Positions 1-64,000 of a DNA stretch of 64,000 nucleotides are shown one piece after another. The position numbers and the translations under genes are program-made. A model generated the notes under the pieces. It did no database searches and was not told the DNA's origin. It saw only the letters and a list, made by a program, of their open reading frames with translations. How positions within the stretch are numbered: the stretch's first letter is position 1; every line of letters begins with the position of its first letter. Origin of the DNA: Aurantiacibacter sp. D1-12 (GTDB lineage Bacteria; Pseudomonadota; Alphaproteobacteria; Sphingomonadales; Sphingomonadaceae); NCBI RefSeq assembly GCF_028858515.1, contig NZ_JAPJZJ010000002.1, positions 248,001 to 312,000 on the forward strand. Reading direction: 5' to 3'.

Positions 1-290
1 ACGCGACGGTCAACTATCTTGCGATATCGGTATGGGGCTATGCCGGATTCGGTGTGCTGATCGTGGTCAACGGTGCCCTGAATGCCATTGACAAGGCCTC
101 CAACGCACTCGCCCTTTCACTCACGCGCGTGCTGCTGGTGATGATCCCGATAGCGTGGCTGGCGCGCGCTGCCCTGGGCACAGAGGCGATCTATTATGCC
201 GAACTCGCCGCCAACATGCTGGGCGGCCTGATCGCTGCAGCGCTGGCATGGTGGGTCTTGTGGAAGAACCCGCCCAAGCAAAGCGCCTAG
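1..290 (+). CDS. MATE-family efflux transporter, C-terminal part
   Basis: This is the 3' end of a gene that enters from the left edge, read in the frame beginning at base 3. The roughly 95 visible residues form three hydrophobic segments, with the sequence NGALNAIDKASNALALSL between the first two. Polytopic topology and this motif resemble the C-terminal half of MATE (NorM-like) drug/Na+ antiporters, which export cationic compounds across the inner membrane. It ends with a short polar tail (KNPPKQSA). Its stop codon overlaps the end of the convergent phyR gene by 4 bp. Family assignment is by resemblance only, because the N-terminal half lies outside the window. Confidence 0.65.
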   Translation, partial: ATVNYLAISVWGYAGFGVLIVVNGALNAIDKASNALALSLTRVLLVMIPIAWLARAALGTEAIYYAELAANMLGGLIAAALAWWVLWKNPPKQSA

Positions 291-1081
291 TCCAGAGGGC
301 GGCTCGAGCCGAAGAACAGCGCCTGACTAATCGCTGCGCGGACAGTGTTTTCCTGAAACGGCTTGGTGATGAGATAGGTCGGCTCCGGCCGGTCCCCTGT
401 CAGCAAACGCTCTGGATAAGCCGTGATGAAAATCACCGGCACGCTGGTGATCTCAAGAACGTCATCCACTGCATCGAGGCCTGAAGAACCATCGGCCAGC
501 TGAATATCGGCGAGCACCAGTCCCGGCTTGTTGCCAGCAACCACTTCCTGCGCTTGCGTACGGGTGGCTGCAGTGCCGCAAATGTCGTGACCCAGCGATT
601 TGACGAGGTCTTCAAGCTGCATCGAAATCAGCGGCTCATCCTCGATGATCAGCACGCTTGTTGCGGTTTCGCGCTCGATCTCGCCAATGGCTTCGCGCAC
701 CAGCGCCTCTACATCGGCTTCATCGATGTCCATGATGGTGGCCGCCTGGGCATTGCTGAAATCTTCGACCGTCGTGAGCAGAAGCGCCTGACGGTTGAGC
801 GGGGTGATCCGCTTCAGCTGGCTCTGTGCGGCCTCTTCATGCGCGCTGCCGACGCTCTTGCGCTGCCCTACCTCAAGATAGGCGCTGGCCCAGAGCTTGC
901 TGAAAGCACGGTACAGCGGGACACGGCCTTCCCGAAGCGTTGCGGCCAGGGCTTCATCAGCGATCGCCGCTTCGAGCGTCGCCTGAACAAACGTATCTCC
1001 GGTCTTCTGAGATCCGGTGAGTGCGCGCGCGTAGCGACGCAGGAATGGAAGGTGTGCGGCGACTTCAGCCCCAATCGACAT
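287..1081 (-). CDS. phyR: PhyR, anti-anti-sigma response regulator of the general stress response
   Basis: The 264-residue protein has the PhyR layout. Residues 1-135 form a sigma-like (EcfG-type) domain and residues 142-262 a receiver. The receiver has the acidic pair in LIIEDEP, phosphoacceptor D192 (LADIQL), T220 in FITAYPE and K240 in TKPF. In this family, phosphorylation frees the sigma-like domain to bind NepR, which releases EcfG. nepR and ecfG lie about 19 kb away (19.7-20.5 kb) instead of adjacent. A well-matched EcfG promoter lies 45 bp upstream (1126-1150), indicating positive autoregulation. The identification is firm. Confidence 0.95.
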   Translation of the reverse strand: MSIGAEVAAHLPFLRRYARALTGSQKTGDTFVQATLEAAIADEALAATLREGRVPLYRAFSKLWASAYLEVGQRKSVGSAHEEAAQSQLKRITPLNRQALLLTTVEDFSNAQAATIMDIDEADVEALVREAIGEIERETATSVLIIEDEPLISMQLEDLVKSLGHDICGTAATRTQAQEVVAGNKPGLVLADIQLADGSSGLDAVDDVLEITSVPVIFITAYPERLLTGDRPEPTYLITKPFQENTVRAAISQALFFGSSRPLD

Positions 1082-1125
1082 ATGATCCCTTTCCGGTAAC
1101 TGGTCCGGCTTGATAACGGACTTTG

Positions 1126-1150
1126 AACGCCCGGTTCTTCATGCGGTTCC
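1126..1150 (-). promoter_or_regulatory. EcfG-type promoter of phyR
   Basis: On the minus strand GGAACC (1150-1145) is followed after 15 bases by CGTT (1129-1126), i.e. GGAAC-N16-CGTT. This fits the known alphaproteobacterial EcfG consensus. It points at phyR with a predicted leader of about 40 nt. The same motif precedes nepR-ecfG and the receiver gene at 1397-1792, which supports function. Confidence 0.8.
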
Positions 1151-1236
1151 ACGCACCAAGCAAACCTTTCCACCGCTGGCAACAGCCATATTTTTCCTGC
1201 CCATACAAAACATTGCAAATTTTTTTGCATCTGACG

Positions 1237-1261
1237 GGAACAGTTTTTTTGGCGGGGCATT
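1237..1261 (+). promoter_or_regulatory. EcfG-like promoter (one mismatch) of the candidate small RNA
   Basis: GGAAC at 1237-1241 is followed after 16 bases by CATT at 1258-1261, one mismatch from CGTT with the same spacing as the other EcfG sites in this window. The predicted transcription start, about 7 bases further on, coincides with the base of the first RNA hairpin at 1269. The site is inferred from motif and context; the -10 mismatch lowers confidence. Confidence 0.45.
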
Positions 1262-1267
1262 CTGCTT

Positions 1268-1354
1268 GTATCACCGCCAAGACCCCCCTCCCGTCCAAGC
1301 GGCGGTGATACGATCCCGAAAGGCCCCCACTCACCCCGAGTGGGGGCCTTTTAC
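1268..1354 (+). ncRNA. candidate stress-regulated small RNA with C-rich loop
   Basis: This interval between phyR and the receiver gene has no convincing ORF but has strong RNA structure. A perfect 10-bp stem, TATCACCGCC (1269-1278) with GGCGGTGATA (1301-1310), encloses a 22-base single-stranded loop containing CCCCCCTCCC. An 8-base linker leads to a GC-rich hairpin followed by T residues (1319-1358), a rho-independent terminator. An RNA of about 87 nt with an exposed C-rich loop is the form taken by alphaproteobacterial sRNAs that pair with G-rich ribosome-binding sites. GsrN of Caulobacter, an EcfG-family-dependent sRNA, works through such a loop. Homology to GsrN is not established; the similarity is in structure and context. 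Confidence 0.6.
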
Positions 1355-1358
1355 TTTT
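1319..1358 (+). terminator. rho-independent terminator
   Basis: AAAGGCCCCCACT (1319-1331) pairs perfectly with AGTGGGGGCCTTT (1339-1351) across a 7-base loop, followed by TTACTTTT. It is strongest on the plus strand, where it would end the candidate sRNA. On the minus strand it lies just beyond the start of the phyR upstream region. Confidence 0.85.
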
Positions 1359-1396
1359 AGCGGACAAAACTTGCGGGATCTGTGCAGGGAGGAATT

Positions 1397-1792
1397 TTAG
1401 CGCTTGAGGAGCGCGAAGGGACTGGCCTTGTCGCGCATGCAGAGCGCCTTCACCAGCTCATCCGGATCGTAGGGTTTTTCGAATGTGACGCCCATCTCGG
1501 CGATATCGGTCGGAATGTCCTCTGGCGAGCCGGTAGAAAAGGCAATGCGGGGCGGCCTGGGACCAAGCGCTGTGACCAGCTCTGCAATCGCCCAGCCATC
1601 ATCCCGGTCTGCCAGATGCACATCAAGCACAATAGCATCGGGCCGCGGGCCATCGTGCAGTTCGCGCATGGTGGCCTTCATTGTCTGGCAAACGACGACG
1701 TCTCTAGTCCCGGCTCGGGTGAGAGCATCTTCCAGAGCCAGCGCGAGGATGGCGTCATCCTCCACCAGCAGCACACGCGCGGGTGGTTTCAT
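1397..1792 (-). CDS. single-domain response regulator (FAT GUY-like receiver)
   Basis: The 131-residue protein is a stand-alone receiver with no output domain. It has the acidic pair in LLVEDDA, phosphoacceptor D57 (VLDVHL), F-S-T-G at 85-88 (T87) and K106 in EKPYD. The FSTG segment resembles the FAT GUY receiver class, which includes SdrG of Sphingomonas, a stress-response phosphorelay component. An in-frame start at 1846 would add 18 residues. The start at 1792 was chosen because the receiver fold begins right after MKPPARV. An EcfG-type promoter at 1865-1890 places the gene in the general stress regulon. It probably shuttles phosphate between HWE kinases and PhyR (inference). Confidence 0.85.
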   Translation of the reverse strand: MKPPARVLLVEDDAILALALEDALTRAGTRDVVVCQTMKATMRELHDGPRPDAIVLDVHLADRDDGWAIAELVTALGPRPPRIAFSTGSPEDIPTDIAEMGVTFEKPYDPDELVKALCMRDKASPFALLKR

Positions 1793-1864
1793 CTTGTGTT
1801 TCTTCTGATGAACGCGACCAAGCAAACGAAGTCCTTCCGGATGCATGATCGCATCCGTTACCCG

Positions 1865-1890
1865 AACGCCGCTTGGCCCGGCACGGTTCC
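1865..1890 (-). promoter_or_regulatory. EcfG-type promoter of the receiver gene
   Basis: Minus-strand GGAACC (1890-1885) is followed after 16 bases by CGTT (1868-1865), i.e. GGAAC-N17-CGTT, within the accepted spacing for EcfG promoters. The predicted transcription start near 1858 gives a leader of about 65 nt to the start at 1792. That leaves almost no leader for the alternative start at 1846. Confidence 0.7.
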
Positions 1891-1908
1891 CGGTAAATCA
1901 GCCGGGAA

Positions 1909-3066
1909 TCACAATTGCTTCGTGTAGATCCGGTATTCCCGGTTGACCCGGGATTCGATAGCATCGGCAATCGCCACCATCCCTTGGTTGTCCTCCAGAA
2001 TCCAGCCGACTTCGGCGCGCGTTGCCCCGTGGTTCTGGGTTGCGTAGCGGCGGATATATTCGATCATCATGAAAGCGAGCTGGCTGGCAAGACGTGTGTT
2101 CTGATACTTCGGAATCACCCCCATCAGCGGCACCCGCCAGTTCTCCGCGGTGGGGTTGCGCAGCCACCACAACAGCTTTGCCCAGTTGAACGGGAAGAGT
2201 TTGCCGCCATAGTCTTTCAGCTTGAGATTGATGTCCGGCCAGGCGAGCATGAATGCGGCCGGCTCACCGTCCACCTCTGCGATCATATTGGCACCCGACT
2301 GGATCAGCGGTTTCAGCTTCTTTGCGCCATAGGCCTTTTCCGTCTCGGTGAAAGGCACGAACCCCCAGTTGCTCGACCATGCACTGTTGAGGATGCCGAG
2401 GATGATATTCGTCTCCCCGGAAAAATCGGACGTGTTGACCGGACGGACATTGATCTTCTTGCTGCGCTCGCCGGAGGCGACGATGCGGTTGACCAGTTCG
2501 GGGAAACCGTCCTTCACATTGTGCAAATCATAGGTGAACAGCCGCTTGGCGGTTTCGTAACCCTGCGTCTCGACCCAGCCCTGATAGGCAGCGTTGTGAT
2601 GCCCCATCAGCAGCATCGGCGGATGATCGTGGCCTTTTACCAGCAGACCGGGCTCTTCCCACACAGAGAGGCTGATCGGTGCGAGAACGCGGGTCATCCC
2701 CTGTTCGCGCAGCCAATCCTCCGCCCGGGCAATAAGCGCAGCCATCACCGCTTCGTCTTCGGCTTCCATCAGGCCCCAGTTGCCAGTGCCCGGCCCCATG
2801 CCCTGCTCGGGTGGCTGGGCGAGCGCCAGCTCATCATAGTGTGCAGAAATGCGGCCAACGACTGCACCACCTCTCTTGGCGAGGAACAGCTGCATCTTGG
2901 CGTGCTCGTGGAAAGGGTTCTTCCCCGGCGTGAGCAGTTCAACCATATCGGCACGCAGCGGCGGCACCCAGTTGGGATCACTTGCATTCAGTCGATAAGC
3001 ACAATCGATAAATGCGTTGAGGCCGCTCTTGTCGGTTACGGGGGTAATCTCTATTTGACCGGTCAC
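1909..3066 (-). CDS. GNAT-fold N-acetyltransferase-like protein
   Basis: The 385-residue cytoplasmic protein is of a type widely annotated in alphaproteobacteria as GNAT/N-acetyltransferase. Visible features are an N-terminal ITPV-type strand, a long central region and a C-terminal half with PAAFMLAWPD and VGWILEDNQGM, which resembles the end of a GNAT acyl-CoA domain. It starts at a GTG. Its substrate cannot be inferred. The gene lies between the stress receiver and a divergent fatty acid desaturase, without operon overlap. It could act on lipid or amino-acyl groups. Confidence 0.6.
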   Translation of the reverse strand: MTGQIEITPVTDKSGLNAFIDCAYRLNASDPNWVPPLRADMVELLTPGKNPFHEHAKMQLFLAKRGGAVVGRISAHYDELALAQPPEQGMGPGTGNWGLMEAEDEAVMAALIARAEDWLREQGMTRVLAPISLSVWEEPGLLVKGHDHPPMLLMGHHNAAYQGWVETQGYETAKRLFTYDLHNVKDGFPELVNRIVASGERSKKINVRPVNTSDFSGETNIILGILNSAWSSNWGFVPFTETEKAYGAKKLKPLIQSGANMIAEVDGEPAAFMLAWPDINLKLKDYGGKLFPFNWAKLLWWLRNPTAENWRVPLMGVIPKYQNTRLASQLAFMMIEYIRRYATQNHGATRAEVGWILEDNQGMVAIADAIESRVNREYRIYTKQL

Positions 3067-3205
3067 AAATCCCGCCCTTTGCCATTCATGATGCAGCAGC
3101 CCTGCTTGTGCTTGAGGCGGTATGTCAAGCGCCCGGCAAATAGGCTAAGGCGGAAAACCACGGCGCAAGGCCGGCAAAACAAGGCAGTTCGAGAGTTCTA
3201 TCGCG

Positions 3206-4294
3206 ATGAGTGCGACTACCGTTCCCGAAAACGCAAAACCTGGCCCCGGTGCCGGAGAGCGCCGCGTGCATGCGCAAATCCCTGATGACAAGGATATGCT
3301 GCGCGCTGCCGCCGAACTTACCCGTGATATCAATGTCGCGCGGCCGGAGATTTATTGGCCCGACATGTTGATCAGTGCCTTCACAGGCTATGCAGCCCTG
3401 GCCGGTGCAATCCTGCTGGACACCGCATGGATGGCCTGGGCAAGCGCGTTCATAGCCGTCTTCGCACTGTATCGCGCGCTCTTGTTCATCCACGAGATCT
3501 CCCACCTTCACCGCGATGCCCTGCCCGGCTTTCGTACTGTGTGGAACCTGCTCGTGGGCATACCGATGCTGACGCCAAGCCTGATGTATGACAGCCCGCA
3601 TCGCATCCATCACAAGCGCACGCAATATGGCACGGCAGAAGATCCCGAATATATGCCGCTAGCGCTGATGAAGCCGTGGAGCTTGCCGCTGTTCGTGGTG
3701 GTGGCAGCGCTGGCCCCCGTCGCTCTCGTCATTCGCTGGGGTGTGCTCGCACCGCTCGGGCTGATCATCCCGCCAGTGCGCAAGTTCGCTTGGGAACGGG
3801 CATCAACGCTGGCGATCAACCCCGATTTTCGCCGTCGCCCAGCCGAGGAGAAAGAGCGGAGCTGGTTCCTGTTCCAGCAGGTCGGCGCGAGTATCTGGGC
3901 GATTTTCCTGATGACCACGCCATTTTGGCTAGGCTGGCGACCACTGCTGATTGCAGCGGCAATCACTGCTGCGGTGGCTGTATTCAACCAGCTACGCACG
4001 CTTGTCGCGCATTTGTGGGAGAATGACGGCGAAGCGATGACCGTGACCGCGCAGTACCTCGATAGCGTGAATGTGCCGCACTGGATCGCCGGCATCTGGG
4101 CGCCTGTCGGCCTGCGCTACCACGCACTGCATCACCTCATGCCGTCGCTACCATATCATTCGCTGCATGAAGCACACAAACGGATCAGCACGCACCTTGG
4201 TGCAGGATCGACATTCGATCAGGCCAGCCATAGCGGCATGTGGCCGCTGGTGGCGCGCATTGCCAAGAGCACGATGCGCAAGCGGAAGGTATAG
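3206..4294 (+). CDS. membrane fatty acid desaturase
   Basis: The 362-residue integral membrane protein has the three histidine boxes of the di-iron desaturase/hydroxylase family: HEISH, HRIHH and HALHH near residue 310. Hydrophobic pairs separate the boxes (residues 50-90 and 155-190, and again near 230-260). Such enzymes introduce a double bond into acyl chains using O2 and an electron donor at the inner membrane. The first 50 residues are polar and variable. The shape of the last box (HALHHLMPSLPYH) resembles lipid desaturases more than carotenoid ketolases. The gene stands alone and is followed by a hairpin at 4298-4328. Confidence 0.85.
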   Translation: MSATTVPENAKPGPGAGERRVHAQIPDDKDMLRAAAELTRDINVARPEIYWPDMLISAFTGYAALAGAILLDTAWMAWASAFIAVFALYRALLFIHEISHLHRDALPGFRTVWNLLVGIPMLTPSLMYDSPHRIHHKRTQYGTAEDPEYMPLALMKPWSLPLFVVVAALAPVALVIRWGVLAPLGLIIPPVRKFAWERASTLAINPDFRRRPAEEKERSWFLFQQVGASIWAIFLMTTPFWLGWRPLLIAAAITAAVAVFNQLRTLVAHLWENDGEAMTVTAQYLDSVNVPHWIAGIWAPVGLRYHALHHLMPSLPYHSLHEAHKRISTHLGAGSTFDQASHSGMWPLVARIAKSTMRKRKV

Positions 4295-4297
4295 AAA

Positions 4298-4328
4298 AAG
4301 GGAACGACGCATCACGCGCCGCTCCCTT
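4298..4328. terminator. hairpin between desaturase and lipoprotein genes
   Basis: AAGGGAaCGaCGC and GCGcCGcTCCCTT can pair with two mismatches across ATCAC. The hairpin starts 4 bases after the desaturase stop, and the convergent lipoprotein gene ends at 4357. It could terminate both transcripts, although no long T run is seen. Confidence 0.5.
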
Positions 4329-4356
4329 CTCGTAAGTGTGTTGTAAGCTAAGCAGA

Positions 4357-4722
4357 TCAGTCGACGGACACATCACCGTCACGATTGATCGAGGCACTGT
4401 GACCTTCAACATCCGCGCTTACGCCGTCACGACTGATGCTGACGCTGTTGCCGCCACCAACATCGGCGGTCACGCCCTCTTCGTTCACAGTCACGTCGCC
4501 GCTTTCGTCGCCAGCATCGGTGGTTGCAGCAGCATCGCCTTCTGCAGCCATAGCATCGCCGCCATCGGTCGCGGCGTCACCTGCCATCGCGTCACCATCT
4601 TCGGCTTCGGCCATTTCACTTTCTTCGGCTGCCATAGTTTCGTCTTCTGCGGTCTCCGATCCGCAGGCGCCAAGAGCGAGAAGTGCAGCGGCAGAAATGC
4701 CGGCCAGGAAAGTCTTTTTCAT
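4357..4722 (-). CDS. acidic repeat lipoprotein
   Basis: The 121-residue precursor begins MKKTFLAG, then a hydrophobic stretch and an LGAC lipobox with the acyl cysteine near residue 20. The start at 4722 is fixed by GGAGG six bases upstream; an earlier in-frame TTG would place that site inside the gene. The mature protein is very acidic, rich in Glu, Asp, Ala and Met, with GDAMA-type repeats. It ends in a short repeat of the form (S/G)VSxxRDGV(S)A. Small acidic lipoproteins of this sort are common in Sphingomonadales. No function is known. It lies downstream of lptG but 87 bp away. Confidence 0.7.
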   Translation of the reverse strand: MKKTFLAGISAAALLALGACGSETAEDETMAAEESEMAEAEDGDAMAGDAATDGGDAMAAEGDAAATTDAGDESGDVTVNEEGVTADVGGGNSVSISRDGVSADVEGHSASINRDGDVSVD

Positions 4723-4809
4723 AGGGTCCTCCAATAAGTCTGTGCCAGAAATCTGGTCGCGCGCGTTCTAGATGACCAGCCCGGGATTGCCTATTCAACA
4801 ATCGTAAAA

Positions 4810-5907
4810 TCACTCTTCGGTGCGGATCAGCACCGTTTCTCCGACCAGGAAAAACAGGAAGAACGGTCCCCATGCAGCGAGCAGCGGCGGGTATCCACCG
4901 AAGCTGCCCATGGCCAGCGCGGCATTATCGACCACGAAATAGGCAAAGCCCAGCGCCATCCCGATAACCGCGCGGATAAAGAGGTTGCCTGAACGCGCAA
5001 GACCAAATCCCGCCACAGCGCCGAGCAATGGCATGAGAACAGCCGACAATGGCCCGGAAATCTTGTGCCACCACTTGGCCTCAAGCTCGCTGGTGCGGCG
5101 GCCTGCCGATTGCAACGCATCGATACTTTGTGAAAGCTCACTCAGCGTTTCTGCGTCCGGATCGACGCGGCGAAGTTCGACTTGACCGATCTCGACACCG
5201 GGCGCGACCACGATCTGAGGCAGTTCGCTCGTCTGCGCAGTGCTGACCACGAAGACATCGGCATTGTCCATCTGCCAGCCCGGCGCAGCAAAGGTCGCGC
5301 GCCCGGCGCTTACTTGCCGGGTGATCATTCCGGCATCGTCGCGCTCATAAAACGTGACATCGGTCAGTACGGTGTTCTCCGCGCGCCCTGAGGCGTTAGC
5401 GGCCATAAGCACGTCGTTCCCATCGTTGAAATAGACATTGCTGCGCACCGCAGGATCTTCCGGCACAGCGGCGTATTCGACCGCTTCCCACGCCTTCAGT
5501 GTGGCCGAAGCGCGTGTAACGACTCTCTCATTAAATGCGAATGATATGACAGCGACAATCATACCCATCAGCAATAATGGCGCGAGGATCTGGTGCGCAG
5601 AGAGGCCTGCCGCCTTCATCGCGATCACTTCAGAGTTCTGGTTCAGTCCGGCAAGCGTGATGATCGTCGCGAGAAGCACGGAATAGGGGAGGAAACGCGC
5701 CACAAGCTGCGGCCCGCGTAGGGAAGCGTACTTCCAGATTTCGGCTTCGCCGTTGCCATCAATCGCAAGGATATCGCCCGTCTTGCCGAGCATATCGAGC
5801 ATCAGCAGCACGAGCACCAGCATGGCCAGCACCGCGACAATGCGCACCACAAACGTCTTGGCGAGGTAGATTGTCAGCCGACGGGAAGGGAAGAAATCAA
5901 GCAGCAC
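4810..5907 (-). CDS. lptG: LptG, permease of the LPS export ABC transporter
   Basis: The 365-residue protein of the YjgP/YjgQ family has a basic N-terminal segment (FPSRRLTIYLAK) and six predicted transmembrane helices (three N-terminal, three C-terminal). A soluble periplasmic jelly-roll domain of about 150 residues lies between them. With LptF and the ATPase LptB it extracts lipopolysaccharide from the inner membrane towards LptC/LptA. It overlaps the upstream lptF by 11 bp, so the two are cotranscribed. lptB, lptC and lptA are not in the window. It was distinguished from LptF by order and by the LGKTGDILA segment near the first loop. Confidence 0.9.
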   Translation of the reverse strand: MLLDFFPSRRLTIYLAKTFVVRIVAVLAMLVLVLLMLDMLGKTGDILAIDGNGEAEIWKYASLRGPQLVARFLPYSVLLATIITLAGLNQNSEVIAMKAAGLSAHQILAPLLLMGMIVAVISFAFNERVVTRASATLKAWEAVEYAAVPEDPAVRSNVYFNDGNDVLMAANASGRAENTVLTDVTFYERDDAGMITRQVSAGRATFAAPGWQMDNADVFVVSTAQTSELPQIVVAPGVEIGQVELRRVDPDAETLSELSQSIDALQSAGRRTSELEAKWWHKISGPLSAVLMPLLGAVAGFGLARSGNLFIRAVIGMALGFAYFVVDNAALAMGSFGGYPPLLAAWGPFFLFFLVGETVLIRTEE

Positions 5908-7201
5908 CTTGTGCCCCTTCCCAATCCGTTTCCTCCATTTCCGCTTGCTGCATTTCCTGGTCGCCCTGCCTGAACTCGCCTTCGGGCACCACGCCCTTTA
6001 ACCGCTTCTTGCCCAGAATCCGGCTCACGAAACGGCCGATCTTGGCGTAGAATGTCTCAAGGAAGCCGATCGCCTGCCCGCCCGGTACAAAGGCGACCTG
6101 ATAATACATCCAGGCAATCATCGAGAAGAGTACTGCGAACGGCCCCCAAAGCGCCAGGAACGGATCGAGCTGACCGATGGCTGCAACCTCAGATCCGTAT
6201 TGGTTTATCTTGTGGTAGGCGACCACGATCACGATCGCGAGGAAGATGCCTAGCGCCGAGGTCGAGCGCTTGGGCGGGATTGCCAGCGCCACCGCCAGCA
6301 GCGGCAACATGATCATCATGATGACCTCCACCATGCGGTAGTTGAAGGCCGCCTGGCTTGCGGCCCGCTCGGCAGTGGTGCTTTGCGGGCTCCAGCCGAT
6401 TTCGAGCAATTCGGGTATCACATATTCGCGTTCGTCCTCGCCGCGTTCGCGGAACTGTTCGAGCGCGGGCAGATCAATTGGCAAATCATGGCGGCTGAAG
6501 CTCAACACGCGCGGCGAACCATCGGCTACTTCGTGCACGATTGTCCCGTCAACCAGCCGCAAGATGATGGTGTTGCGGTCTTCGCCGTTGGCCAGAAAGC
6601 GTCCCTCGCGCGCGGTGATCGAAAGCACTTGCCCCTCTGCATCGGCAAAGCGGGCGAATATGCCTTCCAGCTGGCGGCCATCGTCACGGCTGCCCTCGAT
6701 CCGCAGCGCCATGCGGTCATCAAGGACATTGAACTCGCCCACCTTGATCGAGGCGCCCAGCGCGCCCGAACGCAGATCGAATTCCATTTCCTCGTAAGCG
6801 AAGCGTGCTTGCGGCTGGATAAAGCCGACAATGGCAAAGTTCACTGCCATCAGGAACACAGTGATGAGGTAAGGCACGCGCAGCAACCGGGTGTAGGACA
6901 GGCCAACGGCGCGCATCACGTCCAGTTCGCTGCTGATCGCCAGCTTGCGGAAGGCAAACAGCACCCCGAGCATCAATCCCAACGGAATCGCCAGCCCCGC
7001 ATATTCAGGAATGACATTGAGCAGCATTTCAAAAACGATGCCGATAGGTCCGCCTTCGGTGCTGACAAATTCAAACAGGCGCAGCATCTTCTCCAGCAGC
7101 AGCAGGCTGGCCGCCAGAATGAAAATACCGATCATCGGCACAATCGTGAGCCGGAAGATATATCGGTCTGTGGCTGTGAAGAAGCGGGACAAGGTCGGCA
7201 A
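5897..7201 (-). CDS. lptF: LptF, permease of the LPS export ABC transporter
   Basis: The 434-residue YjgP/YjgQ permease is the first gene of the lptF-lptG pair. The first helix begins RFFTATDRYIFRLTIVP. Residues 60-105 contain the conserved PLGLMLGVLFAFRKLA segment with ISSELDVMRAVG, the coupling-helix region that contacts LptB. The periplasmic domain follows, then three C-terminal helices. About 60 extra polar residues at the C terminus (Gln/Glu-rich) are not part of the conserved fold. No EcfG-type motif is seen upstream. Confidence 0.9.
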   Translation of the reverse strand: MPTLSRFFTATDRYIFRLTIVPMIGIFILAASLLLLEKMLRLFEFVSTEGGPIGIVFEMLLNVIPEYAGLAIPLGLMLGVLFAFRKLAISSELDVMRAVGLSYTRLLRVPYLITVFLMAVNFAIVGFIQPQARFAYEEMEFDLRSGALGASIKVGEFNVLDDRMALRIEGSRDDGRQLEGIFARFADAEGQVLSITAREGRFLANGEDRNTIILRLVDGTIVHEVADGSPRVLSFSRHDLPIDLPALEQFRERGEDEREYVIPELLEIGWSPQSTTAERAASQAAFNYRMVEVIMMIMLPLLAVALAIPPKRSTSALGIFLAIVIVVAYHKINQYGSEVAAIGQLDPFLALWGPFAVLFSMIAWMYYQVAFVPGGQAIGFLETFYAKIGRFVSRILGKKRLKGVVPEGEFRQGDQEMQQAEMEETDWEGAQGAA

Positions 7202-7265
7202 TTCGTTGTTGAACTGACAGGGCCTTAGCGGGAAAAAGTCGCCGGGTCAGCCCCCGGACACTGCC

Positions 7266-7646
7266 CTACGCCTTTTCCAGCGTGCATTGCAGCGGGTGCT
7301 GGTTCTCCCGGGCGAAATCCATCACCTGGTTCACCTTGGTTTCGGCGACTTCATAGGGGAAGATGCCGCATATGCCGACGCCGCGCTGGTGGACGTGCAG
7401 CATCACTCTGGTGGCCTCCTCCAGATCCATGCGGAAAAAGCGCTTCAGAACGAGCACGACGAATTCCATCGGCGTGTAGTCATCGTTCAGCATCAGCACC
7501 TTGTACTGGCTGGGCTTCTTGGGCTTGGAGCGAGTCTTGGTCGCAACGCCCGTCTCCCCTTCGGCTTCATCCACACCATTATCGCTGCCTTCATCGGCAG
7601 CGGTCACGGCCCAGTTGCGGCCAGCAGGATCGGGATGGTGCGTCAT
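7266..7646 (-). CDS. clpS: ClpS, ClpA adaptor for N-degron substrates
   Basis: The 126-residue protein has the typical ClpS core from about residue 46 on: [17 protein letters not shown], where NDDYTPM lines the N-degron pocket, and [21 protein letters not shown]. ClpS delivers proteins with N-terminal bulky residues to ClpAP. The first 45 residues are polar, charged and probably disordered, longer than in E. coli ClpS (106 residues) but common in alphaproteobacteria. No clpA is adjacent in the window; the neighbours are unrelated. Confidence 0.95.
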
Positions 7647-7728
7647 AGGAAGAGGAGCGAATATCGTATCAGAAGGGACAGCTGCAAGGGGTCTCGGCGA
7701 AGAAGTTTAAGGTTCTCCAAACGCAGCA

Positions 7729-7788
7729 GGCCGGACAGCTTGCGCTGCCCGGCCCGTTCTGGCCGCCAGGGAGAGGAGAGAGGCGGCC
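7729..7788 (-). terminator. two hairpins downstream of the phasin gene
   Basis: Two inverted repeats follow the phasin stop. GGCCGCC (7761-7767) pairs with GGCGGCC (7782-7788). GGCCGG-a-CAGC (7729-7739) pairs with GCTG-c-CCGGCC (7744-7754) across a 4-base loop. Neither has a long T run, so termination may be partial or the hairpins may stabilise the phasin mRNA end. Confidence 0.5.
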
Positions 7789-7806
7789 TGAATTTGCTCG
7801 GAAGTC

Positions 7807-8649
7807 TTAGGCGACCTTCGAGAGCTTTTCTGCGGCGACGTTCACGCGGCCCGAAATCGGGGCAGCAGCGTCGTTAGCCAGCTTCACAGCTGCGTCGGTG
7901 TTCTTCGAAGTGGCAGCAACCATTGCATCGAAGTTACGGCGAAGGATCTTGCCCTGCAGCTGGAACAGCTCGGTCGGGCTCTTGATCGCAGCCATGTCCT
8001 TCAGGTCAGCCGTTGCAGTTTCGTAAGCCGACTTGGCTTCGTCTGCATAGGTCTTGCCGAAAGCCTGGACGCCTTCTGCAAAGATCTTGCCGCTTTCGAC
8101 GACAGCTTCGACGTTGCCCTTGGCGAAGTCGGTAGCTTCGGTCATTGCTGCGGTGCTCTTGTCATAAGCAGACTGAGCGCGATCCTGCATTTCCTTGACC
8201 GCGTCGGTCATGGTTTCGGTCATTACAGCGGTGTAATCGGTGTTCTTGGTAGCCATGATGGTTTCCTTGAGTTGAGTAACTGTTGTCTTGGTCTTCGCTG
8301 CGGCCTTCTTGGCGGTCTTCACAGCGACCTTTTTCACTGCTGCCTTCTTCGTGGCAGCCTTCTTCACACTTGCTGCCGTTTTGGCCGGCGCCTTCTTTGC
8401 AGCGGCTTTCTTCACCGCCACCTTCTTGGCCGGGGCCTTTTTCGCCGGAGCCTTCTTGGCGGCCGGCTTCTTGGCAGCAACTTTCTTCGCGGGTGCCTTG
8501 GCAGCAGGAACCGTCTTCTTGGCGGTGTTCTCTGCGGCGTCAGCCTTCAGCGCGTCCACAAGCTTCGCCTTGGCAGGCTTCACTTCTGCCGACGCTGCGG
8601 CATAGGCCTTCTCGGCACTGTCAGAACTGGTGGTCTTGGACTGAGCCAT
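7807..8649 (-). CDS. phasin with N-terminal histone H1-like tail
   Basis: The 280-residue protein has two parts. Residues 40-125 are a lysine/alanine-rich tail of PAKKA/AAKK repeats, like histone H1, AlgP or the tail of Pseudomonas PhaF. Residues 132-280 form a phasin domain (amphipathic helices; SPTELFQLQGKILRRNFDAM) that coats PHA granules. A strong SD (GAGGAAA) precedes ATG 8649. A second SD (AAGGAAACC, 8268-8260) precedes the in-frame ATG at 8256, which would give a 149-residue phasin of normal size without the tail. The gene lies 137 bp downstream of phaC with its own promoter and palindromes. The tail probably binds DNA and tethers granules to the nucleoid (inference from PhaF/PhaM). 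Confidence 0.85.
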   Translation of the reverse strand: MAQSKTTSSDSAEKAYAAASAEVKPAKAKLVDALKADAAENTAKKTVPAAKAPAKKVAAKKPAAKKAPAKKAPAKKVAVKKAAAKKAPAKTAASVKKAATKKAAVKKVAVKTAKKAAAKTKTTVTQLKETIMATKNTDYTAVMTETMTDAVKEMQDRAQSAYDKSTAAMTEATDFAKGNVEAVVESGKIFAEGVQAFGKTYADEAKSAYETATADLKDMAAIKSPTELFQLQGKILRRNFDAMVAATSKNTDAAVKLANDAAAPISGRVNVAAEKLSKVA

Positions 8650-8693
8650 GTTTCCTCGCTTTCGTGGTCAAACCCTTTTGACCCTTTGTTGCA

Positions 8694-8751
8694 TTGCACA
8701 ATATAAGTTTGTGCAAGTGCGAAGTCAAGGATTTTTGTGCAGTGCACAAAA
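8694..8751 (-). promoter_or_regulatory. phasin promoter flanked by two TTGTGCA-type palindromes
   Basis: On the minus strand TTGACT (8728-8723) is followed after 17 bases by TATATT (8705-8700), a good sigma-70 promoter. One perfect palindrome, TTGCACAA-N7-TTGTGCAA (8694-8716), covers the -10. A second, TTTTGTGC-AGT-GCACAAAA (8733-8751), sits just upstream of the -35. Paired TGCA-rich dyads like these resemble operators of PhaR, the PHA-responsive repressor of phasin genes. No phaR is present in the window, so the regulator is inferred. Confidence 0.65.
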
Positions 8752-8786
8752 GCGAGATTTTCGATATAATATAGCGCGTTAGAGTT

Positions 8787-10664
8787 TCAACGTGTCTTTA
8801 CGTATCTGCCCGGAGCATCTTCAATTGCCGGATTAGCCTTGGAGCCGGGCTTGCGCGCTCCTGTGGCCTTCACCTTCTTAGAGTCCTGCGATTCGAGCCA
8901 TGCCAGCCAGTCCGGCCACCAGCTCCCCGGAGTTTCTGTGGCGCCTTCGATGAAGCTCTCGAGTGAGTCGAATTCGCCTTCATTGGTCCAGTACTGGTAC
9001 TTGCCCGCCGCGGGCGGATTGACCACGCCTGCGATGTGCCCGCTGCCCGCCAGCACAAAGCGGATCGGGCCGGAGAAATGCTCGGTGATCTTCCATACGC
9101 TTTCGGGCGGCGCGATATGGTCTTCGCGGCCAGCCTGCACATAGCTCGGCACCTTGACCTGTGTCAGATCGATCGGAGTTCCGCCTACGTCCAATGCGCC
9201 GGGTTCGACCAGCAGGTTGTCGCGATAGAGATCGCGCAGATAGGCGGCGTGCCACTTGGCCGGTAGATTGGTGACATCGCCGTTCCAGAACAGCAGGTCG
9301 AACGCGGGATAGTCCTCACCCAGCAGATAGTGGTTCACCACATAGTTCCAGATCAGATCAGACCCGCGCAGCATGTTGAAAGTAGCCGCAAGGTATCGCC
9401 CATCCAGATAGCCGCCCTTGCTCGCTTGCCGGATGAACTCGAGCTTCCCGTCATCGACAAACAGCTTGAGATCACCGGCATGGGTAAAGTCGACCTGCGC
9501 GGTGAAGAAGGTCGCGCTTTTTACCTTGTCGGCCTCGCCACGCATGGCCTGCACAGCCAGCGTGCCGGCAAGCGTGGTACCTGCCACGCAGTATCCGATG
9601 GTGTGGACGCTTTTCACCTTCAGCCGTTCTCGTACGACATCGATGGCTTCCATCTGCGCGAGGAAATAATCGTCCCAGTCGATATGCGTCAGCGTCTCAT
9701 CAGCGGATTTCCAGCTCACCAGCGTAACGGTGATGCCCTGGTCGACTGCCCATTTCACAAAGCTCTTCTTCGCGTTGAGATCGAGGATGTAGAAGCGGTT
9801 GATCCACGGCGGGAAGATCAGCAACGGCGTCTCGAATACTTCAGCGGTGGTCGGCGAATACTGGATCAGCTGGAACAGTTCGGTTTCGTGGATCACCTTG
9901 CCCGGCGTCGCCGCGACATTCTCGCCAATGGTGAACTGGCTCGTATCCGTGTGGGTTAGCTGGCCGTTTTCCAGATCGGTGGAGAGCCGCTCCAGTCCCT
10001 TCATGATGTTGTCGCCGCCGCTTTCCACTGTGCGTTCGAGCACGACCGGATTCATCAGCGGGAAGTTTGCGGGGCTCATCGCGTCGAGCACGTTCTGCGT
10101 GGCAAAGCGCAGGTTCTTGCGGTCTTCGTCCGACAGCCCCTCCGCGGTGTCGACCTTCTCGTTTAAACGCTCGGCAATCAGCAGATAGGTCTGGTGGATC
10201 AGCGCGAAGACCGGCTGCTTGCGCCAGGCCTTGTCGGCAAAGCGGCGATCACGGCGCGGCAATTGCTTGTCGTCACCCTCCCCGCCTTCGCCAGAGAATT
10301 GGGCGAGCACGTTCTGCCACAGCTCGAACCCTTCGTTCCAGAGCTGCTGCTGACCGGCCGGATCGAGCAGCGGCATCGTCTCGGACCATTTGCGCATAGC
10401 GTCCAGCCAGTTGGACGGCGTCGTCAGCATAGGCGCGGTACGCTGGTCTTCGGGCAGGCAGAACTGCAGCCAGGTTTTCTGGAATTCCATCATGGCATCG
10501 CCCATCGCATCGATTGCGGGCCGATCGGGCACGGGCGTGTCCGAGCCCGGCGCTACGCCCTGCATCATTTGCCGCGCCGCCTCGCCCTGGATGCGAAGCA
10601 TTTCGGTGAAGATATCGGCCGCGTCTTGCGCGCCACCCGTTCCGGTTTCGTCGTTCTTTGCCAT
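8787..10664 (-). CDS. phaC: class I poly(3-hydroxyalkanoate) synthase
   Basis: The 625-residue protein polymerises (R)-3-hydroxyacyl-CoA into PHA granules. The lipase-like box GYCVAG carries the catalytic cysteine (C359 from this start). The Asp of GREDHIAP and His of GSGHIAGV complete the triad. The N-terminal domain (residues 20-260) is the usual class I extension. The open frame extends 45 codons further upstream. The start at 10664 (MAKNDETGTG) was chosen because the extra residues lack family resemblance and would overlap the divergent aminotransferase. phaC and the phasin are in the same orientation; phaA and phaB are not in the window. Confidence 0.93.
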   Translation of the reverse strand: MAKNDETGTGGAQDAADIFTEMLRIQGEAARQMMQGVAPGSDTPVPDRPAIDAMGDAMMEFQKTWLQFCLPEDQRTAPMLTTPSNWLDAMRKWSETMPLLDPAGQQQLWNEGFELWQNVLAQFSGEGGEGDDKQLPRRDRRFADKAWRKQPVFALIHQTYLLIAERLNEKVDTAEGLSDEDRKNLRFATQNVLDAMSPANFPLMNPVVLERTVESGGDNIMKGLERLSTDLENGQLTHTDTSQFTIGENVAATPGKVIHETELFQLIQYSPTTAEVFETPLLIFPPWINRFYILDLNAKKSFVKWAVDQGITVTLVSWKSADETLTHIDWDDYFLAQMEAIDVVRERLKVKSVHTIGYCVAGTTLAGTLAVQAMRGEADKVKSATFFTAQVDFTHAGDLKLFVDDGKLEFIRQASKGGYLDGRYLAATFNMLRGSDLIWNYVVNHYLLGEDYPAFDLLFWNGDVTNLPAKWHAAYLRDLYRDNLLVEPGALDVGGTPIDLTQVKVPSYVQAGREDHIAPPESVWKITEHFSGPIRFVLAGSGHIAGVVNPPAAGKYQYWTNEGEFDSLESFIEGATETPGSWWPDWLAWLESQDSKKVKATGARKPGSKANPAIEDAPGRYVKTR

Positions 10665-10791
10665 CGGGGCGCTTCTAAACGCATTTTGCGACAAAGTGGA
10701 GGCATCCGCATACGAATTGAACGCGTTGCGATATTGCGCACGATGCTGCATTGACCGCTCAATAATTCCACGCCCAGCAAAGAAAGAGACG

Positions 10792-11991
10792 ATGGACAAC
10801 GATTTTTACCGCATCAAGCGCCTGCCGCCCTATGTTATCGCAGAAGTGAATGCGATGCGTGCGGCCGCGCGTGCGGAAGGTCGCGACATCATCGATCTGG
10901 GCATGGGCAACCCCGATCAACCGCCTCCACAGCACGTGATCGACAAACTGTGCGAAGTGGCACAGAAACCCGATGCGCACGGGTATTCGCAATCCAAGGG
11001 CATTCCCGGCCTGCGCAAGGCCCAGGCCAATTATTACGAGCGTCGCTGGGGCGTTGAACTCGACCCCGAAAGCGAGATCATAGTCACGCTTGGCTCCAAG
11101 GAAGGGCTCGCCAGCCTCGCCACCGCGATCACCGCACCGGGCGACACGATCCTGGCCCCCAATCCCAGCTATCCGATCCATACCTTTGGCTTCATCATCG
11201 CCGGCGCGTCGATCCGCTCGGTGCCGACAACGCCTGACGAAAACTATTGGAAGGCGTTGGAGCAGGCAGTAAATTTCACCGTCCCTCGCCCCACCGTGTT
11301 GGTGGTGAATTTTCCGTCCAACCCCACTGCTGAAGTCGTCGATCTCGATTTCTACGAGCGGCTGGTGGACTGGGCCAAGTTCCACAAGGTCTGGATCCTG
11401 TCAGATCTCGCCTATTCAGAGCTCTACTACGACGGCAAGCCAACCCCCTCGATCCTGCAGGCCAAGGGCGCAAAGGACGTGGCGATCGAGTTCACCAGCC
11501 TTTCCAAAACATTTGGCATGGCCGGCTGGCGGATGGGCTTTGCAGTTGGCAACCGCACGCTGATCTCCGCCCTAACGCGAGTAAAAAGCTATATCGATTA
11601 CGGTGCCTTCACGCCTATTCAGGCCGCAGCCTGTGCCGCGCTCAACGGACCGCAAGACTATGTCGAGCAAAACCGTGCGATGTATCACAAGCGACGTGAC
11701 GTGATGGTGGATGCATTCGGCCGCGCCGGGTGGGAAATTCCCGCCCCGCCCGCGAGCATGTTCGCATGGGCTCCCTTGCCGCCTGCGCTCAAGGACATGG
11801 GCAGCCTCGAATTCTCCAAGCAATTGCTCACCCAAGCTGAAGTCGCGGTGGCTCCCGGCGTTGGCTATGGGGAGGATGGCGAAGGCTTTGTGCGGATCGC
11901 GATGGTCGAGAACGAGCAGCGGCTCCGGCAGGCGGCGCGCAACATCAAGCGCTATCTCCAGAGCATGGGCGTGAGCGCGCCGGAGGCCTAG
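10792..11991 (+). CDS. PLP-dependent aminotransferase, AlaC-like
   Basis: The 399-residue fold-type I aminotransferase carries the PLP lysine K239 in SLSKTFGMAGWRMGF, the SDLAYSEL segment (Asp/Tyr contacting the cofactor) and NPSYPIH. It fits the alanine/LL-diaminopimelate aminotransferase-like group (AlaC/DapL subfamily), making alanine or a related amino acid from its keto acid with glutamate. The start at 10792 gives MDNDFYRIKRLPPYVI, the usual N terminus; upstream in-frame codons run into phaC antisense. It is divergent from phaC with about 127 bp between them. Confidence 0.88.
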   Translation: MDNDFYRIKRLPPYVIAEVNAMRAAARAEGRDIIDLGMGNPDQPPPQHVIDKLCEVAQKPDAHGYSQSKGIPGLRKAQANYYERRWGVELDPESEIIVTLGSKEGLASLATAITAPGDTILAPNPSYPIHTFGFIIAGASIRSVPTTPDENYWKALEQAVNFTVPRPTVLVVNFPSNPTAEVVDLDFYERLVDWAKFHKVWILSDLAYSELYYDGKPTPSILQAKGAKDVAIEFTSLSKTFGMAGWRMGFAVGNRTLISALTRVKSYIDYGAFTPIQAAACAALNGPQDYVEQNRAMYHKRRDVMVDAFGRAGWEIPAPPASMFAWAPLPPALKDMGSLEFSKQLLTQAEVAVAPGVGYGEDGEGFVRIAMVENEQRLRQAARNIKRYLQSMGVSAPEA

Positions 11992-12102
11992 GCCTCAAGC
12001 TTTGCCCCATCTGTCCTGCAGAAAAACAAAGTGGCATTGGGCACTTGCGCTCATGCCCGGAAATGTCTGACATGGTCGCCAAGGGGACAGGGAGCGTAAG
12101 AG

Positions 12103-12873
12103 TTGCCATTTTTTGGCTGGATCGCACCGGGGGCCGAACCTCCACCGCAGTGGGACTTGCGCCAGCACGGCTGGCACCTGTGCCACGGCAACGACGGCTG
12201 CCGTGCGGACTGCCACCATGTTCTTGTTTGTGACACACGCGGGCTTTCATCCAACGATCAATTGGCGCTTGCGGAAGCCGACCGTCCTGCCTGGCGGCTG
12301 ATCATGATCGGTGTCGAGAAGCCTTCCTTGAGAGCGAAGCTGCTCAACATGGGCTGCGCGGAAGCACTACCCGCACTTACCGGCGGGCCCGAATTGCTGG
12401 CGCGCGTGCGCCGCGTCAACGATATGTTCGGCATGCTGCCGCGCTGGCGCCATGTCGGCAATCTCACGCTTGATCTGTTCCACCGCGACGCAAGACGCGG
12501 GGCAAAGTGGCTGGGCCTTCACCCGCGCGAGTTCGGTGTGCTCTGGCGCCTGACGGACAAACCGGGGGAGCTGGTGTCGCGCCAACAACTGCTGAAAGAC
12601 GTCTGGCGGCTCAACCACGAACCCGAAACCAACAGCGTGGAAGTACATATCTCGCGCCTACGATCCAAACTGGCGAGTGCGGGCGCCTCGGAAATTGTCG
12701 AAACATCGACCGATGGCGGATACCGCCTGTCAGACGATGCCCCGTTCATGTTTGCAAAGGATCCTCCGGAGGGTGACGCGCTGGACGGCTATCTGCGCGC
12801 CATAGGCTGGACGTGCGATGCCCCCGATCAACCGACCAGCTGTGCAGCGAACTTGTCGAACACGGTTTCGTGA
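12103..12873 (+). CDS. winged-helix (OmpR-type) regulator with degenerate receiver-like domain
   Basis: The 256-residue protein has an OmpR/PhoB-type DNA-binding domain at about residues 115-215 (LHPREFGVLWRLTDKPGELVS, then SVEVHISRLRSKL and the wing TDGGYRL). The first 110 residues occupy the place of a receiver but have no acidic pair, phosphoacceptor or conserved Lys context. They contain several Cys/His instead (HLCHGNDGCRADCHH). It probably works without phosphorylation, perhaps by sensing metal or redox state (speculative). The likely start is a TTG with GGAG nine bases upstream. Its last 46 bp overlap the convergent PilZ gene. Confidence 0.75.
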   Translation: MPFFGWIAPGAEPPPQWDLRQHGWHLCHGNDGCRADCHHVLVCDTRGLSSNDQLALAEADRPAWRLIMIGVEKPSLRAKLLNMGCAEALPALTGGPELLARVRRVNDMFGMLPRWRHVGNLTLDLFHRDARRGAKWLGLHPREFGVLWRLTDKPGELVSRQQLLKDVWRLNHEPETNSVEVHISRLRSKLASAGASEIVETSTDGGYRLSDDAPFMFAKDPPEGDALDGYLRAIGWTCDAPDQPTSCAANLSNTVS

Positions 12874-13112
12874 AGCGGCTGCTCGAACGCGATTCCGGCC
12901 CGGCCATCCTCGTTCCAGACCAATTCAGCAGGCTGAGCGCTGAGCCCGGGTAACGTGACGAGCACCCGGTCACCCGGAGTGCCTGTCCAGCCGCGGGCTT
13001 CGACCATTGCGCCTCCGATAGAGATATCGAGCACCTCCAGATCGGCACTCATCCCGCGCCGTGATCGACACTTGATGCGCAATTCCGTCTTCTCTGCAGC
13101 GACAGAAACCAT
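12828..13112 (-). CDS. PilZ-domain protein
   Basis: The 94-residue protein is essentially one PilZ domain. It has an N-terminal strand with basic residues (IKCRSRRG, in place of the RxxxR c-di-GMP motif) and the D-x-S-x-x-G motif as DISIGGAMVEAR, followed by beta strands to WNEDGRAGIAFE. PilZ proteins bind c-di-GMP, and this one has the main binding residues. A GAF-EAL phosphodiesterase is encoded elsewhere in the window (45.6 kb). It overlaps the convergent regulator gene by 46 bp. Confidence 0.85.
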   Translation of the reverse strand: MVSVAAEKTELRIKCRSRRGMSADLEVLDISIGGAMVEARGWTGTPGDRVLVTLPGLSAQPAELVWNEDGRAGIAFEQPLHETVFDKFAAQLVG

Positions 13113-13262
13113 GAAGTGTGGCCTTTCAAAACCTGGCGTGCTGACGGTGTATCAGCGATCCGTCTAATCCGGCGTAAATCCCAACCGCTAAACAGATGCT
13201 CGAATTCAGCGTTAAGGCGGAATTTACCGTGATAATCGGGAATTGGCCGCCAATATCGAAAA

Positions 13263-13291
13263 TTGACACCTTGGGCATTGCACCTTGCTGC
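13263..13291 (+). promoter_or_regulatory. possible promoter of the tRNA-Cys/tRNA-Thr pair
   Basis: A consensus TTGACA at 13263-13268 lies about 50 bases upstream of tRNA-Cys. The -10 at 17-base spacing (TGCTGC) is poor, which is common in GC-rich alphaproteobacteria. It is called from the -35 and its position only. Confidence 0.4.
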
Positions 13292-13317
13292 AGGCTAGGC
13301 TAGTTGGCGCGCCTTCC

Positions 13318-13391
13318 GGCCCGATGGCGGAGTGGTTACGCAGAGGACTGCAAATCCTTGCACGCCGGTTCGATTCCGGCTCGGGCCTCCA
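13318..13391 (+). tRNA. tRNA-Cys (GCA)
   Basis: The 74-nt cloverleaf has acceptor GGCCCGA/TCGGGCC, anticodon stem GAGGA/TCCTT with loop CTGCAAA (anticodon GCA), a T-arm with GGTTCGATTCC and an encoded CCA. Confidence 0.95.
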
Positions 13392-13447
13392 TTCCCTTTG
13401 AGAGCGTGTTGCACAGCCGCATACGCGCAGTGAAGGGCCGATGGAAT

Positions 13448-13523
13448 GCCGCTTTAGCTCAGTTGGTAGAGCACATCATTCGTAATGATGGGGTCACGTG
13501 TTCGAGTCACGTAAGCGGCACCA
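13448..13523 (+). tRNA. tRNA-Thr (CGT)
   Basis: The 76-nt cloverleaf has acceptor GCCGCTT/AAGCGGC, D-arm GCTCAGTTGGTAGAGC, anticodon stem CATCA/TGATG with loop TTCGTAA (anticodon CGT), a T-arm with TTCGAGT and an encoded CCA. It lies 56 bp after tRNA-Cys and marks the left edge of the AT-richer helicase block. Confidence 0.95.
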
Positions 13524-13670
13524 TGGCTTCCGTTTGCTCAAACTGGCGGCCTAGCAAGCAGACGCTGATCGAATTGATCGTGCCTGTGGCGCAAAATTGT
13601 CGCTGGTCGATTGAAACGCCGGTGACGTAGCCCGTAGCATCTGTACTTAGAAGCGCTTGCAACCAAACGC

Positions 13671-13874
13671 TTGTTCTTGGATAGTTGTGCTCAACTACGG
13701 CACAGGGTGAAGGCGTTGGGGAAAAAAGAAGCAGCGGCAAGAATAAAGATCAATCGGCTTCTTGATGAAGCTGGTTGGCGTTTCTTTGACGACGCAAATG
13801 GTCCTGCCAATATCGTTCTAGAACCCAACACCAAGATCACCGAAACTCAGATCAATGACCTCGAAGACGCATGA
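13671..13874 (+). pseudogene. short ORF resembling the N terminus of a type I restriction HsdR subunit
   Basis: A reading frame of 55-67 codons (possible starts TTG 13671 or GTG 13707) contains EAAARIKINRLLDEAGWRFF, then a segment ending in EPNTKIT. This resembles the first 50 residues of HsdR-type restriction subunits, ahead of their nuclease domain. It then stops. The stop overlaps the helicase start as ATGA. It may be the remnant of an hsdR replaced by the helicase gene, or a real leader protein translationally coupled to it. The HsdR likeness is from memory of the family, not a search. Confidence 0.5.
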
Positions 13875-16800
13875 CTACGCACCTTACCGCACGCGTTGCA
13901 TGGCACGATGATGGCTGGAACGGGCGAGTATGCGCCAAGCCAGAACAAAATACATACTGCGTAGGACTAAGATCCTACCCCGGCGACGTCATTCACCGGG
14001 AACGAGACCTGGAGCAGGAAACCAAATGCGCCGGAAAAGCGGTTTGCAAGCTCGGTAGTGATGACCTGCCGCCTTGCATCTACAGTATCAACGCGTTCGG
14101 CCCGGAGCCCATACGAGGCTTCTCCAACCCACCTGACTTTTTTTATGACGGTGCTGAGCGGGAGGAGTGGGATATTCCGCCATCAACGGTTTGCGTCTGG
14201 CCGTATGAGTCGATGTATGGCGACGAAGTCTATACCAATGGACGGCTCGACAACGACAAGCGGCGCGAAGGTGCGGAAGGTTTCTTCGAAGAGCTGGAAG
14301 CTGACGAAAGTCTGATCTTCTACTACGCCAACCACTCGAACCCATTTACCGACGAAAATGACCCGAAGTATGTGATCGTGGGCGTTTCAAGGGTCAAACA
14401 GATCGGCAAACCTCTCTTTTATTCCAACCCCTCGGACTATGTCCGTGAGAACTATGCCGGCGGAATGATCTGGGCGCGCAATGTAAGCTCGCACTATCCC
14501 AACGAGGGATTCCGCATTCCCTATCACGCATATCGTGATCAACCGGAAATCTTGGAATCGATCCTTCTCACCCCAGAACATCCAGCAACCTGCAAGTACG
14601 GAGCTCGGCATCTAACCGATGACACTACAATCGGCATGCTTGAGCAGATGTTGGGGGTCATCCAACGACTGAAAGACATCGGCGATACGCACGAGGACTG
14701 GGGCGTCAGAGAGAAGTGGGTTCAAGCACAGATTGCCAGGCTCTGGCAGCGTCGCGGACTCTATCCTGGCCTCCTCACCGTGATGGACCTGCTAAACGCT
14801 GAAACGTGCATTCCCAAGGCGAAAGAGCTTTGCGACGCGGGAAATGAAAAGGAGGCATTCGAACGATTCTTCACTGCCCTGGAGAGCGGGAAAGAATGTC
14901 AGGAGCTTGATCTAACCGGGGTGAACGCGAAGCAAGTCGCAAGAGCGTGGCAACTCCTTGAAGACGATGTCAGGGCATTCCTAAAGACCGTCGCCGTGCG
15001 GATCGATATATACTTCGATCAGCTTGAAGTGATCGTCAGTGAAAACCGGCTTTCACATGGTCTTTCAGAGCTACAAGAAATTGTCGATGATCCATACTTG
15101 CTGAGTGAGTTTTTTGTTGGCGACGGTCTCGATGACATCATTCCATGGAGTACGATTGACCGAGGTGTTTTCCCATCCCCTGAGCTAGGAGCAGAGGCTC
15201 TGTGCGAGATGCTCCATGACGATCCCCGCAGGTTCCGATCGCTTTGTGTCGAACAACTAAGGCGAGAACCCAATCAGACCTTCCGTCCTGCTGACATCGT
15301 TTTGAAAGAGGTCAATGCACGCCTTGATCGATTGCCCGAGTGGAAGCGACACACCTTCAGCATGCGATACTTTGAGGTTGATCGTGAAGCGCTGGAGAAA
15401 TCGCTGGTCCTTCGCTCGGAAGCTGATCGGCTCTATCTCTATTTGCAACGCGTTTTCGAAGATGAACGAACGGTTGAAAGGACGCTCAACGAGCTTTTTG
15501 ACCGACCAGAAATCTCGCTATCACGCCCAATCCCAGATGGTTTCTGGTTGCGTTCTGTTTCTGACGAAGAATCGATCCTCGCGCAAAAGGGCGGTGAAGA
15601 ATATCGCAAGGCCGTTCGTGCCCAGGCAGACCAATGCGCTCAGATTTTCCGTCTCCCTCTGTCAGTGATTTCCGGTCGGGCCGGAACTGGCAAAACAACG
15701 ATTATTCGCGCAATCGTAAAGGGCTTGCGTCAGGTCGAGGGTGCCGGTGCCCGTGTCCACGTAATGACGCCCACCGGAAAGGCTACAGACCGAGTTAGAG
15801 CGGTGTTCGAGCGGCACAAAATCTCGGGCGTCGACGTATCGACAATTCACTCCTTTCTCGCGTCGAATGGATGGTTGAATGACAACCTAACTTTCAAGCG
15901 GAGCGGTGGAAAGCGCTCCGACCTTGAGGGTACAATCGTCATCGATGAAACGTCGATGCTAGACCTTCAATTGGCCGCTACATTCTTCCGCGCGATTGAA
16001 TGGCAAGGCGTGAAGCGCTTGATCCTTGTCGGCGACCACAACCAGTTGCCTCCGATTGGTCGCGGAAGAGTGTTCTCGGACGTTATAGATTGGATGCGAG
16101 GCTCAAATGCTCCCAACCTGGCGGTGCTCGAAACAAACATGCGTCAGATGGAAAACCGCATCGATGGACGCGGCGAAGGCATCCTTGGGCTAGCTGAGCT
16201 CTTCCTTGTCGATCCAGCCGCCCAAGCTGAGCAAACAACGCCAGAGGCGGAAGATCTGCTTAAGAAGGTTCATCAGGGAGGCCACGTTGACGAGGATCTT
16301 GAGGTGATCTTTTGGGATTCACCCGACGACCTCGTCGATAGCTTGATCGAAGATTTGGTAGCCGCACTGCCTGCCAGCGACGGTGAGGAGCCGATCTATA
16401 AGTTATGGCGTAAGGAAGTGATGCAGAACCGACCGGAGAGGCTTCAGGTTCTCACTCCACATCGTGGCGAACTGCATGGTGTTGATGCACTTAACGTTGC
16501 CCTCCAGTCCGTACTTACTAACGACTTGATGGACCGGGTTGGCGCTGTCGACGGCGTAACCTTGAACGATAAGGTAATCCAGGTCCAAAATAGAACTTCC
16601 CGTCGCGGATTATGGGCGTATGATTTTGATAAAAACAAGCTGCGGAAAGTAGAACTCTTCAATGGTGAGATCGGGTATGTGGAGGCCCATAATTTTGATC
16701 GAAGTGATTTGAAGAAGGTTTTTGCAGGCTACAGCAAAAAGCGTTTGAAAAGATTTCAGGTCAAATTTGCTCGAAAAGAGAAGCTCTGCGTGAATTATGG

Positions 16801-17491
16801 TCGGGGATTGCCGACCGACAGGAAGGGCAGGTACGTTTCTGAAAGCATCGAGGGCAACCTTGAGCTGGCCTATGCAATCTCCATACATAAGTCACAGGGC
16901 AGCGAGTTCGAGAAGACTTTTGTTGTTTTACCGAACTCTCGTCGACCACTCTCCGCTGAACTACTGTATACGGCTCTCACACGAGCTCAGGGGCATTGTC
17001 GTCTGTACGTGCAAGGCAGCCTGTCGCCGTTGCTTGAGGCTCGACGCAAAGAGAACGCCCAGAGCTTGCTAGTGTCCTCATCGCTCTTTGACCGTTTCAG
17101 ACCAGTCGAAGACCATCTGCTGAATAGAGACGACTGGTACGAAAGCGGTAAGATACACGAGGCGCTCAGTGGGGACATGGTCAGATCCAAATCGGAAGTG
17201 ATCATTGCCAACCTCCTCCATCAAGCTAGGATTCCCTTTACCTATGAGGAGCCAGCTTACGCGCCGGATGGGAGCTTTTATCTGCCCGACTTCACATTGC
17301 GGATCGGGGGAGAAAGACTCTTTTGGGAGCACTGGGGAATGCTCTCAGATGAGGCCTACAAAGCTCATCGTGATCAGAAGACTTCATGGTATGAAAAGCA
17401 CTTTGCTGGCCGACTTGTCGAAACTTTTGAGGGCAGTCAGCTAAGCTCAGAGGCAAACCGCCTCATTGGCGATCTCAAGCGTAGTCTCTAA
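13871..17491 (+). CDS. RecD-like SF1 helicase fused to a C-terminal PD-(D/E)XK nuclease-like domain
   Basis: The protein has 1206 residues. Residues 1-70 form an N-terminal module with conserved-looking HDDGWNG and several Cys. Residues 70-590 have no recognised domain. Residues 595-1050 form an SF1 helicase: Walker A GRAGTGKTT (602-610), IVIDETSMLD (689-698), GDHNQLPP (721-728), HKSQGSEF (1006-1013) and YTALTRA (1033-1039), closest to RecD/RecD2. Residues 1100-1206 contain SKSEVIIANLL (E1109), LPDF (D1140) and WEHWG (E1153), a plausible PD-(D/E)XK active site. Such a protein would unwind and cut DNA. It lies beside tRNA-Thr in AT-richer DNA, suggesting a horizontally acquired defence or repair gene. 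Its role is not established. Confidence 0.8.
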   Translation: MTTHLTARVAWHDDGWNGRVCAKPEQNTYCVGLRSYPGDVIHRERDLEQETKCAGKAVCKLGSDDLPPCIYSINAFGPEPIRGFSNPPDFFYDGAEREEWDIPPSTVCVWPYESMYGDEVYTNGRLDNDKRREGAEGFFEELEADESLIFYYANHSNPFTDENDPKYVIVGVSRVKQIGKPLFYSNPSDYVRENYAGGMIWARNVSSHYPNEGFRIPYHAYRDQPEILESILLTPEHPATCKYGARHLTDDTTIGMLEQMLGVIQRLKDIGDTHEDWGVREKWVQAQIARLWQRRGLYPGLLTVMDLLNAETCIPKAKELCDAGNEKEAFERFFTALESGKECQELDLTGVNAKQVARAWQLLEDDVRAFLKTVAVRIDIYFDQLEVIVSENRLSHGLSELQEIVDDPYLLSEFFVGDGLDDIIPWSTIDRGVFPSPELGAEALCEMLHDDPRRFRSLCVEQLRREPNQTFRPADIVLKEVNARLDRLPEWKRHTFSMRYFEVDREALEKSLVLRSEADRLYLYLQRVFEDERTVERTLNELFDRPEISLSRPIPDGFWLRSVSDEESILAQKGGEEYRKAVRAQADQCAQIFRLPLSVISGRAGTGKTTIIRAIVKGLRQVEGAGARVHVMTPTGKATDRVRAVFERHKISGVDVSTIHSFLASNGWLNDNLTFKRSGGKRSDLEGTIVIDETSMLDLQLAATFFRAIEWQGVKRLILVGDHNQLPPIGRGRVFSDVIDWMRGSNAPNLAVLETNMRQMENRIDGRGEGILGLAELFLVDPAAQAEQTTPEAEDLLKKVHQGGHVDEDLEVIFWDSPDDLVDSLIEDLVAALPASDGEEPIYKLWRKEVMQNRPERLQVLTPHRGELHGVDALNVALQSVLTNDLMDRVGAVDGVTLNDKVIQVQNRTSRRGLWAYDFDKNKLRKVELFNGEIGYVEAHNFDRSDLKKVFAGYSKKRLKRFQVKFARKEKLCVNYGRGLPTDRKGRYVSESIEGNLELAYAISIHKSQGSEFEKTFVVLPNSRRPLSAELLYTALTRAQGHCRLYVQGSLSPLLEARRKENAQSLLVSSSLFDRFRPVEDHLLNRDDWYESGKIHEALSGDMVRSKSEVIIANLLHQARIPFTYEEPAYAPDGSFYLPDFTLRIGGERLFWEHWGMLSDEAYKAHRDQKTSWYEKHFAGRLVETFEGSQLSSEANRLIGDLKRSL

Positions 17492-17732
17492 AACTTCTGC
17501 ATACCACGCTCTGAATGGCCGCCGGGTTATTGCTCGGTCGGGTTGAATTCCTGCTCCCGATCCGAAAATGAGAGCTATCAGTGAATCCGCCGACTATTCA
17601 CCCAGTGATACCGGCGGCGCCCGCGCACATTGGAACTGATAGGCACACCGTACGCAGCGGTGATGCCGGGTTTTCTTGTTAAATATTATAGCTTTGGACG
17701 TCATTTCGGGGTGTGCATCAACCAATTCGAAC

Positions 17733-17761
17733 GTGATTTGCGAATTGGATTCGCAAATCAC
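17733..17761. repeat. perfect 12-bp inverted repeat
   Basis: GTGATTTGCGAA (17733-17744) and TTCGCAAATCAC (17750-17761) form a perfect dyad with a 5-base spacer in the non-coding gap between the helicase and kinase genes. There is no T run on either strand, so it is not a classic terminator. It could be a protein-binding or recombination site at the island's right edge. The rest of the 298-bp gap shows no gene. Confidence 0.7.
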
Positions 17762-17789
17762 ATGCAAGTCAGAGACATGCAGAACCCGG

Positions 17790-19472
17790 CTACCTCCCCG
17801 CGTCGAACGAAGCCTTGCCGGCGCGAATGGCGAATTCACTGGGGCGGCGCACGGGAATCATCAGCACGCACCGTACCCCTTCCTTGTCAAAATCCAGCTG
17901 TACAGGGTGGCGAAGTTCATGCGCGACAATCCGCTCGATGAGATCGGTGCCGAAACCCCGGGTTCGGTTCGATGCAACAGGCGGCCCACCACGTTCCAGC
18001 CATTCAACGCGGACAAGGTCTTCAGAAGCGAGCACCCAATCCACACTCACGGTGCCGCCGGGCTGGCTTAGCGCGCCATACTTGCCAGCATTTGTCGCCA
18101 GTTCGTGCACCGCAAGACCGAGCGATAGCGCATCGTTGGGGGCAAGCTCGATATCGGGACCGCTGAGCTGCAACTGATGATCGCCGCCATGCGCGTAGGG
18201 CAACAATTCAGCGTCCACGACCGAACGGATCGGGGTGGAGCCCCAGTCCGACTGGGTCAGCAGATCGTGCGTTGCAGACAATGCCCGCACTCGCCCATCC
18301 AGTGAGGTCGCAAATTCGTCCACATCCTCGGCACGGCGGCGCGTCAGGGCGATAATCGAAAGCACATTGGCAAGCGTGTTCTTGACCCTGTGATTGAGCT
18401 CTCTGGTCAATGAATTGCGGATCGATGCCTGCTCTTCAAACCAGGTTAGCGAAGACTCATCCTCTTTCGCTTGCTGGGTGAGCATCCGCACCAGCAACAA
18501 AAGCAGCGTGGCAACCAGCAGGCCAAAGATCAGCGTCACCATCGAGAGGCCGGAAAGACCGGGGCTTCGTCGCTCGCTAACCAAGAGGACGAACGCGTGT
18601 TCGGCAATCACCACCGTCTGGCGGACATTGCGAAGGCGGCTCATTTCGCCGTCAAAAGTGCTGGCGACCAGCGACTCCTCTCCTTGATCGGGGTCCTCGG
18701 CATAGAGCCGAACGCCATAGGACCCAGCATCCTCGAGTTCGAGCGCGCTTTGCAGAAAATCCTGCGCGTTGAACGGGCTGTAGATAAAACCCTTCAATTG
18801 TCGGCCGCCTGGCCCAGCCTCGAACACGGGCATGTAGATCAGGAAGCCCGGCGCTTCGCCGTTTCCTTCCTGTTGCAACACGACCTTACCGCTGGCGACA
18901 GGCCGCGCGTATTCCTCTGCCTCCTGCATCGCGGCGCGGCGGACGGGCTCCGAATACATGTCAAAGCCCAGTGCCCGGCGGTTGCGTTCTGTATCGGGCT
19001 GCAAGAATGTGACGGGGACTGCAAAAGCCTGCTCGCCGGACAAGCCAGGATAGAGCTCGTACGAGCCCGGCCCTTGCTCCGCCACCAGCGCATTGAATTC
19101 CTCAACCTGCGTCGGGAAGACGACCCTTGCCCAGCCGATCCCTTCAGCACCGCGATAGTCGGCATCAAGCCGCAGCTCCGATACGAAACGCCGGAAATCG
19201 TCCGCCGGAACTTCATCCATTGTCGAAAGCAAGGCCGCGCCTGCACGTAGATAGGCGCTGCTGGCATTGGCGCGGCGTTCGAGTGCGGCGGCAATGGCTG
19301 TTGTCCGGGCGCTCAGCTGCGCCGCGTCACGCTGGGTCTCGCCGCGTTCAATTGCGAAGACGCTGAGGATCGTGATGGCTGCGACCAGCGCAAAAATGCC
19401 GACGGGCAAAGCCCGCGGATAGCTCAGGAGCCACCGTTTTGTCCTGCTCCGCCGTTCGGCCGCCTGTTGCAC
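17790..19472 (-). CDS. CHASE-domain HWE-family sensor histidine kinase of the general stress response
   Basis: In the 560-residue membrane kinase, TM1 is at 22-41, a periplasmic CHASE domain spans about 60-290, and TM2 is at about 305-330. The HWE kinase core follows. The phosphoacceptor is H361 in ELNHRVKNTLANV, the N box is HELATNAGKYGAL, and the motif VEWLERGGP supplies the W-x-E of the HWE class. Such kinases phosphorylate PhyR or single-domain receivers. The gene is divergent from nepR-ecfG, and the shared gap carries a near-symmetric EcfG promoter. The start is a GTG. In Erythrobacter a kinase in this position feeds the stress response (family knowledge). The ligand is unknown. Confidence 0.9.
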   Translation of the reverse strand: MQQAAERRSRTKRWLLSYPRALPVGIFALVAAITILSVFAIERGETQRDAAQLSARTTAIAAALERRANASSAYLRAGAALLSTMDEVPADDFRRFVSELRLDADYRGAEGIGWARVVFPTQVEEFNALVAEQGPGSYELYPGLSGEQAFAVPVTFLQPDTERNRRALGFDMYSEPVRRAAMQEAEEYARPVASGKVVLQQEGNGEAPGFLIYMPVFEAGPGGRQLKGFIYSPFNAQDFLQSALELEDAGSYGVRLYAEDPDQGEESLVASTFDGEMSRLRNVRQTVVIAEHAFVLLVSERRSPGLSGLSMVTLIFGLLVATLLLLLVRMLTQQAKEDESSLTWFEEQASIRNSLTRELNHRVKNTLANVLSIIALTRRRAEDVDEFATSLDGRVRALSATHDLLTQSDWGSTPIRSVVDAELLPYAHGGDHQLQLSGPDIELAPNDALSLGLAVHELATNAGKYGALSQPGGTVSVDWVLASEDLVRVEWLERGGPPVASNRTRGFGTDLIERIVAHELRHPVQLDFDKEGVRCVLMIPVRRPSEFAIRAGKASFDAGR

Positions 19473-19531
19473 CCTCTTACCTCTAAATCTCGCGCAATTC
19501 GGCTCATGCCGAGAAGAAACGCACTATGCGG

Positions 19532-19558
19532 GGAACCGGACGCGACGGATTTCGTTCC
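19532..19558. promoter_or_regulatory. overlapping divergent EcfG-type promoters (nepR-ecfG and kinase)
   Basis: Plus strand: GGAACC (19532-19537), 15 bases, CGTT (19553-19556), i.e. GGAAC-N16-CGTT, pointing at nepR with a leader of about 105 nt. Minus strand: GGAAC (19558-19554), 16 bases, GGTT (19537-19534), one mismatch, pointing at the kinase. The two -35 elements double as each other's -10, so one sigma factor could fire in both directions. Confidence 0.8.
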
Positions 19559-19668
19559 AATCGCACACAGTATCGCACAATTTTTTGCAAAGCGCGGCAC
19601 AAGCAATGCCCATCTCGAACCGGGCTGCAAGAACTCCGCGTTTTCGATGGGATAGAATTTTTCAGCCA

Positions 19669-19851
19669 ATGGTACCGTCTCAAGACAACAAGAAGCTTGC
19701 ACCGCAGACGGAAAATGCGGATGCTCCCAAGCAAGATGGCCCGGAATGGACTTCCGGCCTCAAGCGACTTTACGACAGCGTGCTGGATGAGCCGCTGCCC
19801 GATAGCTTCAAGGACCTTCTCTCCAAACTGGATGAGAACGAAAACGGATGA
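19669..19851 (+). CDS. nepR: NepR, anti-sigma factor of EcfG
   Basis: The 60-residue protein's second half is the NepR core: PEWTSGLKRLYDSVLDEPLP, then DSFKDLLSKLD, two helices that clamp the sigma factor. The first 25 residues are polar. Phosphorylated PhyR sequesters NepR by mimicking sigma. The start at 19669 was chosen because upstream codons are not NepR-like. The stop overlaps the ecfG start (ATGA), which ensures coupled synthesis. It is transcribed from the EcfG promoter at 19532, giving feedback. Confidence 0.93.
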   Translation: MVPSQDNKKLAPQTENADAPKQDGPEWTSGLKRLYDSVLDEPLPDSFKDLLSKLDENENG

Positions 19852-20480
19852 GCGAGACCAAGGCGAAGAAGGAGCTGCCCAAGCGCAGCGCCGAAGACAA
19901 GCGTGCGTTCAAACGCGAGCTGACCGAAGTCGTGCCGCATCTGCGTGCATTCGCTCGCGGGCTTTGCGGGCGCCCCGACATGGCGGACGATCTCGTGCAG
20001 GAAGCCCTGCTCAAGGCATGGGCTGCGCAGGAACGGTTTGAACCCGGTACATCGATGAGAGCCTGGACCTTCGTGATCCTGCGCAATGCCTATCTCACGG
20101 ATATGCGCCGTAATCGGTTTCGCGGGGAATATGATGAGGGTGTGGCGGAGCGAATTCTTACCGCACCCGCAAGTCAGGAAGAGCCCATCCACCTGTCCGA
20201 CCTCCATCGCGCATTGCTGACCCTGCCACCGGAGCGGCGCGAGGCATTGCTGCTCGTGGGCGCAGGCGGTTTCTCTTACGAAGAGGCGGCCAACATCTGT
20301 GGCTGTGCAGTCGGTACGATCAAGAGCCGCGTCGGGCGCGCCCGTGCGACGCTGTCCAGCATGATTCAGGATGGCGACATCCCCGATCGTTCAATAGAAG
20401 ACCCTGCAGCGCACCGCGCCATTCTGGAGGAACTGGACGAGGTCGCTGCCGGTCGCGGTGAAACCGCGTCAATCAAGTAA
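19848..20480 (+). CDS. ecfG: EcfG, general stress response sigma factor
   Basis: The 210-residue ECF sigma factor has region 2 at residues 20-90 (FARGLCGRPDMADDLVQEALLKAW, then FVILRNAYLTDMRR) and region 4 at 120-175 (LPPERREALLLVGAGGFSYEEAA, then CAVGTIKSRVGRAR). An N-terminal lysine-rich segment precedes region 2, and the C-terminal tail of about 30 residues is acidic. It directs RNA polymerase to GGAAC-N16/17-CGTT promoters, several of which are in this window. It overlaps nepR by 4 bp. Confidence 0.95.
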   Translation: MSETKAKKELPKRSAEDKRAFKRELTEVVPHLRAFARGLCGRPDMADDLVQEALLKAWAAQERFEPGTSMRAWTFVILRNAYLTDMRRNRFRGEYDEGVAERILTAPASQEEPIHLSDLHRALLTLPPERREALLLVGAGGFSYEEAANICGCAVGTIKSRVGRARATLSSMIQDGDIPDRSIEDPAAHRAILEELDEVAAGRGETASIK

Positions 20481-20525
20481 TTTCGCGGGCTGCATGCTCG
20501 CACGAAGAAGGAATTTCAGGCGAGC

Positions 20526-21683
20526 ATGAGTTCGGAGGGGGATTTTCCGGAAGATGAAAGCATCGGAGCGGCTCGTCGCCGCACGATGACCTTTGCCGCA
20601 CAAGAATTGCGGCTGATCTCCGCGCTTGTCGTGCTGTTGGCGATTGGCCTGTTTTTTGCCCTGCCCTTCGTTCTCTCGATCGGTTCGGTCGTTTTCCTGC
20701 CGCTCGTCGCGGGTTTGATTCTGACGATCATTCTCTCACCACTGGCAGACAAGATGGCGAGCTGGGGAGTGCCCAACATCCTTGCATCGCTGCTCGCCCT
20801 GCTCGCCTTCTTCGCGATCCTCGCTCTTGCGCTGACCGCGGTCTTCACGCCTGCAATCTCGCTTTATGACGAGGTTCCGGCGATGATCACACAAGTGGGA
20901 GAGCACTTCAGCGAGCTGCAGATGACCTTCGCGTGGGTCGCGCAGCTCAACGAGCAACTCGCCGCCCTGACCGGCGACAAGGGGACCGAAGTCGTCCTCG
21001 CCGGGCCAACCATGCTGGAGCAGCTTGCACTCGCAACGCCAACCGTGCTGCTTGAGCTGCTGCTGACCTTCATGCTCGCCTTCTTCATGATCGAAGCACG
21101 GGTGCGCATGCGCCGTCGTCTCCTGCTGGATCGCCAACAAGTTGGCGCCAGCCTCAAGGCAGCGCGGGCCATGCGCGAGGTGCAGGACCGTGTGGCGGCC
21201 TACATCATGACGGTTGGCGTGATCAATCTGGGCGTCGGAGTGGTGGTCGCGCTTGGCGCATGGGCGATGGGTATGGATGCGCCGATCATGTGGGGTGGGC
21301 TTGCTGCGCTTCTAAACTTCATCCCCTATGTCGGTCCGCTGATGATGATCGTATTGCTTGGCCTGTTCGGTCTCGGCTCCGCAGACTCGGTGTTCGTAGG
21401 CCTGATTCCTGCCGCCGCCTATCTTGGCCTGCATACCGTGGAGTCAAATGTCGTGACACCTAGTGTGCTGGGCGCGCGCTTCACCATGAACCCCGTCGCT
21501 ATCCTGCTGGCTCTCGCGTACTTCGGATGGATCTGGGGCGTAGCTGGCGCGCTGCTTTCAGTGCCCATCCTGCTGACGCTCGCAGCGCTGATCGATCATC
21601 TGGGCAGACCCAACTTTATCGGCTTCATCTTTGGTGAACCGCTGTTTTCGACCAACATCCTGGATATGCAGGCCGAAGACTGA
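20526..21683 (+). CDS. AI-2E family transporter (PerM-like membrane protein)
   Basis: The 385-residue membrane protein has paired N-terminal helices, a central amphipathic region (residues 120-165) and five or six further helices. The family segment is visible as LNFIPYVGPLMMI near residue 265, followed by ESNVVTPSVLGARFTMNPVAI. Family members export small molecules or work in ion exchange; the AI-2 link is historical. It starts 45 bp after ecfG in the same direction and may be cotranscribed with it. A strong hairpin terminator follows immediately. Confidence 0.9.
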   Translation: MSSEGDFPEDESIGAARRRTMTFAAQELRLISALVVLLAIGLFFALPFVLSIGSVVFLPLVAGLILTIILSPLADKMASWGVPNILASLLALLAFFAILALALTAVFTPAISLYDEVPAMITQVGEHFSELQMTFAWVAQLNEQLAALTGDKGTEVVLAGPTMLEQLALATPTVLLELLLTFMLAFFMIEARVRMRRRLLLDRQQVGASLKAARAMREVQDRVAAYIMTVGVINLGVGVVVALGAWAMGMDAPIMWGGLAALLNFIPYVGPLMMIVLLGLFGLGSADSVFVGLIPAAAYLGLHTVESNVVTPSVLGARFTMNPVAILLALAYFGWIWGVAGALLSVPILLTLAALIDHLGRPNFIGFIFGEPLFSTNILDMQAED

Positions 21684-21718
21684 AAAGGGCCCGCTCCCGG
21701 TGAGGAGCGAGCCCTTTG
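21684..21718. terminator. bidirectional terminator
   Basis: AAAGGGC-c-CGCTCC and GGAGCG-a-GCCCTTT pair around CGGTGA right after the permease stop, and the convergent sodB ends at 21742. The A and T flanks make it usable from both sides. Confidence 0.8.
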
Positions 21719-21741
21719 CACACATGCCTCTGATCAGGTGA

Positions 21742-22353
21742 TCAGGCGGGATAGGTCCAGGCCGATCCGCGCGCCAGATTGTCAGCCGCGAAGTCCCAGT
21801 TGAGGTGATTGTCCACCACCGCATCGAGGTAGCTCGGGCGGGCGTTCTGGTGATCGAGGTAGTAGGCGTGTTCCCACAGGTCGATCACCAGCAGTGGGTT
21901 GTAGTCGCTGTCAGCCAGCGTGTCTGCGTCGTGCGTATCGACGACTTCCAGCTTGCCGCCCTTTTCCGCGAGCCAGACCCAGCCGCTGGCAAAGTGACCA
22001 GTGCCCTTGGCTTTCAACTGGCCCTTCAGCTCATCAAGCGATCCAAAGCTCGCATCGATCATGTCGGCAAGGTCGCCGCTCGGGCCCGAGGTGCTCGGTG
22101 TGAGCGAATGCCAGAAGAAACCGTGGTTCCACACCTGTGCCGAGTTGTTGAACAGGCCGGCGTTCGAACCGCGCGATGCGGCAATGATCTCTGCCAGCGA
22201 GGCGTCGGCCTGATCTGTGTCCGCAATCGCATCGTTGGTTTTCGTAACATAGGCATTGTGGTGCTTGCCGTGATGGAAGCTGAATGTCTCCGCGCTGATC
22301 GCCGGGGCAATCGCTTCGCTATCGTAAGGGAGCGGCATAAGTGTGAAAGCCAT
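21742..22353 (-). CDS. sodB: iron superoxide dismutase
   Basis: The 203-residue cytoplasmic Fe/Mn-type enzyme converts superoxide to O2 and H2O2. The metal ligands are visible as His in FSFHHGKHH, His in QVWNHGFFWHSL, and Asp and His in VIDLWEHAYYLDH. The Gln-less context around GHFASGWVWL, with Ala before the conserved glycine region, resembles Fe-type (SodB) more than Mn-type; metal choice is not certain. The start at 22353 (MAFTLMPLPYD) follows AGGAAGG. No EcfG motif is upstream. Confidence 0.93.
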   Translation of the reverse strand: MAFTLMPLPYDSEAIAPAISAETFSFHHGKHHNAYVTKTNDAIADTDQADASLAEIIAASRGSNAGLFNNSAQVWNHGFFWHSLTPSTSGPSGDLADMIDASFGSLDELKGQLKAKGTGHFASGWVWLAEKGGKLEVVDTHDADTLADSDYNPLLVIDLWEHAYYLDHQNARPSYLDAVVDNHLNWDFAADNLARGSAWTYPA

Positions 22354-22536
22354 GAGTGGTTGTCCTTCCTGTCTTGAATTCCGGTATGCCCTACCAATGC
22401 GTGAGCCGGGCGCAAGTTGCATGTTGGTGCCGATTTTCCGCCAAACAAGCCCGCGCACCAGCTTCATAGGTGACAAGCCGAGCGCAAGTCGGCATGCAGT
22501 TTGCCAAGACAAGTTGCACGCAATCGAAGGGTAAGC

Positions 22537-23874
22537 ATGGGACGCACCTATTTCGGCACGGACGGCATTCGCGGCCGGGCCAATGGCAAGACACTCAACG
22601 CCGCCGTGGCGATGAAGGTAGGGCAGGCCGCCGGACGCCATTTCCTGCGCGGCGATCACAAGCACCGCGTTGTGATCGGCAAGGATACCCGCCTGTCGGG
22701 TTATATGATGGAGAACGCACTGGTTGCGGGCTTCACCAGTGTAGGGATGGATGTGATCATGACCGGTCCGCTCCCCACCCCAGCTGTCGCGTTGCTGACG
22801 CGCGAAATGCGCGCCGATATCGGGGTGATGATCTCTGCCAGCCACAACGCCTATCCTGACAACGGCATCAAGCTGTTTGGCCCGGACGGTTTCAAACTGT
22901 CCGATGCCGATGAAGAAGCGATCGAAGCAGCCATGTCGCAGGATCCGGTGCTGGCCGAAGGCGATGCCATTGGCCGTGCGCGGCGGATCGACGATGCCAA
23001 GGGCCGCTACATCCACGCGGTCAAGCGCGCCCTGCCAAGCGATCTTCGGCTCGACGGCCTCAAGATCGTCATCGATTGCGCGCACGGCGCGGCCTACAAC
23101 GTCACCCCCACCGCCATCTGGGAGCTCGGCGCAGAGGTCATCGCGATGGGCGTCTCCCCCAACGGCACCAACATCAACGATGGTGTCGGCTCGACTTCGC
23201 TCGATGCGATCAGAGCCCGCGTGGTCGAGGAAGGCGCGGACATTGGCATTGCTCTTGATGGCGATGCGGACCGCCTGATCGTGATCGACGAGAAGGGGCA
23301 GAAAGTCGACGGCGACCAGATTATGGGCCTGATCGGCAGCCGATGGAAGCTGAAGGGTCTGCTCAAAGGGCCCGGTGTTGTCGCCACGGTCATGTCCAAC
23401 CTAGGCCTCGAGCGGTTCCTTGCTGGCGAAGGATTGGAGCTGATCCGGGCCAAGGTCGGTGACCGCTACGTTCTCGAAGAGATGAAGCGGCACGGGTGCA
23501 ACGTCGGCGGGGAGCAGTCGGGCCATATGATCCTGCTCGATCATGCGACCACGGGTGATGGCACGATCGCCGCGATGCAGGTGCTCGCCGCGATGGTGCG
23601 CACAGGCAAACCCGCCAGCGAGCTGCTCCATCTGTTCGACCCCGTCCCGCAACTGCTCAAGAACGTGCAGTATGACGGTGGCGATCCGCTGGAGGACACG
23701 AGCGTCAAACAGGCGATAGCCGATGGCGAAGCCGATCTTGGCAACAGCGGTCGGCTGGTGATCCGAAAGTCGGGCACCGAGCCGCTGATCCGCGTGATGG
23801 CAGAGGGCGACGACGCCGCACAGGTTACCCGCGTGGTGGACGACATCTGTAAGGCTGTCGAGAAGGCGCTCTGA
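22537..23874 (+). CDS. glmM: phosphoglucosamine mutase
   Basis: The 445-residue protein starts [13 protein letters not shown]. The active-site phosphoserine is in [15 protein letters not shown], the metal loop is DGDADR and the sugar-binding GGEQSGH segment follows, with a C-terminal [12 protein letters not shown] phosphate loop. It converts glucosamine-6-P to glucosamine-1-P for UDP-GlcNAc, needed for peptidoglycan and LPS. The AAGGGT SD and family N terminus fix the start at 22537. The stop shares one base with the next gene's ATG (TGATG), so it forms an operon with the two genes downstream. Confidence 0.96.
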
Positions 23875-24098
23875 TGCTCGCGATGCGCCCCGATTGCGAG
23901 CGCTGCGGCGCAGACACACCGGCCGACCTGCCGGGTGCCTTCATCTGCAGCTTCGAATGCACCTTCTGCGCCGAGTGCGCTGAGGCGCTGGACGACACCT
24001 GCCCCAATTGCGGCGGCGAACTGGTCGACCGTCCCACCCGCCGCGGCAAAGCGCTCGCCAAGCACCCGGCGAGCACCGAGCGCAAGTTCAAGGGCTGA
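23874..24098 (+). CDS. DUF1272 zinc-ribbon-like small protein
   Basis: The 74-residue protein is rich in cysteine pairs: CERCGAD, then CSFECTFCAECA and CPNCGGELV. This matches DUF1272, a short presumed zinc-binding family of unknown function. Lysine/arginine residues dominate the last 25 positions. It overlaps the end of glmM and precedes thiD by 6 bp, so it is cotranscribed with both. No function is implied by either neighbour. Confidence 0.85.
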   Translation: MLAMRPDCERCGADTPADLPGAFICSFECTFCAECAEALDDTCPNCGGELVDRPTRRGKALAKHPASTERKFKG

Positions 24099-24104
24099 GC
24101 TATA

Positions 24105-24857
24105 GTGGCTGCCCGCCCTCCCCGCATCCTTGCGATTGCCGGGTCCGATAGCTCGGGCGGCGCGGGCATTCAGGCGGACATCAAGACGATCACCATGCTC
24201 GGCGGCTACGCTATGACAGCGGTGACCGCGCTAACCGCGCAGAACACCCGCGGGGTGCGCGCGGTCGAGGCGTGCGATCCGGACTTTGTCGCCGCGCAAA
24301 TGGATGCCTGCATGGAGGATATCGGCGTGGATGCGGTCAAGATCGGGATGCTCGGTAGCGCCGATATTGCCGAGGTAGTTGCGGATCGGCTGGAAGACCT
24401 GCCCTGCCCCATTATGTTCGATCCCGTCATGGTTGCCACCAGCGGCAGCGTACTGGCGGACGAGGCAACCATCGACGTGTTCGAATGGCTGATGGAGCTC
24501 GCCACGCTCACCACCCCTAACGTTCCCGAACTCGAAGCGCTTGGCGGCGTAAGTGGCATGGAGGCGCGCGGTGTCACCTACCTCGCCAAGGGCGGTGATG
24601 CCGACGGGCCGATGGTCGAGGATCGCCTCGTGCGACCCGGCATGGACGACGTGGTGTGGAGCGAAGCACGCATCGTCACCAAGCACACACACGGCACCGG
24701 CTGCACGCTCTCGAGCGCGGTTGCGACCAAGCTGGCGCAGGGCCTGCCGCTCGAAGAGGCGGTTGCCGAAGCGCGGCAGTTCGTGCGTGAGGCGCTGCTG
24801 GCCGCACCGGGCTTTGGTCAGGGCAGCGGACCGCTTGGGCATCAGTCGGTGCGCTGA
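24105..24857 (+). CDS. thiD: hydroxymethylpyrimidine/phosphomethylpyrimidine kinase
   Basis: The 250-residue ribokinase-fold enzyme of thiamine synthesis phosphorylates HMP and HMP-P. Visible features are AIAGSDSSGGAGIQADIKT at the N terminus, DPVMVATSG in the centre and the anion-hole/catalytic motif THGTGCTLSSA near residue 205. It starts with GTG. It sits third in the glmM operon; there is no TPP riboswitch because the gene directly abuts the preceding one. Confidence 0.95.
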   Translation: MAARPPRILAIAGSDSSGGAGIQADIKTITMLGGYAMTAVTALTAQNTRGVRAVEACDPDFVAAQMDACMEDIGVDAVKIGMLGSADIAEVVADRLEDLPCPIMFDPVMVATSGSVLADEATIDVFEWLMELATLTTPNVPELEALGGVSGMEARGVTYLAKGGDADGPMVEDRLVRPGMDDVVWSEARIVTKHTHGTGCTLSSAVATKLAQGLPLEEAVAEARQFVREALLAAPGFGQGSGPLGHQSVR

Positions 24858-24942
24858 TCCGGCGGGGCTAGGTGGGCGCGAAAGCTGTAGGAAAATCGTT
24901 CTGCCCAACAAATCCTTGCACTCCTAGCCACTAAGTTTAGAT

Positions 24943-24960
24943 GATATGTAACAACATCTC
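24943..24960 (+). promoter_or_regulatory. candidate Zur operator
   Basis: GATATGT-AACA-ACATCTC is an imperfect palindrome (one mismatch in 7-bp arms) ending 17 bp before the DUF1826 start. Its shape and position resemble alphaproteobacterial Zur boxes. DUF1826 and MerC-type genes are recurrent members of zinc-starvation regulons, which gives contextual support. Confidence 0.45.
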
Positions 24961-24977
24961 ATGACTCGTGATCCAAC

Positions 24978-25580
24978 ATGACCCTATTGATTGATCCGGC
25001 GCATCACATTGCATCAGCGCCAGATGGACTTGCGGAGATCCGCAAACAGGAATGCAACCTTGCGATCTGGCAGCGCCATCCGATTCTGCAGCCGTTTGAC
25101 TTTGTGCTGGCTGAAGGACTTGAATTGCGGCTGACAACAGAGCTCTCAGTATTGCGACTACGGCTGGAGTGCACTCTGCCTGACGGCCTGACGGCTGGAG
25201 AGCCGCAGAAAGTCGCACTCATTGACGATATTTGCAGCCTTGCTCAGCACTTCGGGGCTATCCTCAACCAGTCCGCACTCGAAGTGCGGCTTGAAGTCAT
25301 CACAACAGACGCCTGCCGCAAGTTTCATGCAGACTATGTCACCGCCCGCCTGATTTCGACATATGTCGGACGCGGCACGCAATGGCTGGATCGCTTGGAC
25401 GCAGAGCGCGTTGCAGCAGGCGACAAGCCCGCCAATATCCAGTCACTTGTAGCGGGTGATGTAGGTATCTTCAAAGGCCGGCTCGCGACGAAACGCCCTG
25501 CAATTCACCGCTCTCCACCCATAACGGGTACCGGTGAGGCGCGACTCCTGCTGGTACTCAACCCGGTGGAAGAGGACTGA
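24978..25580 (+). CDS. DUF1826 family protein
   Basis: The 200-residue soluble protein resembles DUF1826 (segments NLAIWQRHP, VTARLISTYVGRGTQWL and HRSPPITGTGEARLLL). The conserved His/Cys/Asp residues in these blocks suggest metal binding. The gene is typically found with Zur-regulated zinc genes. It forms a two-gene operon with the MerC-like gene 1 bp downstream, under the palindrome at 24943. Biochemical function is unknown. Confidence 0.8.
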   Translation: MTLLIDPAHHIASAPDGLAEIRKQECNLAIWQRHPILQPFDFVLAEGLELRLTTELSVLRLRLECTLPDGLTAGEPQKVALIDDICSLAQHFGAILNQSALEVRLEVITTDACRKFHADYVTARLISTYVGRGTQWLDRLDAERVAAGDKPANIQSLVAGDVGIFKGRLATKRPAIHRSPPITGTGEARLLLVLNPVEED

Positions 25581-25581
25581 C

Positions 25582-25974
25582 ATGTCATCAACCGTCAATC
25601 TCGACCGTGCGGCTGTGGCAATGAGTCTGTCGTGCATCATCCACTGCGTGGCCCTGCCGATCTTCGCTGTCAGTATGCCGATACTGTCCGGGTTGGCCGA
25701 ACGCGAATGGGTACACTGGGTCTTTGCAGCGTCGGCTGTACTGGCCTCGGCCGCAGTTTTCGCGAGAGCACACTCCGCCAGATCACCATGGTTCGCTGCG
25801 CCGGTCCTCGCTGGACTAACATTCCTGATTGTCGCGCTCTTTCCCGAGTCAACCGGCGCGAACGAGGATGTGCTGACTGTGATCGGCGGCCTTCTGCTGG
25901 CGGGCGCTCACGGGCTACGGCTCGTCAGGCATTCCCGCCGGACTTCAGGCGGTTCCTACCCCTCCAGATCATAA
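25582..25974 (+). CDS. MerC-family small membrane protein
   Basis: The 130-residue protein has four predicted transmembrane helices. The first carries the SLSCIIHCVALP motif, a Cys pair in the position of the mercury-binding pair of MerC. Chromosomal MerC relatives paired with DUF1826 are thought to handle zinc or another divalent metal, not mercury. The start at 25582 follows GGAAGAGGA and fits the N terminus MSSTVNLDRAAV. It overlaps the convergent LOG gene by 19 bp. Confidence 0.85.
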   Translation: MSSTVNLDRAAVAMSLSCIIHCVALPIFAVSMPILSGLAEREWVHWVFAASAVLASAAVFARAHSARSPWFAAPVLAGLTFLIVALFPESTGANEDVLTVIGGLLLAGAHGLRLVRHSRRTSGGSYPSRS

Positions 25975-26846
25975 AATTCCGCAATCGCCTGCCAGCCCTC
26001 TTCCGCAGTTTCGCACCACGTGATCAGGTCGAGGTCCTTCTTCGAAATCGTGCCTTCTTCGGCAATCGCTTCGAAATCGACGACGCGGGTCCAGAAGTCC
26101 TTGCCGTAGAGCAGGATCGGCACCGGCTTCATCTTGCCGGTCTGCACCAGCGTCAGCAGTTCGAAGAACTCGTCAAAGGTGCCAAATCCGCCCGGGAACA
26201 CGGCCACAGCACGGGCACGGATCAGGAAGTGCATTTTCCTGAGCGCGAAATAGTGGAAGTTCAATGACAGGTACGGCGTCACATAGGGGTTGGGCGCCTG
26301 TTCGTGCGGCAGGATGATGTTGAGGCCGATGCTTTCCGCCCCCGCATCGCTCGCACCACGGTTGGCAGCCTCCATGATCGACGGCCCGCCGCCCGAGCAC
26401 ACCACGAACTGGCGCTTGCCGTCTTCGACAATCGCCTTTTCGCCGGCCATTTTCGCAAGGTCATGCGCGACCTGGTAATACTTGGCTTTGGCGGCAAGGT
26501 TCTTCGCCACCTTCTGTTCGAATTCACTACCCCCCTTCGCCGCCTCAATCTTGGCATCCGCCTCTTCGGGAGAGGGAATGCGCGCAGAGCCGTACATGAC
26601 CAGCGTCGATCCAACCCGCGCTTCATCAAGCAGCATTTCGGGCTTCAGTAGCTCCAGCTGGAAGCGTACCGGGCGCAGTTCTTCGCGCAGCAGGAAGTCT
26701 GTATCGCGGAAAGCCAGCTTGTATGCCGGATGGCGCGTTTGCGGTGTGTCATTGGGAGCGGAATCGGCGAAGGTCGCTTCGCTATCCGCGTGGTAGAATT
26801 TGTAATCGTGCAAATCGCTGCAATTCTTGTCGTCTTCGGCGCTCAC
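25956..26846 (-). CDS. LOG-family (TIGR00730) Rossmann nucleotide-binding protein
   Basis: The 296-residue protein has the LOG signature PGGFGTFDEFFELLT and the preceding CSGGGPSIMEAANRGA loop. Family members hydrolyse nucleoside 5'-monophosphates to base and ribose 5-phosphate (cytokinin activation in plants). This longer bacterial form with an N-terminal extension of about 85 residues is widespread in alphaproteobacteria and its physiological substrate is unknown. It stands alone upstream of the convergent zinc pair. Confidence 0.85.
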   Translation of the reverse strand: MSAEDDKNCSDLHDYKFYHADSEATFADSAPNDTPQTRHPAYKLAFRDTDFLLREELRPVRFQLELLKPEMLLDEARVGSTLVMYGSARIPSPEEADAKIEAAKGGSEFEQKVAKNLAAKAKYYQVAHDLAKMAGEKAIVEDGKRQFVVCSGGGPSIMEAANRGASDAGAESIGLNIILPHEQAPNPYVTPYLSLNFHYFALRKMHFLIRARAVAVFPGGFGTFDEFFELLTLVQTGKMKPVPILLYGKDFWTRVVDFEAIAEEGTISKKDLDLITWCETAEEGWQAIAEFYDLEG

Positions 26847-26908
26847 GCAAATCTCCTGTTCAAGCCATCTGGCCTGACGCAGTGTGTGCGAAGGGTCAAG
26901 GGAAGAAC

Positions 26909-26982
26909 TGGATGCCCCGCAAGGATTCGAACCTTGATTGACGGAGTCAGAGTCCGCTCTCTTACCGTTAGAGGACGGGGCA
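26909..26982 (-). tRNA. tRNA-Gln (CTG)
   Basis: The 74-nt cloverleaf on the minus strand has acceptor TGCCCCG/CGGGGCA, D-arm CTCTAACGGTAAGAG, anticodon stem GCGGA/TCCGT with loop CTCTGAC (anticodon CTG), a T-arm with GGTTCGAATCC and an encoded CCA. Confidence 0.93.
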
Positions 26983-27034
26983 CCAATCAGAGCGCGCGCC
27001 TCTATAACGCGCTGTGGATTCGGTCAAGTGCCCG

Positions 27035-27466
27035 TTAGCCCGCAGAGCGCCAGGTCACCGTGCGACAGAACAGGGTCACGCAGCCCTGCACATCGAGCGA
27101 TCCGTTCCGGCCCGGTCGGACAACCGCGCGGTAGGTTCCACCGTCTTCGGGGTTGTAGACTTCACCACGCCAGGCACCATCGCGCCAACGCAGCCCTTCA
27201 AGCACGCGAATGCCGAGGATCGGGCGATCGCGCAGCGCAGGATTGTCATTGTGAACGTCGTTGTCGGGCTCGCCCGGCTTGTTGCGGATGATCCGCGTGA
27301 TTGTACCGCAGCGGGCATTGCCGCAGGGACGCACGGTGATTTCGACGTAGCCGCCCTGGTCGATATAGGTCCCGTCGATGCGGCTCTGCGCACTGGCAGA
27401 TGGCGTGGCCAGCGTGGCGGCAAACAGCGTAGCGGAAGCGAGAAGCGGCTTGATCATATGTCCCAT
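27035..27466 (-). CDS. DUF2147 exported protein
   Basis: The 143-residue protein has a signal peptide (MIKPLLASATLFAATLATPSA, cleavage near SAQS) and a compact beta domain matching DUF2147: GTYIDQGGYVEI, then CGNARCGTITRI and a C-terminal GCVTLFCRTVTW. Four cysteines suggest disulfides in the periplasm. An ATG three codons downstream (27457) is an equally good start. It lies 29 bp downstream of the radical SAM gene on the same strand and may be cotranscribed. Function is unknown. Confidence 0.8.
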   Translation of the reverse strand: MGHMIKPLLASATLFAATLATPSASAQSRIDGTYIDQGGYVEITVRPCGNARCGTITRIIRNKPGEPDNDVHNDNPALRDRPILGIRVLEGLRWRDGAWRGEVYNPEDGGTYRAVVRPGRNGSLDVQGCVTLFCRTVTWRSAG

Positions 27467-27495
27467 ACAATTGACCTAGCTTGCCGGTTTCCAAC

Positions 27496-28482
27496 TCAGG
27501 CTGAACAACTCGCTCCGCCGAGCACGCAAAAGCGCGCGCAATGCGGATGGTTGAGCGACACCGCGCCGTTCGCTTCGGCAATGGTATCGCCGAGATCGAA
27601 ACCAGGATCATAGGGAAGTAGCGTGCAGGCGACTACTCGCGGCGCAGGTTCTCCCTTGCGGTGGACGACCATACGGCTGCTCGCACACATCTGGTCATCG
27701 GGCGATTTGCCAAGGATGCCCCAGCATTCGGTGGTGATTTCGGGCACATCGGCGGCCGCGTCCATCTCCGGAAAGAGCACGAGGCACGAAGGATCGGCGG
27801 CGTCGATGGCGATGCCCTGCGCTTCAAACAGCGCGCCGTAGGCAGAGCGTGCCTGCTCCTGCGTCTCACCCGCTAGGCTGCGCCCGGCAGCGGCGATGGA
27901 GAAGTGGTTGGCGGAGAGCCAGCGCAAACCATCGAGCATCGGTTCCCAGCTGTTGGGGCCACGCTCAGCCTCGTGCACTTCTTGCGTGTGGTGGTCGATA
28001 GAGACGCGGATCGTCAGCCTGTCGCCGTGATCGTGACGGAGGCGCAACAGCTCGGCCTCATGCCGCCGCATCGGCTTCATCGCATTGGACAGCACCAGCA
28101 CTTCGTGCTGGCACCGCAGCGCACCTTCGATCATCGCAATGATGTCCGGATTCATAAACGGCTCGCCGCCGGTGAAACCAATCTCGCGCACATTCAGTGG
28201 GCCGATTTCATCGAGGAAGCGTGCGACATGCTGCGCGCTCATATAGATCAAAGCATCGTTGGTCGGGCTGCTTTCGATATAGCAATTGGCGCAGGCGAGA
28301 TTGCACAGCGTGCCCGTGGCAAACCACAGCGTGTCGAGCTTGCGCAGCCCCACGGTGGCGCGCGCTTCGCCCTTGGCGGTGACCAGCGGATCGACGAATT
28401 TCTCGCGCGCGAGTTCTTCGGCTTCGACAGCGAAAGGAGACGCGCCGGTGGGCACGTTGCGTGACAGACTGCGCGTTGCCAT
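27496..28482 (-). CDS. radical SAM enzyme with Cys-rich C terminus, in an organoarsenical-type cluster
   Basis: The 328-residue protein has CNLACANC (C60, C64, C67) binding the [4Fe-4S]-SAM cluster, GFTGGEP at 102-108 and a TIM-barrel core. The C terminus carries at least six further cysteines (ECW, QMC, VAC, then HCARFC and SCSA), suggesting an auxiliary Fe-S cluster as in SPASM-type enzymes. It differs from ArsS, which begins with a short CxxxCxxC region and ends in DUF3641. The start at 28482 overlaps the stop of the flavoenzyme gene (TGATG); upstream codons lie inside that gene. Its substrate is unknown. Context suggests a step on a methylated arsenical or its adenosyl/ribosyl derivative. 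Confidence 0.8.
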   Translation of the reverse strand: MATRSLSRNVPTGASPFAVEAEELAREKFVDPLVTAKGEARATVGLRKLDTLWFATGTLCNLACANCYIESSPTNDALIYMSAQHVARFLDEIGPLNVREIGFTGGEPFMNPDIIAMIEGALRCQHEVLVLSNAMKPMRRHEAELLRLRHDHGDRLTIRVSIDHHTQEVHEAERGPNSWEPMLDGLRWLSANHFSIAAAGRSLAGETQEQARSAYGALFEAQGIAIDAADPSCLVLFPEMDAAADVPEITTECWGILGKSPDDQMCASSRMVVHRKGEPAPRVVACTLLPYDPGFDLGDTIAEANGAVSLNHPHCARFCVLGGASCSA

Positions 28483-29900
28483 CAGAACATCCGGCGGATC
28501 TTGGCGAGGAAGGCAACCCAGCGCTTGGGCCACGCGCCGAACACTGTTGGCTCCCACGCGGCAAAGGCAGCAGCCTTGGTGATCTCCGAACGGGTGGGGT
28601 AAGAAATGATCGCGCCGCCCATATCGAAGGTGCCCGATTTACCGGTAATCGACTGGGTGAGCGGCAGCAACAGCTCGCCCGCATTGACCCCGCAGATGCT
28701 CGCACCGACGACCTTTTTGCCCTTCAACATGACTTTCAGATGTCCTTCGGTCAGGCCTTCTGCAATCGCGCGTTCGTTATGGTCGAAACCTTCCTTCACC
28801 ACGTTGAGCTTGTCGCCGAATTTCTCGCGCGCTTCGGTCTCGGTCATGCCGATCTGGGCGACTTCGGGCTCAGTGTAGGTGCACCAGGGCAGCGCCTTGA
28901 AATCGACTTTCGTCGGCAGTCCAAGCGCAATTTCGAGTACCACGTTCGAGCCTTCGTAGCCCGAGACATGCGTCAGCCGCGGCCCTTCACGGCAATCGCC
29001 GATGGCGTAAATGTGCTTGATTGAAGTCCGACGACGATCATCGACCTTGATACCATTGCGGCCGAGTTCAATGCCGAGTTCTTCGAGACCGTAGCCTTCG
29101 GTGCGCGCCTTGCGACCCACGGCGAGGAGCAGGTGGCTGCCAGTCACGTCTTCACCTCTATCGGTGGTGACAGTCACGCTGCCATCCGCGCCCTTTGCGA
29201 CTTTGTCAGCTTTACCCTTCACGAAACGCACACCCTCGCGCTTCATGACATCAACTACGACGGCGACGGAGTCGCGATCATCGCGGCCCATCGGTTCGCC
29301 CGGTTCGATCACGGTCACTTCGCTACCCAGGCGGCGAAAACTCTGCGCCATCTCCATGCCGATCACACCGCCGCCAATGATGACGAGGTGCTCGGGCTGA
29401 TCGGTCAGGTCGAACAGGTTTTCATTGGTGAGGTAGTCCACATCGTCCAGCCCTGGAATGGGTGGAACGAACGGCCCAGAGCCCGTCGCAATGACGATGC
29501 GCGGTGCGGTCAGCTTGCGGCCGCCCACGGTCACTTCCCTGGGTCCGGTGATTTTCGCCCAGTCCTGAATGACCTCGCAGCCCATCTCCTCGAACCGCTC
29601 AACACTGTCATGCGGCTCGATATGCGCGATGGCATCGTGGACGTGTTTGTGCACGCCGGACCAGTCGACCACAGGTGCGGCCAGTTGCACGCCCGCGCGC
29701 TTTTCTTCGCGCGCTTCGGCAGCGCGCTTGGCGGAGGCGATCAGCGCCTTAGAGGGGACACAGCCATTGTTGAGGCATTCGCCGCCCATCTTGTGGCCTT
29801 CGATCAGCGCGGTCTTCAGCCCGAACAGCGCGCAGCCACCCGCTGCGGTCAGTCCGGCAGCACCGCCGCCGATTACGATAACGTCATGTGAGTATTCCAT
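28482..29900 (-). CDS. MerA/dihydrolipoamide dehydrogenase-like FAD disulfide oxidoreductase
   Basis: The 472-residue enzyme has the FAD-binding motif VIVIGGGAAGLTAA at the N terminus and the redox disulfide GGECLNNGCVPSKAL. An NAD(P)H domain follows (VIIGGGVIGMEMA), and the dimerisation domain has VKEGFDHNERAIAEG. It lacks the N-terminal heavy-metal domain and the C-terminal vicinal cysteines of mercuric reductase, so a Hg(II) role is doubtful. It was started at 29900 behind GGGGACCT. It is divergent from arsM and overlaps the radical SAM gene, so it may supply reducing power in the arsenical pathway (inference). Confidence 0.85.
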   Translation of the reverse strand: MEYSHDVIVIGGGAAGLTAAGGCALFGLKTALIEGHKMGGECLNNGCVPSKALIASAKRAAEAREEKRAGVQLAAPVVDWSGVHKHVHDAIAHIEPHDSVERFEEMGCEVIQDWAKITGPREVTVGGRKLTAPRIVIATGSGPFVPPIPGLDDVDYLTNENLFDLTDQPEHLVIIGGGVIGMEMAQSFRRLGSEVTVIEPGEPMGRDDRDSVAVVVDVMKREGVRFVKGKADKVAKGADGSVTVTTDRGEDVTGSHLLLAVGRKARTEGYGLEELGIELGRNGIKVDDRRRTSIKHIYAIGDCREGPRLTHVSGYEGSNVVLEIALGLPTKVDFKALPWCTYTEPEVAQIGMTETEAREKFGDKLNVVKEGFDHNERAIAEGLTEGHLKVMLKGKKVVGASICGVNAGELLLPLTQSITGKSGTFDMGGAIISYPTRSEITKAAAFAAWEPTVFGAWPKRWVAFLAKIRRMF

Positions 29901-29930
29901 AGGTCCCCGCGTGCGTAACTCATCTGGGCT

Positions 29931-29949
29931 AGGAAACGAAACGCTTCCT
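29931..29949. promoter_or_regulatory. near-palindrome between the divergent arsenical operons
   Basis: AGGAAaCG-AAA-CGcTTCCT has 8-bp arms with one mismatch pair and lies midway between the two divergent starts (29900 and 29991). It is a possible operator controlling both arms. No regulator gene is in the cluster. Confidence 0.35.
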
Positions 29950-29990
29950 GTTATGGCCATGCACTTCGCCGAAAAGGGACATTCGGTTTC

Positions 29991-31040
29991 ATGAATCTCG
30001 AAAACTCACAGGACTATTACGGCAAGGTACTGGGCGGATCGGCCGATCTGCGCACCGATGCCTGCTGCACTTTTGAAATGCCGAGCGATGCCGTCGCCAG
30101 AGCGCTGAAGAATGTGCACGAAGAGGTGAAAGCGCGCTACTACGGCTGCGGACTTGTAGTGCCGCAAGCGCTCGAGAGTTGCCGCGTGCTCGACCTTGGT
30201 TCGGGCAGCGGGCAGGACGCCTATTTGCTGGCGCAGCTGGTCGGACCGAACGGCCATGTGACCGGCGTCGACGCCACTCCTGAGCAGCTCGCCGTCGCGC
30301 GCGAATATCAGGGCTGGCATGCCGAGCAGTTCGGCTTTGCCAATGTCGAATTTGTCGAAGGCGATATCGAGAAACTGGGCGAGCTTGGCCTTGAAGAAGG
30401 TAGCTTCGATGTCATCGTATCCAACTGCGTCATCAATCTTGTCGCTGACAAGGAAGCCGTATTCCGCGCCGCGCATCGGCTGCTGAAGCCGGGAGGCGAG
30501 CTGTACTTTTCCGATGTCTATGCCGACCGCCGCGTGCCCGAGCATCTGCTGAGCGATCCGGTGCTGCACGGCGAGTGCCTTTCCGGCGCGCTTTATTGGG
30601 GCGATTTTGATCGCCTCGCCAAGGCCGCCGGTTTCGCCGATCCGCGCCTTGTCACTGATCGCCCTCTCGGCATCAACGACCGCGAAGTGAAGGCCAAACT
30701 GGACGGGATCAATTTCGTCTCCGCCACCTATCGCCTGTTCAAGCTCGATGGACTTGAACCGCAGTGCGAGGATTATGGGCAGGCCGTGCGCTACAAAGGA
30801 ACGCTGGAGGGCCACCCACGCGTGTTGGAACTCGACGCGCATCACGCGATCGAGGCGGGGCGCACGTTCCCGATCTGCGGCAACAGCTGGCTAATGCTCG
30901 CCGAAACTCGCTTTGCCGAGCATTTTGAATTTATCGGCGACTTCTCGAAGCACTACGGGGTATTTCCCGGCTGCGGGACCGATGCACCGTTCGGCCAGTC
31001 GGCGAGTGAAAACACGTCGGCGGGCACGGCCTGTTGCTGA
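29991..31040 (+). CDS. arsM: arsenite S-adenosylmethionine methyltransferase
   Basis: The 349-residue protein methylates As(III) stepwise using SAM. The SAM-binding motif is VLDLGSGSGQDAYLL (66-80). The three As-binding cysteines of ArsM are present: C53 (YYGCG), C146 (SNCV) and C196 (GECLSGAL). A Cys pair is at 25-26 and another ends the protein (TACC); such C-terminal pairs recur in ArsM. It is first in a two-gene operon with the SDR (7-bp overlap) and divergent from the flavoenzyme. No arsR, arsB or arsC lies nearby, so biosynthesis of an organoarsenical seems likelier than simple resistance. Confidence 0.93.
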   Translation: MNLENSQDYYGKVLGGSADLRTDACCTFEMPSDAVARALKNVHEEVKARYYGCGLVVPQALESCRVLDLGSGSGQDAYLLAQLVGPNGHVTGVDATPEQLAVAREYQGWHAEQFGFANVEFVEGDIEKLGELGLEEGSFDVIVSNCVINLVADKEAVFRAAHRLLKPGGELYFSDVYADRRVPEHLLSDPVLHGECLSGALYWGDFDRLAKAAGFADPRLVTDRPLGINDREVKAKLDGINFVSATYRLFKLDGLEPQCEDYGQAVRYKGTLEGHPRVLELDAHHAIEAGRTFPICGNSWLMLAETRFAEHFEFIGDFSKHYGVFPGCGTDAPFGQSASENTSAGTACC

Positions 31041-32035
31041 AGATTCTCGTCACCGGCGCCGCTGGACTGATCGGCGGCGATGTCTGCGCGCGCCTTGTGG
31101 CGAAGGGCCATGCGGTGACCGGCATGGTCCGTCGTAATCCGGAGGTGCGCGGCAATGATGGCGCGCTGGTAGAAGGTGTCACGACCGTTTCAGGCGATGT
31201 GACGCTGCCGCTGATGGGGCTGGAGCCTGAGCCGCATGATGTCGTCATCCACTGCGCCGCCAGCCTGGAATTCGACGCCCCCGAGGAAGAATTGCAGGCT
31301 ATCAATGTCGAGGGCACAAAAAACGCGCTCGCCTATGCCAAGGAAGCGGGTGCAGCGTTCCTGCATGTCAGCACGGCCTATGTCTGCGGGCAGGTGAGCG
31401 GCGCGGTGCCGGAAGGCCCAGTGCCTGCCGATACGCAGTTCACCAACCGATACGAAGCCAGCAAGGCACGGGCAGAAGCGGCGGTTGCCGCGAGTGGTCT
31501 TCCCTTCGCGGTTGCTCGCCCCTCCATTGTGCTCGGCCACAGCAAGACCGGCGTGATCCGCGACTTCCCCTCGCTCTGCAACGTCTTCCGCCTGATGGCG
31601 CGCGGCAAGGTGACGCAGTTTCCCTGTGTACCCGGATCAACACTCGATCTCGTGCCCATCGACCATGTGGCCGAGGGCATTGCCCGCCTTGCAGAGCGCA
31701 TGAACGAGGCGAATGGAGCATACTTCCATCTTGTCGCCAGCGATCCGCTTCCGGCTGCCGAACTGGCTTACGGTGTACAGCGCGTCGAGCACTTCCCCGA
31801 CCCGCAAGTTGTGTCACCGCAGGACTATGATCCGACATCACTGCGTCCCGCCGAGCAGATGCTTGCCGGGCGGATGCTCGGGACGTTTGGAGCCTATTTC
31901 ACCCGCGATCCGCAGTTCGATGACGGCCGCTTCCGCGCGGTGACGGGCTTCGAATGCAATCCGACCGATAGCGCTTGGCTGGACCGGCTTATCGCGCACG
32001 GGATCGAAGCGGACTACCTGCCCAAGCCGCGTTAA
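31034..32035 (+). CDS. extended SDR / NAD-dependent epimerase-type protein
   Basis: The 333-residue Rossmann enzyme has VTGAAGLIGG for the dinucleotide and the catalytic Y-x-x-x-K as YEASK, with HVSTAYVCG supplying the Ser/Thr. The C-terminal half is diverged, as in fatty acyl-CoA reductase-like or sterol dehydrogenase-like SDRs. It begins with TTG seven bases inside the end of arsM, a coupled start. It ends in a 4-bp overlap with the convergent glycosyltransferase. In this cluster it could reduce or epimerise a sugar or lipid moiety attached to arsenic (inference). Confidence 0.8.
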   Translation: MLKILVTGAAGLIGGDVCARLVAKGHAVTGMVRRNPEVRGNDGALVEGVTTVSGDVTLPLMGLEPEPHDVVIHCAASLEFDAPEEELQAINVEGTKNALAYAKEAGAAFLHVSTAYVCGQVSGAVPEGPVPADTQFTNRYEASKARAEAAVAASGLPFAVARPSIVLGHSKTGVIRDFPSLCNVFRLMARGKVTQFPCVPGSTLDLVPIDHVAEGIARLAERMNEANGAYFHLVASDPLPAAELAYGVQRVEHFPDPQVVSPQDYDPTSLRPAEQMLAGRMLGTFGAYFTRDPQFDDGRFRAVTGFECNPTDSAWLDRLIAHGIEADYLPKPR

Positions 32036-32757
32036 CGCACGTCCGGGTAGTACCGCTCCAGACGTTTCTTCGCGCCGAGCCCCCACAGGAAGCCGACCTT
32101 CAGATAAATCCAGTTCGCTTTGAGCGGGCCCCATTTAGCGATCCGGCGGTCAGAAGTCTCCACCCGGTCGGAAATCATCTTCACCCGACCAAAGCGCGTC
32201 ATACGGATGCACAGGTCGGCCTCTTCCATCACCTTCGCTGCCGGATCGCAGCCCCCGCTTTCCAGGAACTGCGTGCGGCGGAAGAACATCGCGTGGTCGC
32301 CGAACAGCAAACGGCAACCTTTGAAGAACAGGTGGGGACGGAACAGCAGCGGCGCGTACCAGGTTTTCGCCCAATTATGCAGCGTGGTGCCCCAGCGCGT
32401 TTTTTCCGGCCCGCGCAGGATCGGGGTGAAGCCCGCAAGGCTGATTGCGGGATCAGACAGCGTCCGCTCGATAGCATGGATAAAATCAAGCGGGGGGACC
32501 GTGTCGGCATGCAGCACCACGACATAGTCGCCGTCTGCAGCATCAACTCCGGCGTTAATCTGCCGCCCCCTACCCGCAGCGGTCTGCACAGTGCGCCACC
32601 CCTGCGCCCGGACAAAATCGAGCGAGCCATCGCTGCTGCTGCCGTCCACCGCGATTACTTCCAACGGTTTCGGATTGAGCTGTGCAAGAACCGCCGCGAC
32701 CTGCGGCAGCACGCGCTCCTCATTGAGCATGGGAATGACAATGGAGGTGCGGCTCAC
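32032..32757 (-). CDS. TIGR04283-type family 2 glycosyltransferase (arsenosugar/rSAM-associated)
   Basis: The 241-residue GT-A protein has SIVIPMLNEE at the N terminus, DGSSSDGS and a DxD as HADT, with an AGRGRQINAG segment, typical of TIGR04283. That family is associated with radical SAM/arsenosugar clusters. GTG 32757 overlaps the stop of the upstream gene (GTGA) and gives the usual N terminus; an ATG at 32775 would add six residues. It is cotranscribed with the TIGR04282 gene. It probably attaches the arsenical ribofuranoside to another sugar or glycerol unit (inference). Confidence 0.85.
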   Translation of the reverse strand: MSRTSIVIPMLNEERVLPQVAAVLAQLNPKPLEVIAVDGSSSDGSLDFVRAQGWRTVQTAAGRGRQINAGVDAADGDYVVVLHADTVPPLDFIHAIERTLSDPAISLAGFTPILRGPEKTRWGTTLHNWAKTWYAPLLFRPHLFFKGCRLLFGDHAMFFRRTQFLESGGCDPAAKVMEEADLCIRMTRFGRVKMISDRVETSDRRIAKWGPLKANWIYLKVGFLWGLGAKKRLERYYPDVR

Positions 32758-33338
32758 GGAACGAGTTCCGGCCATTTCTCGAGATCTTCAGGGCGATCGC
32801 AATCATCCAGTTCACCCAACAGGCGATAGCGTACATTGGCGGCTTTCAGCCGCACTTCGGTCTCGCGCAGCACCTCGTCAGTGCCCCAGCGCATATCTTG
32901 CCACAGGAAGTCGAGCGCGCGGGCAAAGCCGAGTAGATAGTATCCGCCATCGCTCGCCGGGCCGATCACAGCTTCATGGGTCTCAAGCGCGTCGGCAGCC
33001 TCGCGCAGGTGCTGCGCAGTCAGGCCGGGAACATCCGCGCCGAGCAAGATCGCAGGCGCGGGTGCACGCGACAGCCGTGCGCCTAGGTCGCCCTCACCCT
33101 GCTCCACCAGCGCCACATCCTCACCCAGCCATGCGGCAAATTCAGTGTGCGAAGCCCCAGTGGTCCAGACCTGAAACGGCAAGCCGCTTTCACGGATCGT
33201 GGCGACTGTACGCCCGACCAGCCGCCGATGAACCTCTGCCGCACCCGCACCTCCCAACAGCGGAGCAAGCCGCGTTTTCGCCTGCCCAGCAACCGGGAAT
33301 TTGGCGAACAGGGCAATGGTGGGAAGCGTGGAGGTCAT
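32754..33338 (-). CDS. TIGR04282-type transferase (DUF2064, arsenosugar/rSAM-associated)
   Basis: The 194-residue GT-A-like protein has the pattern IALFAKFPVAGQAKTRLAP at the N terminus, LLGADVPGL as the metal-binding strand and GPASDGGYYLLG, diagnostic of DUF2064/TIGR04282. This family is usually paired with TIGR04283 and a radical SAM protein. It may activate or transfer a nucleotide-linked sugar. ATG 33338 follows GAGGGGGG, a strong SD; an earlier in-frame start at 33359 lacks one. It is first in a two-gene operon. Confidence 0.87.
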   Translation of the reverse strand: MTSTLPTIALFAKFPVAGQAKTRLAPLLGGAGAAEVHRRLVGRTVATIRESGLPFQVWTTGASHTEFAAWLGEDVALVEQGEGDLGARLSRAPAPAILLGADVPGLTAQHLREAADALETHEAVIGPASDGGYYLLGFARALDFLWQDMRWGTDEVLRETEVRLKAANVRYRLLGELDDCDRPEDLEKWPELVP

Positions 33339-33416
33339 GCCCCCCTCTAACCGCAACATTGCCTGCTGGCGAGCGGTCCCACGCGCAGCAGCTTGTGAAC
33401 GATCCCCTCTTGGGCT

Positions 33417-33432
33417 AACCTGATGTCAGGTT
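33417..33432. repeat. perfect 16-bp palindrome in a divergent gap
   Basis: AACCTGA-TG-TCAGGTT is a perfect dyad between the divergent TIGR04282 gene (start 33338) and ppx (start 33478). It may be an operator for either side. Confidence 0.5.
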
Positions 33433-33477
33433 CCGCTCATTGGTGGCGGGTATATTGAAGTTAGAAAGTACGAAGTC

Positions 33478-34662
33478 ATGGCGGATTATTCTCCGCCGGA
33501 TGGACGCGAAAAGGCCAAAGGTAAGGCGAAAAACCGCAAGGGAAACCGCCGCCGCAAGACGAAAAAGGCCCCGAACCGCGCTCCCGGCGATGGCAAGGCA
33601 AAAGCCCGGCAAAGCGAAAGTAGCTGGCGACGCCCACCGCACAATTCATACAAGCAGGCCTATGCCGCGATTGATCTCGGCACCAACAACTGCCGCCTAC
33701 TGATCGCGCGCCCGTCTGAAGACAATTTCGTCGTGATCGACGCTTTCAGCCGCGTGGTCCGGCTGGGCGAAGGGCTGGCGCAAACCGGGCGCCTGTCTGA
33801 TGCAGCGATGGACCGGGCGCTTGGCGCTCTCAAGATCTGTTCGGACAAGCTGCGCAAGCGCAATGTCCACCTCGCCCGCTCGGTCGCCACCGAAGCCTGC
33901 CGCCGCGCAAGCAATGGTGAGGCCTTTATCGAGCGGGTGCGAAAGGAAACCGGCATCGCGCTCAACATTATCAGCGCGCAGGAGGAAGCGCGCCTTGCCG
34001 TGCTGGGCTGCCACATCCTGCTCGAAGACGGGATCGGCCCTGCGATCATCTTCGACATCGGCGGCGGTTCGACCGAGCTGGTGCTGATCGAGCCCGGAGC
34101 GCCGGTTCCGCGTATACTCGACTGGCAGAGCGTGCCCTGGGGCGTCGTGTCACTGACCGAAACCGTTGGCAAAGAGGTGGGCCCGCAAGAGGACCGCCTC
34201 GCGCGTTACGAAAAGATGAAGCAGCTGGTGCTTGAAAGCTTCGCCGAATTCTCGGATCGGATTGAGCCGCATCGCTCGCCAGACCAGCGCCTGCTTGGCA
34301 CCAGCGGCACTGTGACAACGCTTGCAAGCGTTCATCTCGGCCTGCCGCATTATGACCGCAGCCAGGTCGACGGATTGATCGTTCCGACAGACAGCATGGT
34401 CGATATCTCGCAACGCCTTTCCGCCATGTCACCCGCCGAACGTGCCGAGCTCGATTGCATCGGGCACGAGCGTGCCGAGCTGGTGGTGGCGGGATGCGCG
34501 ATCCTCGAAGCAATCCTCGAAATCTGGTCTGCCCCGCGCCTCGGTGTGGCCGACAGAGGTATCCGCGAGGGTATCTTGCGCAGCCTGATGACCGCCGATG
34601 CCGAAGGCTCCGAGGCGCAGGCGGCATTACGCCAGGCTAAATCCGAAGGAGTATCGGGCTGA
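33478..34662 (+). CDS. Ppx/GppA phosphatase family protein
   Basis: The 394-residue ASKHA-fold enzyme of the exopolyphosphatase/guanosine pentaphosphatase family has phosphate-binding loops [15 protein letters not shown] near residue 63 and [15 protein letters not shown] near residue 190, with [11 protein letters not shown] between them. The first 55 residues are a lysine/arginine-rich disordered tail, unlike E. coli Ppx and perhaps polyphosphate-binding. It would degrade polyphosphate or pppGpp at the cell interior. It shares a TGATG junction with rlmE. Confidence 0.9.
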
Positions 34663-35330
34663 TGGCACGCTCCGGACAGGACTCGCAGCGGCGGCTGAAG
34701 AGCGCCAAGAAGCGCAAGGCCAGCTCGCAGCGGTGGCTCGAACGCCAACTCAACGATCCTTACGTCAAGAAGGCGAAAGATGAAGGCTGGCGTAGCCGCG
34801 CGGCGTTCAAACTGATCGAGCTGGATGATCGCTTTGGCCTGGTGAAAGGCGCAACGCGCGTGATTGACCTTGGCATTGCACCTGGCGGTTGGAGCCAGGT
34901 GGTGCGCAAGCGTGCTCCCGGCGCGACTGTGGTTGGCATCGATTACCTAGAAACCGAACCCATCGAAGGCGTCACCATCCTGCAAATGGACTTTATGGAC
35001 GATGCTGCACCGGGTGCGCTGGAAGAGGCGCTGGGTGGCCCTGCCGATCTCGTTCTGTCAGACATGGCGGCGAACACGGTCGGCCACAAACAAACCGATC
35101 ACCTGCGCACGATGGCGCTGGTAGAGGCCGCCGCATGGTTCGCGGTCGAGAACCTGACCGAAGGCGGCGCTTTTGTTGCCAAAGGCTTTGCTGGCGGCAC
35201 CGATGCGGAGTTGTTGGATCTGCTCAAACGGCACTTCAAGACCGTAAAACACGCCAAGCCACCCGCCAGCCGCAAGGGTTCGAGCGAGTGGTACGTGGTG
35301 GCGCAAGGCTTCAAGGGGCGCAGCGACTAA
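34662..35330 (+). CDS. rlmE: 23S rRNA (uridine-2'-O) methyltransferase RlmE/FtsJ
   Basis: The 222-residue SAM-dependent methyltransferase modifies U2552 of 23S rRNA (E. coli numbering) late in 50S assembly. It has a basic N terminus, [14 protein letters not shown] (catalytic Lys), the SAM loop [24 protein letters not shown] (catalytic Asp), FVAKGFAGG (Lys) and a final [11 protein letters not shown] (Glu). All members of the K-D-K-E tetrad are visible. It is coupled to ppx by a one-base overlap and followed by a strong terminator. Confidence 0.95.
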
Positions 35331-35350
35331 CGCTGTCGAGGCCGCATAAC

Positions 35351-35382
35351 AAAAAAGCCCCGGCGCGAACCGGGGCTTTTTT
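35351..35382. terminator. bidirectional rho-independent terminator
   Basis: AAAAAAGCCCCGG (35351-35363) and CCGGGGCTTTTTT pair around CGCGAA between the convergent rlmE and cytochrome c genes. A and T runs on both sides suit both directions. Confidence 0.93.
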
Positions 35383-35402
35383 GTTTCGCTTGTGCGCGAG
35401 CT

Positions 35403-36017
35403 TTATTCGGCAGCGGCTTCTTCAGCCGGAGCTTCTTCCGCACCTTCTTCAGCCGCAGGCTCTTCTGCCGGAGCGGCTGCTTCCATCGCAGCCGCCTTGG
35501 CTTCCAGCATGCCCATGTCACCGCCGTTGCTGAGCATATAGGCGATGACGTTCGCACGGTCCTGTGCGCTGGAAAGGCCGGCAAAGGTCATCTTAGTGCC
35601 CGGAGCGAATGCCGCCGGATTTTCCAGCCACGCATCCATCGTGTCGTAATCCCACGTGCCACCATGCCCGGTAAGCGCTTCAGAGTAGGCAAAGCCCGCT
35701 GCGTGACCGCCAACGCCCGTTCCCATCACGCCATAAAGGTTAGGACCGATACCATCGGCACCGCCCTGCTCGACCGTGTGGCACGATGCACAGCGGGCAA
35801 ACACCGAAGCGCCATCTTCCGCGTTGGCCGCACGAATAATCGGCAGCATGTCTTCTGCGGGCTGCGCTCCAGCCCCCTCTTCCGCCGCTTCAATGGGATA
35901 GCCCGCGCCGGTGCCTTCGATGGAGTGGAAGTACATGCCGGAAACAATGGCACCGCCAAGCGCGACGATACCGCTGCCCAGTACCCAGCCGAAAATGGTG
36001 TTCATACGATCATTCAT
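35403..36017 (-). CDS. membrane-anchored c-type cytochrome (CycM-like)
   Basis: The 204-residue protein has an uncleaved N-terminal anchor (residues 9-30), heme motif CASCH near residue 78 and Met ligand in GTKMTFAGL, so it is a class I cytochrome c facing the periplasm. It resembles CycM/cytochrome c552, which passes electrons from the bc1 complex to aa3 oxidase in alphaproteobacteria. The last 35 residues are an Ala/Glu/Pro-rich tail of unknown role, perhaps disordered. It is a monocistronic gene divergent from pheA. Confidence 0.9.
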   Translation of the reverse strand: MNDRMNTIFGWVLGSGIVALGGAIVSGMYFHSIEGTGAGYPIEAAEEGAGAQPAEDMLPIIRAANAEDGASVFARCASCHTVEQGGADGIGPNLYGVMGTGVGGHAAGFAYSEALTGHGGTWDYDTMDAWLENPAAFAPGTKMTFAGLSSAQDRANVIAYMLSNGGDMGMLEAKAAAMEAAAPAEEPAAEEGAEEAPAEEAAAE

Positions 36018-36144
36018 GACAGGTCATTTCTAACGTGTGTGGAATATGGCTCGCGCTCTAGTTGTCTCGGGCCACGCGCGCAAGGGGTCAGTGGGTCATA
36101 ATCGCTTGTCCATGTACAAGAGCCAAGCTAGTCGCGGCCTTGTT

Positions 36145-37041
36145 ATGGAGAGTTTTCCCGCCCCCGCCCTCGCAATGGTCGAGAAAATGCGCGCCGCTGC
36201 CGCCGAGCAGCCCGAGCGCGCTATCGCTTTTCAGGGCGCACCCGGTGCCAATTCGCATCGCGCTGTTGTCGAATGGGCACCCGAAGCCCTGCCGCTGCCT
36301 TGCTTCAGTTTTGCCGGCGCCATCGAAGCGGTGAAGTCTGGCGAGGCCGGGTGCGCGATGATTCCCATCGAAAATTCGCAAGCAGGGCGCGTGGCGGATA
36401 TTCATTTTCTGCTGCCCGAGAGCGGTCTGTCCATCGTGGGCGAACATTTCCTCGCCATCCATCACGCGCTGATGGCGCTGGACAAGGAAGGCCCGTTCGA
36501 GGCCGCCTATAGCCACCCGCACGCGCTCAGCCAGAGTCGCGCCTATCTGCAGGAACGCGGTATCGTGCCGATGAGCCACATCGATACAGCGGGCTCTGCC
36601 GCCTATGTCGCGGAAAGCGGCAACGACAAGATCGCGGCGATCGCCCCAGCGCTCGCGGCGGACCTGTATGGTCTCAAGATCGTCGAAGAAAATGTGGAGG
36701 ACAGCGCGGACAACACCACGCGCTTTGTTATTCTGGCGAAAGAAGCGCTCGACCCGGCGACACTGACCGATCAGGAAACGATGACGACTTTCGTCTTCGA
36801 AGTGAAGAACATCCCTGCTGCGCTCTACAAGGCGATGGGCGGCTTTGCGACCAACGGGGTCAACATGACCAAGCTGGAAAGCTACCAGAAGGGCGCGAGC
36901 TTTGCCGCCACCATGTTCTACGCCGACATCATCGGCGCGCCGGGCGATCCGGCGGTCGACCGGGCGATGGAAGAGCTCGCCTTCCACTGCAAGGGCGTGA
37001 CGCAATTCGGCACTTATCCGCTGGCGCGCAAGCGCGGATGA
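36145..37041 (+). CDS. pheA: prephenate dehydratase
   Basis: The 298-residue monofunctional enzyme (no chorismate mutase domain) converts prephenate to phenylpyruvate for phenylalanine synthesis. The catalytic domain begins IAFQGAPGANSHRA, with MIPIENSQAGRV and the Thr motif NTTRFVIL. The C-terminal ACT domain (about residues 200-290) shows KLESYQKGASF, the phenylalanine-sensing ESRP-like segment. Start 36145 (MESFPAPALAMVEKM) fits the family; earlier in-frame ATGs at 36037 and 36112 add unconserved residues. It overlaps the following GNAT gene by 4 bp. Confidence 0.95.
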   Translation: MESFPAPALAMVEKMRAAAAEQPERAIAFQGAPGANSHRAVVEWAPEALPLPCFSFAGAIEAVKSGEAGCAMIPIENSQAGRVADIHFLLPESGLSIVGEHFLAIHHALMALDKEGPFEAAYSHPHALSQSRAYLQERGIVPMSHIDTAGSAAYVAESGNDKIAAIAPALAADLYGLKIVEENVEDSADNTTRFVILAKEALDPATLTDQETMTTFVFEVKNIPAALYKAMGGFATNGVNMTKLESYQKGASFAATMFYADIIGAPGDPAVDRAMEELAFHCKGVTQFGTYPLARKRG

Positions 37042-37520
37042 GCGAGGAAGCGCATCCTGACCTGCGCATCGCAGTCGAGCAGCCGAACCGACCGGACATA
37101 CTGGCCTTGCTGCACATGCATCTGGAAGAGATGCACCGCTACTCCCCATCGTGCAAAGTGAATGCCCTGCCCGCCACAAAGCTTGCAGGACAGGGTGTGA
37201 CCTTTTTCGCTGCTCGCGGCGGGGATGATCTCGCAGCCATTGGTGCCTTGAAGCGGATTGATGCCGAGCGTTGCGAAATCAAATCCATGCGCGCATCAGC
37301 CGACTGGCGTGGCAAAGGGGCCGGCAAAGCCATGCTCGACCACCTGCTGGATACGGCGCGGGCTAGAGGCTGCACATGGGTCGGTTTGGAAACGGGCAGG
37401 CATCCTGTTTTTGAACCCGCGACAAAGCTCTATTCCTCTCGCGGCTTTGCCGAATGCGAGGCGTTTGAGGACTATGAGAGCGACGATTTCAGCATGTGTA
37501 TGTCGCTCGAACTGAAATAG
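37038..37520 (+). CDS. GNAT-family N-acetyltransferase
   Basis: The 160-residue protein has the acetyl-CoA loop in a GNAT fold: EIKSMRASADWRGKGAGKAML (motif A, R-x-x-G-x-G as RGKGAG), then VGLETG and KLYSSRGF. It resembles YjaB/Aac-type small acetyltransferases. The substrate is not predictable. The start overlaps the pheA stop (ATGA), so it is cotranscribed with pheA, but no functional link is known. Confidence 0.88.
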   Translation: MSEEAHPDLRIAVEQPNRPDILALLHMHLEEMHRYSPSCKVNALPATKLAGQGVTFFAARGGDDLAAIGALKRIDAERCEIKSMRASADWRGKGAGKAMLDHLLDTARARGCTWVGLETGRHPVFEPATKLYSSRGFAECEAFEDYESDDFSMCMSLELK

Positions 37521-37568
37521 CCGGAATTTACCGCCAGAAACGCGCGCCAAGTCATTGCTTCGTAACCC

Positions 37569-38252
37569 TTGCCATGCCAGTTTGCTCCGGTGACCGGGGT
37601 CAAAGGGAAAGACGTGCTTCCGCCGCAGCGGGAAGGCTTCGCGGAGGCTTATGAAGAGCTGCGCGCAAGCGAGTCGATCCAGTTCACCGAAGTGCCTACA
37701 CCCGAAGTCGAGCCTCCCCCTGACTGGCTGGTGCAATTGCTCGATGCTCTGGGCTCGCTCTTTGCGCCGATCGCACGGCTACTCGTGGCGATATGGCCTG
37801 TGTTGATGTGGGTGCTCATCATCGGTGGTGCGGCCTTGCTGCTTATCGCGCTCGTCCGGCTGATCCAGCCAGACTTCCTGCGTCGCCGCAAAAAGGGTGA
37901 AGCCGGGGAAGAAGAGTGGTCTCCCGATCAGGGCGAAGCGCTGGCGCTGCTCGAAGAAGCAGACCGGCTCGCGTCCGAAGGCAGGTATGACGAGGCGACA
38001 CACCTGTTGCTCAAGCGCTCCGTCGGGCAGATTGCAGCGGCGCGGCCCGATCTGGTCGAGCCATCGTCAACCGCGCGGGAGCTTTCCGCTGAAACCCGCC
38101 TGCCAGAGGGCGCACGCAACGCCTTTTCCATCATCGCAACACGAGTGGAACGCAGCCTGTTCGCGCTGACCAAGCTCAATCTGGATGACTGGCAGGCCGC
38201 GCGCGAGGCCTATGCCGAATTCGCGCTCCAGCAAAAGGCGCTCGCCGCATGA
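37569..38252 (+). CDS. DUF4129-type membrane protein, first gene of the MoxR operon
   Basis: The 227-residue protein has a polar N terminus, a strong transmembrane helix at about residues 75-98 and a C-terminal cytoplasmic DUF4129-like domain (EALALLEEADRLASEGRYDEATHLLL, then AREAYAEFALQ). It begins with TTG; a GTG seven codons on (37590) is an alternative. The stop overlaps the next gene by 4 bp. Such proteins accompany MoxR/DUF58 genes and may anchor the complex in the membrane. Function is unknown. Confidence 0.75.
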   Translation: MPCQFAPVTGVKGKDVLPPQREGFAEAYEELRASESIQFTEVPTPEVEPPPDWLVQLLDALGSLFAPIARLLVAIWPVLMWVLIIGGAALLLIALVRLIQPDFLRRRKKGEAGEEEWSPDQGEALALLEEADRLASEGRYDEATHLLLKRSVGQIAAARPDLVEPSSTARELSAETRLPEGARNAFSIIATRVERSLFALTKLNLDDWQAAREAYAEFALQQKALAA

Positions 38253-39510
38253 GCCAGGTCGCAGAGAGACGCAGCAACCCCTTCCGCCCCGGCGTTGTGC
38301 TCGCCGTGCTGCTGGTGGGTGCGGGCGCATTCCTGTTAATGCTCTACGCGCTCGGTCAGGGATGGACGGGCAACGAGGAGCGCGCCGGACAGGCGCACGC
38401 CGCATCGGATGGACTGCCCGGCTTTTCCGGACTTGCCCAGCTGCTTGAGAGCACAGGCTACACTGTCGAACTATCGCGCAACCGCGGTCGGACGGACGAG
38501 TATGGTCTGGTGGTCCTGACGCCGGGCATGTTCGGCAATATCGATGAACTCAACGAAATCGTTCAGGAACGGCGCGATCTCGATGCCGGCCCCACGCTGA
38601 TCATCATGCCCAAGTGGATGGCCTTCCCCGTGCCCGAGCAGTGGGACACCGAAGCGCAAGAAGACTGGGTTGTTCTGGGCGGCGCGATGGGCCCGGTGTG
38701 GACCGAGGAGTTCGCGCTTACCAAAGGCGGCGAAATCGACGTCGGTCAGACCAATGGCTGGAACGGGTTCGGTCAGTCGGGCGAACTTCCGCAGAGCGAA
38801 AGCGTACAAGCTCTGACCAGCCAGGGTGAAGAGGCATTCCGTTCGCTCGTCGTCGACAGCGAGACGGACGTTCTCGTCGGGGCGCTTGAGCAGGAACAGT
38901 TTTACGACGACTACCCGCCCTGGCCCGTGATCGTGGTATTCGAACCCGACCTGATGAACAACTTTGGTCTCGCTGACCGGAACCGCGCCGAGGTGGCGAT
39001 GGGCATCATTGCCACCGCGACGGAGGGTGAAGACATGCCGATCATTTTCGATCTCACCCTGCCCGGTCTCGGCGCTTCGGAAAATTTGCTGACCCTCGCT
39101 TTCCGCCCGCCGTTCCTCGCTGCCACGCTGTGCCTGATATTTGCCGCGCTGGTGATCGCATGGCGCGCGTTCCGCAGGTTTGGCCCGCCGATAGCAGAGG
39201 CGCCGGCAATGGCGCGCGGCAAGCAGCAGCTGGCGCAGAACGGCGCCGCGCTGGTGGCACGGGTCAAGCGCTTCCACCTGCTGTCCGATCCCTATGCCGC
39301 GCTGATGAGCAAACGCATTGCCGAGGCGCTGGGAATTCGTGAAACCAACCCCGAAGCGCGCGATGTGGCTATCGACCGCGCACTGGAACGGCGCGGGTTT
39401 GACGGTCCGGGCTTTGCCAGCCGCAGGCAGGCCTTGCGCGAAGCGAACGGGCCGAGAGACATTATTCGCGCCGCGGGCGCACTGAAATCAATCGAAAGGA
39501 TGCTGAAGCG

Positions 39511-39514
<4 letters not shown>
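38249..39514 (+). CDS. DUF4350-type membrane protein
   Basis: The 421-residue protein has an N-terminal helix (residues 15-35), a large non-cytoplasmic domain with SGLAQLLESTGYTVEL typical of DUF4350, a second helix near residue 290 and a cytoplasmic C-terminal domain of about 110 residues. It is the second gene of the operon, overlapping both neighbours by 4 bp. The soluble domain resembles the DUF4350 part of other MoxR-linked proteins; its role is unknown. Confidence 0.8.
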
Positions 39515-40473
<959 letters not shown>

Positions 40474-40479
40474 AGCCCG

Positions 40480-41832
40480 ATGAAGCTCCCCGCCATCAAC
40501 CTTCCTGCCATTCCCATCGTGCCGACCGGCCGCGCGCTGGCGCTGCTGGCGCTGTTGGCGCCCATTGCGGTGATGATTGCAGCGACCGCTCCCAGCGCAT
40601 GGATCGTGGCCCCGGCAGCGGCGGCGGCCATTCTGCTGGTCACGCTGATCGACGGCTGGCTGGCAGGATCGATGGCGAAGTTCGAATACTTCGTGCCCTC
40701 TGATATCGAAGTCGGCCAACCCACCGCAATCCGCGTCGATGCGGAGATCCTGCGCGATTCCGACGCCAAATTGCCCGAAGCCGCAATTGGCTTTGACCCG
40801 CGACTTGGCGAACACGGGATGACGGAGTTTACCCTCAAGCCGACCGGAAAATCGGGGCAATTCTCCGGTGAAGGCACGGTCCTTCCTGTACGGCGCGGGA
40901 CAGGCGATCTGCACGATATGTGGCTGCGCTGGTCCGGGCCATTGGGCCTCGCCGTGCGGCAAAGCTATATTCCGCTAAGCGGCAGCATGCGCGTCTGGCC
41001 GGACCTCTCACCCGTGCGCTCTCCGGTACTGCAAACCTTCATGCGCGATGCGCAGTTCGGCCTCGTCGCGCGGCGCATCCGCGGCGAAGGCACCCAGTTT
41101 GAAGCGCTATCGGAATACGAGCCCGGCATGGATCGCCGTCGTATCGACTGGAAGGCCAGCGCGCGCCACACCGCGCTCTATGCCCGCGAGAACGAAAGCG
41201 AGCGCGACAATCAGGTCGTCTTCGCCTTCGATTGCGGACAGAACATGTGCGAGCCGGTGGACGGCATGCCGCGCATCGACCGCGCGGTGTCGGCGGCGCT
41301 CACCGCAAGCTATGTGGCGCTCAAAGGCGGCGACAAGGTGAGCCTGTTCGGTTTTGCCGACCAGCCGCAGCTGATGACGCCCTTCGTGACCGATACCCGC
41401 GCCTTCCATCGCCTTCAGAGTGCGGCAGCCGAGCTCGATTACGTTCCGCGAGAGCCCAATTTCACCCTTGCGCTTGCTACGCTAACCGCGCGTCTCAAAC
41501 GCCGCTCGCTCATAGTGCTGTTCTCCGACTTTGCCGATCCGACATCGGCGGAAATGATGGTCGAGAGCGTCGAGCGGCTGGTGCGCCATCACCTCGTCAT
41601 CTTCGTCACGCTAGTCGATACCGAGCTGGAAGACCTCGCCTCGCGTGAGCCTGACTCCATGGGCGATATCGCCGTCGCGGTGAGCGCCGATGCACTCGCT
41701 CACCAGCGCGCGATCGTGCTGCAACGGCTGCGCCGTCTGGGCGTCAACGTAATCGAGGCTCCGCATGACAAGATCGGCTATCAGTTGATCGACCTGTACC
41801 TCGAAACCAAGCGAGCGGAGGCAATCGGCTGA
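40480..41832 (+). CDS. DUF58/vWA-like partner of MoxR
   Basis: The 450-residue protein has two hydrophobic helices near the N terminus (residues 14-55), a beta-rich segment and the DUF58 hallmark EYEPGMDRRRIDWKASAR near residue 215. A vWA-like fold with VVFAFDCGQNM follows (the metal-site DxSxS is changed to DCGQN). DUF58 proteins are the usual MoxR partners. It lacks the intact MIDAS serines, so metal binding is questionable. The next gene begins at its last base. Confidence 0.9.
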   Translation: MKLPAINLPAIPIVPTGRALALLALLAPIAVMIAATAPSAWIVAPAAAAAILLVTLIDGWLAGSMAKFEYFVPSDIEVGQPTAIRVDAEILRDSDAKLPEAAIGFDPRLGEHGMTEFTLKPTGKSGQFSGEGTVLPVRRGTGDLHDMWLRWSGPLGLAVRQSYIPLSGSMRVWPDLSPVRSPVLQTFMRDAQFGLVARRIRGEGTQFEALSEYEPGMDRRRIDWKASARHTALYARENESERDNQVVFAFDCGQNMCEPVDGMPRIDRAVSAALTASYVALKGGDKVSLFGFADQPQLMTPFVTDTRAFHRLQSAAAELDYVPREPNFTLALATLTARLKRRSLIVLFSDFADPTSAEMMVESVERLVRHHLVIFVTLVDTELEDLASREPDSMGDIAVAVSADALAHQRAIVLQRLRRLGVNVIEAPHDKIGYQLIDLYLETKRAEAIG

Positions 41833-42881
41833 TGGCGCTTTCCCTGTTCCGCAGCAATGAAATCACGCCGCCCGCCGATATCGAGAAGGCTAGCCTGCGG
41901 TCGGACAAGTTCCGGCTGGAGCGCGAGGTCGACTGGCAGCGGCTCGAACAGATTGTCACTGCGCTGGAAAAAGGCCGCCCTGGCCGCATCAGTGACGATG
42001 ATCTACTCGAATTGCCCGTTCTCTATCGCAAGACCGCATCGAGCCTCGCAGTGGCGCGGGAAACCTCGCTCGATGCCGCAACGCTCGACTATCTCGAAGC
42101 ACTGGTGCGGCGCGCATGGTTCCAGATTTACGGTCCGCGCACCGGACTGTTTGGTTGGCTGCGGAGCTTCTTCGCTGGTGGATGGAGCCAGTCGGTGCGC
42201 GATATCTGGCTGGATATCTGTATCGCATTCGCTGTCATGGTAGCGGGCACCGTGGTCGGCTGGCTGCTCGTCGCGCGTGATCCCGACTGGTACTATTCGC
42301 TGATGCCTGCCGAACTGGCAGGTGGACGCGTCCCCGGTGCACCGCGCGAGGTGTTGCTGGAAAGCCTGGGGCACGATGGAGGGGGCGAAGGGCTGACGCT
42401 GTTCGCCGCCTCGCTGTTCTCGCACAATACCGGCGTTACCATCATGTACTTCGCGCTTGGCTTTGCCTTCGGCGTGCCGACTTTGCTGCTGCTGCTCTAT
42501 TTCATGGCGACCATCGGCGCGATCTTGTGGGTGTTCTTTGATGCCGGCCTCGGCTGGGAATTCGTCGGCTGGCTCTCGATCCATGGGACGACCGAGCTGG
42601 GCGCGATCCTGCTGGGAAGCGCGGCGGGCCTGCATATCGGGCGAACGATGGCGTTCCCGGGCAATCGCTCCATCCTTGCCGCCATGCAGGATTCGGGTGT
42701 GCGCGCTGCGCAGGTGATGATGGGCTGCACGATCATGATGATCATCGCCGGCTTGATCGAAGGCTATGGCCGCCAGCTCATCACCGATACGACCGCGCGT
42801 TTCGCCATCGGCGGCTTCATGCTGGCGGTCTGGCTTGCCTATTTCATTCTGGTCCGTCGTCTACGGGAGCGTGACGCATGA
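41832..42881 (+). CDS. SpoIIM-like (stage II sporulation protein M family) membrane protein
   Basis: The 349-residue protein has about six transmembrane helices from residue 130 on (VMVAGTVVGWLLV and others) and a soluble N-terminal segment with many Arg/Glu. The block FSHNTGVTIMYFALGFAFGVPT, together with SIHGTTELGAILLGSAAGLHIG, identifies the SpoIIM/DUF95 family. Outside Firmicutes these proteins are unrelated to sporulation and cluster with RDD and MoxR genes, as here. Overlaps of 1 and 4 bp bind it into the operon. Confidence 0.9.
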   Translation: MALSLFRSNEITPPADIEKASLRSDKFRLEREVDWQRLEQIVTALEKGRPGRISDDDLLELPVLYRKTASSLAVARETSLDAATLDYLEALVRRAWFQIYGPRTGLFGWLRSFFAGGWSQSVRDIWLDICIAFAVMVAGTVVGWLLVARDPDWYYSLMPAELAGGRVPGAPREVLLESLGHDGGGEGLTLFAASLFSHNTGVTIMYFALGFAFGVPTLLLLLYFMATIGAILWVFFDAGLGWEFVGWLSIHGTTELGAILLGSAAGLHIGRTMAFPGNRSILAAMQDSGVRAAQVMMGCTIMMIIAGLIEGYGRQLITDTTARFAIGGFMLAVWLAYFILVRRLRERDA

Positions 42882-43765
42882 GCGCGGCGATGAATTATAT
42901 CCGCGGCGAGCCGGGCAAGCGGGACCGCATGCTGGTGACACCCGAAGGGCTGGCGCTGCCGCTGGTTGTGGGCAGCAAGGGCGCGCGCGCGGGAGCATTG
43001 CTGCTCGATCTCACCTTCATCACCATCGGGCTGATCGTGTTCTTCATCGTGCTGGGCTTTACCGGCGTCCAGCTGCTCGACCTGGGATCATCGGACGAGA
43101 TCAATCCGGTGGTCGAATTCTTCTTCGTTATCCTCATCTTGTTCCTGTTCCTCGCAAGGTACGGATACTTTCTCTACTTCGAGCTTGGCCCCAAGGCCGC
43201 GACCCCCGGCAAACGCCTGCTCGGCTTGCGAGTGGCAGCGCGTGATGGCGGACGGCTGACAGCGGAAATGGTGATCGCGCGCAACCTGATGCGCGATGTC
43301 GAGGTGTTCATCCCACTGTTCTTCTGGCTAGGCGGTGGTCAGCAGGCGGGCATCGCCGGGTTCACGGCTTTCATCTGGATAATGATCTTCGTTTTGTTTC
43401 CGTTCTTTAACAAGGACGCGCTGCGCGCAGGCGACGTTGTTGCGGGCACGTGGGTTGTCGAAGCGAAGGCAGCCAAGCTGAAGGAAGCGATGTCGCTCGC
43501 CCCCGATCGTAGCAACGACTACCAGTTCGGGGAGGCAGAGCTGGCAGTCTATGGCGAACATGAGTTGCAGGTGCTGGAACGCGTTCTGCGGCAGGACCAG
43601 CCCGATGCGCTACGCGATGTTGCCGCGGCGATCACCTACAAGATCGGCTGGCAATTGGGCAACGGAGACGAGCGCGAGTTCCTGGAGGCTTTCTATGCCG
43701 CCCTACGCGCGCATCTGGAAAGCGGCATGCGTTTCGGGAAACGCAAGAAAGACAAGCACTCGTAA
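42878..43765 (+). CDS. RDD-family membrane protein, last gene of the MoxR operon
   Basis: The 295-residue protein has an RDD domain at residues 25-190: two or three helices with the family Arg and Asp residues at GARAGALLLDLTF, and GPKAATPGKRLLGLRV before the last helices. The C-terminal 90 residues are soluble and charged, more than a bare RDD domain needs. RDD proteins are suspected transporters. It closes the six-gene cluster; no clear terminator follows, only a weak GCGGGT/ACCCGC dyad at 43788-43810. Confidence 0.88.
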   Translation: MSAAMNYIRGEPGKRDRMLVTPEGLALPLVVGSKGARAGALLLDLTFITIGLIVFFIVLGFTGVQLLDLGSSDEINPVVEFFFVILILFLFLARYGYFLYFELGPKAATPGKRLLGLRVAARDGGRLTAEMVIARNLMRDVEVFIPLFFWLGGGQQAGIAGFTAFIWIMIFVLFPFFNKDALRAGDVVAGTWVVEAKAAKLKEAMSLAPDRSNDYQFGEAELAVYGEHELQVLERVLRQDQPDALRDVAAAITYKIGWQLGNGDEREFLEAFYAALRAHLESGMRFGKRKKDKHS

Positions 43766-43853
43766 GCCTTTGTAAATTCTCCGGTAGGCGGGTTTCGCGC
43801 TGGTACCCGCGCATGTTACATTCTGCCCGTTCAACTTTCGGGGGAATAAAAAC

Positions 43854-45008
43854 ATGTCTATCGGAAACTACCAATTCGACCCCGACCTGGCGATGCAGAT
43901 CGCGGAAAAGGTCGGAGTCGCTCTTCTCATTCTTGTCATCACCTGGCTGCTGGCCAAGGCCGCCAAATGGGCTGCTGCAAAGGTGGTGGATGCCGTTCCG
44001 CTGTTGCAGCGGGAAACGGGCAGCGGCCAGAGCGTGGGCCTGTCGATCGGCAAGATCGTGTCGCTGCTCATCTGGCTGTTCGGCTTGCTAGGCATCCTTC
44101 AGGTGCTTGGCCTTAATGCCGTTGCAGGGCCTATTGACGAGCTGCTCAACAACATCATGGGCTTTGTTCCGAACCTGATTGGCGCAGGGATTCTCGCCTA
44201 TGTCGGTTTCATGATCGCAAGCATCGTGCGCGACCTTGTCACTACGACGGCACAGACGCTCAATGTCGATCGGTTCGCCAACATGGCAAGCAACGGCAAT
44301 GTCGAGGAAGTCACAGGCAGCACCGCAATCAGCAAAACGCTGGGGACGATCGCCTATATCTTCATCGCCATCCCGGTCGCCATCGGTGCGCTGGGCGTGC
44401 TGAACATTGCGGCGATCTCCGGTCCGGCGACCGACATGCTGGACATGATCCTTGCTGCCATTCCGCGGATCATCGCGGCAGCCGTTCTGCTCGGCCTCGG
44501 TTATGTCATCAGCAAGTTCATTGTTGGCCTGCTGACCGAACTGCTCGAAGGTTTCGGAGTAGACCGCACCATTGCGGCGACCGGCCTGACGGGTGACGAT
44601 ACCAAGGCATCCGCAATCATCGCCCGCGTCGTGCAGATTGCGATCCTGTTGTTCTTCGCCATCGCGGCAACCCGCCTGCTGGGCTTCCCAGAACTGACCG
44701 GCATCCTCAACGAGGTGCTGGCGCTTGGCGGCAGCGTAGTCTTCGCCGCGGTTGTGATTGGCGCAGGCTTCCTGATTGCCAACGTGCTTGGAAAGCTAAT
44801 CGACGGGACCGCAGGAACCATCGTGCGGTGGGCAACCATCATTATCTTCACCTTCATGGGGCTGAGCTACACCGGTGTGGGCGAAATGATTCCCGAAACC
44901 GCGTTCAGTGCGCTGGTGATTGGTATCGCTGTTGCGGGCGCCTTGGCCTTCGGTCTTGGTGGCCGCGAATGGGCTGCTCGCAAGCTGGAAGAGTGGGACC
45001 GCAAGTAA
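43854..45008 (+). CDS. mechanosensitive-channel-like protein with conserved TM-helix repeats
   Basis: The 384-residue protein has about ten hydrophobic helices arranged as tandem repeats of the conserved TM-helix unit found in some MscS-type annotations (repeated NIMGFVPNLIGAGILAYVG- and AAIPRIIAAAVLLGLGYVI-like blocks near residues 101 and 201). There is no classic MscS beta domain. The C terminus (GGREWAARKLEEWDRK) is charged. It may be a channel or scaffold responding to membrane tension. It stands alone between the MoxR operon and the GNAT gene. Confidence 0.8.
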   Translation: MSIGNYQFDPDLAMQIAEKVGVALLILVITWLLAKAAKWAAAKVVDAVPLLQRETGSGQSVGLSIGKIVSLLIWLFGLLGILQVLGLNAVAGPIDELLNNIMGFVPNLIGAGILAYVGFMIASIVRDLVTTTAQTLNVDRFANMASNGNVEEVTGSTAISKTLGTIAYIFIAIPVAIGALGVLNIAAISGPATDMLDMILAAIPRIIAAAVLLGLGYVISKFIVGLLTELLEGFGVDRTIAATGLTGDDTKASAIIARVVQIAILLFFAIAATRLLGFPELTGILNEVLALGGSVVFAAVVIGAGFLIANVLGKLIDGTAGTIVRWATIIIFTFMGLSYTGVGEMIPETAFSALVIGIAVAGALAFGLGGREWAARKLEEWDRK

Positions 45009-45042
45009 GCTTCGCGCTTCACCCCAGACGGTGAAAAGAGTA

Positions 45043-45070
45043 GGGGCGCAGGGTTATGATCCTGCGCCCC
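45043..45070 (+). promoter_or_regulatory. 10-bp hairpin enclosing the GNAT start codon
   Basis: GGGGCGCAGG (45043-45052) and CCTGCGCCCC (45061-45070) pair perfectly. The 8-base loop GTTATGAT holds the ATG of the downstream gene, and the G-rich ribosome-binding stretch lies in the stem. It could terminate the previous gene's transcript or restrain translation of the GNAT gene. No T run follows. Confidence 0.6.
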
Positions 45071-45574
45071 GCTTCTTTGGCAGATGCCGCACCGCTCGCC
45101 CAGCTTGGGCGTGATAGTTTTTGCGCCAAGTTCGCGCACCTTTATGATCCGGCTGACCTCAAGGCGTTTCTGGACGAGGTCTATTCGGAGGAAGCCGTTG
45201 CCGAAGAGATCGCCGACCCTCTCCTGACCCATCGCCTGGCTGTGGAGGAAGATAACGGTGCGCTTCTGGGATTCATCAAGCTGAAGGACCCGAGCGGTTA
45301 CGCAGACTATTCCGATGCGCAAAAGCCGATCGCCCTGCAACAGCTTTATTGCGACCCCGATCGCACCGGCGAAGGCATCGGTGCCGTACTCACCGATTGG
45401 GCGCTGGCCGAAGCCCGCACGCGCGGTTGCGATGCAATGCAGCTCTCTGTCTATTCGGACAATCCCGGCGCGCAGCGGTTCTACCAACGTTACGGGTTCA
45501 TCAAGATTGCCGACATTTTCTTCATGGTCGGCAAGCACCGCGACGATGAATATCTCTTTGAATTGCGGCTCTAA
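45056..45574 (+). CDS. GNAT-family N-acetyltransferase
   Basis: The 172-residue GNAT protein opens with MILRPASLADAAPLA, with motif A as LYCDPDRTGEGIGAVLTDWAL and motif B as VYSDNPGAQRFYQRYGF. The second motif is typical of acetyl-CoA-dependent acyltransferases such as RimI-type or small-molecule enzymes. The substrate is unknown. The ATG sits in a hairpin loop (45043-45070), so its expression may be controlled at translation. No earlier start is usable. Confidence 0.87.
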   Translation: MILRPASLADAAPLAQLGRDSFCAKFAHLYDPADLKAFLDEVYSEEAVAEEIADPLLTHRLAVEEDNGALLGFIKLKDPSGYADYSDAQKPIALQQLYCDPDRTGEGIGAVLTDWALAEARTRGCDAMQLSVYSDNPGAQRFYQRYGFIKIADIFFMVGKHRDDEYLFELRL

Positions 45575-45637
45575 CGACCATTTCCGGCAAAAACGGGGTT
45601 AAGCTGACTTTAGGGCTTTTCCGCCATAGAGACGGCG

Positions 45638-46888
45638 ATGGCACAAGCTGTACCCCAATTGCCCGATTTCGAGGCACCGGTTGCCCCGCTCCCAGACGAG
45701 CTGGTGCACAATGACGGTATCGAACGCATTCTGCAGTCCGTTCGCGGACATCTGGGCGTCGAGATCGCCTTTGTTTCCCGCTATGTCGAGGGCGAAGAGC
45801 GCGAGCTGACACATGTCAGCACCGATCTGGAATTGCCGATGGGCGCGGGTTTCCGTGAGCCGCGTGAGGCCGGATATTGCTGGCACATCCTCAATGGCCG
45901 CCTGCCCGAACTAATCCAGGATCCGGCAGATTTTCCTTTCACCAAAGAGCTGGCGATTACCGATTTTCTGCCCGTTGGCTGCCACGTGAACACCCCTCTG
46001 CGTCTGTCCGACGGCACCGTGTGGGGCAGCTTTTGCGCGCTGGGTCGCACGCCTGACCGCACGCTGACAGAGCGGGATCTCAACGTACTCAAAAGCTTCG
46101 CCGGCCTCGCCGCCGAACGCATCGAGAGCGCGCTGGAAAGCGATATCCTCTTGGAAGAGGCGCGCAAACGCGTCGAATCCATGCTTGACGGGCACGGTGT
46201 TTCCACCTTCCAGCAACCGATTATCTCGTTCGAGACCGGTCTGCCGGTGGGCGTCGAATGCCTTTCGCGCTTCCCGGATCTGACCAAGCGCGGCCCCGAT
46301 GCGTGGTTCGAGGATGCCGAGCTGGTGGGACTGGGACAGGAGCTCGAACTCACTGCGGTCCGCTGCGCGCTGGAATCGCTCTCCCACATTCCGGAAGGTC
46401 TCTACGCCACCATCAATGTCTCCCCGCAAACGGTTGCATCGGGCAAGGTCCGTGAACTGCTGGAGGCATCGGACGCGAAGAACCTCGTCGTCGAGATTAC
46501 CGAGCATTGCCAGGTCGATGACTTTGAAGAGCTGGCCCGCGAAATCGCTGCGCTCAAACCCCACACAAAAATTGCCATTGATGATGTCGGCACCGGCTAT
46601 GCAGGCCTGCGCCATATTGTCGATCTGCAGCCGGATATCCTCAAGATGGATATGGTTCTGACGCGCGGTATCGAAGCCGATCCTGCCCGCAAGGCGATGA
46701 CCGCAGCGCTTGTCCAGCTGGCCAAGGAAATCGGCTGCACCGTCGTTGCCGAGGGTATCGAGACCAAGGATGAAGCGCGGGCGATGAAGAAACTCGGCGT
46801 CGATTGCGGCCAGGGCTATCTCTATTCGCGTCCGCTACCGGTGGTCGCGGCGCAGCAATTCCTGCTCAATCCTGAAGCCACACACTAA
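45638..46888 (+). CDS. GAF-EAL protein, probable c-di-GMP phosphodiesterase
   Basis: The 416-residue cytoplasmic protein has a GAF domain at about residues 25-165 (RPPDRT-type loops; GYCWHILNGRLPELIQD, then GSFCALGRTPD) and an EAL domain at 185-410. The EAL motif reads ECL (VECLSRF). The other catalytic residues seem present: NVSP, EITEH, IDDVGTGYAGL (DDFG reads DDVG), DILKMDMVL and VVAEGIET. There is no GGDEF domain. It should hydrolyse c-di-GMP under control of a small ligand or light signal bound by GAF (inference). The PilZ protein at 12.8 kb is a possible effector of the same nucleotide. Confidence 0.9.
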   Translation: MAQAVPQLPDFEAPVAPLPDELVHNDGIERILQSVRGHLGVEIAFVSRYVEGEERELTHVSTDLELPMGAGFREPREAGYCWHILNGRLPELIQDPADFPFTKELAITDFLPVGCHVNTPLRLSDGTVWGSFCALGRTPDRTLTERDLNVLKSFAGLAAERIESALESDILLEEARKRVESMLDGHGVSTFQQPIISFETGLPVGVECLSRFPDLTKRGPDAWFEDAELVGLGQELELTAVRCALESLSHIPEGLYATINVSPQTVASGKVRELLEASDAKNLVVEITEHCQVDDFEELAREIAALKPHTKIAIDDVGTGYAGLRHIVDLQPDILKMDMVLTRGIEADPARKAMTAALVQLAKEIGCTVVAEGIETKDEARAMKKLGVDCGQGYLYSRPLPVVAAQQFLLNPEATH

Positions 46889-46901
46889 TCGCCTTAGAGC
46901 T

Positions 46902-48647
46902 CTAATGCTCGTCCGGATCTGACATGGCGCGCTGCTGCTCGCGCGTCATTTCCTGCGCAGCATAGATATCGCCAGCCTCCACCTGCACGTTCATCCGGTC
47001 GGAATCGAACTTGCGGTACTTGTCTTCTGCTCGGGCAATTTCGCCTTCGCTCACGCCAAGCTTTTCGAGCGCCATCAGCGCCATGCGAATGGCGGATTCG
47101 AACACTTCGCGTACGACATATTCGGCAGGCGTATTCGCCAGCTCGATTACCGATCTCCGGTCAAACCCGCGGACGTAGACCAGTGCATCGGGAAAGGCAT
47201 CGTGCACGGATTCGATCAGGCCAGCCTCGGGCGCTTCATCGATGCAGAACATGATCAACTGTGCTTCGGCCCCGCCCGCCTGCCGCAGCAAGTCCATGCG
47301 CGTGCCATCGCCGTAGTAGACCTTGCTGCCGAACTCCTCCGCGATGTCGATCTGCTCGGCCTTGCGGTCGATTGCGGTGACAGAAAGCCCCGCCGAACGC
47401 AGCATCTGCGAAACGCTCTGGCCGAACCGGCCATAGCCGACCACAACCGCGCTGGCCGCCTGATCGCTGGGCGCCTCGCGCTCCTCCTCCGCGCCCTTCG
47501 GCTCCTCCCGGATGCGCCGGGTCGCCATCATCAGGAATGGAGTTGCAGCCATGGAAAGCGTGACAACAGCTCCAAAAATACTCGCCGATGATTGCTCGAT
47601 GAGCAATGCTGCTTGCGCCTGCGTATAGAGTACGAAGGCGAATTCACCGCCCTGACTAAGCAATAAGCCAAGCGCGAGTGCACCGCGCCAGGTCATACCC
47701 ACCAGCTTGCCCAGGCCAAAGATAATCGCAGTTTTCACCGCGATAAGCAGCACGGCAAAGCCGACCACGAAGAACGGCCGCTCTGCCACCGCATTAAGGT
47801 CGAGAAGCATGCCAACAGAAACGAAGAAAAGGCCGAGAAGGATCGAGCGGAACGGCTCGATATCGGCCTCCAGCTCGTGCCGGTAAGGCGTATCGGCAAG
47901 CATTACACCTGCAATGAATGCGCCCAGCGCCGCCGACAGTCCAAGTGCCTGCATCAGTGCCGCACTCGCGACGACGGTGAACAGCGCAGCGACGATAAAC
48001 AGCTCGCGCTCGCCCAGCCCTCCGATCAGGCGGAAGAGCGGGCGGATCAACAGTCGACCGGCAAGGACGAGACCGATGATCGCACCGGCCGCCATCAATG
48101 CCAGTACCCAGCCAGCAGGGCCTTCCTGCGCTGCGGGATTGCGGCTCATCGCGGCAACGATGGTGATCAGCGGGATAATGGAGAGATCCTGGAACAGCAG
48201 GATCGAGAAAGCGCGTTCACCAAACGGCGTACGCAACCGGCCCGCCGATTGCAGCATGGGCAACACCTGCGCGGTCGAGCTGAGGCCGAGCGGCAGACCA
48301 ATCGCCAAGGCCGCCTCCAGCGTATAGCCGGTCAGCGCGAGGATCGTTGCCGTTACTGCCAGACCGCAAGCGGTCACCTGAGCAAGACCCAGCCCGAAAA
48401 TCGCCGACTTCATGCGCCAGAGCCGCTGCGGGCTCAGTTCCAGACCGACCACAAACAACAGCATGACAATGCCCAGTTCAGCGACGACAGCCATCTGCTC
48501 TGCACCGGCGACAAGGCCGAAGACTTGCGGACCCAGCAGGGCCCCAGCGACAAGGTATCCCAGCGTCGCCCCCAGCCCCGCACGACGGAAGATCAGCACC
48601 GAAACAAGCGCAAATCCTAAGATCAGCAGCGTGTCGCGCAGATCCAT
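46902..48647 (-). CDS. KefB-type cation:proton antiporter (CPA2) with TrkA-N domain
   Basis: The 581-residue protein has 12 or so transmembrane helices (residues 1-370; [10 protein letters not shown] and [13 protein letters not shown] are family motifs) and a cytoplasmic Rossmann TrkA-N domain ([16 protein letters not shown], then DRKAEQID). These proteins couple K+ export to H+ import and are gated by glutathione adducts or NAD(H). The start at 48647 ([15 protein letters not shown]) was chosen because the upstream 22 codons are not hydrophobic. A downstream acidic tail ([10 protein letters not shown]) is present. It is divergent from ispG. Confidence 0.9.
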
Positions 48648-48764
48648 TCCATGAGCGTGTTCCAAAGTGCTTCCCCTGATTGCCGAGTGCGTTACCAAGG
48701 CTCCATGCCGCAATTCGGCGGCGCTGTCATTGCCCCTTCACCTTGCGCAGACTATATGCGCGCC

Positions 48765-49904
48765 ATGTCTTCTGTTCGTCCTTGGCGCGACATTGAACGT
48801 CGCCAGTCCCGCCAGATCATGGTGGGCAATGTTCCTGTCGGCGGTGGTGCTCCCATCACCGTGCAAACCATGACCAACACGCCAACCGAAGATGTTGGCG
48901 CGACCATCGACCAGATCCGCCGGTGCGAGGATGTTGGCGCAGACATTATCCGCGTGTCCTGCCCCACGGCAGAGGCGACCGAGAACTTCGACCAGATCAC
49001 CAGGGCCGCCAATGTCCCCATCGTGGCGGACATCCATTTCCACTACAAACGTGCGCTCGAAGCGGCCGACAAGGGCGCGGCCTGTCTGCGCATCAATCCG
49101 GGCAATATCGGGTCATCTGATCGCGTGGCCGAGGTTGTCCGCGCGGCGAAGGCCAATGGCTGCGCGATCCGCATCGGTGTGAACGCTGGCAGCCTCGAAA
49201 AAGATCTGCTCGAAAAGTATGGCGAGCCCTGCCCCGAAGCCCTGATCGAAAGCGCGCTCGATCATATCAAGCTGCTGCAAGATCACGACTTCCACGAATT
49301 CAAGGTGGCGGTGAAGGCCAGCGACGTATTCCTCGCAGTGGCAGCTTATCATGGCCTTGCTGAAACGGTCGATTGTCCGCTGCACCTTGGCATTACCGAG
49401 GCGGGCGGACTGATCGGCGGCACAGTGAAGAGCTCAATTGGTATGGGCTCGTTGCTGTGGGCGGGTATCGGTGACACGATCCGTGTCTCGCTTTCCGCAG
49501 AGCCCGAGCAGGAGGTCAAAGTCGGCTTCGAAATGCTGAAAGCACTCGGCCTGCGCACGCGCGGCGTTCGTGTTGTTTCATGCCCCAGCTGCTCGCGGCA
49601 GGGTTTCGACGTGATCCGCACCGTGGAAGCACTCGAAGCGCGGCTCGAGCATATCAAGACGCCGATGAGCCTTTCGGTCCTCGGCTGCGTGGTCAACGGC
49701 CCCGGCGAAGCGCGTGAGACGGACATCGGCATCACCGGCGGCGGCAATGGCAAACACATGGTCTATCTTTCGGGACTGACCGATCATCACGTGCAGAGCG
49801 AAGACATGCTCGATCATGTGGTGAAACTGGTCGAGGAGAAAGCGGCGGCCATTGAAGCTGGCACCGCGACTGCTTTCGATCCACATGCGGAGGCGGCAGA
49901 ATGA
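48765..49904 (+). CDS. ispG: 4-hydroxy-3-methylbut-2-enyl diphosphate synthase (IspG/GcpE)
   Basis: The 379-residue [4Fe-4S] enzyme carries out the penultimate step of the MEP isoprenoid pathway. It starts [21 protein letters not shown], with a TIM barrel ([14 protein letters not shown], then RINPGNIG). The cluster cysteines are in [13 protein letters not shown] and [11 protein letters not shown], with [12 protein letters not shown] following. Upstream in-frame codons from 48651 are not conserved, so 48765 is preferred. The stop overlaps the next gene (ATGATG), implying coupled expression of the thioredoxin-like lipoprotein. Confidence 0.96.
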
Positions 49905-50476
49905 TGAAACCAGCAATCATCACCATGATCGGAATGAGCGTCGCGCTGTCGGGCTGTGTCGCCATTTCGGTGTCGGACAACAGTGCTTCCACTACTGAAG
50001 CAGCGGCCGACCACCACGACTATCCCGAAGCGCGATCCTACGCCGTTTCGGATGACCCGATGGCCGAAGTCGACGCCGCCCTCGCCCGCGCGGCAGAGCT
50101 CGATACGCGGCTGCTGCTCGTCATGGGTGCCAACTGGTGCCACGACAGCCGCGCGCTCGCCGGATGGCTGGGAACCGAGCGTTTCCAGGCACTGGTTGAA
50201 GGGCATTACGAGCTGGTTTTCGTCAACGTAGGTCTCCCCCAATCAGGCGACGGGCACAATCTGGAGATCGGGCAACGGTTCGGCCACGAGCAGGAAGGCA
50301 CGCCGAATGTGCTGGTCGTCACTCCGGAAGGCATGCTCGTTAATGGCGACACGGCGAGCACATGGCGCAACAGCGCCAGCCGCAGCGAGGATGCTATTTA
50401 CGAAGAGCTCAACGAACTCGCCCATCGTCCAGCGGGTATCGAGCCGGTCGAGGGTATCGAGATTGCTGCCGAGTAG
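49901..50476 (+). CDS. thioredoxin-fold lipoprotein with a single active-site Cys
   Basis: The 191-residue lipoprotein has signal [19 protein letters not shown], with the lipobox Cys near residue 19. The thioredoxin-like domain has [16 protein letters not shown]. The motif reads CHDS, so the second redox Cys is replaced by Ser, making it a thiol adaptor or isomerase-like protein more than a reductase. The domain ends with a Pro-containing [11 protein letters not shown] strand, as in thioredoxins. It is translationally coupled to ispG; a link to iron-sulfur care in IspG is conceivable but speculative because this protein is extracytoplasmic. Confidence 0.8.
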
Positions 50477-50490
50477 CGCATCGCGAAGGC

Positions 50491-51432
50491 ATGCTCCACG
50501 TCGTCCACCACGCTGACTACATGGCTCCAAAGCCGGAGCGCGGCACCTTCAAGTTCGACAAATACTATCTTGTCATGGAAGCGCTGCGGACGAGCGGCTT
50601 CGCTGTGACCGAGCATGCCCCCGAACCTTCCCCTCGCGGATGGCTCGAAGCGGTCCATTGTCCGGACTATGTCGAACAGGTCTTCACCGCCTCTGTCCCG
50701 CGGGAGAAGGAACGGCGGATCGGCTTTCCCGTGACGCCGCACATCGCCAGCCGCGTGAGGCATACCAACGGCGGCACGTGGCTCGCGGCGATGCTCGCGA
50801 AAGAGCACGGCTATGCCGCCAATTCGGCTGCCGGAAGCCACCATGCGCTGCACGATACAGGCGCAGGCTATTGCGTGTTCAATGACCTTGCTGTCACCGC
50901 CAATCGCTTGATTGCCAGTGGAGAAGCGAAGCGCGTGCTGATTATCGACCTCGACGTGCATCAGGGTGACGGGACGGCGAGCCTGCTGGCAGGGCGCGAG
51001 GATGTTTTTACCCTGTCGTTCCATGCGGAAAAGAACTTCCCGGCGCGCAAGGCCCGCTCGACGCTCGATGTCGCCCTGCAGGACAAGATCGGTGACGAAG
51101 CATATCTGGCCGAGCTGGAGCGGCATATTCCCGCCGTTCTCAGCGCGTTCGCGCCTGATTTCGTGCTCTATCAGGCAGGCGTTGACCCGCATGGCGATGA
51201 CAAGCTCGGGCGGCTCTCACTGAGCGATGAAGGACTGATCAACCGTGACCGTTATGTGCTTGAACAGGTGCGCCTTCTCGGCCTCCCCATAGCCAGCGCG
51301 CTTGGCGGTGGATATGGGGAGGACCAATGCGAAGTCGCAGCTCGGCACGCAAGATCCATGCTCGCAATGGCCTTCCCTGACACCGAACCGGAAGACCTCA
51401 TCGCCGCCACATCCGTCTTTACCGGGGTTTAA
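50491..51432 (+). CDS. histone deacetylase-family (acetylpolyamine/acetoin-type) hydrolase
   Basis: The 313-residue zinc hydrolase has catalytic AAGSHHALHDTGAGYC (His pair), metal ligands in IIDLDVHQGDG, LYQAGVDPHGDD and GGGYGEDQ. The class resembles bacterial class II-like HDAC homologues and acetylpolyamine amidohydrolases. The target is unknown. It was started at 50491 (MLHVVHHADYM), where the family begins; earlier codons overlap the thioredoxin-like gene. It is 15 bp downstream of that gene. Confidence 0.9.
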   Translation: MLHVVHHADYMAPKPERGTFKFDKYYLVMEALRTSGFAVTEHAPEPSPRGWLEAVHCPDYVEQVFTASVPREKERRIGFPVTPHIASRVRHTNGGTWLAAMLAKEHGYAANSAAGSHHALHDTGAGYCVFNDLAVTANRLIASGEAKRVLIIDLDVHQGDGTASLLAGREDVFTLSFHAEKNFPARKARSTLDVALQDKIGDEAYLAELERHIPAVLSAFAPDFVLYQAGVDPHGDDKLGRLSLSDEGLINRDRYVLEQVRLLGLPIASALGGGYGEDQCEVAARHARSMLAMAFPDTEPEDLIAATSVFTGV

Positions 51433-51457
51433 GGCCCTTCGCCTAAGCTGGCGTGCG

Positions 51458-52018
51458 ATGGATATGCGTATTCCCCTTGCCTGCGTGCTTCTTGCCGGAG
51501 GCCTCGTCGGCCTTGCCTGGCCCGTGATCAGCAATGATCCGGCCACAGGCGATACCCTTGCTGCGGGCTCCGACGACAAGGACGGCATGGATGCCGCCCA
51601 GCTCGCTTCGCTCAGCAGTACCTCGGAGCCGGTCTCCTGGGCAGAGGACGTAGCGCTCGACCGCGAGCCGGACGGGCATTTTTACGCGGACGTAAGCGTC
51701 GATGGTGTTTCCAGCCGCATGCTCGTCGATACCGGGGCCAGTGTGATTGCGCTTACTGGAGAGGACGCGATGGCGATAGGCCTTTTCTGGGATGACAGCG
51801 AAGTCGGCCCGGTTGCCCAAGGCGCCAATGGCACGGTCTATGGCGTGCACACCAGGCTGCGCAACGTGCGCCTCGGTAACTTCGAAGCGAGCGATGTTGA
51901 GGCGATGATCATTCCCGAAGGTCTCGGCATTTCGCTGCTCGGCCAATCGTTCCTTTCCACGATCAACTCGGTGGAGATCGCCGACAACCAGATGGTGCTG
52001 GCGAACCAACAACAATGA
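51458..52018 (+). CDS. retropepsin-like aspartic protease (TIGR02281 type)
   Basis: The 186-residue protein has an N-terminal hydrophobic anchor (LACVLLAGGLVGLAWP) and a single retropepsin-like domain with active-site motif MLVDTGASVIALT near residue 90, a flap region and ISLLGQSFLSTI as the hydrophobic-hydrophobic-glycine motif. It would work as a dimer in the periplasm. Start codons at 51458 and 51464 are both usable. The stop overlaps the following glycosyltransferase-like gene by 4 bp. Confidence 0.88.
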   Translation: MDMRIPLACVLLAGGLVGLAWPVISNDPATGDTLAAGSDDKDGMDAAQLASLSSTSEPVSWAEDVALDREPDGHFYADVSVDGVSSRMLVDTGASVIALTGEDAMAIGLFWDDSEVGPVAQGANGTVYGVHTRLRNVRLGNFEASDVEAMIIPEGLGISLLGQSFLSTINSVEIADNQMVLANQQQ

Positions 52019-52947
52019 ACATGAACTCTCTCCTCCCCCGCCGCTGGCGCGCCAAGAAAGAGGCGAACGCCCATGCCGAGGCGATTCAGGGCATTCTGAA
52101 CACCCCGCCCATCGTGCCCAAGCAGGATGGCGTGGTGCTATTCTCCATGATCGGCACGGCGGTATTGCTGCCTTATCTGGTCGCGGTGAAGAGCCTGTGG
52201 AACGAGCTGCAGCGCGGCCGCATTGCAATCCTTGATGATGGCACCCTGACCGCACAGGACCGCGCAATCCTTGCCCACCACTGCGGCGATCCGGAAATCA
52301 TGCGCATTTCCGATGTCGTGCTGAACGAATTTCCCGCTGGCGGCACATGGGAGCGTTTGCTCACCATTCTTGACCGGCGTTCGGGCGAATACTGGATCCA
52401 GTTGGATAGTGACACGGTGACCATCGGGCCTGTGCCCGAGATCGCCGATGCTATCGCGCGAAATCGTAGCTTCGTTTTCCTTGGTGGAGAGGACGCTTCA
52501 ATGGGCCCGCTGCCGCTCAAGGAGTTTCGCGAACACTTCTACCCTGAGGGCGAGGCTGAAGGGCATGTGCAAACCCGCATCGAATCCCGCCTCGACCGCG
52601 TCGATGGATCGCGCGGATGGAAATACGTGCGCGGCTGTTCGGGTTTTGCCGGCTTTGCCGCGATGGGCGCAGGCCGTCCGTTGGCTTCTGCTTTTCTCAC
52701 CGAGATGAAGGGCATGATCGGTGAGGACGATGTGACCATCTGGGGCACCGAACAGGTCACTTCGAACTTCCAGCTCGCCAACGAGCGCGAGCCTGCTGTG
52801 CTGCCCTACGATCGCTATATGAATTACTGGAACGAAGCGTGGGGTGATGACACCGCCTTTGTCCACTTTGTCGGCACGCATCGCCACGATAACGGCGCCT
52901 ATATTGACGCGAGCATTGCCGCGATTGATCGCATAAACGGCTCCTGA
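52015..52947 (+). CDS. glycosyltransferase-like (GT-A) hypothetical protein
   Basis: The 310-residue cytoplasmic protein has no signal peptide. The segment YWIQLDSDTVTIGPVPEI contains a DxD-type motif in a nucleotide-sugar transferase-like context, with GRIAILDDGTLTAQDR before it and WGTEQVTSNFQLANE later. It may be a sugar transferase of the type found beside envelope genes, though no family could be named. It is coupled to the upstream protease gene. Confidence is good that it is a real gene and low in its function. Confidence 0.65.
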   Translation: MNMNSLLPRRWRAKKEANAHAEAIQGILNTPPIVPKQDGVVLFSMIGTAVLLPYLVAVKSLWNELQRGRIAILDDGTLTAQDRAILAHHCGDPEIMRISDVVLNEFPAGGTWERLLTILDRRSGEYWIQLDSDTVTIGPVPEIADAIARNRSFVFLGGEDASMGPLPLKEFREHFYPEGEAEGHVQTRIESRLDRVDGSRGWKYVRGCSGFAGFAAMGAGRPLASAFLTEMKGMIGEDDVTIWGTEQVTSNFQLANEREPAVLPYDRYMNYWNEAWGDDTAFVHFVGTHRHDNGAYIDASIAAIDRINGS

Positions 52948-52980
52948 TCCGCCGCTGCATATGGACAAGGTTCATCAAGC

Positions 52981-53772
52981 ATGCGCAATAGTGCCGGAAT
53001 GAACCGCCGTCAGCTTCTCACCTCCGGTATTGCCGCCAGTGCTGCGATTGCGACGCCTACTCGCGTTTTTGCGCAGGCCGGGCCTGATGCACGCACGCGG
53101 CGCCTGCTTGAAATCGCCCGGCGCGAAGTCGAGCGCAATGCTGCCGCCTTGTGGCATAGCGACGTGGTGGGCATCGCCGACTTCGGCCTGCATTCCAGCT
53201 TGCCACGTTTCCATTTCGTAGACCTTATCGCAGGCCGCGTGAACAGCGCGCTCGTCTCGCACGGCAGCGGGTCAGACCCCGAGCACGATGGATGGCTCAA
53301 CGAGTACTCCAACCTTCACGACAGCTGGGCGACCAGCCGCGGCGCCTACATCACGTGGGAATGGTACGAAGGACGCTATGGCACCTCGGTGCGCATGGGC
53401 GGGCTGGACGAGACCAATTCCAATGCCCTTCCACGCGCCATCGTTCTTCATGCTGCAGACTATGCCACGCCCGCACACGTCGAGCGCTGGGGACGACTTG
53501 GCCGATCAAACGGTTGTCCGGCATTCGGCACCGAGACTTTTCCCGAAGTGCTCTATCGCCTGTCCGGTGGCAGACTGATCTTTGCTGATACGCTCGGCAT
53601 TGGAGGTGACGGCGAAGACGTGGCCATGCCCGAGCAAGCGCCGGTCGACTTCGAAACGGCAATTGCCGAGCGGAGAGCGCGTAACGCGCCGCCCGAAGAA
53701 GAGCCAAGCGAAGATACGCTGGCCCAAATCTACGCCGAGGCCAATCCGGGCCTGGCACCCGAAAGCGACTGA
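52981..53772 (+). CDS. Tat-exported L,D-transpeptidase catalytic domain protein (YkuD_2 type)
   Basis: The 263-residue protein's N terminus MNRRQLLTSGIAASAAIATP (starting at the seventh codon, 52999) is a twin-arginine signal. The catalytic domain shows LVSHGSGSDPEHDGW and the active-site Cys in RSNGCPAFG, a variant of the SHGC motif of L,D-transpeptidases. It would crosslink peptidoglycan or attach proteins to it. The C-terminal 50 residues are acidic. Its stop abuts the end of the convergent second L,D-transpeptidase gene. Confidence 0.85.
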   Translation: MRNSAGMNRRQLLTSGIAASAAIATPTRVFAQAGPDARTRRLLEIARREVERNAAALWHSDVVGIADFGLHSSLPRFHFVDLIAGRVNSALVSHGSGSDPEHDGWLNEYSNLHDSWATSRGAYITWEWYEGRYGTSVRMGGLDETNSNALPRAIVLHAADYATPAHVERWGRLGRSNGCPAFGTETFPEVLYRLSGGRLIFADTLGIGGDGEDVAMPEQAPVDFETAIAERRARNAPPEEEPSEDTLAQIYAEANPGLAPESD

Positions 53773-55128
53773 TCAGCTCGCAGTGGTGCGAGCGTCCTCT
53801 ACGATCTCGATCACTTCCTCACTCGTCGCGCGGGCACGGTTGCCTTGGCGTGGCTCGTCAAGCGAAGCGAGCACAGGGGCATCGCGGCCATAAATGTCTT
53901 CATAGCTGCGCAGATTGCCCTCTGAATCGAGGCCCATCGTGAAATAGGTGATGTAGACCGGCATGGTCCGCTGCACCGGCACGCGCGTGTAGTCGCCGCT
54001 CACGTGGATATCGACGGCTTCCTGCCGCGTCGCCCCGCCGCCAAGGATCGCCACGGTCATCGCCAGCTCAAGCGCTCGTTCCACACGAATACAGCCGTGG
54101 CTGCGCGCGCGGTTGCTGCTGTCGAACAGGTGACGCTGCGGCGTATCGTGCAGGAAAATCGCATGCGCATTGGGCATGTCGAGCTTCATTTCGCCTAGCG
54201 AGTTGGTCGGGCCCGGTTGTTGCACCACGCTGATCCAGCCATTGGCGCCGCGCGTGGCGGTGTAGCCCTGCGAGCGCGCCCACTGCGGGTTGTTGAGCAC
54301 GCGGTTGCCCAGCCCTTCCCCGCGCACAATGCTCTGCGGCACTGTCCAGGTCGGGTTGAAGACGACGCCTTCGACCGTTTCTGCCAGCTGCGGCGTTGCG
54401 GTGCGGCCCGGGGCGCCGACAATCGTGCGGTAGGTGCTGATGATACGGTCATTGACCATCAGGCGCAGCTGATATTCGGGCACGTTGGTGATCAGGTATT
54501 GGCCGCCCAAGTCACGCGGCAGCCAGCGCCAGCGATCCATATTCGCGCGGATGATCCGGCGGCGATCGGTTGCTTCTTCCGGCGTATTCGCCAGCGCTTC
54601 GCGCAAGGCAGCGTAGTCAGCATGGTCAGGCGCGAGCGACGCGACAACACCGGCCACATCGCCGTTTTCCAGCGCTTCGGTCATCAGCGATCCGGTTGGC
54701 ATCAGATCGGGATCAGGATCGACCACGAACCACTGACGACGCGATTCCATTGGCGTGCGGCCATCACGCAGGTCTTCCACGAGCCATACAAAAACACCAC
54801 TGGCGCGAATGTTAAGGGCGGTGCTTTCGCCATTGGCGATTTCTTCGCGCAGCAAGTCTGGACGGTAATCGGCGGGGTCGAGGCCTTCTGCACCGATACC
54901 CTCGATCACCGCGAGCAATGCGTTGGCATTATCGATCGACCAGTGCTGCACTGCTGCAAAGCGCGGGTCTTCCTGCACGATCTCGTTGCTTTGCAGCCCC
55001 GGCGTTGCCGTGACTTCGGCAGCATCATCGCTTTCCAAAATATCCTGCGCAAACAGTGTCTGCGCCATACCCGGCGCTGCCATGACCGCCACGGTGGCAA
55101 GTGCGCCGCTCAAACCGACGAAACGCAT
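53773..55128 (-). CDS. L,D-transpeptidase (YcbB/LdtD-like)
   Basis: The 451-residue secreted protein has a signal peptide beginning at the chosen start (MRFVGLSGALATVAVMAAPG, then AQT). An N-terminal region with a peptidoglycan-binding-like stretch follows, then the YkuD domain at about 220-390 with SRWT-like strands and the catalytic motif RSHGCIRVERALELA. This size and order match the YcbB/LdtD class that makes 3-3 crosslinks. Upstream in-frame starts at 55209 and 55152 add polar residues not typical of a signal. It converges with the other L,D-transpeptidase gene, an unusual pairing. Confidence 0.88.
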   Translation of the reverse strand: MRFVGLSGALATVAVMAAPGMAQTLFAQDILESDDAAEVTATPGLQSNEIVQEDPRFAAVQHWSIDNANALLAVIEGIGAEGLDPADYRPDLLREEIANGESTALNIRASGVFVWLVEDLRDGRTPMESRRQWFVVDPDPDLMPTGSLMTEALENGDVAGVVASLAPDHADYAALREALANTPEEATDRRRIIRANMDRWRWLPRDLGGQYLITNVPEYQLRLMVNDRIISTYRTIVGAPGRTATPQLAETVEGVVFNPTWTVPQSIVRGEGLGNRVLNNPQWARSQGYTATRGANGWISVVQQPGPTNSLGEMKLDMPNAHAIFLHDTPQRHLFDSSNRARSHGCIRVERALELAMTVAILGGGATRQEAVDIHVSGDYTRVPVQRTMPVYITYFTMGLDSEGNLRSYEDIYGRDAPVLASLDEPRQGNRARATSEEVIEIVEDARTTAS

Positions 55129-55271
55129 CAGAATCGAGTCCCCATTAACCATAATATCGACAGATAATGCCGATTTGCGCTTTTTGCTATGATTCAATGG
55201 CGCTTTCACGGGGCTGAACCGGTCGTAAAGACTGGTGACGGGGCGCGTATCGCCCCCTAAAGCAGCGGCTC

Positions 55272-56168
55272 ATGGAACAGCCGCAACGCCTTATCCTGCC
55301 CTTTTTGGCAGCCATTGTGGCGGTAGGTTTCCTGTCGCTGATGGATGCGTTGATGAAAGGCTCTTCGCTGGCCACGGGTGTCTATACTGCCTCTCTGTTG
55401 CGCTCGCTGATCGCTGCCGCGATGGTCGCCCCGTTCTGGCTGGCGAGTGGTTTCGTATGGCCGCGCGGTCGCGTGATGCGGTTGCACCTTGAGCGCGGCA
55501 TCGTCTCTGCAGTGATGGCGCTCAGTTTCTTCTACGCGCTGACCAAACTACCGATTGCAGAGGCCATCGCGATCAGTTTCGTCGCGCCGCTGATCGCGCT
55601 CTATCTGGCGCGGATCATGTTGGGAGAAACAATCCAGCGCAGTGCAATCTGGGCCTCTGTGATCGGGTTCGCCGGGACAATCGTGATCATCAGCGGTCGG
55701 CTTGGCCGCAGCGATTTTGACGAGGGCGTGGCGCTGGGGTTGCTCGCGCTGATCTTCTCGGCATTGCTTTATGCGTACAATTTCGTGGTCATCCGCCGCC
55801 AGTCGCAAGTCGCCGGGCCATTGGAGGTCGCCACCTTCCATTCGGGTGTCGGCGGACTGGTGCAATTGCTCGCCGCTCCGTTCTTCTTCGTGATGCCGGA
55901 TACCGGAACGCTCGGTAACATCGGAGTTGCCGCATTCCTGACCGTGATCGCATCGATGGCGCTTGCCTGGGCATATGCGCGCGCCGAAGCACAGATGCTG
56001 GTGCCGGTGGAGTACACCGGCTTCCTCTGGGCGGCGCTGTTCGGTTGGCTGTTCTTCGAAGAGCAGGTGACGTTCACTACTATCGTGGGCGTTGTGCTGA
56101 TTGTGATCGGATGCTGGATCGCCGCGCCACGACGCAAGCAGCCGGAAGAGCCAGTGCAGGCCGCCTAG
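55272..56168 (+). CDS. EamA/DMT-family transporter
   Basis: The 298-residue protein has ten predicted transmembrane helices in two five-helix repeats, the EamA (DMT) arrangement, with an internal EAIAISFVAPLIALYLARIMLGE segment in repeat one and VEYTGFLWAALFGWLFFEE in repeat two. Substrates of this subgroup include metabolites and amino acids, but none can be assigned. It is divergent from the L,D-transpeptidase. Its last codon overlaps the small membrane protein gene on the other strand by 4 bp. Confidence 0.9.
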   Translation: MEQPQRLILPFLAAIVAVGFLSLMDALMKGSSLATGVYTASLLRSLIAAAMVAPFWLASGFVWPRGRVMRLHLERGIVSAVMALSFFYALTKLPIAEAIAISFVAPLIALYLARIMLGETIQRSAIWASVIGFAGTIVIISGRLGRSDFDEGVALGLLALIFSALLYAYNFVVIRRQSQVAGPLEVATFHSGVGGLVQLLAAPFFFVMPDTGTLGNIGVAAFLTVIASMALAWAYARAEAQMLVPVEYTGFLWAALFGWLFFEEQVTFTTIVGVVLIVIGCWIAAPRRKQPEEPVQAA

Positions 56169-56341
56169 GCGTCGGCACCTTCGCTCACGAGCACTTCTTC
56201 TTCGGGCACTTCATCGAACCAGTCGACGCTCTGCCAGATCAGCCCTGCAGCTGCGCCGAAGAAGGCTGCGGTCACCAGAGCCAACAGCATAAAGAACACG
56301 CCAAGCGGCGCTTTCTTCGGTGCCGGATTTCCAAGTGCCAT
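56165..56341 (-). CDS. 58-residue single-span membrane protein
   Basis: Reading from ATG 56341: MALGNPAPKKAPLG, then one hydrophobic span (VFFMLLALVTAAFFGAAAGL), then IWQSVDWFDEVP and an acidic tail EEEVLVSEGADA. The basic N side and acidic C side fit a single transmembrane helix with the tail outside. The composition matches neighbouring genes and the frame runs without internal stops to a TAG that overlaps the EamA stop. Function is unknown; it lies upstream of, and divergent from, acnA. Confidence 0.7.
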   Translation of the reverse strand: MALGNPAPKKAPLGVFFMLLALVTAAFFGAAAGLIWQSVDWFDEVPEEEVLVSEGADA

Positions 56342-56508
56342 TGCCTAAACTTTCCTTATCGAATGGTGTAACATTCTTGTTCAATTGGCCATTATTGGCC
56401 GTGCCACTTGACGATTAGCTGCCAAACGCGCAACTCGCCCCCAAACACGGCTTTCCCCTCGCGCGTGACGGCCGTTTTCGCAACACTTTTTACGAGGATC
56501 CATCCTTC

Positions 56509-59181
56509 ATGACCCAGGTCGGCGCCAATTCGCTCGGAACCCGCAAGACACTCGACGTAAACGGTACGAGCTACGCCTATTATTCGCTCAAGGCTGCAGG
56601 TGAGAAATTCGGCGATGTTTCGCGTCTGCCGCACTCGATGAAGGTGCTGCTCGAAAACATGCTGCGTTTTGAAGACGAAGGCTTCACCGTCGGCGAAGAG
56701 CATGTGAAGGCGATTGTCGACTGGCAGAACAACCCGGCGACGGGTGACGAGATCCAGTACCGTCCGGCCCGCGTGCTGCTGCAGGATTTCACCGGCGTGC
56801 CTTGCGTGGTCGACCTGGCCGCGATGCGCGATGCCATCGGCAAGCTTGGCGGCGATACCGCGAAGATCAACCCGCAGGTTCCCGTGAACCTCGTGATCGA
56901 CCACTCGGTCATGGTCGATGAATTCGGTCACCCGCAGGCCTTCGAGAAGAACATGGAGCTGGAATACCAGCGCAATGCCGAGCGTTATGACTTCCTGAAG
57001 TGGGGCGCAAAGAGCCTGCAGAACTTCTCCGCTGTGCCTCCGGGCACAGGCATTTGCCACCAGGTGAACCTGGAACACATCGGCAAGGGCGTGTGGTCGA
57101 GTGAAGACCAGAACGGCGAAACGGTCGCTTACCCCGATACCTGCGTCGGCACCGACAGCCACACTACCATGATCAACGGCCTTGGCGTGCTTGGCTGGGG
57201 CGTTGGCGGGATCGAGGCTGAAGCAGCAATGCTCGGCCAGCCGATTTCGATGCTGATCCCCGAAGTTGTCGGCTTCAAACTGACCGGCAAGATGGCCGAA
57301 GGCGTGACAGCTACCGACCTTGTGCTCACCTGCGTGCAGATGCTGCGCGAGCACGGTGTGGTCGGTCGCTTTGTAGAGTTCTACGGCGAAGGCGTCGCCA
57401 ACCTCAGCCTTGCTGACCGTGCGACCATCGCCAACATGGCTCCTGAGTACGGCGCGACCTGCGGCTTCTTTGGCATAGATGACAAAACGCTCGATTATCT
57501 GCGTCTCACCGGTCGCCCGGAAGAGACCATCGCGCTGGTTGAAGCCTATGCGAAGGAACAGGGCATGTGGTTCTCCCCTTCGGATGAACCCGTGTTCTCG
57601 AGCACGCTCTCGCTCGACATGGCCGCTGTTGTGCCCAGCCTTGCTGGCCCGAAGCGCCCGCAGGACAAGGTTGCGCTCCCTGAAGTGGACGAGCTGTTCA
57701 ATGGCGATCTCGCCAAGGTCTACTCCAAGTCTGCACCCGAGCGTGTGGCCGTCGAAGGCAAGGACCACGATGTTGGCGATGGCGACGTTGTGATCGCGGC
57801 CATCACCAGCTGCACCAACACCTCCAACCCCGACGTGCTGATCGCCGCCGGTCTCGTCGCCAAGAAGGCGCGTGAGAAAGGCCTTGCGCCCAAGCCTTGG
57901 GTGAAGACCTCGCTCGCACCTGGCTCGCAGGTGGTCACCGACTATCTCGAAAAGAGCGGCCTGCAGGACGATCTTGACGCGATCGGCTTCGACCTCGTCG
58001 GCTATGGCTGCACTACCTGCATCGGCAACTCGGGCCCGCTCGCCCCGCCGATCAGTGCGGCGATCAACAACAACGATATCGTTGCCGCATCGGTCCTGTC
58101 GGGCAACCGCAACTTCGAAGGCCGCGTTTCGCCGGACGTGCGTGCCAACTTCCTCGCCTCGCCGCCGCTCGTGGTCGCATACGCGCTGAAGGGCACGGTG
58201 ACGCAGGACATCACCGAAACCCCGATCGGACAGGACCAGAACGGCAACAACGTGATGCTCGCCGACATCTGGCCGAGCAACCAGGAAATTGCCGAGCACC
58301 GCGCTGCCAATATCGACCGCTCGATGTTCGAAGCGCGCTATGCCGACGTATACAAGGGTGACGAGCACTGGCAGGCGATCAACGTCGAAGCCAGCGACAC
58401 CTACAACTGGAACCCCGCCAGCACCTATGTCGCCAACCCGCCGTACTTTGACGGGATGGAAATGGAGCCGGCTCCGGTCACCGATATTGAGGGCGCAAAG
58501 CCGCTCGCGATCCTTGGCGACTCGGTTACCACGGACCACATCTCGCCTGCTGGCGCGATCAAGGAAGACTCACCCGCAGGCTCCTACCTTGTCAGCCATC
58601 AGGTGCCGAAGAAGGACTTCAACTCTTACGGCTCGCGCCGCGGCAACCATGAAGTCATGATGCGCGGCACATTCGCCAACATCCGCATCAAGAACGAAAT
58701 GGTTCCGGGCGTCGAAGGCGGCGAAACCGTCTACAATGGCGAGCAGATGCCGATTTACGACGCGGCAATGAAGCACAAGGCGGATGGCACTCCGCTCGTC
58801 GTCATCGGTGGCAAGGAATACGGCACGGGCTCGAGCCGTGACTGGGCCGCGAAGGGCACCATCCTGCTCGGCGTGCGTGCCGTTATCGTGGAAAGCTACG
58901 AGCGTATTCACCGCTCCAACCTGATCGGCATGGGCGTGCTTCCGCTACAGTTCAAGGATGGCGATACTCGCGATACGCTGGAGCTGACCGGCGATTGCAC
59001 GTTCACCGTGAAGGGCCTTGGCGATCTAACCCCGCGTCAGGATGTCGAAGTCGAAGTGACCCGCGCCGATGGCACGACCTTCACCTTCACCGCGCTGTGC
59101 CGCATCGATACCGCCAACGAGCTTGAGTACTACAAGAACGGCGGCATCCTGCACTACGTACTGCGCAAGCTGGCTTCGTAA
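56509..59181 (+). CDS. acnA: aconitate hydratase A
   Basis: The 890-residue TCA-cycle enzyme isomerises citrate to isocitrate using a [4Fe-4S] cluster. The cluster ligands are Cys of [11 protein letters not shown] and the CTTC pair in [12 protein letters not shown]. Active-site blocks include [23 protein letters not shown] at about 215-240 and [10 protein letters not shown] near residue 783, with the C-terminal swivel domain. The length equals the AcnA/IRP1 family. The start follows a clear SD-like AGGATCC. It is followed after 2 bp by the rhodanese gene. Confidence 0.96.
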
Positions 59182-59183
59182 CA

Positions 59184-59633
59184 ATGCGCGCTGTTATCGC
59201 CATCGCTCCGCTTGCTCTGCTTGCCGCGTGTTCGGGAGAGAACGTCCCGGGCGCGCCCGTGCTGGCTGTCGTGGAACAGAGCGATGGCGGCAGCGTGGCA
59301 CAGGCTGCGGCAGTCGAAACCCTCGACGCGATCGAGCTGATGGGCCTTATCGAACACGGCGAAGTTGTGCTTGTAGACGTCCGCACTCCGGCCGAATTTG
59401 GCGAAGGCCGCCTGCCCGGCTCGCTCAACGCTCCAGTCGAGACCTTCGATCCGGCAAGCATCCCGATGGAAGCTGAGCGTGAGACGATCCTCTACTGCCG
59501 TTCCGCCGGCCGTTCCGCACGCGCCGCGCAGATGCTGGCAGAGCATAGCGGTGGCACTGTGCGCCACCTCGAAGGCGGTATTATCGCGTGGGGGGAAGCA
59601 GGCGGCGAAGTGATCACATCGCCGGAGAGCTGA
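59184..59633 (+). CDS. rhodanese-domain lipoprotein
   Basis: The 149-residue protein has a lipoprotein signal (IAPLALLAAC, acyl Cys about residue 16) and a rhodanese domain: LVDVRTPAEFGEGRLPGSLNAP and the active loop ILYCRSAGRSARAAQ with the catalytic Cys, then HLEGGIIAW. It transfers sulfane sulfur in the periplasm, though the acceptor is unknown. It is 2 bp downstream of acnA, probably cotranscribed. A terminator hairpin follows at 59663. Confidence 0.9.
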   Translation: MRAVIAIAPLALLAACSGENVPGAPVLAVVEQSDGGSVAQAAAVETLDAIELMGLIEHGEVVLVDVRTPAEFGEGRLPGSLNAPVETFDPASIPMEAERETILYCRSAGRSARAAQMLAEHSGGTVRHLEGGIIAWGEAGGEVITSPES

Positions 59634-59662
59634 CGCTTCTACGAATAGCATTCGCAAACAAT

Positions 59663-59694
59663 AAGGGCGGCCTCTCTTTCGAGGGGCCGCCCTT
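59663..59694. terminator. bidirectional terminator
   Basis: AAGGGCGGCC-t-CTC and GAG-g-GGCCGCCCTT pair around TTTC between the rhodanese gene and the convergent repeat-protein gene. T-rich sequence is limited, but the stem is strong. Confidence 0.8.
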
Positions 59695-59719
59695 CGTCTT
59701 GCCAGACGATCTTGTGAAA

Positions 59720-61444
59720 TCAGGCCTCGGCCACTTCGCCTTCTTCAGCCTCGCTGCCATCCTTGCGGCGGCGGCGGAGGAAGACTGCACCTGCACCCGC
59801 ACCGAACAGCAGCAGCATGCCCGGAGCCGGAACCGGCGTGCCGGTCGTACCCGAAGTGCCACTCGTACCCGAGGTGCCGCTGGTACTGGTTGAACCCGAA
59901 GTCGAGCTCGACGTGGAAGTCGAGGTCGAGGTGGACGATGACGTCGAAGTGCTCGATGACGACGATGTCGACGTTGACGTGGACGAAGATGTCGAGGTGC
60001 TGACATTACCCGAGCTGGACGATGTCGAAGTCACGCCACCCGTAGTTGTTGTCACGCCACCCGTGGTCGTCGAAACACCGCCTGTCGACGTAGACGTCGT
60101 GGTCGAAACGCCGCTGGTCGTCGAACCAGAAGTGGTCGTGCCACTTGTGCTACCGCCAGTCGTTGTCGTGGTCGAGCCGCCCGTGGTCGTCGATCCACCC
60201 GTGGTGGTCGTCGTACCGCTGGTCGTGGTTGACGTAGTGTTGCCACCGCTTGTCGTTGTCGAAACACCACCGGTCGTAGTGGTTGAACTGGTTGTGCCCG
60301 AACTGGTCGACGTGGTCGAACCGCCCGTGCTGCTGATACCGCCCGTCGTCGTCGTGCCCGATGTGGTCGAGCTGGTTGTGGTCGTTCCCGACGTACCGCT
60401 CGTTCCGGACGTGCCACTGGTGCCAGATGTTCCGCTGGTTCCAGACGTACCGCTGGAACCACTGCTGGAGCCACTGGACGAACCGCTCGTGGAGCTGCCC
60501 GTGCTGGTGCTGCCGCCAGTGGAACTGCTGGTCGAGGAGGATCCGGAAGACGAGCTCGATCCGCTGGTTGAAGAGGTCACGTTACCCGAGGAAGACGAGG
60601 TACTTGTAACACCGCCCGTGGTGCTCGTGACGCCGCCTGTGGTGCTGGTAACGCCACCGGTGGAGGACGAAGTCGTACTGGTAACACCGCCGGTCGAAGA
60701 CGACGTCGTGCTGGTGATACCACCGGTCGAAGTCGTACTTGAGAAATCACCGGACGAGCTAGTGCTGGTCACCGAGCCCGAAGAGCTACTCACATCGCCG
60801 GAGCTGGAGCTACTCACGTCACCCGAACTACTGACATCGCCTGAGGTCGAAGTCGAACCGCCCGAAGTCGAGGTGGAGGTCGAGCCGCCCGAAGTGGAAG
60901 TCGAAGAACCTGTCGAGCTGTTGTCGATATCGATGATGATATCGCCGCTCGAACCGCTGGTGCCTTCGCCACTTGTCGTGGTCGTGGTGCTCATGTCGAC
61001 TACTGCAGTGGCGCTGCCGCCACCACCGCTGCCGCCGAAGAAGCCACCGAAGAAACCACCGCCGAAGCCGCCGCCAAAGCCACCCGAGCCGCCAATCACC
61101 ACCGGCTGACCGCTGCCGCCACCGCGAACGGGAGCAGACGGAAGCTGCGGGAGAGGCAGTGGCACACCGGCCAGTGCATACTCTTCTTCGCAGCATTCAT
61201 CAGGACGCTCGATAGTACGGCGCAGTCGGCGCTGGGCACGCGGTTCACGCGGAATCTCGCGGCGCGCCGTCGGCGTACCTTCGGTTTTCACGTCGACAAG
61301 TACGGGCTCCCCTGCCTCGTTCTCATCGGACTTGTAACGAACGTGCGAAGTCTGGGGTTCGGCAACGTGCACCGCGCCCCCGCCAATGATCGCCCCGCCA
61401 GCTGCGGCGGCGCTCAGTTTCGCAATAGCCATGCGTACAGACAT
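59720..61444 (-). CDS. Ser/Thr/Gly repeat surface protein with PEP-CTERM-like C terminus
   Basis: The 574-residue protein has an N-terminal hydrophobic segment (LSAAAAGGAIIGGG), then a short Arg-rich stretch, a Gly/Phe-rich run near residue 130 and about 350 residues of low-complexity Ser/Thr/Gly repeats (STGGVTSTT, GTSGTSGTSG and related). The C terminus reads TPVPAPGMLLLFGAGAGAVFLRRRRK, then an acidic tail. A Pro-x-Pro motif, a hydrophobic helix and an Arg cluster form the layout of a PEP-CTERM sorting signal (PAPG variant). The long acidic tail after the Arg cluster is unusual. It is probably a glycosylated or adhesive surface or extracellular matrix protein. No processing exosortase is seen in the window. 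Confidence 0.8.
   Translation of the reverse strand: MSVRMAIAKLSAAAAGGAIIGGGAVHVAEPQTSHVRYKSDENEAGEPVLVDVKTEGTPTARREIPREPRAQRRLRRTIERPDECCEEEYALAGVPLPLPQLPSAPVRGGGSGQPVVIGGSGGFGGGFGGGFFGGFFGGSGGGGSATAVVDMSTTTTTSGEGTSGSSGDIIIDIDNSSTGSSTSTSGGSTSTSTSGGSTSTSGDVSSSGDVSSSSSGDVSSSSGSVTSTSSSGDFSSTTSTGGITSTTSSSTGGVTSTTSSSTGGVTSTTGGVTSTTGGVTSTSSSSGNVTSSTSGSSSSSGSSSTSSSTGGSTSTGSSTSGSSSGSSSGSSGTSGTSGTSGTSGTSGTSGTSGTTTTSSTTSGTTTTGGISSTGGSTTSTSSGTTSSTTTTGGVSTTTSGGNTTSTTTSGTTTTTGGSTTTGGSTTTTTGGSTSGTTTSGSTTSGVSTTTSTSTGGVSTTTGGVTTTTGGVTSTSSSSGNVSTSTSSSTSTSTSSSSSTSTSSSTSTSTSTSSSTSGSTSTSGTSGTSGTSGTTGTPVPAPGMLLLFGAGAGAVFLRRRRKDGSEAEEGEVAEA
59860..60930 (-). repeat. coding tandem repeats of the Ser/Thr/Gly protein
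   Basis: About 1.07 kb of degenerate repeats, with units of roughly 9-30 bases, encode Ser, Thr and Gly. The antisense strand is open too (Val/Glu/Pro-rich, 59763-61109), which is a by-product of the codon pattern. Such repeats can vary in copy number by slippage or recombination. Confidence 0.85.
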
Positions 61445-61686
61445 GCGCTGGTCTCTCTCAATTCACCGGAAGTGCCTGCAGCCCCCTCAGTGGTGCCGAC
61501 GGCCTTTTCCGCTTCGTGCCAGAGAGACTTGTAAATGCCGATCCGGCAATCCCCTTAACCGCGATTCAGCTTGTCAAATCGCAAAAAAGTGGCGGTTTTC
61601 TGCGGTGCAGCACCGGGTTGTCCCACAATGGAACCGAAACGGGGCCAAATAAGAACAAGACTTTAACGTCCCGAGGCCGGTCAGGC

Positions 61687-62715
61687 CTACTTTTCGCTTC
61701 CGAACAAACCGCTCTGCGAGCCGGAAGGCGGGGTGATTCCCAAGTGATTCCATCCGCCATCATTCAGACAACGCCCGCGCGCAGTACGCGCGATCAGGCC
61801 CAGCTGGATAAGGAACGGTTCGATCACTTCCTCCACCGTATCGCGCGGTTCGGCAAGGCCCGCTGCCAGCGTTTCAACGCCCACGGGGCCGCCTTTGTAA
61901 GTCTCTGCAATCATGGTGAGATAGCGCCGGTCCATCGCGTCGAGGCCGAGTGAATCGATCTCCAGCCGGGTCAATGCTTCATCGGCGATATCTGCAGTGA
62001 CTTCTCCCGCATCCTGCACCTGCGCAAAGTCGCGTACCCGGCGCAGAAGCCTTCCGGCGACACGCGGCGTACCGCGCGAACGGCGGGCAATCTCGCGCGC
62101 GCCCGCGTCCGCCATCGCGATATCGAGAAGCCGCGCGCCGCGCCGCACGACTTCGGACAGCTCGCCCTCGGTGTAAAACACCAGCCGCACAGGGATGCCG
62201 AAACGATCACGAAGCGGCGTGGTGAGCAGCCCCTGCCGCGTGGTTGCGCCGACCAGAGTAAACGGTGGCAAGTCGATCCGGACAGAGCGCGCGGATGGCC
62301 CCTCCCCGATGATGATATCGAGCGCACGGTCCTCCATGGCCGGATAAAGCACTTCCTCGACTACCGGATTGAGCCGATGGATCTCGTCGATGAAAAGCAC
62401 ATCATGCGGCTCAAGATTGGTGAGCAACGCGGCAAGATCACCCGCTTTGGCGATGACCGGACCCGAAGTAGCGCGAAAACCCACGCCCAGCTCCTTGGCG
62501 ATAATCTGCGCAAGCGTCGTCTTGCCCAGCCCGGGCGGTCCGAAGAACAGCGTATGGTCCATCGCCTCGCCGCGCTTCCTGGCGGCCTCGATAAACACCC
62601 GCAGGTTATCCCGCGCAGCCTCCTGCCCGATAAACTCGGTGAGCGACTTGGGCCGCAATGCGGCGTCAGGATCATCCGGCTGGCGATCAGGGGAATGGAT
62701 GGGTTGGTCAGTCAT
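61687..62715 (-). CDS. ruvB: RuvB, Holliday junction branch-migration ATPase
   Basis: The 342-residue AAA+ motor, a hexamer, drives branch migration with RuvA. It has Walker [10 protein letters not shown] near residue 56, Walker [11 protein letters not shown], sensor 1 [10 protein letters not shown], Arg finger in TPLRDRFG and the C-terminal winged-helix domain ([10 protein letters not shown]). The start at 62715 overlaps the stop of the preceding gene (ATGA); an alternative ATG at 62733 adds six residues. It is separated from ruvA by two unrelated genes. Confidence 0.96.
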
Positions 62716-63380
62716 GCCGAAAGGTCGCCCCATTCGACCGCAGTATGTGCCCTCATGTATTGATCAGAATCTCGAACATCTTGATTTTCAATCATCCAGC
62801 GCATGTCGGAAAGCCGTTCCTCGCGCTCTTCAGTGAGCACGCTCCATTTTTGCAGGAAAGCTTCGACTTCATCTGGTGAACTTCGATCAACCTCCCTCCA
62901 CTCACTTGACGCTTCATCTCCGAGTTTGGTTGGCACCCTTCCTAAACCTAAAGCCGCATTTCCTGCATCTCTTATCGTTAGTCGCACGAAGTCCGAACGA
63001 GCTTCACTAAGGGCCACCTCATCGATGCCAATCTCAATCAGTGCGGCTTCTACTCGCTTCACACTTTGAAATATCCAATCATCACCAGAAGCGAAGCGCC
63101 CAGTATTCACACTTGCTGAATTAGCAGCCCTCGCTTGCACAACCGCCAACTGTTTCAAATTCTGCAACAGCTCCTCAGACTCCGATAGATTCCGTTCAAT
63201 TTTCGCTCGCAAAGGCCCAAAGGAGAACTCTACCAAGGATTCAAGTTTCCCTGAGATTGCCAGCAGAATGACCGCGGAAACGAACATGATCGACGCGGCT
63301 ATGTTGAACCAAGCGAGCGTTGTGACTGTGATCACAAAGATCACTCTGAATGTCCAAGTTCCAAACCGTTTCAAAGTCAT
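62712..63380 (-). CDS. hypothetical membrane-anchored protein between ruvA and ruvB
   Basis: The 222-residue protein has two hydrophobic helices near the N terminus (residues 10-45), a charged coiled-coil-like region ([20 protein letters not shown]), then a soluble domain with [20 protein letters not shown] and an acidic end. No family was recognised. Codon use and base content are clearly AT-richer than the flanking genes. The ATG start shares a base with the preceding gene's TGA (TGATG). Overlaps on both sides suggest it was acquired precisely into the operon or evolved with it. Confidence 0.75.
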
Positions 63381-63925
63381 CAAAACGGGTTCACCGTATA
63401 GCCACGCTGTTGCAGCAAGGCATGCGCTGTCATCGCCGACAACGCCATTTCCACACCGGGGATCAGGTCTTCGCGGGTTACGCCTTGGGCGGCGGCGCTT
63501 TGGCCGCAGACGATGAAGCGGACGCCTTTGTCCAGCATCTCGCGCACCATGTCGCCGCTGGGATTGGGCCCTTCCTCACCCTCTCGCGCCATAAGTGCTT
63601 CGTCATGCAACAGATCGAGAACCGCACCGCCATGCACCACCACCGCAGTATCGATCCGCGAGCGGTCGACGCCATTGGCGGCGTGCATGTTGATGAAGCG
63701 CGCGGCGCTTTCAAACCCACGATTGCGGCGCTCGGGCGAGCGTTGCACCACATCGAAGCTGTGGCGGAACGCGGTCGGCAAGGGGAAAGTCGCAATGCCC
63801 TCCACCGGCGCATGCGGCCCGAAGTCCTCGAATACCGGGCCGGTGGCAAAGCCCTCGGGCAAGTCCTGCGCGGTGGCGGGGATGGCAAAGGCGAGAACCG
63901 CAAGTGCAATCAGGTAACGCATCAT
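63380..63925 (-). CDS. DsrE-family exported protein
   Basis: The 181-residue protein has a signal peptide (MRYLIALAVLAFAIPATAQ). The mature domain resembles periplasmic DsrE/DsrF-like proteins: TAVVVHGGAVLDLL, then GVRFIVCGQSAAAQG with a single Cys, and AMTAHALLQQRGY. Family members bind or transfer sulfur; here the conserved Cys is present. It starts behind AGGAGACAAG, a strong SD. It is in the ruv operon, next to ruvA upstream. Confidence 0.87.
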   Translation of the reverse strand: MMRYLIALAVLAFAIPATAQDLPEGFATGPVFEDFGPHAPVEGIATFPLPTAFRHSFDVVQRSPERRNRGFESAARFINMHAANGVDRSRIDTAVVVHGGAVLDLLHDEALMAREGEEGPNPSGDMVREMLDKGVRFIVCGQSAAAQGVTREDLIPGVEMALSAMTAHALLQQRGYTVNPF

Positions 63926-63933
63926 CTTGTCTC

Positions 63934-64000
63934 CTATCCTGAAGCCTTCTTGAGTGCCACGCGGATCAAGTCTCCCTCGCTGGCGCCCTCGCCAAGTTCA
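63934..64000 (-). CDS. ruvA: RuvA, C-terminal end (partial)
   Basis: Only the last 21 residues are in the window: ELGEGASEGDLIRVALKKASG, then a stop. This fits the end of RuvA domain III (the DLIRxALK helix), which binds RuvB. The gene continues beyond the right edge. Synteny with ruvB two genes further on supports the call; the sequence alone would be weak evidence. Confidence 0.55.
   Translation of the reverse strand, partial: ELGEGASEGDLIRVALKKASG

Follow-up and report, generated by a model that had tools for sequence, protein, structure and literature searches.

Arsenosugars and arsenolipids are major organic forms of arsenic in the sea, and the radical SAM enzyme known to make them is ArsS. 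In the 64,000-nucleotide stretch of Aurantiacibacter sp. D1-12 DNA analysed here (the window), arsM lies beside genes for a radical SAM protein and two candidate sugar-modifying enzymes, which an earlier note had read as an organoarsenical cluster in which another radical SAM enzyme stands in for ArsS. The question raised by this locus is whether arsenic could be joined to a sugar by a protein other than ArsS.

Gene content of the cluster

All six open reading frames that had been assigned to the cluster were found, between positions 27496 and 33359; the gene set stands as proposed, but its end had been placed at 33338 and the TIGR04282 gene runs to 33359. The radical SAM gene (27496..28482, minus strand; 328 aa counted from ATG) shares 1 nt (TGATG) at its start with the stop of the gene for an FAD-dependent pyridine nucleotide-disulfide oxidoreductase (28482..29960, minus strand; redox pair C62/C67), hereafter the flavoenzyme. 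Divergent from the latter, with 30 nt between them, is arsM, encoding an arsenite methyltransferase of 349 aa (29991..31040, plus strand). It is overlapped by 7 nt by a gene with a TTG start for an extended SDR, or NAD-dependent epimerase-like protein, with a YxxxK motif (Y140, K144; 31034..32035, plus strand). Convergent with the SDR gene, with a 4-nt overlap, lies the gene for a TIGR04283-related family-2 glycosyltransferase (32032..32775, minus strand), itself overlapped by 22 nt by that of a TIGR04282/DUF2064 nucleotidyltransferase-like protein (32754..33359, minus strand). No arsenic resistance gene was seen among the 10 proteins scanned, and a whole-genome search, limited to Acr3, gave no match.

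The TIGR04282 assignment proved correct, with 177.4 bits against a cut-off of 134. The glycosyltransferase falls just short of TIGR04283 (163.8 bits, cut-off 182); it is related to that family without reaching membership. NCBI names both TIGR04282 and TIGR04283 as arsenosugar families; in the excerpted text of a soil study, TIGR04282 is merely listed as an arsenic or metal marker (PMC11237643).

The flavoenzyme had been described as MerA-like. It scores 304.5 bits against the MerA model TIGR02053 (cut-off 454), 340 bits against lipoamide dehydrogenase (cut-off 409) and 383 bits against NF004991 (cut-off 620). Since the MerA score is no better than the other two, the description can mean only a class-I disulfide reductase with a CxxxxC motif; that part of it holds, and an identity as MerA is ruled out by the cut-off.

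Regarding ArsM, residues C25, C26, C53, C146 and C196 are invariant across 54 sequences, and C53, C146 and C196 correspond to the three arsenic-binding cysteines of ArsM enzymes. The protein matches the solved Chlamydomonas arsenite methyltransferase 5evj over its full length (337 bits, residues 7-347), and the three cysteines, which the earlier note had already seen, are aligned; unlike 5evj, this ArsM is bacterial and sits in a biosynthetic-type cluster. Its scores stay below the NCBIfam cut-offs of NF008823 (174.4 bits, cut-off 263) and of the arsenosugar ArsM model NF038099 (84.6 bits, cut-off 400).

The radical SAM protein compared with ArsS and other enzymes

The radical SAM core CX3CX2C (C60/C64/C67) is invariant in the 47 members aligned, and the C-terminus is rich in cysteines (C253, C266, C286, C315, C319 and C326); in the deep relative from locus L347, the C-terminal end reads HRCYSCFAYGSSC. 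The protein fails the ArsS model TIGR04167 (58.5 bits, cut-off 300). Its top NCBIfam model is the Rv1681 family NF049973, which it also fails (91.6 bits, cut-off 380, over residues 51-225 only); this model outscores that of ArsS for the window protein and three others listed. Membership in ArsS, Rv1681 or any other NCBIfam family was rejected, all scores being below cut-off. The titles listed from the open-access literature name neither this radical SAM family nor arsenosugar clusters of Erythrobacteraceae, and none of those listed concerns the function of the Rv1681 family. A single plasmid record matched the protein, from Roseomonas (59.7%).

A profile match of the radical SAM family with ArsS reached 98.9%. 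In the control, however, single ArsS proteins scored 88-99 against the family profile and six other radical SAM proteins 69-116, the highest score (116) belonging to a non-ArsS protein from locus L218. The match is therefore unspecific, because some other radical SAM proteins score as high as ArsS does, and the notion of a special distant kinship to ArsS was dropped. Being no nearer to ArsS than some others are, the protein fits the label of "non-ArsS" that it had been given.

At the residue level, the CX3CX2C core is shared with ArsS, and among the candidate auxiliary-cluster cysteines of the C-terminus, C266, C315 and C326 align with ArsS C247, C298 and C309, whereas the others are offset. 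The SLPCY cysteine of ArsS, C132, is replaced by H164; the ArsS-invariant HCH at the core motif, YNP and NMPI lie outside the columns shared between the two; and the family of the window protein adds an invariant C253 and a near-invariant C286. An AlphaFold model of the protein (mean pLDDT 92.8) found BlsE (Z 19.1), SkfB (Z 18.7) and SuiB (Z 18.5) as its best structural matches, and no entry titled ArsS or ArsL was among the matches listed. A structure model of ArsS finds the same folds, so that the fold fails to separate functions; sequence searches of solved structures gave weak, partial matches only, for the radical SAM protein and ArsS alike.

Another radical SAM enzyme reported to form a C-As bond is ArsL (PMC8552651, PMC12159101), and a protein of that kind would, as in arsinothricin synthesis, transfer the 3-amino-3-carboxypropyl group from SAM onto arsenic. 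The pairing of a radical SAM protein with ArsM is common to the window and the arsinothricin cluster arsQML. However, ArsL has 428 aa and cysteines at 194, 198 and 201 according to the excerpted text of PMC8552651, against 328 aa and a CX3CX2C motif at 60-67 here, a comparison of length and cysteine positions alone. Sugar-activating or sugar-transferring genes are not named for arsQML in the passages of those reports examined, and the neighbours found here fit the ArsS pathway, with its sugar activation and transfer, and not arsQML. An ArsL-like activity is thus highly improbable.

Conservation of the cluster and loss of ArsM

ArsS was not found above cut-off in any of the 149 host-family genomes, that of the window included. 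Within this set, the radical SAM orthologue (43 genomes with E below 1e-30, out of 51 matching at E 0.001; the match in G037 is a fragment) and the TIGR04283-type transferase at 150 bits or more (43 genomes) occupy identical sets of genomes. This 150-bit line was set after seeing a gap from 150.9 to 85.8 bits, 91 genomes matching at E 1e-15. In the best 80 of 160 public loci, a choice which favours close kin, the TIGR04282-type gene was present in 74, the flavoenzyme in 74, the TIGR04283-type gene in 72, the SDR in 69 and ArsM in 52; many flanks stopped at a contig end. From these counts, the gene arrangement is not due to chance.

ArsM has been lost repeatedly while the remaining cluster persists. 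It is missing from the stretch read in 17 of 69 otherwise intact clusters, which on the tree amounts to 9 changes, at least 5 of them forced. Clusters without it occur in Qipengyuania, for example L051 and L052. In the whole-genome survey, 16 of the 43 radical SAM genomes have no strong ArsM (G099, with a weak match at E 5.5e-27 over residues 64-223, was left out of the ArsM count), and the gene is sometimes far from the radical SAM gene, as in G001 and G095.

In this regard, the radical SAM protein might instead adenosylate something other than arsenic, for example a lipid, as HpnH does on hopene. A deoxyribosyl lipid would then result from the action of the phosphorylase, nucleotidyltransferase and glycosyltransferase, with ArsM as a later, optional neighbour. 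The clusters that lack ArsM agree with this idea, as do a fatty-acid-hydroxylase-like gene in 38 of the best 80 of 160 loci, the presence of HpnH among the weak model matches of 6 of the 47 family members and the lack of a special sequence tie to ArsS. On the other hand, all 27 genomes with a strong ArsM in the host family fall within the radical SAM set, an ArsM 62% identical to that of the window belongs to a true ArsS cluster (L331), both transferase families bear arsenosugar names, and even the true-ArsS genomes G161 and G293 have no ArsM at E 1e-25. We consider a non-arsenic acceptor unlikely.

Distribution across Alphaproteobacteria

The radical SAM type occurs in 81 of 289 alphaproteobacterial genomes. 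For 63 of these positives, identity was verified across most of the protein length, and 17 were counted by profile score alone; G413, 29% identical over part only, was kept, and the non-alphaproteobacterial G454 (E 4e-16) was dropped as a family member, having only 23% identical pieces. ArsS was above cut-off in 2 of the 289 Alphaproteobacteria versus 89 of 200 genomes in a phylum-wide draw. ArsS and the radical SAM type thus have complementary ranges.

TIGR04282 was found in 74 of the 81 radical SAM genomes versus 26 of the 208 other alphaproteobacterial genomes, counts that ignore shared ancestry, and by coordinates the two genes lie within 6 kb of each other in 10 of the 74, across 7 families. 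Moreover, 18 of the 19 genomes that own one particular metallophosphoesterase carry the radical SAM type or true ArsS. Concerning ArsM, 57 of the 81 radical SAM genomes have none at E 1e-25. The 32 ArsM genomes at this threshold include proteins with fewer than three cysteines in the local alignment, some possibly misaligned, and in five of these proteins a TGA stands at the third cysteine. The best ArsM locus was read in 30 genomes; it shows all three cysteines in 20 of them, and 16 of these 20 carry the radical SAM gene.

Outside Erythrobacteraceae, TIGR04282 lies beside the radical SAM gene in 8 of 66 loci (absent from the stretch read in 58) and ArsM in 1 (absent from that stretch in 65). 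These 66 exclude five radical SAM loci, L342-L346, four of which were chosen for the proximity of the radical SAM and TIGR04282 genes, and L342 because arsM is also close. The co-occurrence expected by the earlier note is therefore seen at the level of whole genomes for TIGR04282, and is missing from most outside loci, which counts in part against the note's reading.

Such distant copies, most of them read without partners and many near ApaG-, TrkH-, FolE- or MetZ-type genes (an ApaG-type gene in 32 of the 66), could suggest a general alphaproteobacterial function, unrelated to arsenic, for the radical SAM protein, which would then be a chance neighbour in a cluster devoted only to detoxifying arsenic methylation. 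We find this quite unlikely given its association with TIGR04282 in 74 of 81 genomes, the identical sets of 43 genomes in the host family and the recurrence of arsenic-type neighbourhoods in several other families. Examples are L342, from another family, with radical SAM, ArsM, TVP38, flavoenzyme, hydroxylase-like, TIGR04282 and TIGR04283-type genes, and L343, with radical SAM, methylthioadenosine (MTA) phosphorylase, TIGR04282 and TIGR04283-type genes.

Proposed pathway

The true ArsS locus L201 contains TIGR04282-type, TVP38-flavoenzyme, MTA-phosphorylase-like and TIGR04283-like genes, and its phosphoesterase is the same metallophosphoesterase that marks radical SAM and ArsS genomes. In addition to such partners, the true ArsS locus L331 has the ArsM 62% identical to that of the window. 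The window cluster has the partners of the ArsS pathway (ArsM, TIGR04282, the TIGR04283-type transferase and the flavoenzyme), and its relatives also share TVP38, MTA phosphorylase and the metallophosphoesterase; as differences, the cluster adds an SDR and its relatives a fatty-acid-hydroxylase-like gene. The earlier proposal of a non-ArsS radical SAM protein in the ArsS slot is supported by the absence of ArsS above cut-off here and in the 149 genomes, by the tracking of both transferases and by these shared partner sets.

On balance, these observations incline us toward a pathway of the arsenosugar or arsenolipid type, in which the role of ArsS would fall to a distinct lineage of radical SAM proteins. 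ArsM, as its family and cysteines suggest, would methylate As(III) to trivalent dimethylarsenic. The radical SAM protein could then add the 5'-deoxyadenosyl radical of SAM to the arsenic, giving 5'-deoxy-5'-dimethylarsinoyl-adenosine, in analogy with the arsenic adenosylation reported for ArsS in the excerpted text of PMC12159101; SsArsS is described as acting together with SsArsM in that of PMC8552651. An MTA phosphorylase, whose gene lies elsewhere in this genome but, in some relatives, close to ArsS or the radical SAM gene, may remove adenine to yield arsenoribose-1-phosphate. Judging from their families, the TIGR04282 protein would activate this compound to a nucleotide sugar, and the TIGR04283-type transferase would move the arsenosugar to a glycerol or lipid acceptor. 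The role of the flavoenzyme might be to maintain arsenic or dithiols in the reduced state, and that of the SDR to tailor the sugar or the acceptor.

More tentatively, a second arsenic-adenosylating radical SAM lineage may replace ArsS across Alphaproteobacteria, many owners without an ArsM of their own using environmental methylated arsenic or a different acceptor.

Implications

If the proposed pathway is true, ArsS-based surveys overlook a large set of potential producers of arsenosugars or arsenolipids in Alphaproteobacteria, and a second enzyme linking arsenic to sugar would become available for study. In addition, the recurrent disappearance of ArsM would suggest that some bacteria use methylated arsenic which others have made.

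Results

Six genes are tightly packed between positions 27496 and 33359 of the window. The flavoenzyme gene and then the radical SAM gene (27496-28482, 328 aa) lie on the minus strand with a 1-nt overlap; arsM and an SDR gene are divergent from this pair, with a 7-nt overlap, and the TIGR04282 and TIGR04283-type genes are convergent with arsM/SDR, with a 22-nt overlap. Residues 7-347 of ArsM match the solved arsenite methyltransferase 5evj, and the three cysteines pointed out in the earlier note, which we take to be those that bind arsenic, are indeed present and invariant in 54 sequences. The transferase pair described there holds in part: the TIGR04282 protein exceeds its cut-off, but the TIGR04283-type protein reaches 163.8 bits against a cut-off of 182. 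The flavoenzyme belongs to the disulfide reductases and has an invariant CxxxxC; among the matches listed it falls under the cut-off for every one of 25 NCBIfam models. An MTA phosphorylase gene lies outside the cluster in the same genome, where no match to the Acr3 arsenite exporter was found, although ArsM is present.

The proposal that the radical SAM protein is not ArsS is borne out by its score of 58.5 bits against an ArsS cut-off of 300. It scores 91.6 bits against the Rv1681 family (cut-off 380), and both models are matched at E 1e-8 by 47 of 47 members of its own family. Profile comparison with 21 true ArsS sequences gives a probability of 98.9% (E 2e-17, residues 44-268), a match that is non-specific, since six other radical SAM proteins score 69-116 against the radical SAM family profile vs 88-99 for single ArsS proteins. 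Joint alignment places ArsS cysteines at the positions of the three core cysteines and of C266, C315 and C326, whereas C132 of ArsS corresponds to H164 of the window protein, in which C253 and C286 are extra. Membership of the ArsS family was thus rejected on scores and alignment, neither of which gives any sign of a kinship to ArsS closer than that to other radical SAM proteins. A confident structure prediction for the protein matches many functionally different radical SAM proteins, and so does a structural model of ArsS.

Across 149 genomes of the window's family, a radical SAM orthologue occurs in 43 (E < 1e-30), a TIGR04283-type gene of at least 150 bits in exactly the same 43 (next best genome, 86 bits), a strong ArsM match in 27, all inside the 43, and ArsS over its cut-off in none; the significance of these co-occurrence sets is inflated by shared descent. 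Within the best 80 of 160 public loci, a sample weighted to close kin, the radical SAM gene is accompanied by TIGR04282-type (74/80), flavoenzyme (74/80), TIGR04283-type (72/80), SDR (69/80) and ArsM (52/80) genes. Eleven of these best 80 also have, no more than about 1.2 kb past the radical SAM gene and on the opposite strand, a gene of a phosphorylase family identified as MTA phosphorylase in locus L065. Near the cluster in 38 of the best 80 (L034-L113; for example, L082:4229-5053) lies a fatty-acid-hydroxylase-like gene with a weak, below-cut-off OlsE match; none was found at 33359-33478 of the window.

Conservation of the neighbourhood, which the earlier note proposed to survey, is seen in Erythrobacteraceae loci, but elsewhere the radical SAM gene mostly occurs without such a cluster: in 66 non-Erythrobacteraceae loci, TIGR04282 is near it in 8, a TIGR04283-type gene in 6 and ArsM in 1. 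An ApaG-type gene is near it in 32 of the 66 (L106-L113, L203-L260), often with TrkH, FolE and MetZ-type genes. ArsM is missing from the stretch around the gene in 17 of 69 loci that retain SDR, flavoenzyme and radical SAM genes, and explaining its distribution on the tree takes 9 changes, no fewer than 5 of which are forced. Of the 43 family genomes that carry the radical SAM gene, 16 have no strong ArsM anywhere; in the class, 57 of 81 such genomes have none at E 1e-25. ArsM is therefore not indispensable, which leaves two readings, an external supply of methylated arsenic or a different acceptor. Separately, in ArsM-like proteins at five loci (L268-L272, in genomes G354, G240, G426, G340 and G432) the position of the third arsenic-binding cysteine falls exactly on an in-frame TGA, and the second is replaced by glycine; these candidate selenoproteins are counted as ArsM by profile search.

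In the class, this radical SAM type occurs in 81 of 289 alphaproteobacterial genomes (63 of the 81 identity-checked) and ArsS over its cut-off in 2 of 289, both of which carry TIGR04282; in a draw across the phylum, ArsS exceeds its cut-off in 89 of 200. TIGR04282 is found in 74 of the 81 radical SAM genomes vs 26 of 208 others; the 81 represent 50 families, and in 45 of these TIGR04282 occurs as well. By coordinates, the two genes lie at most 6 kb apart in 10 of the 74, from 7 families (G000, the window's own genome, and G014, G234, G240, G242, G309, G313, G332, G346 and G425). A metallophosphoesterase seen in ArsS loci L201 and L202 adjoins the radical SAM gene in 8 of the 66 loci and occurs in 19 of 289 class genomes; all but one of these 19 carry either ArsS or the radical SAM type described here. 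At L110:1754-3574, metallophosphoesterase and radical SAM protein share one open reading frame, possibly a natural fusion.

True ArsS loci keep similar company. Besides its metallophosphoesterase, L201 holds ArsS, a TVP38-flavoenzyme, a gene that resembles TIGR04283 by similarity, one of TIGR04282 type (128 bits against a cut-off of 134) and one like MTA phosphorylase (263 bits against a cut-off of 275). L331 combines ArsS (463 bits), TIGR04282 (207 bits) and TIGR04283 (249 bits) with a TVP38-flavoenzyme, an MTA-phosphorylase-like gene and an ArsM 62% identical to that of the window. In 19 ArsS loci from outside Alphaproteobacteria, ArsM occurs in 9 and a TIGR04282-type gene in 3. The radical SAM counterpart of true ArsS loci is L342, from another family, in which radical SAM, ArsM, TVP38, flavoenzyme, hydroxylase-like, TIGR04282 and TIGR04283-type genes occupy about 7 kb. 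In L343, a TIGR04283-type gene, a TIGR04282 gene, an MTA phosphorylase gene that exceeds its cut-off and the radical SAM gene adjoin one another. L347 carries ArsM and, next to it, a deep relative of the radical SAM protein (8747-9769) flanked by a TIGR04282-type and a TIGR04283-type gene; this relative matches the profile over its full length, with about 37% identity to family members, and reaches only 50 bits against ArsS.

Discussion

The best reading of these findings is that this lineage of radical SAM proteins fills the role of ArsS, and the case is one of gene company, not of sequence kinship. Among the matches listed in a search of the open-access literature, no description of this family in an ArsS-type role was found. 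Published work reports that ArsS adenosylates arsenic (PMC12159101) and works with ArsM in Synechocystis (PMC8552651). Judging from family assignments and the recurrence of the genes, MTA phosphorylase would carry out a phosphorolysis step, the TIGR04282 protein an activation step and the TIGR04283-type enzyme a transfer step. The fatty-acid-hydroxylase-like gene hints at a lipid product.
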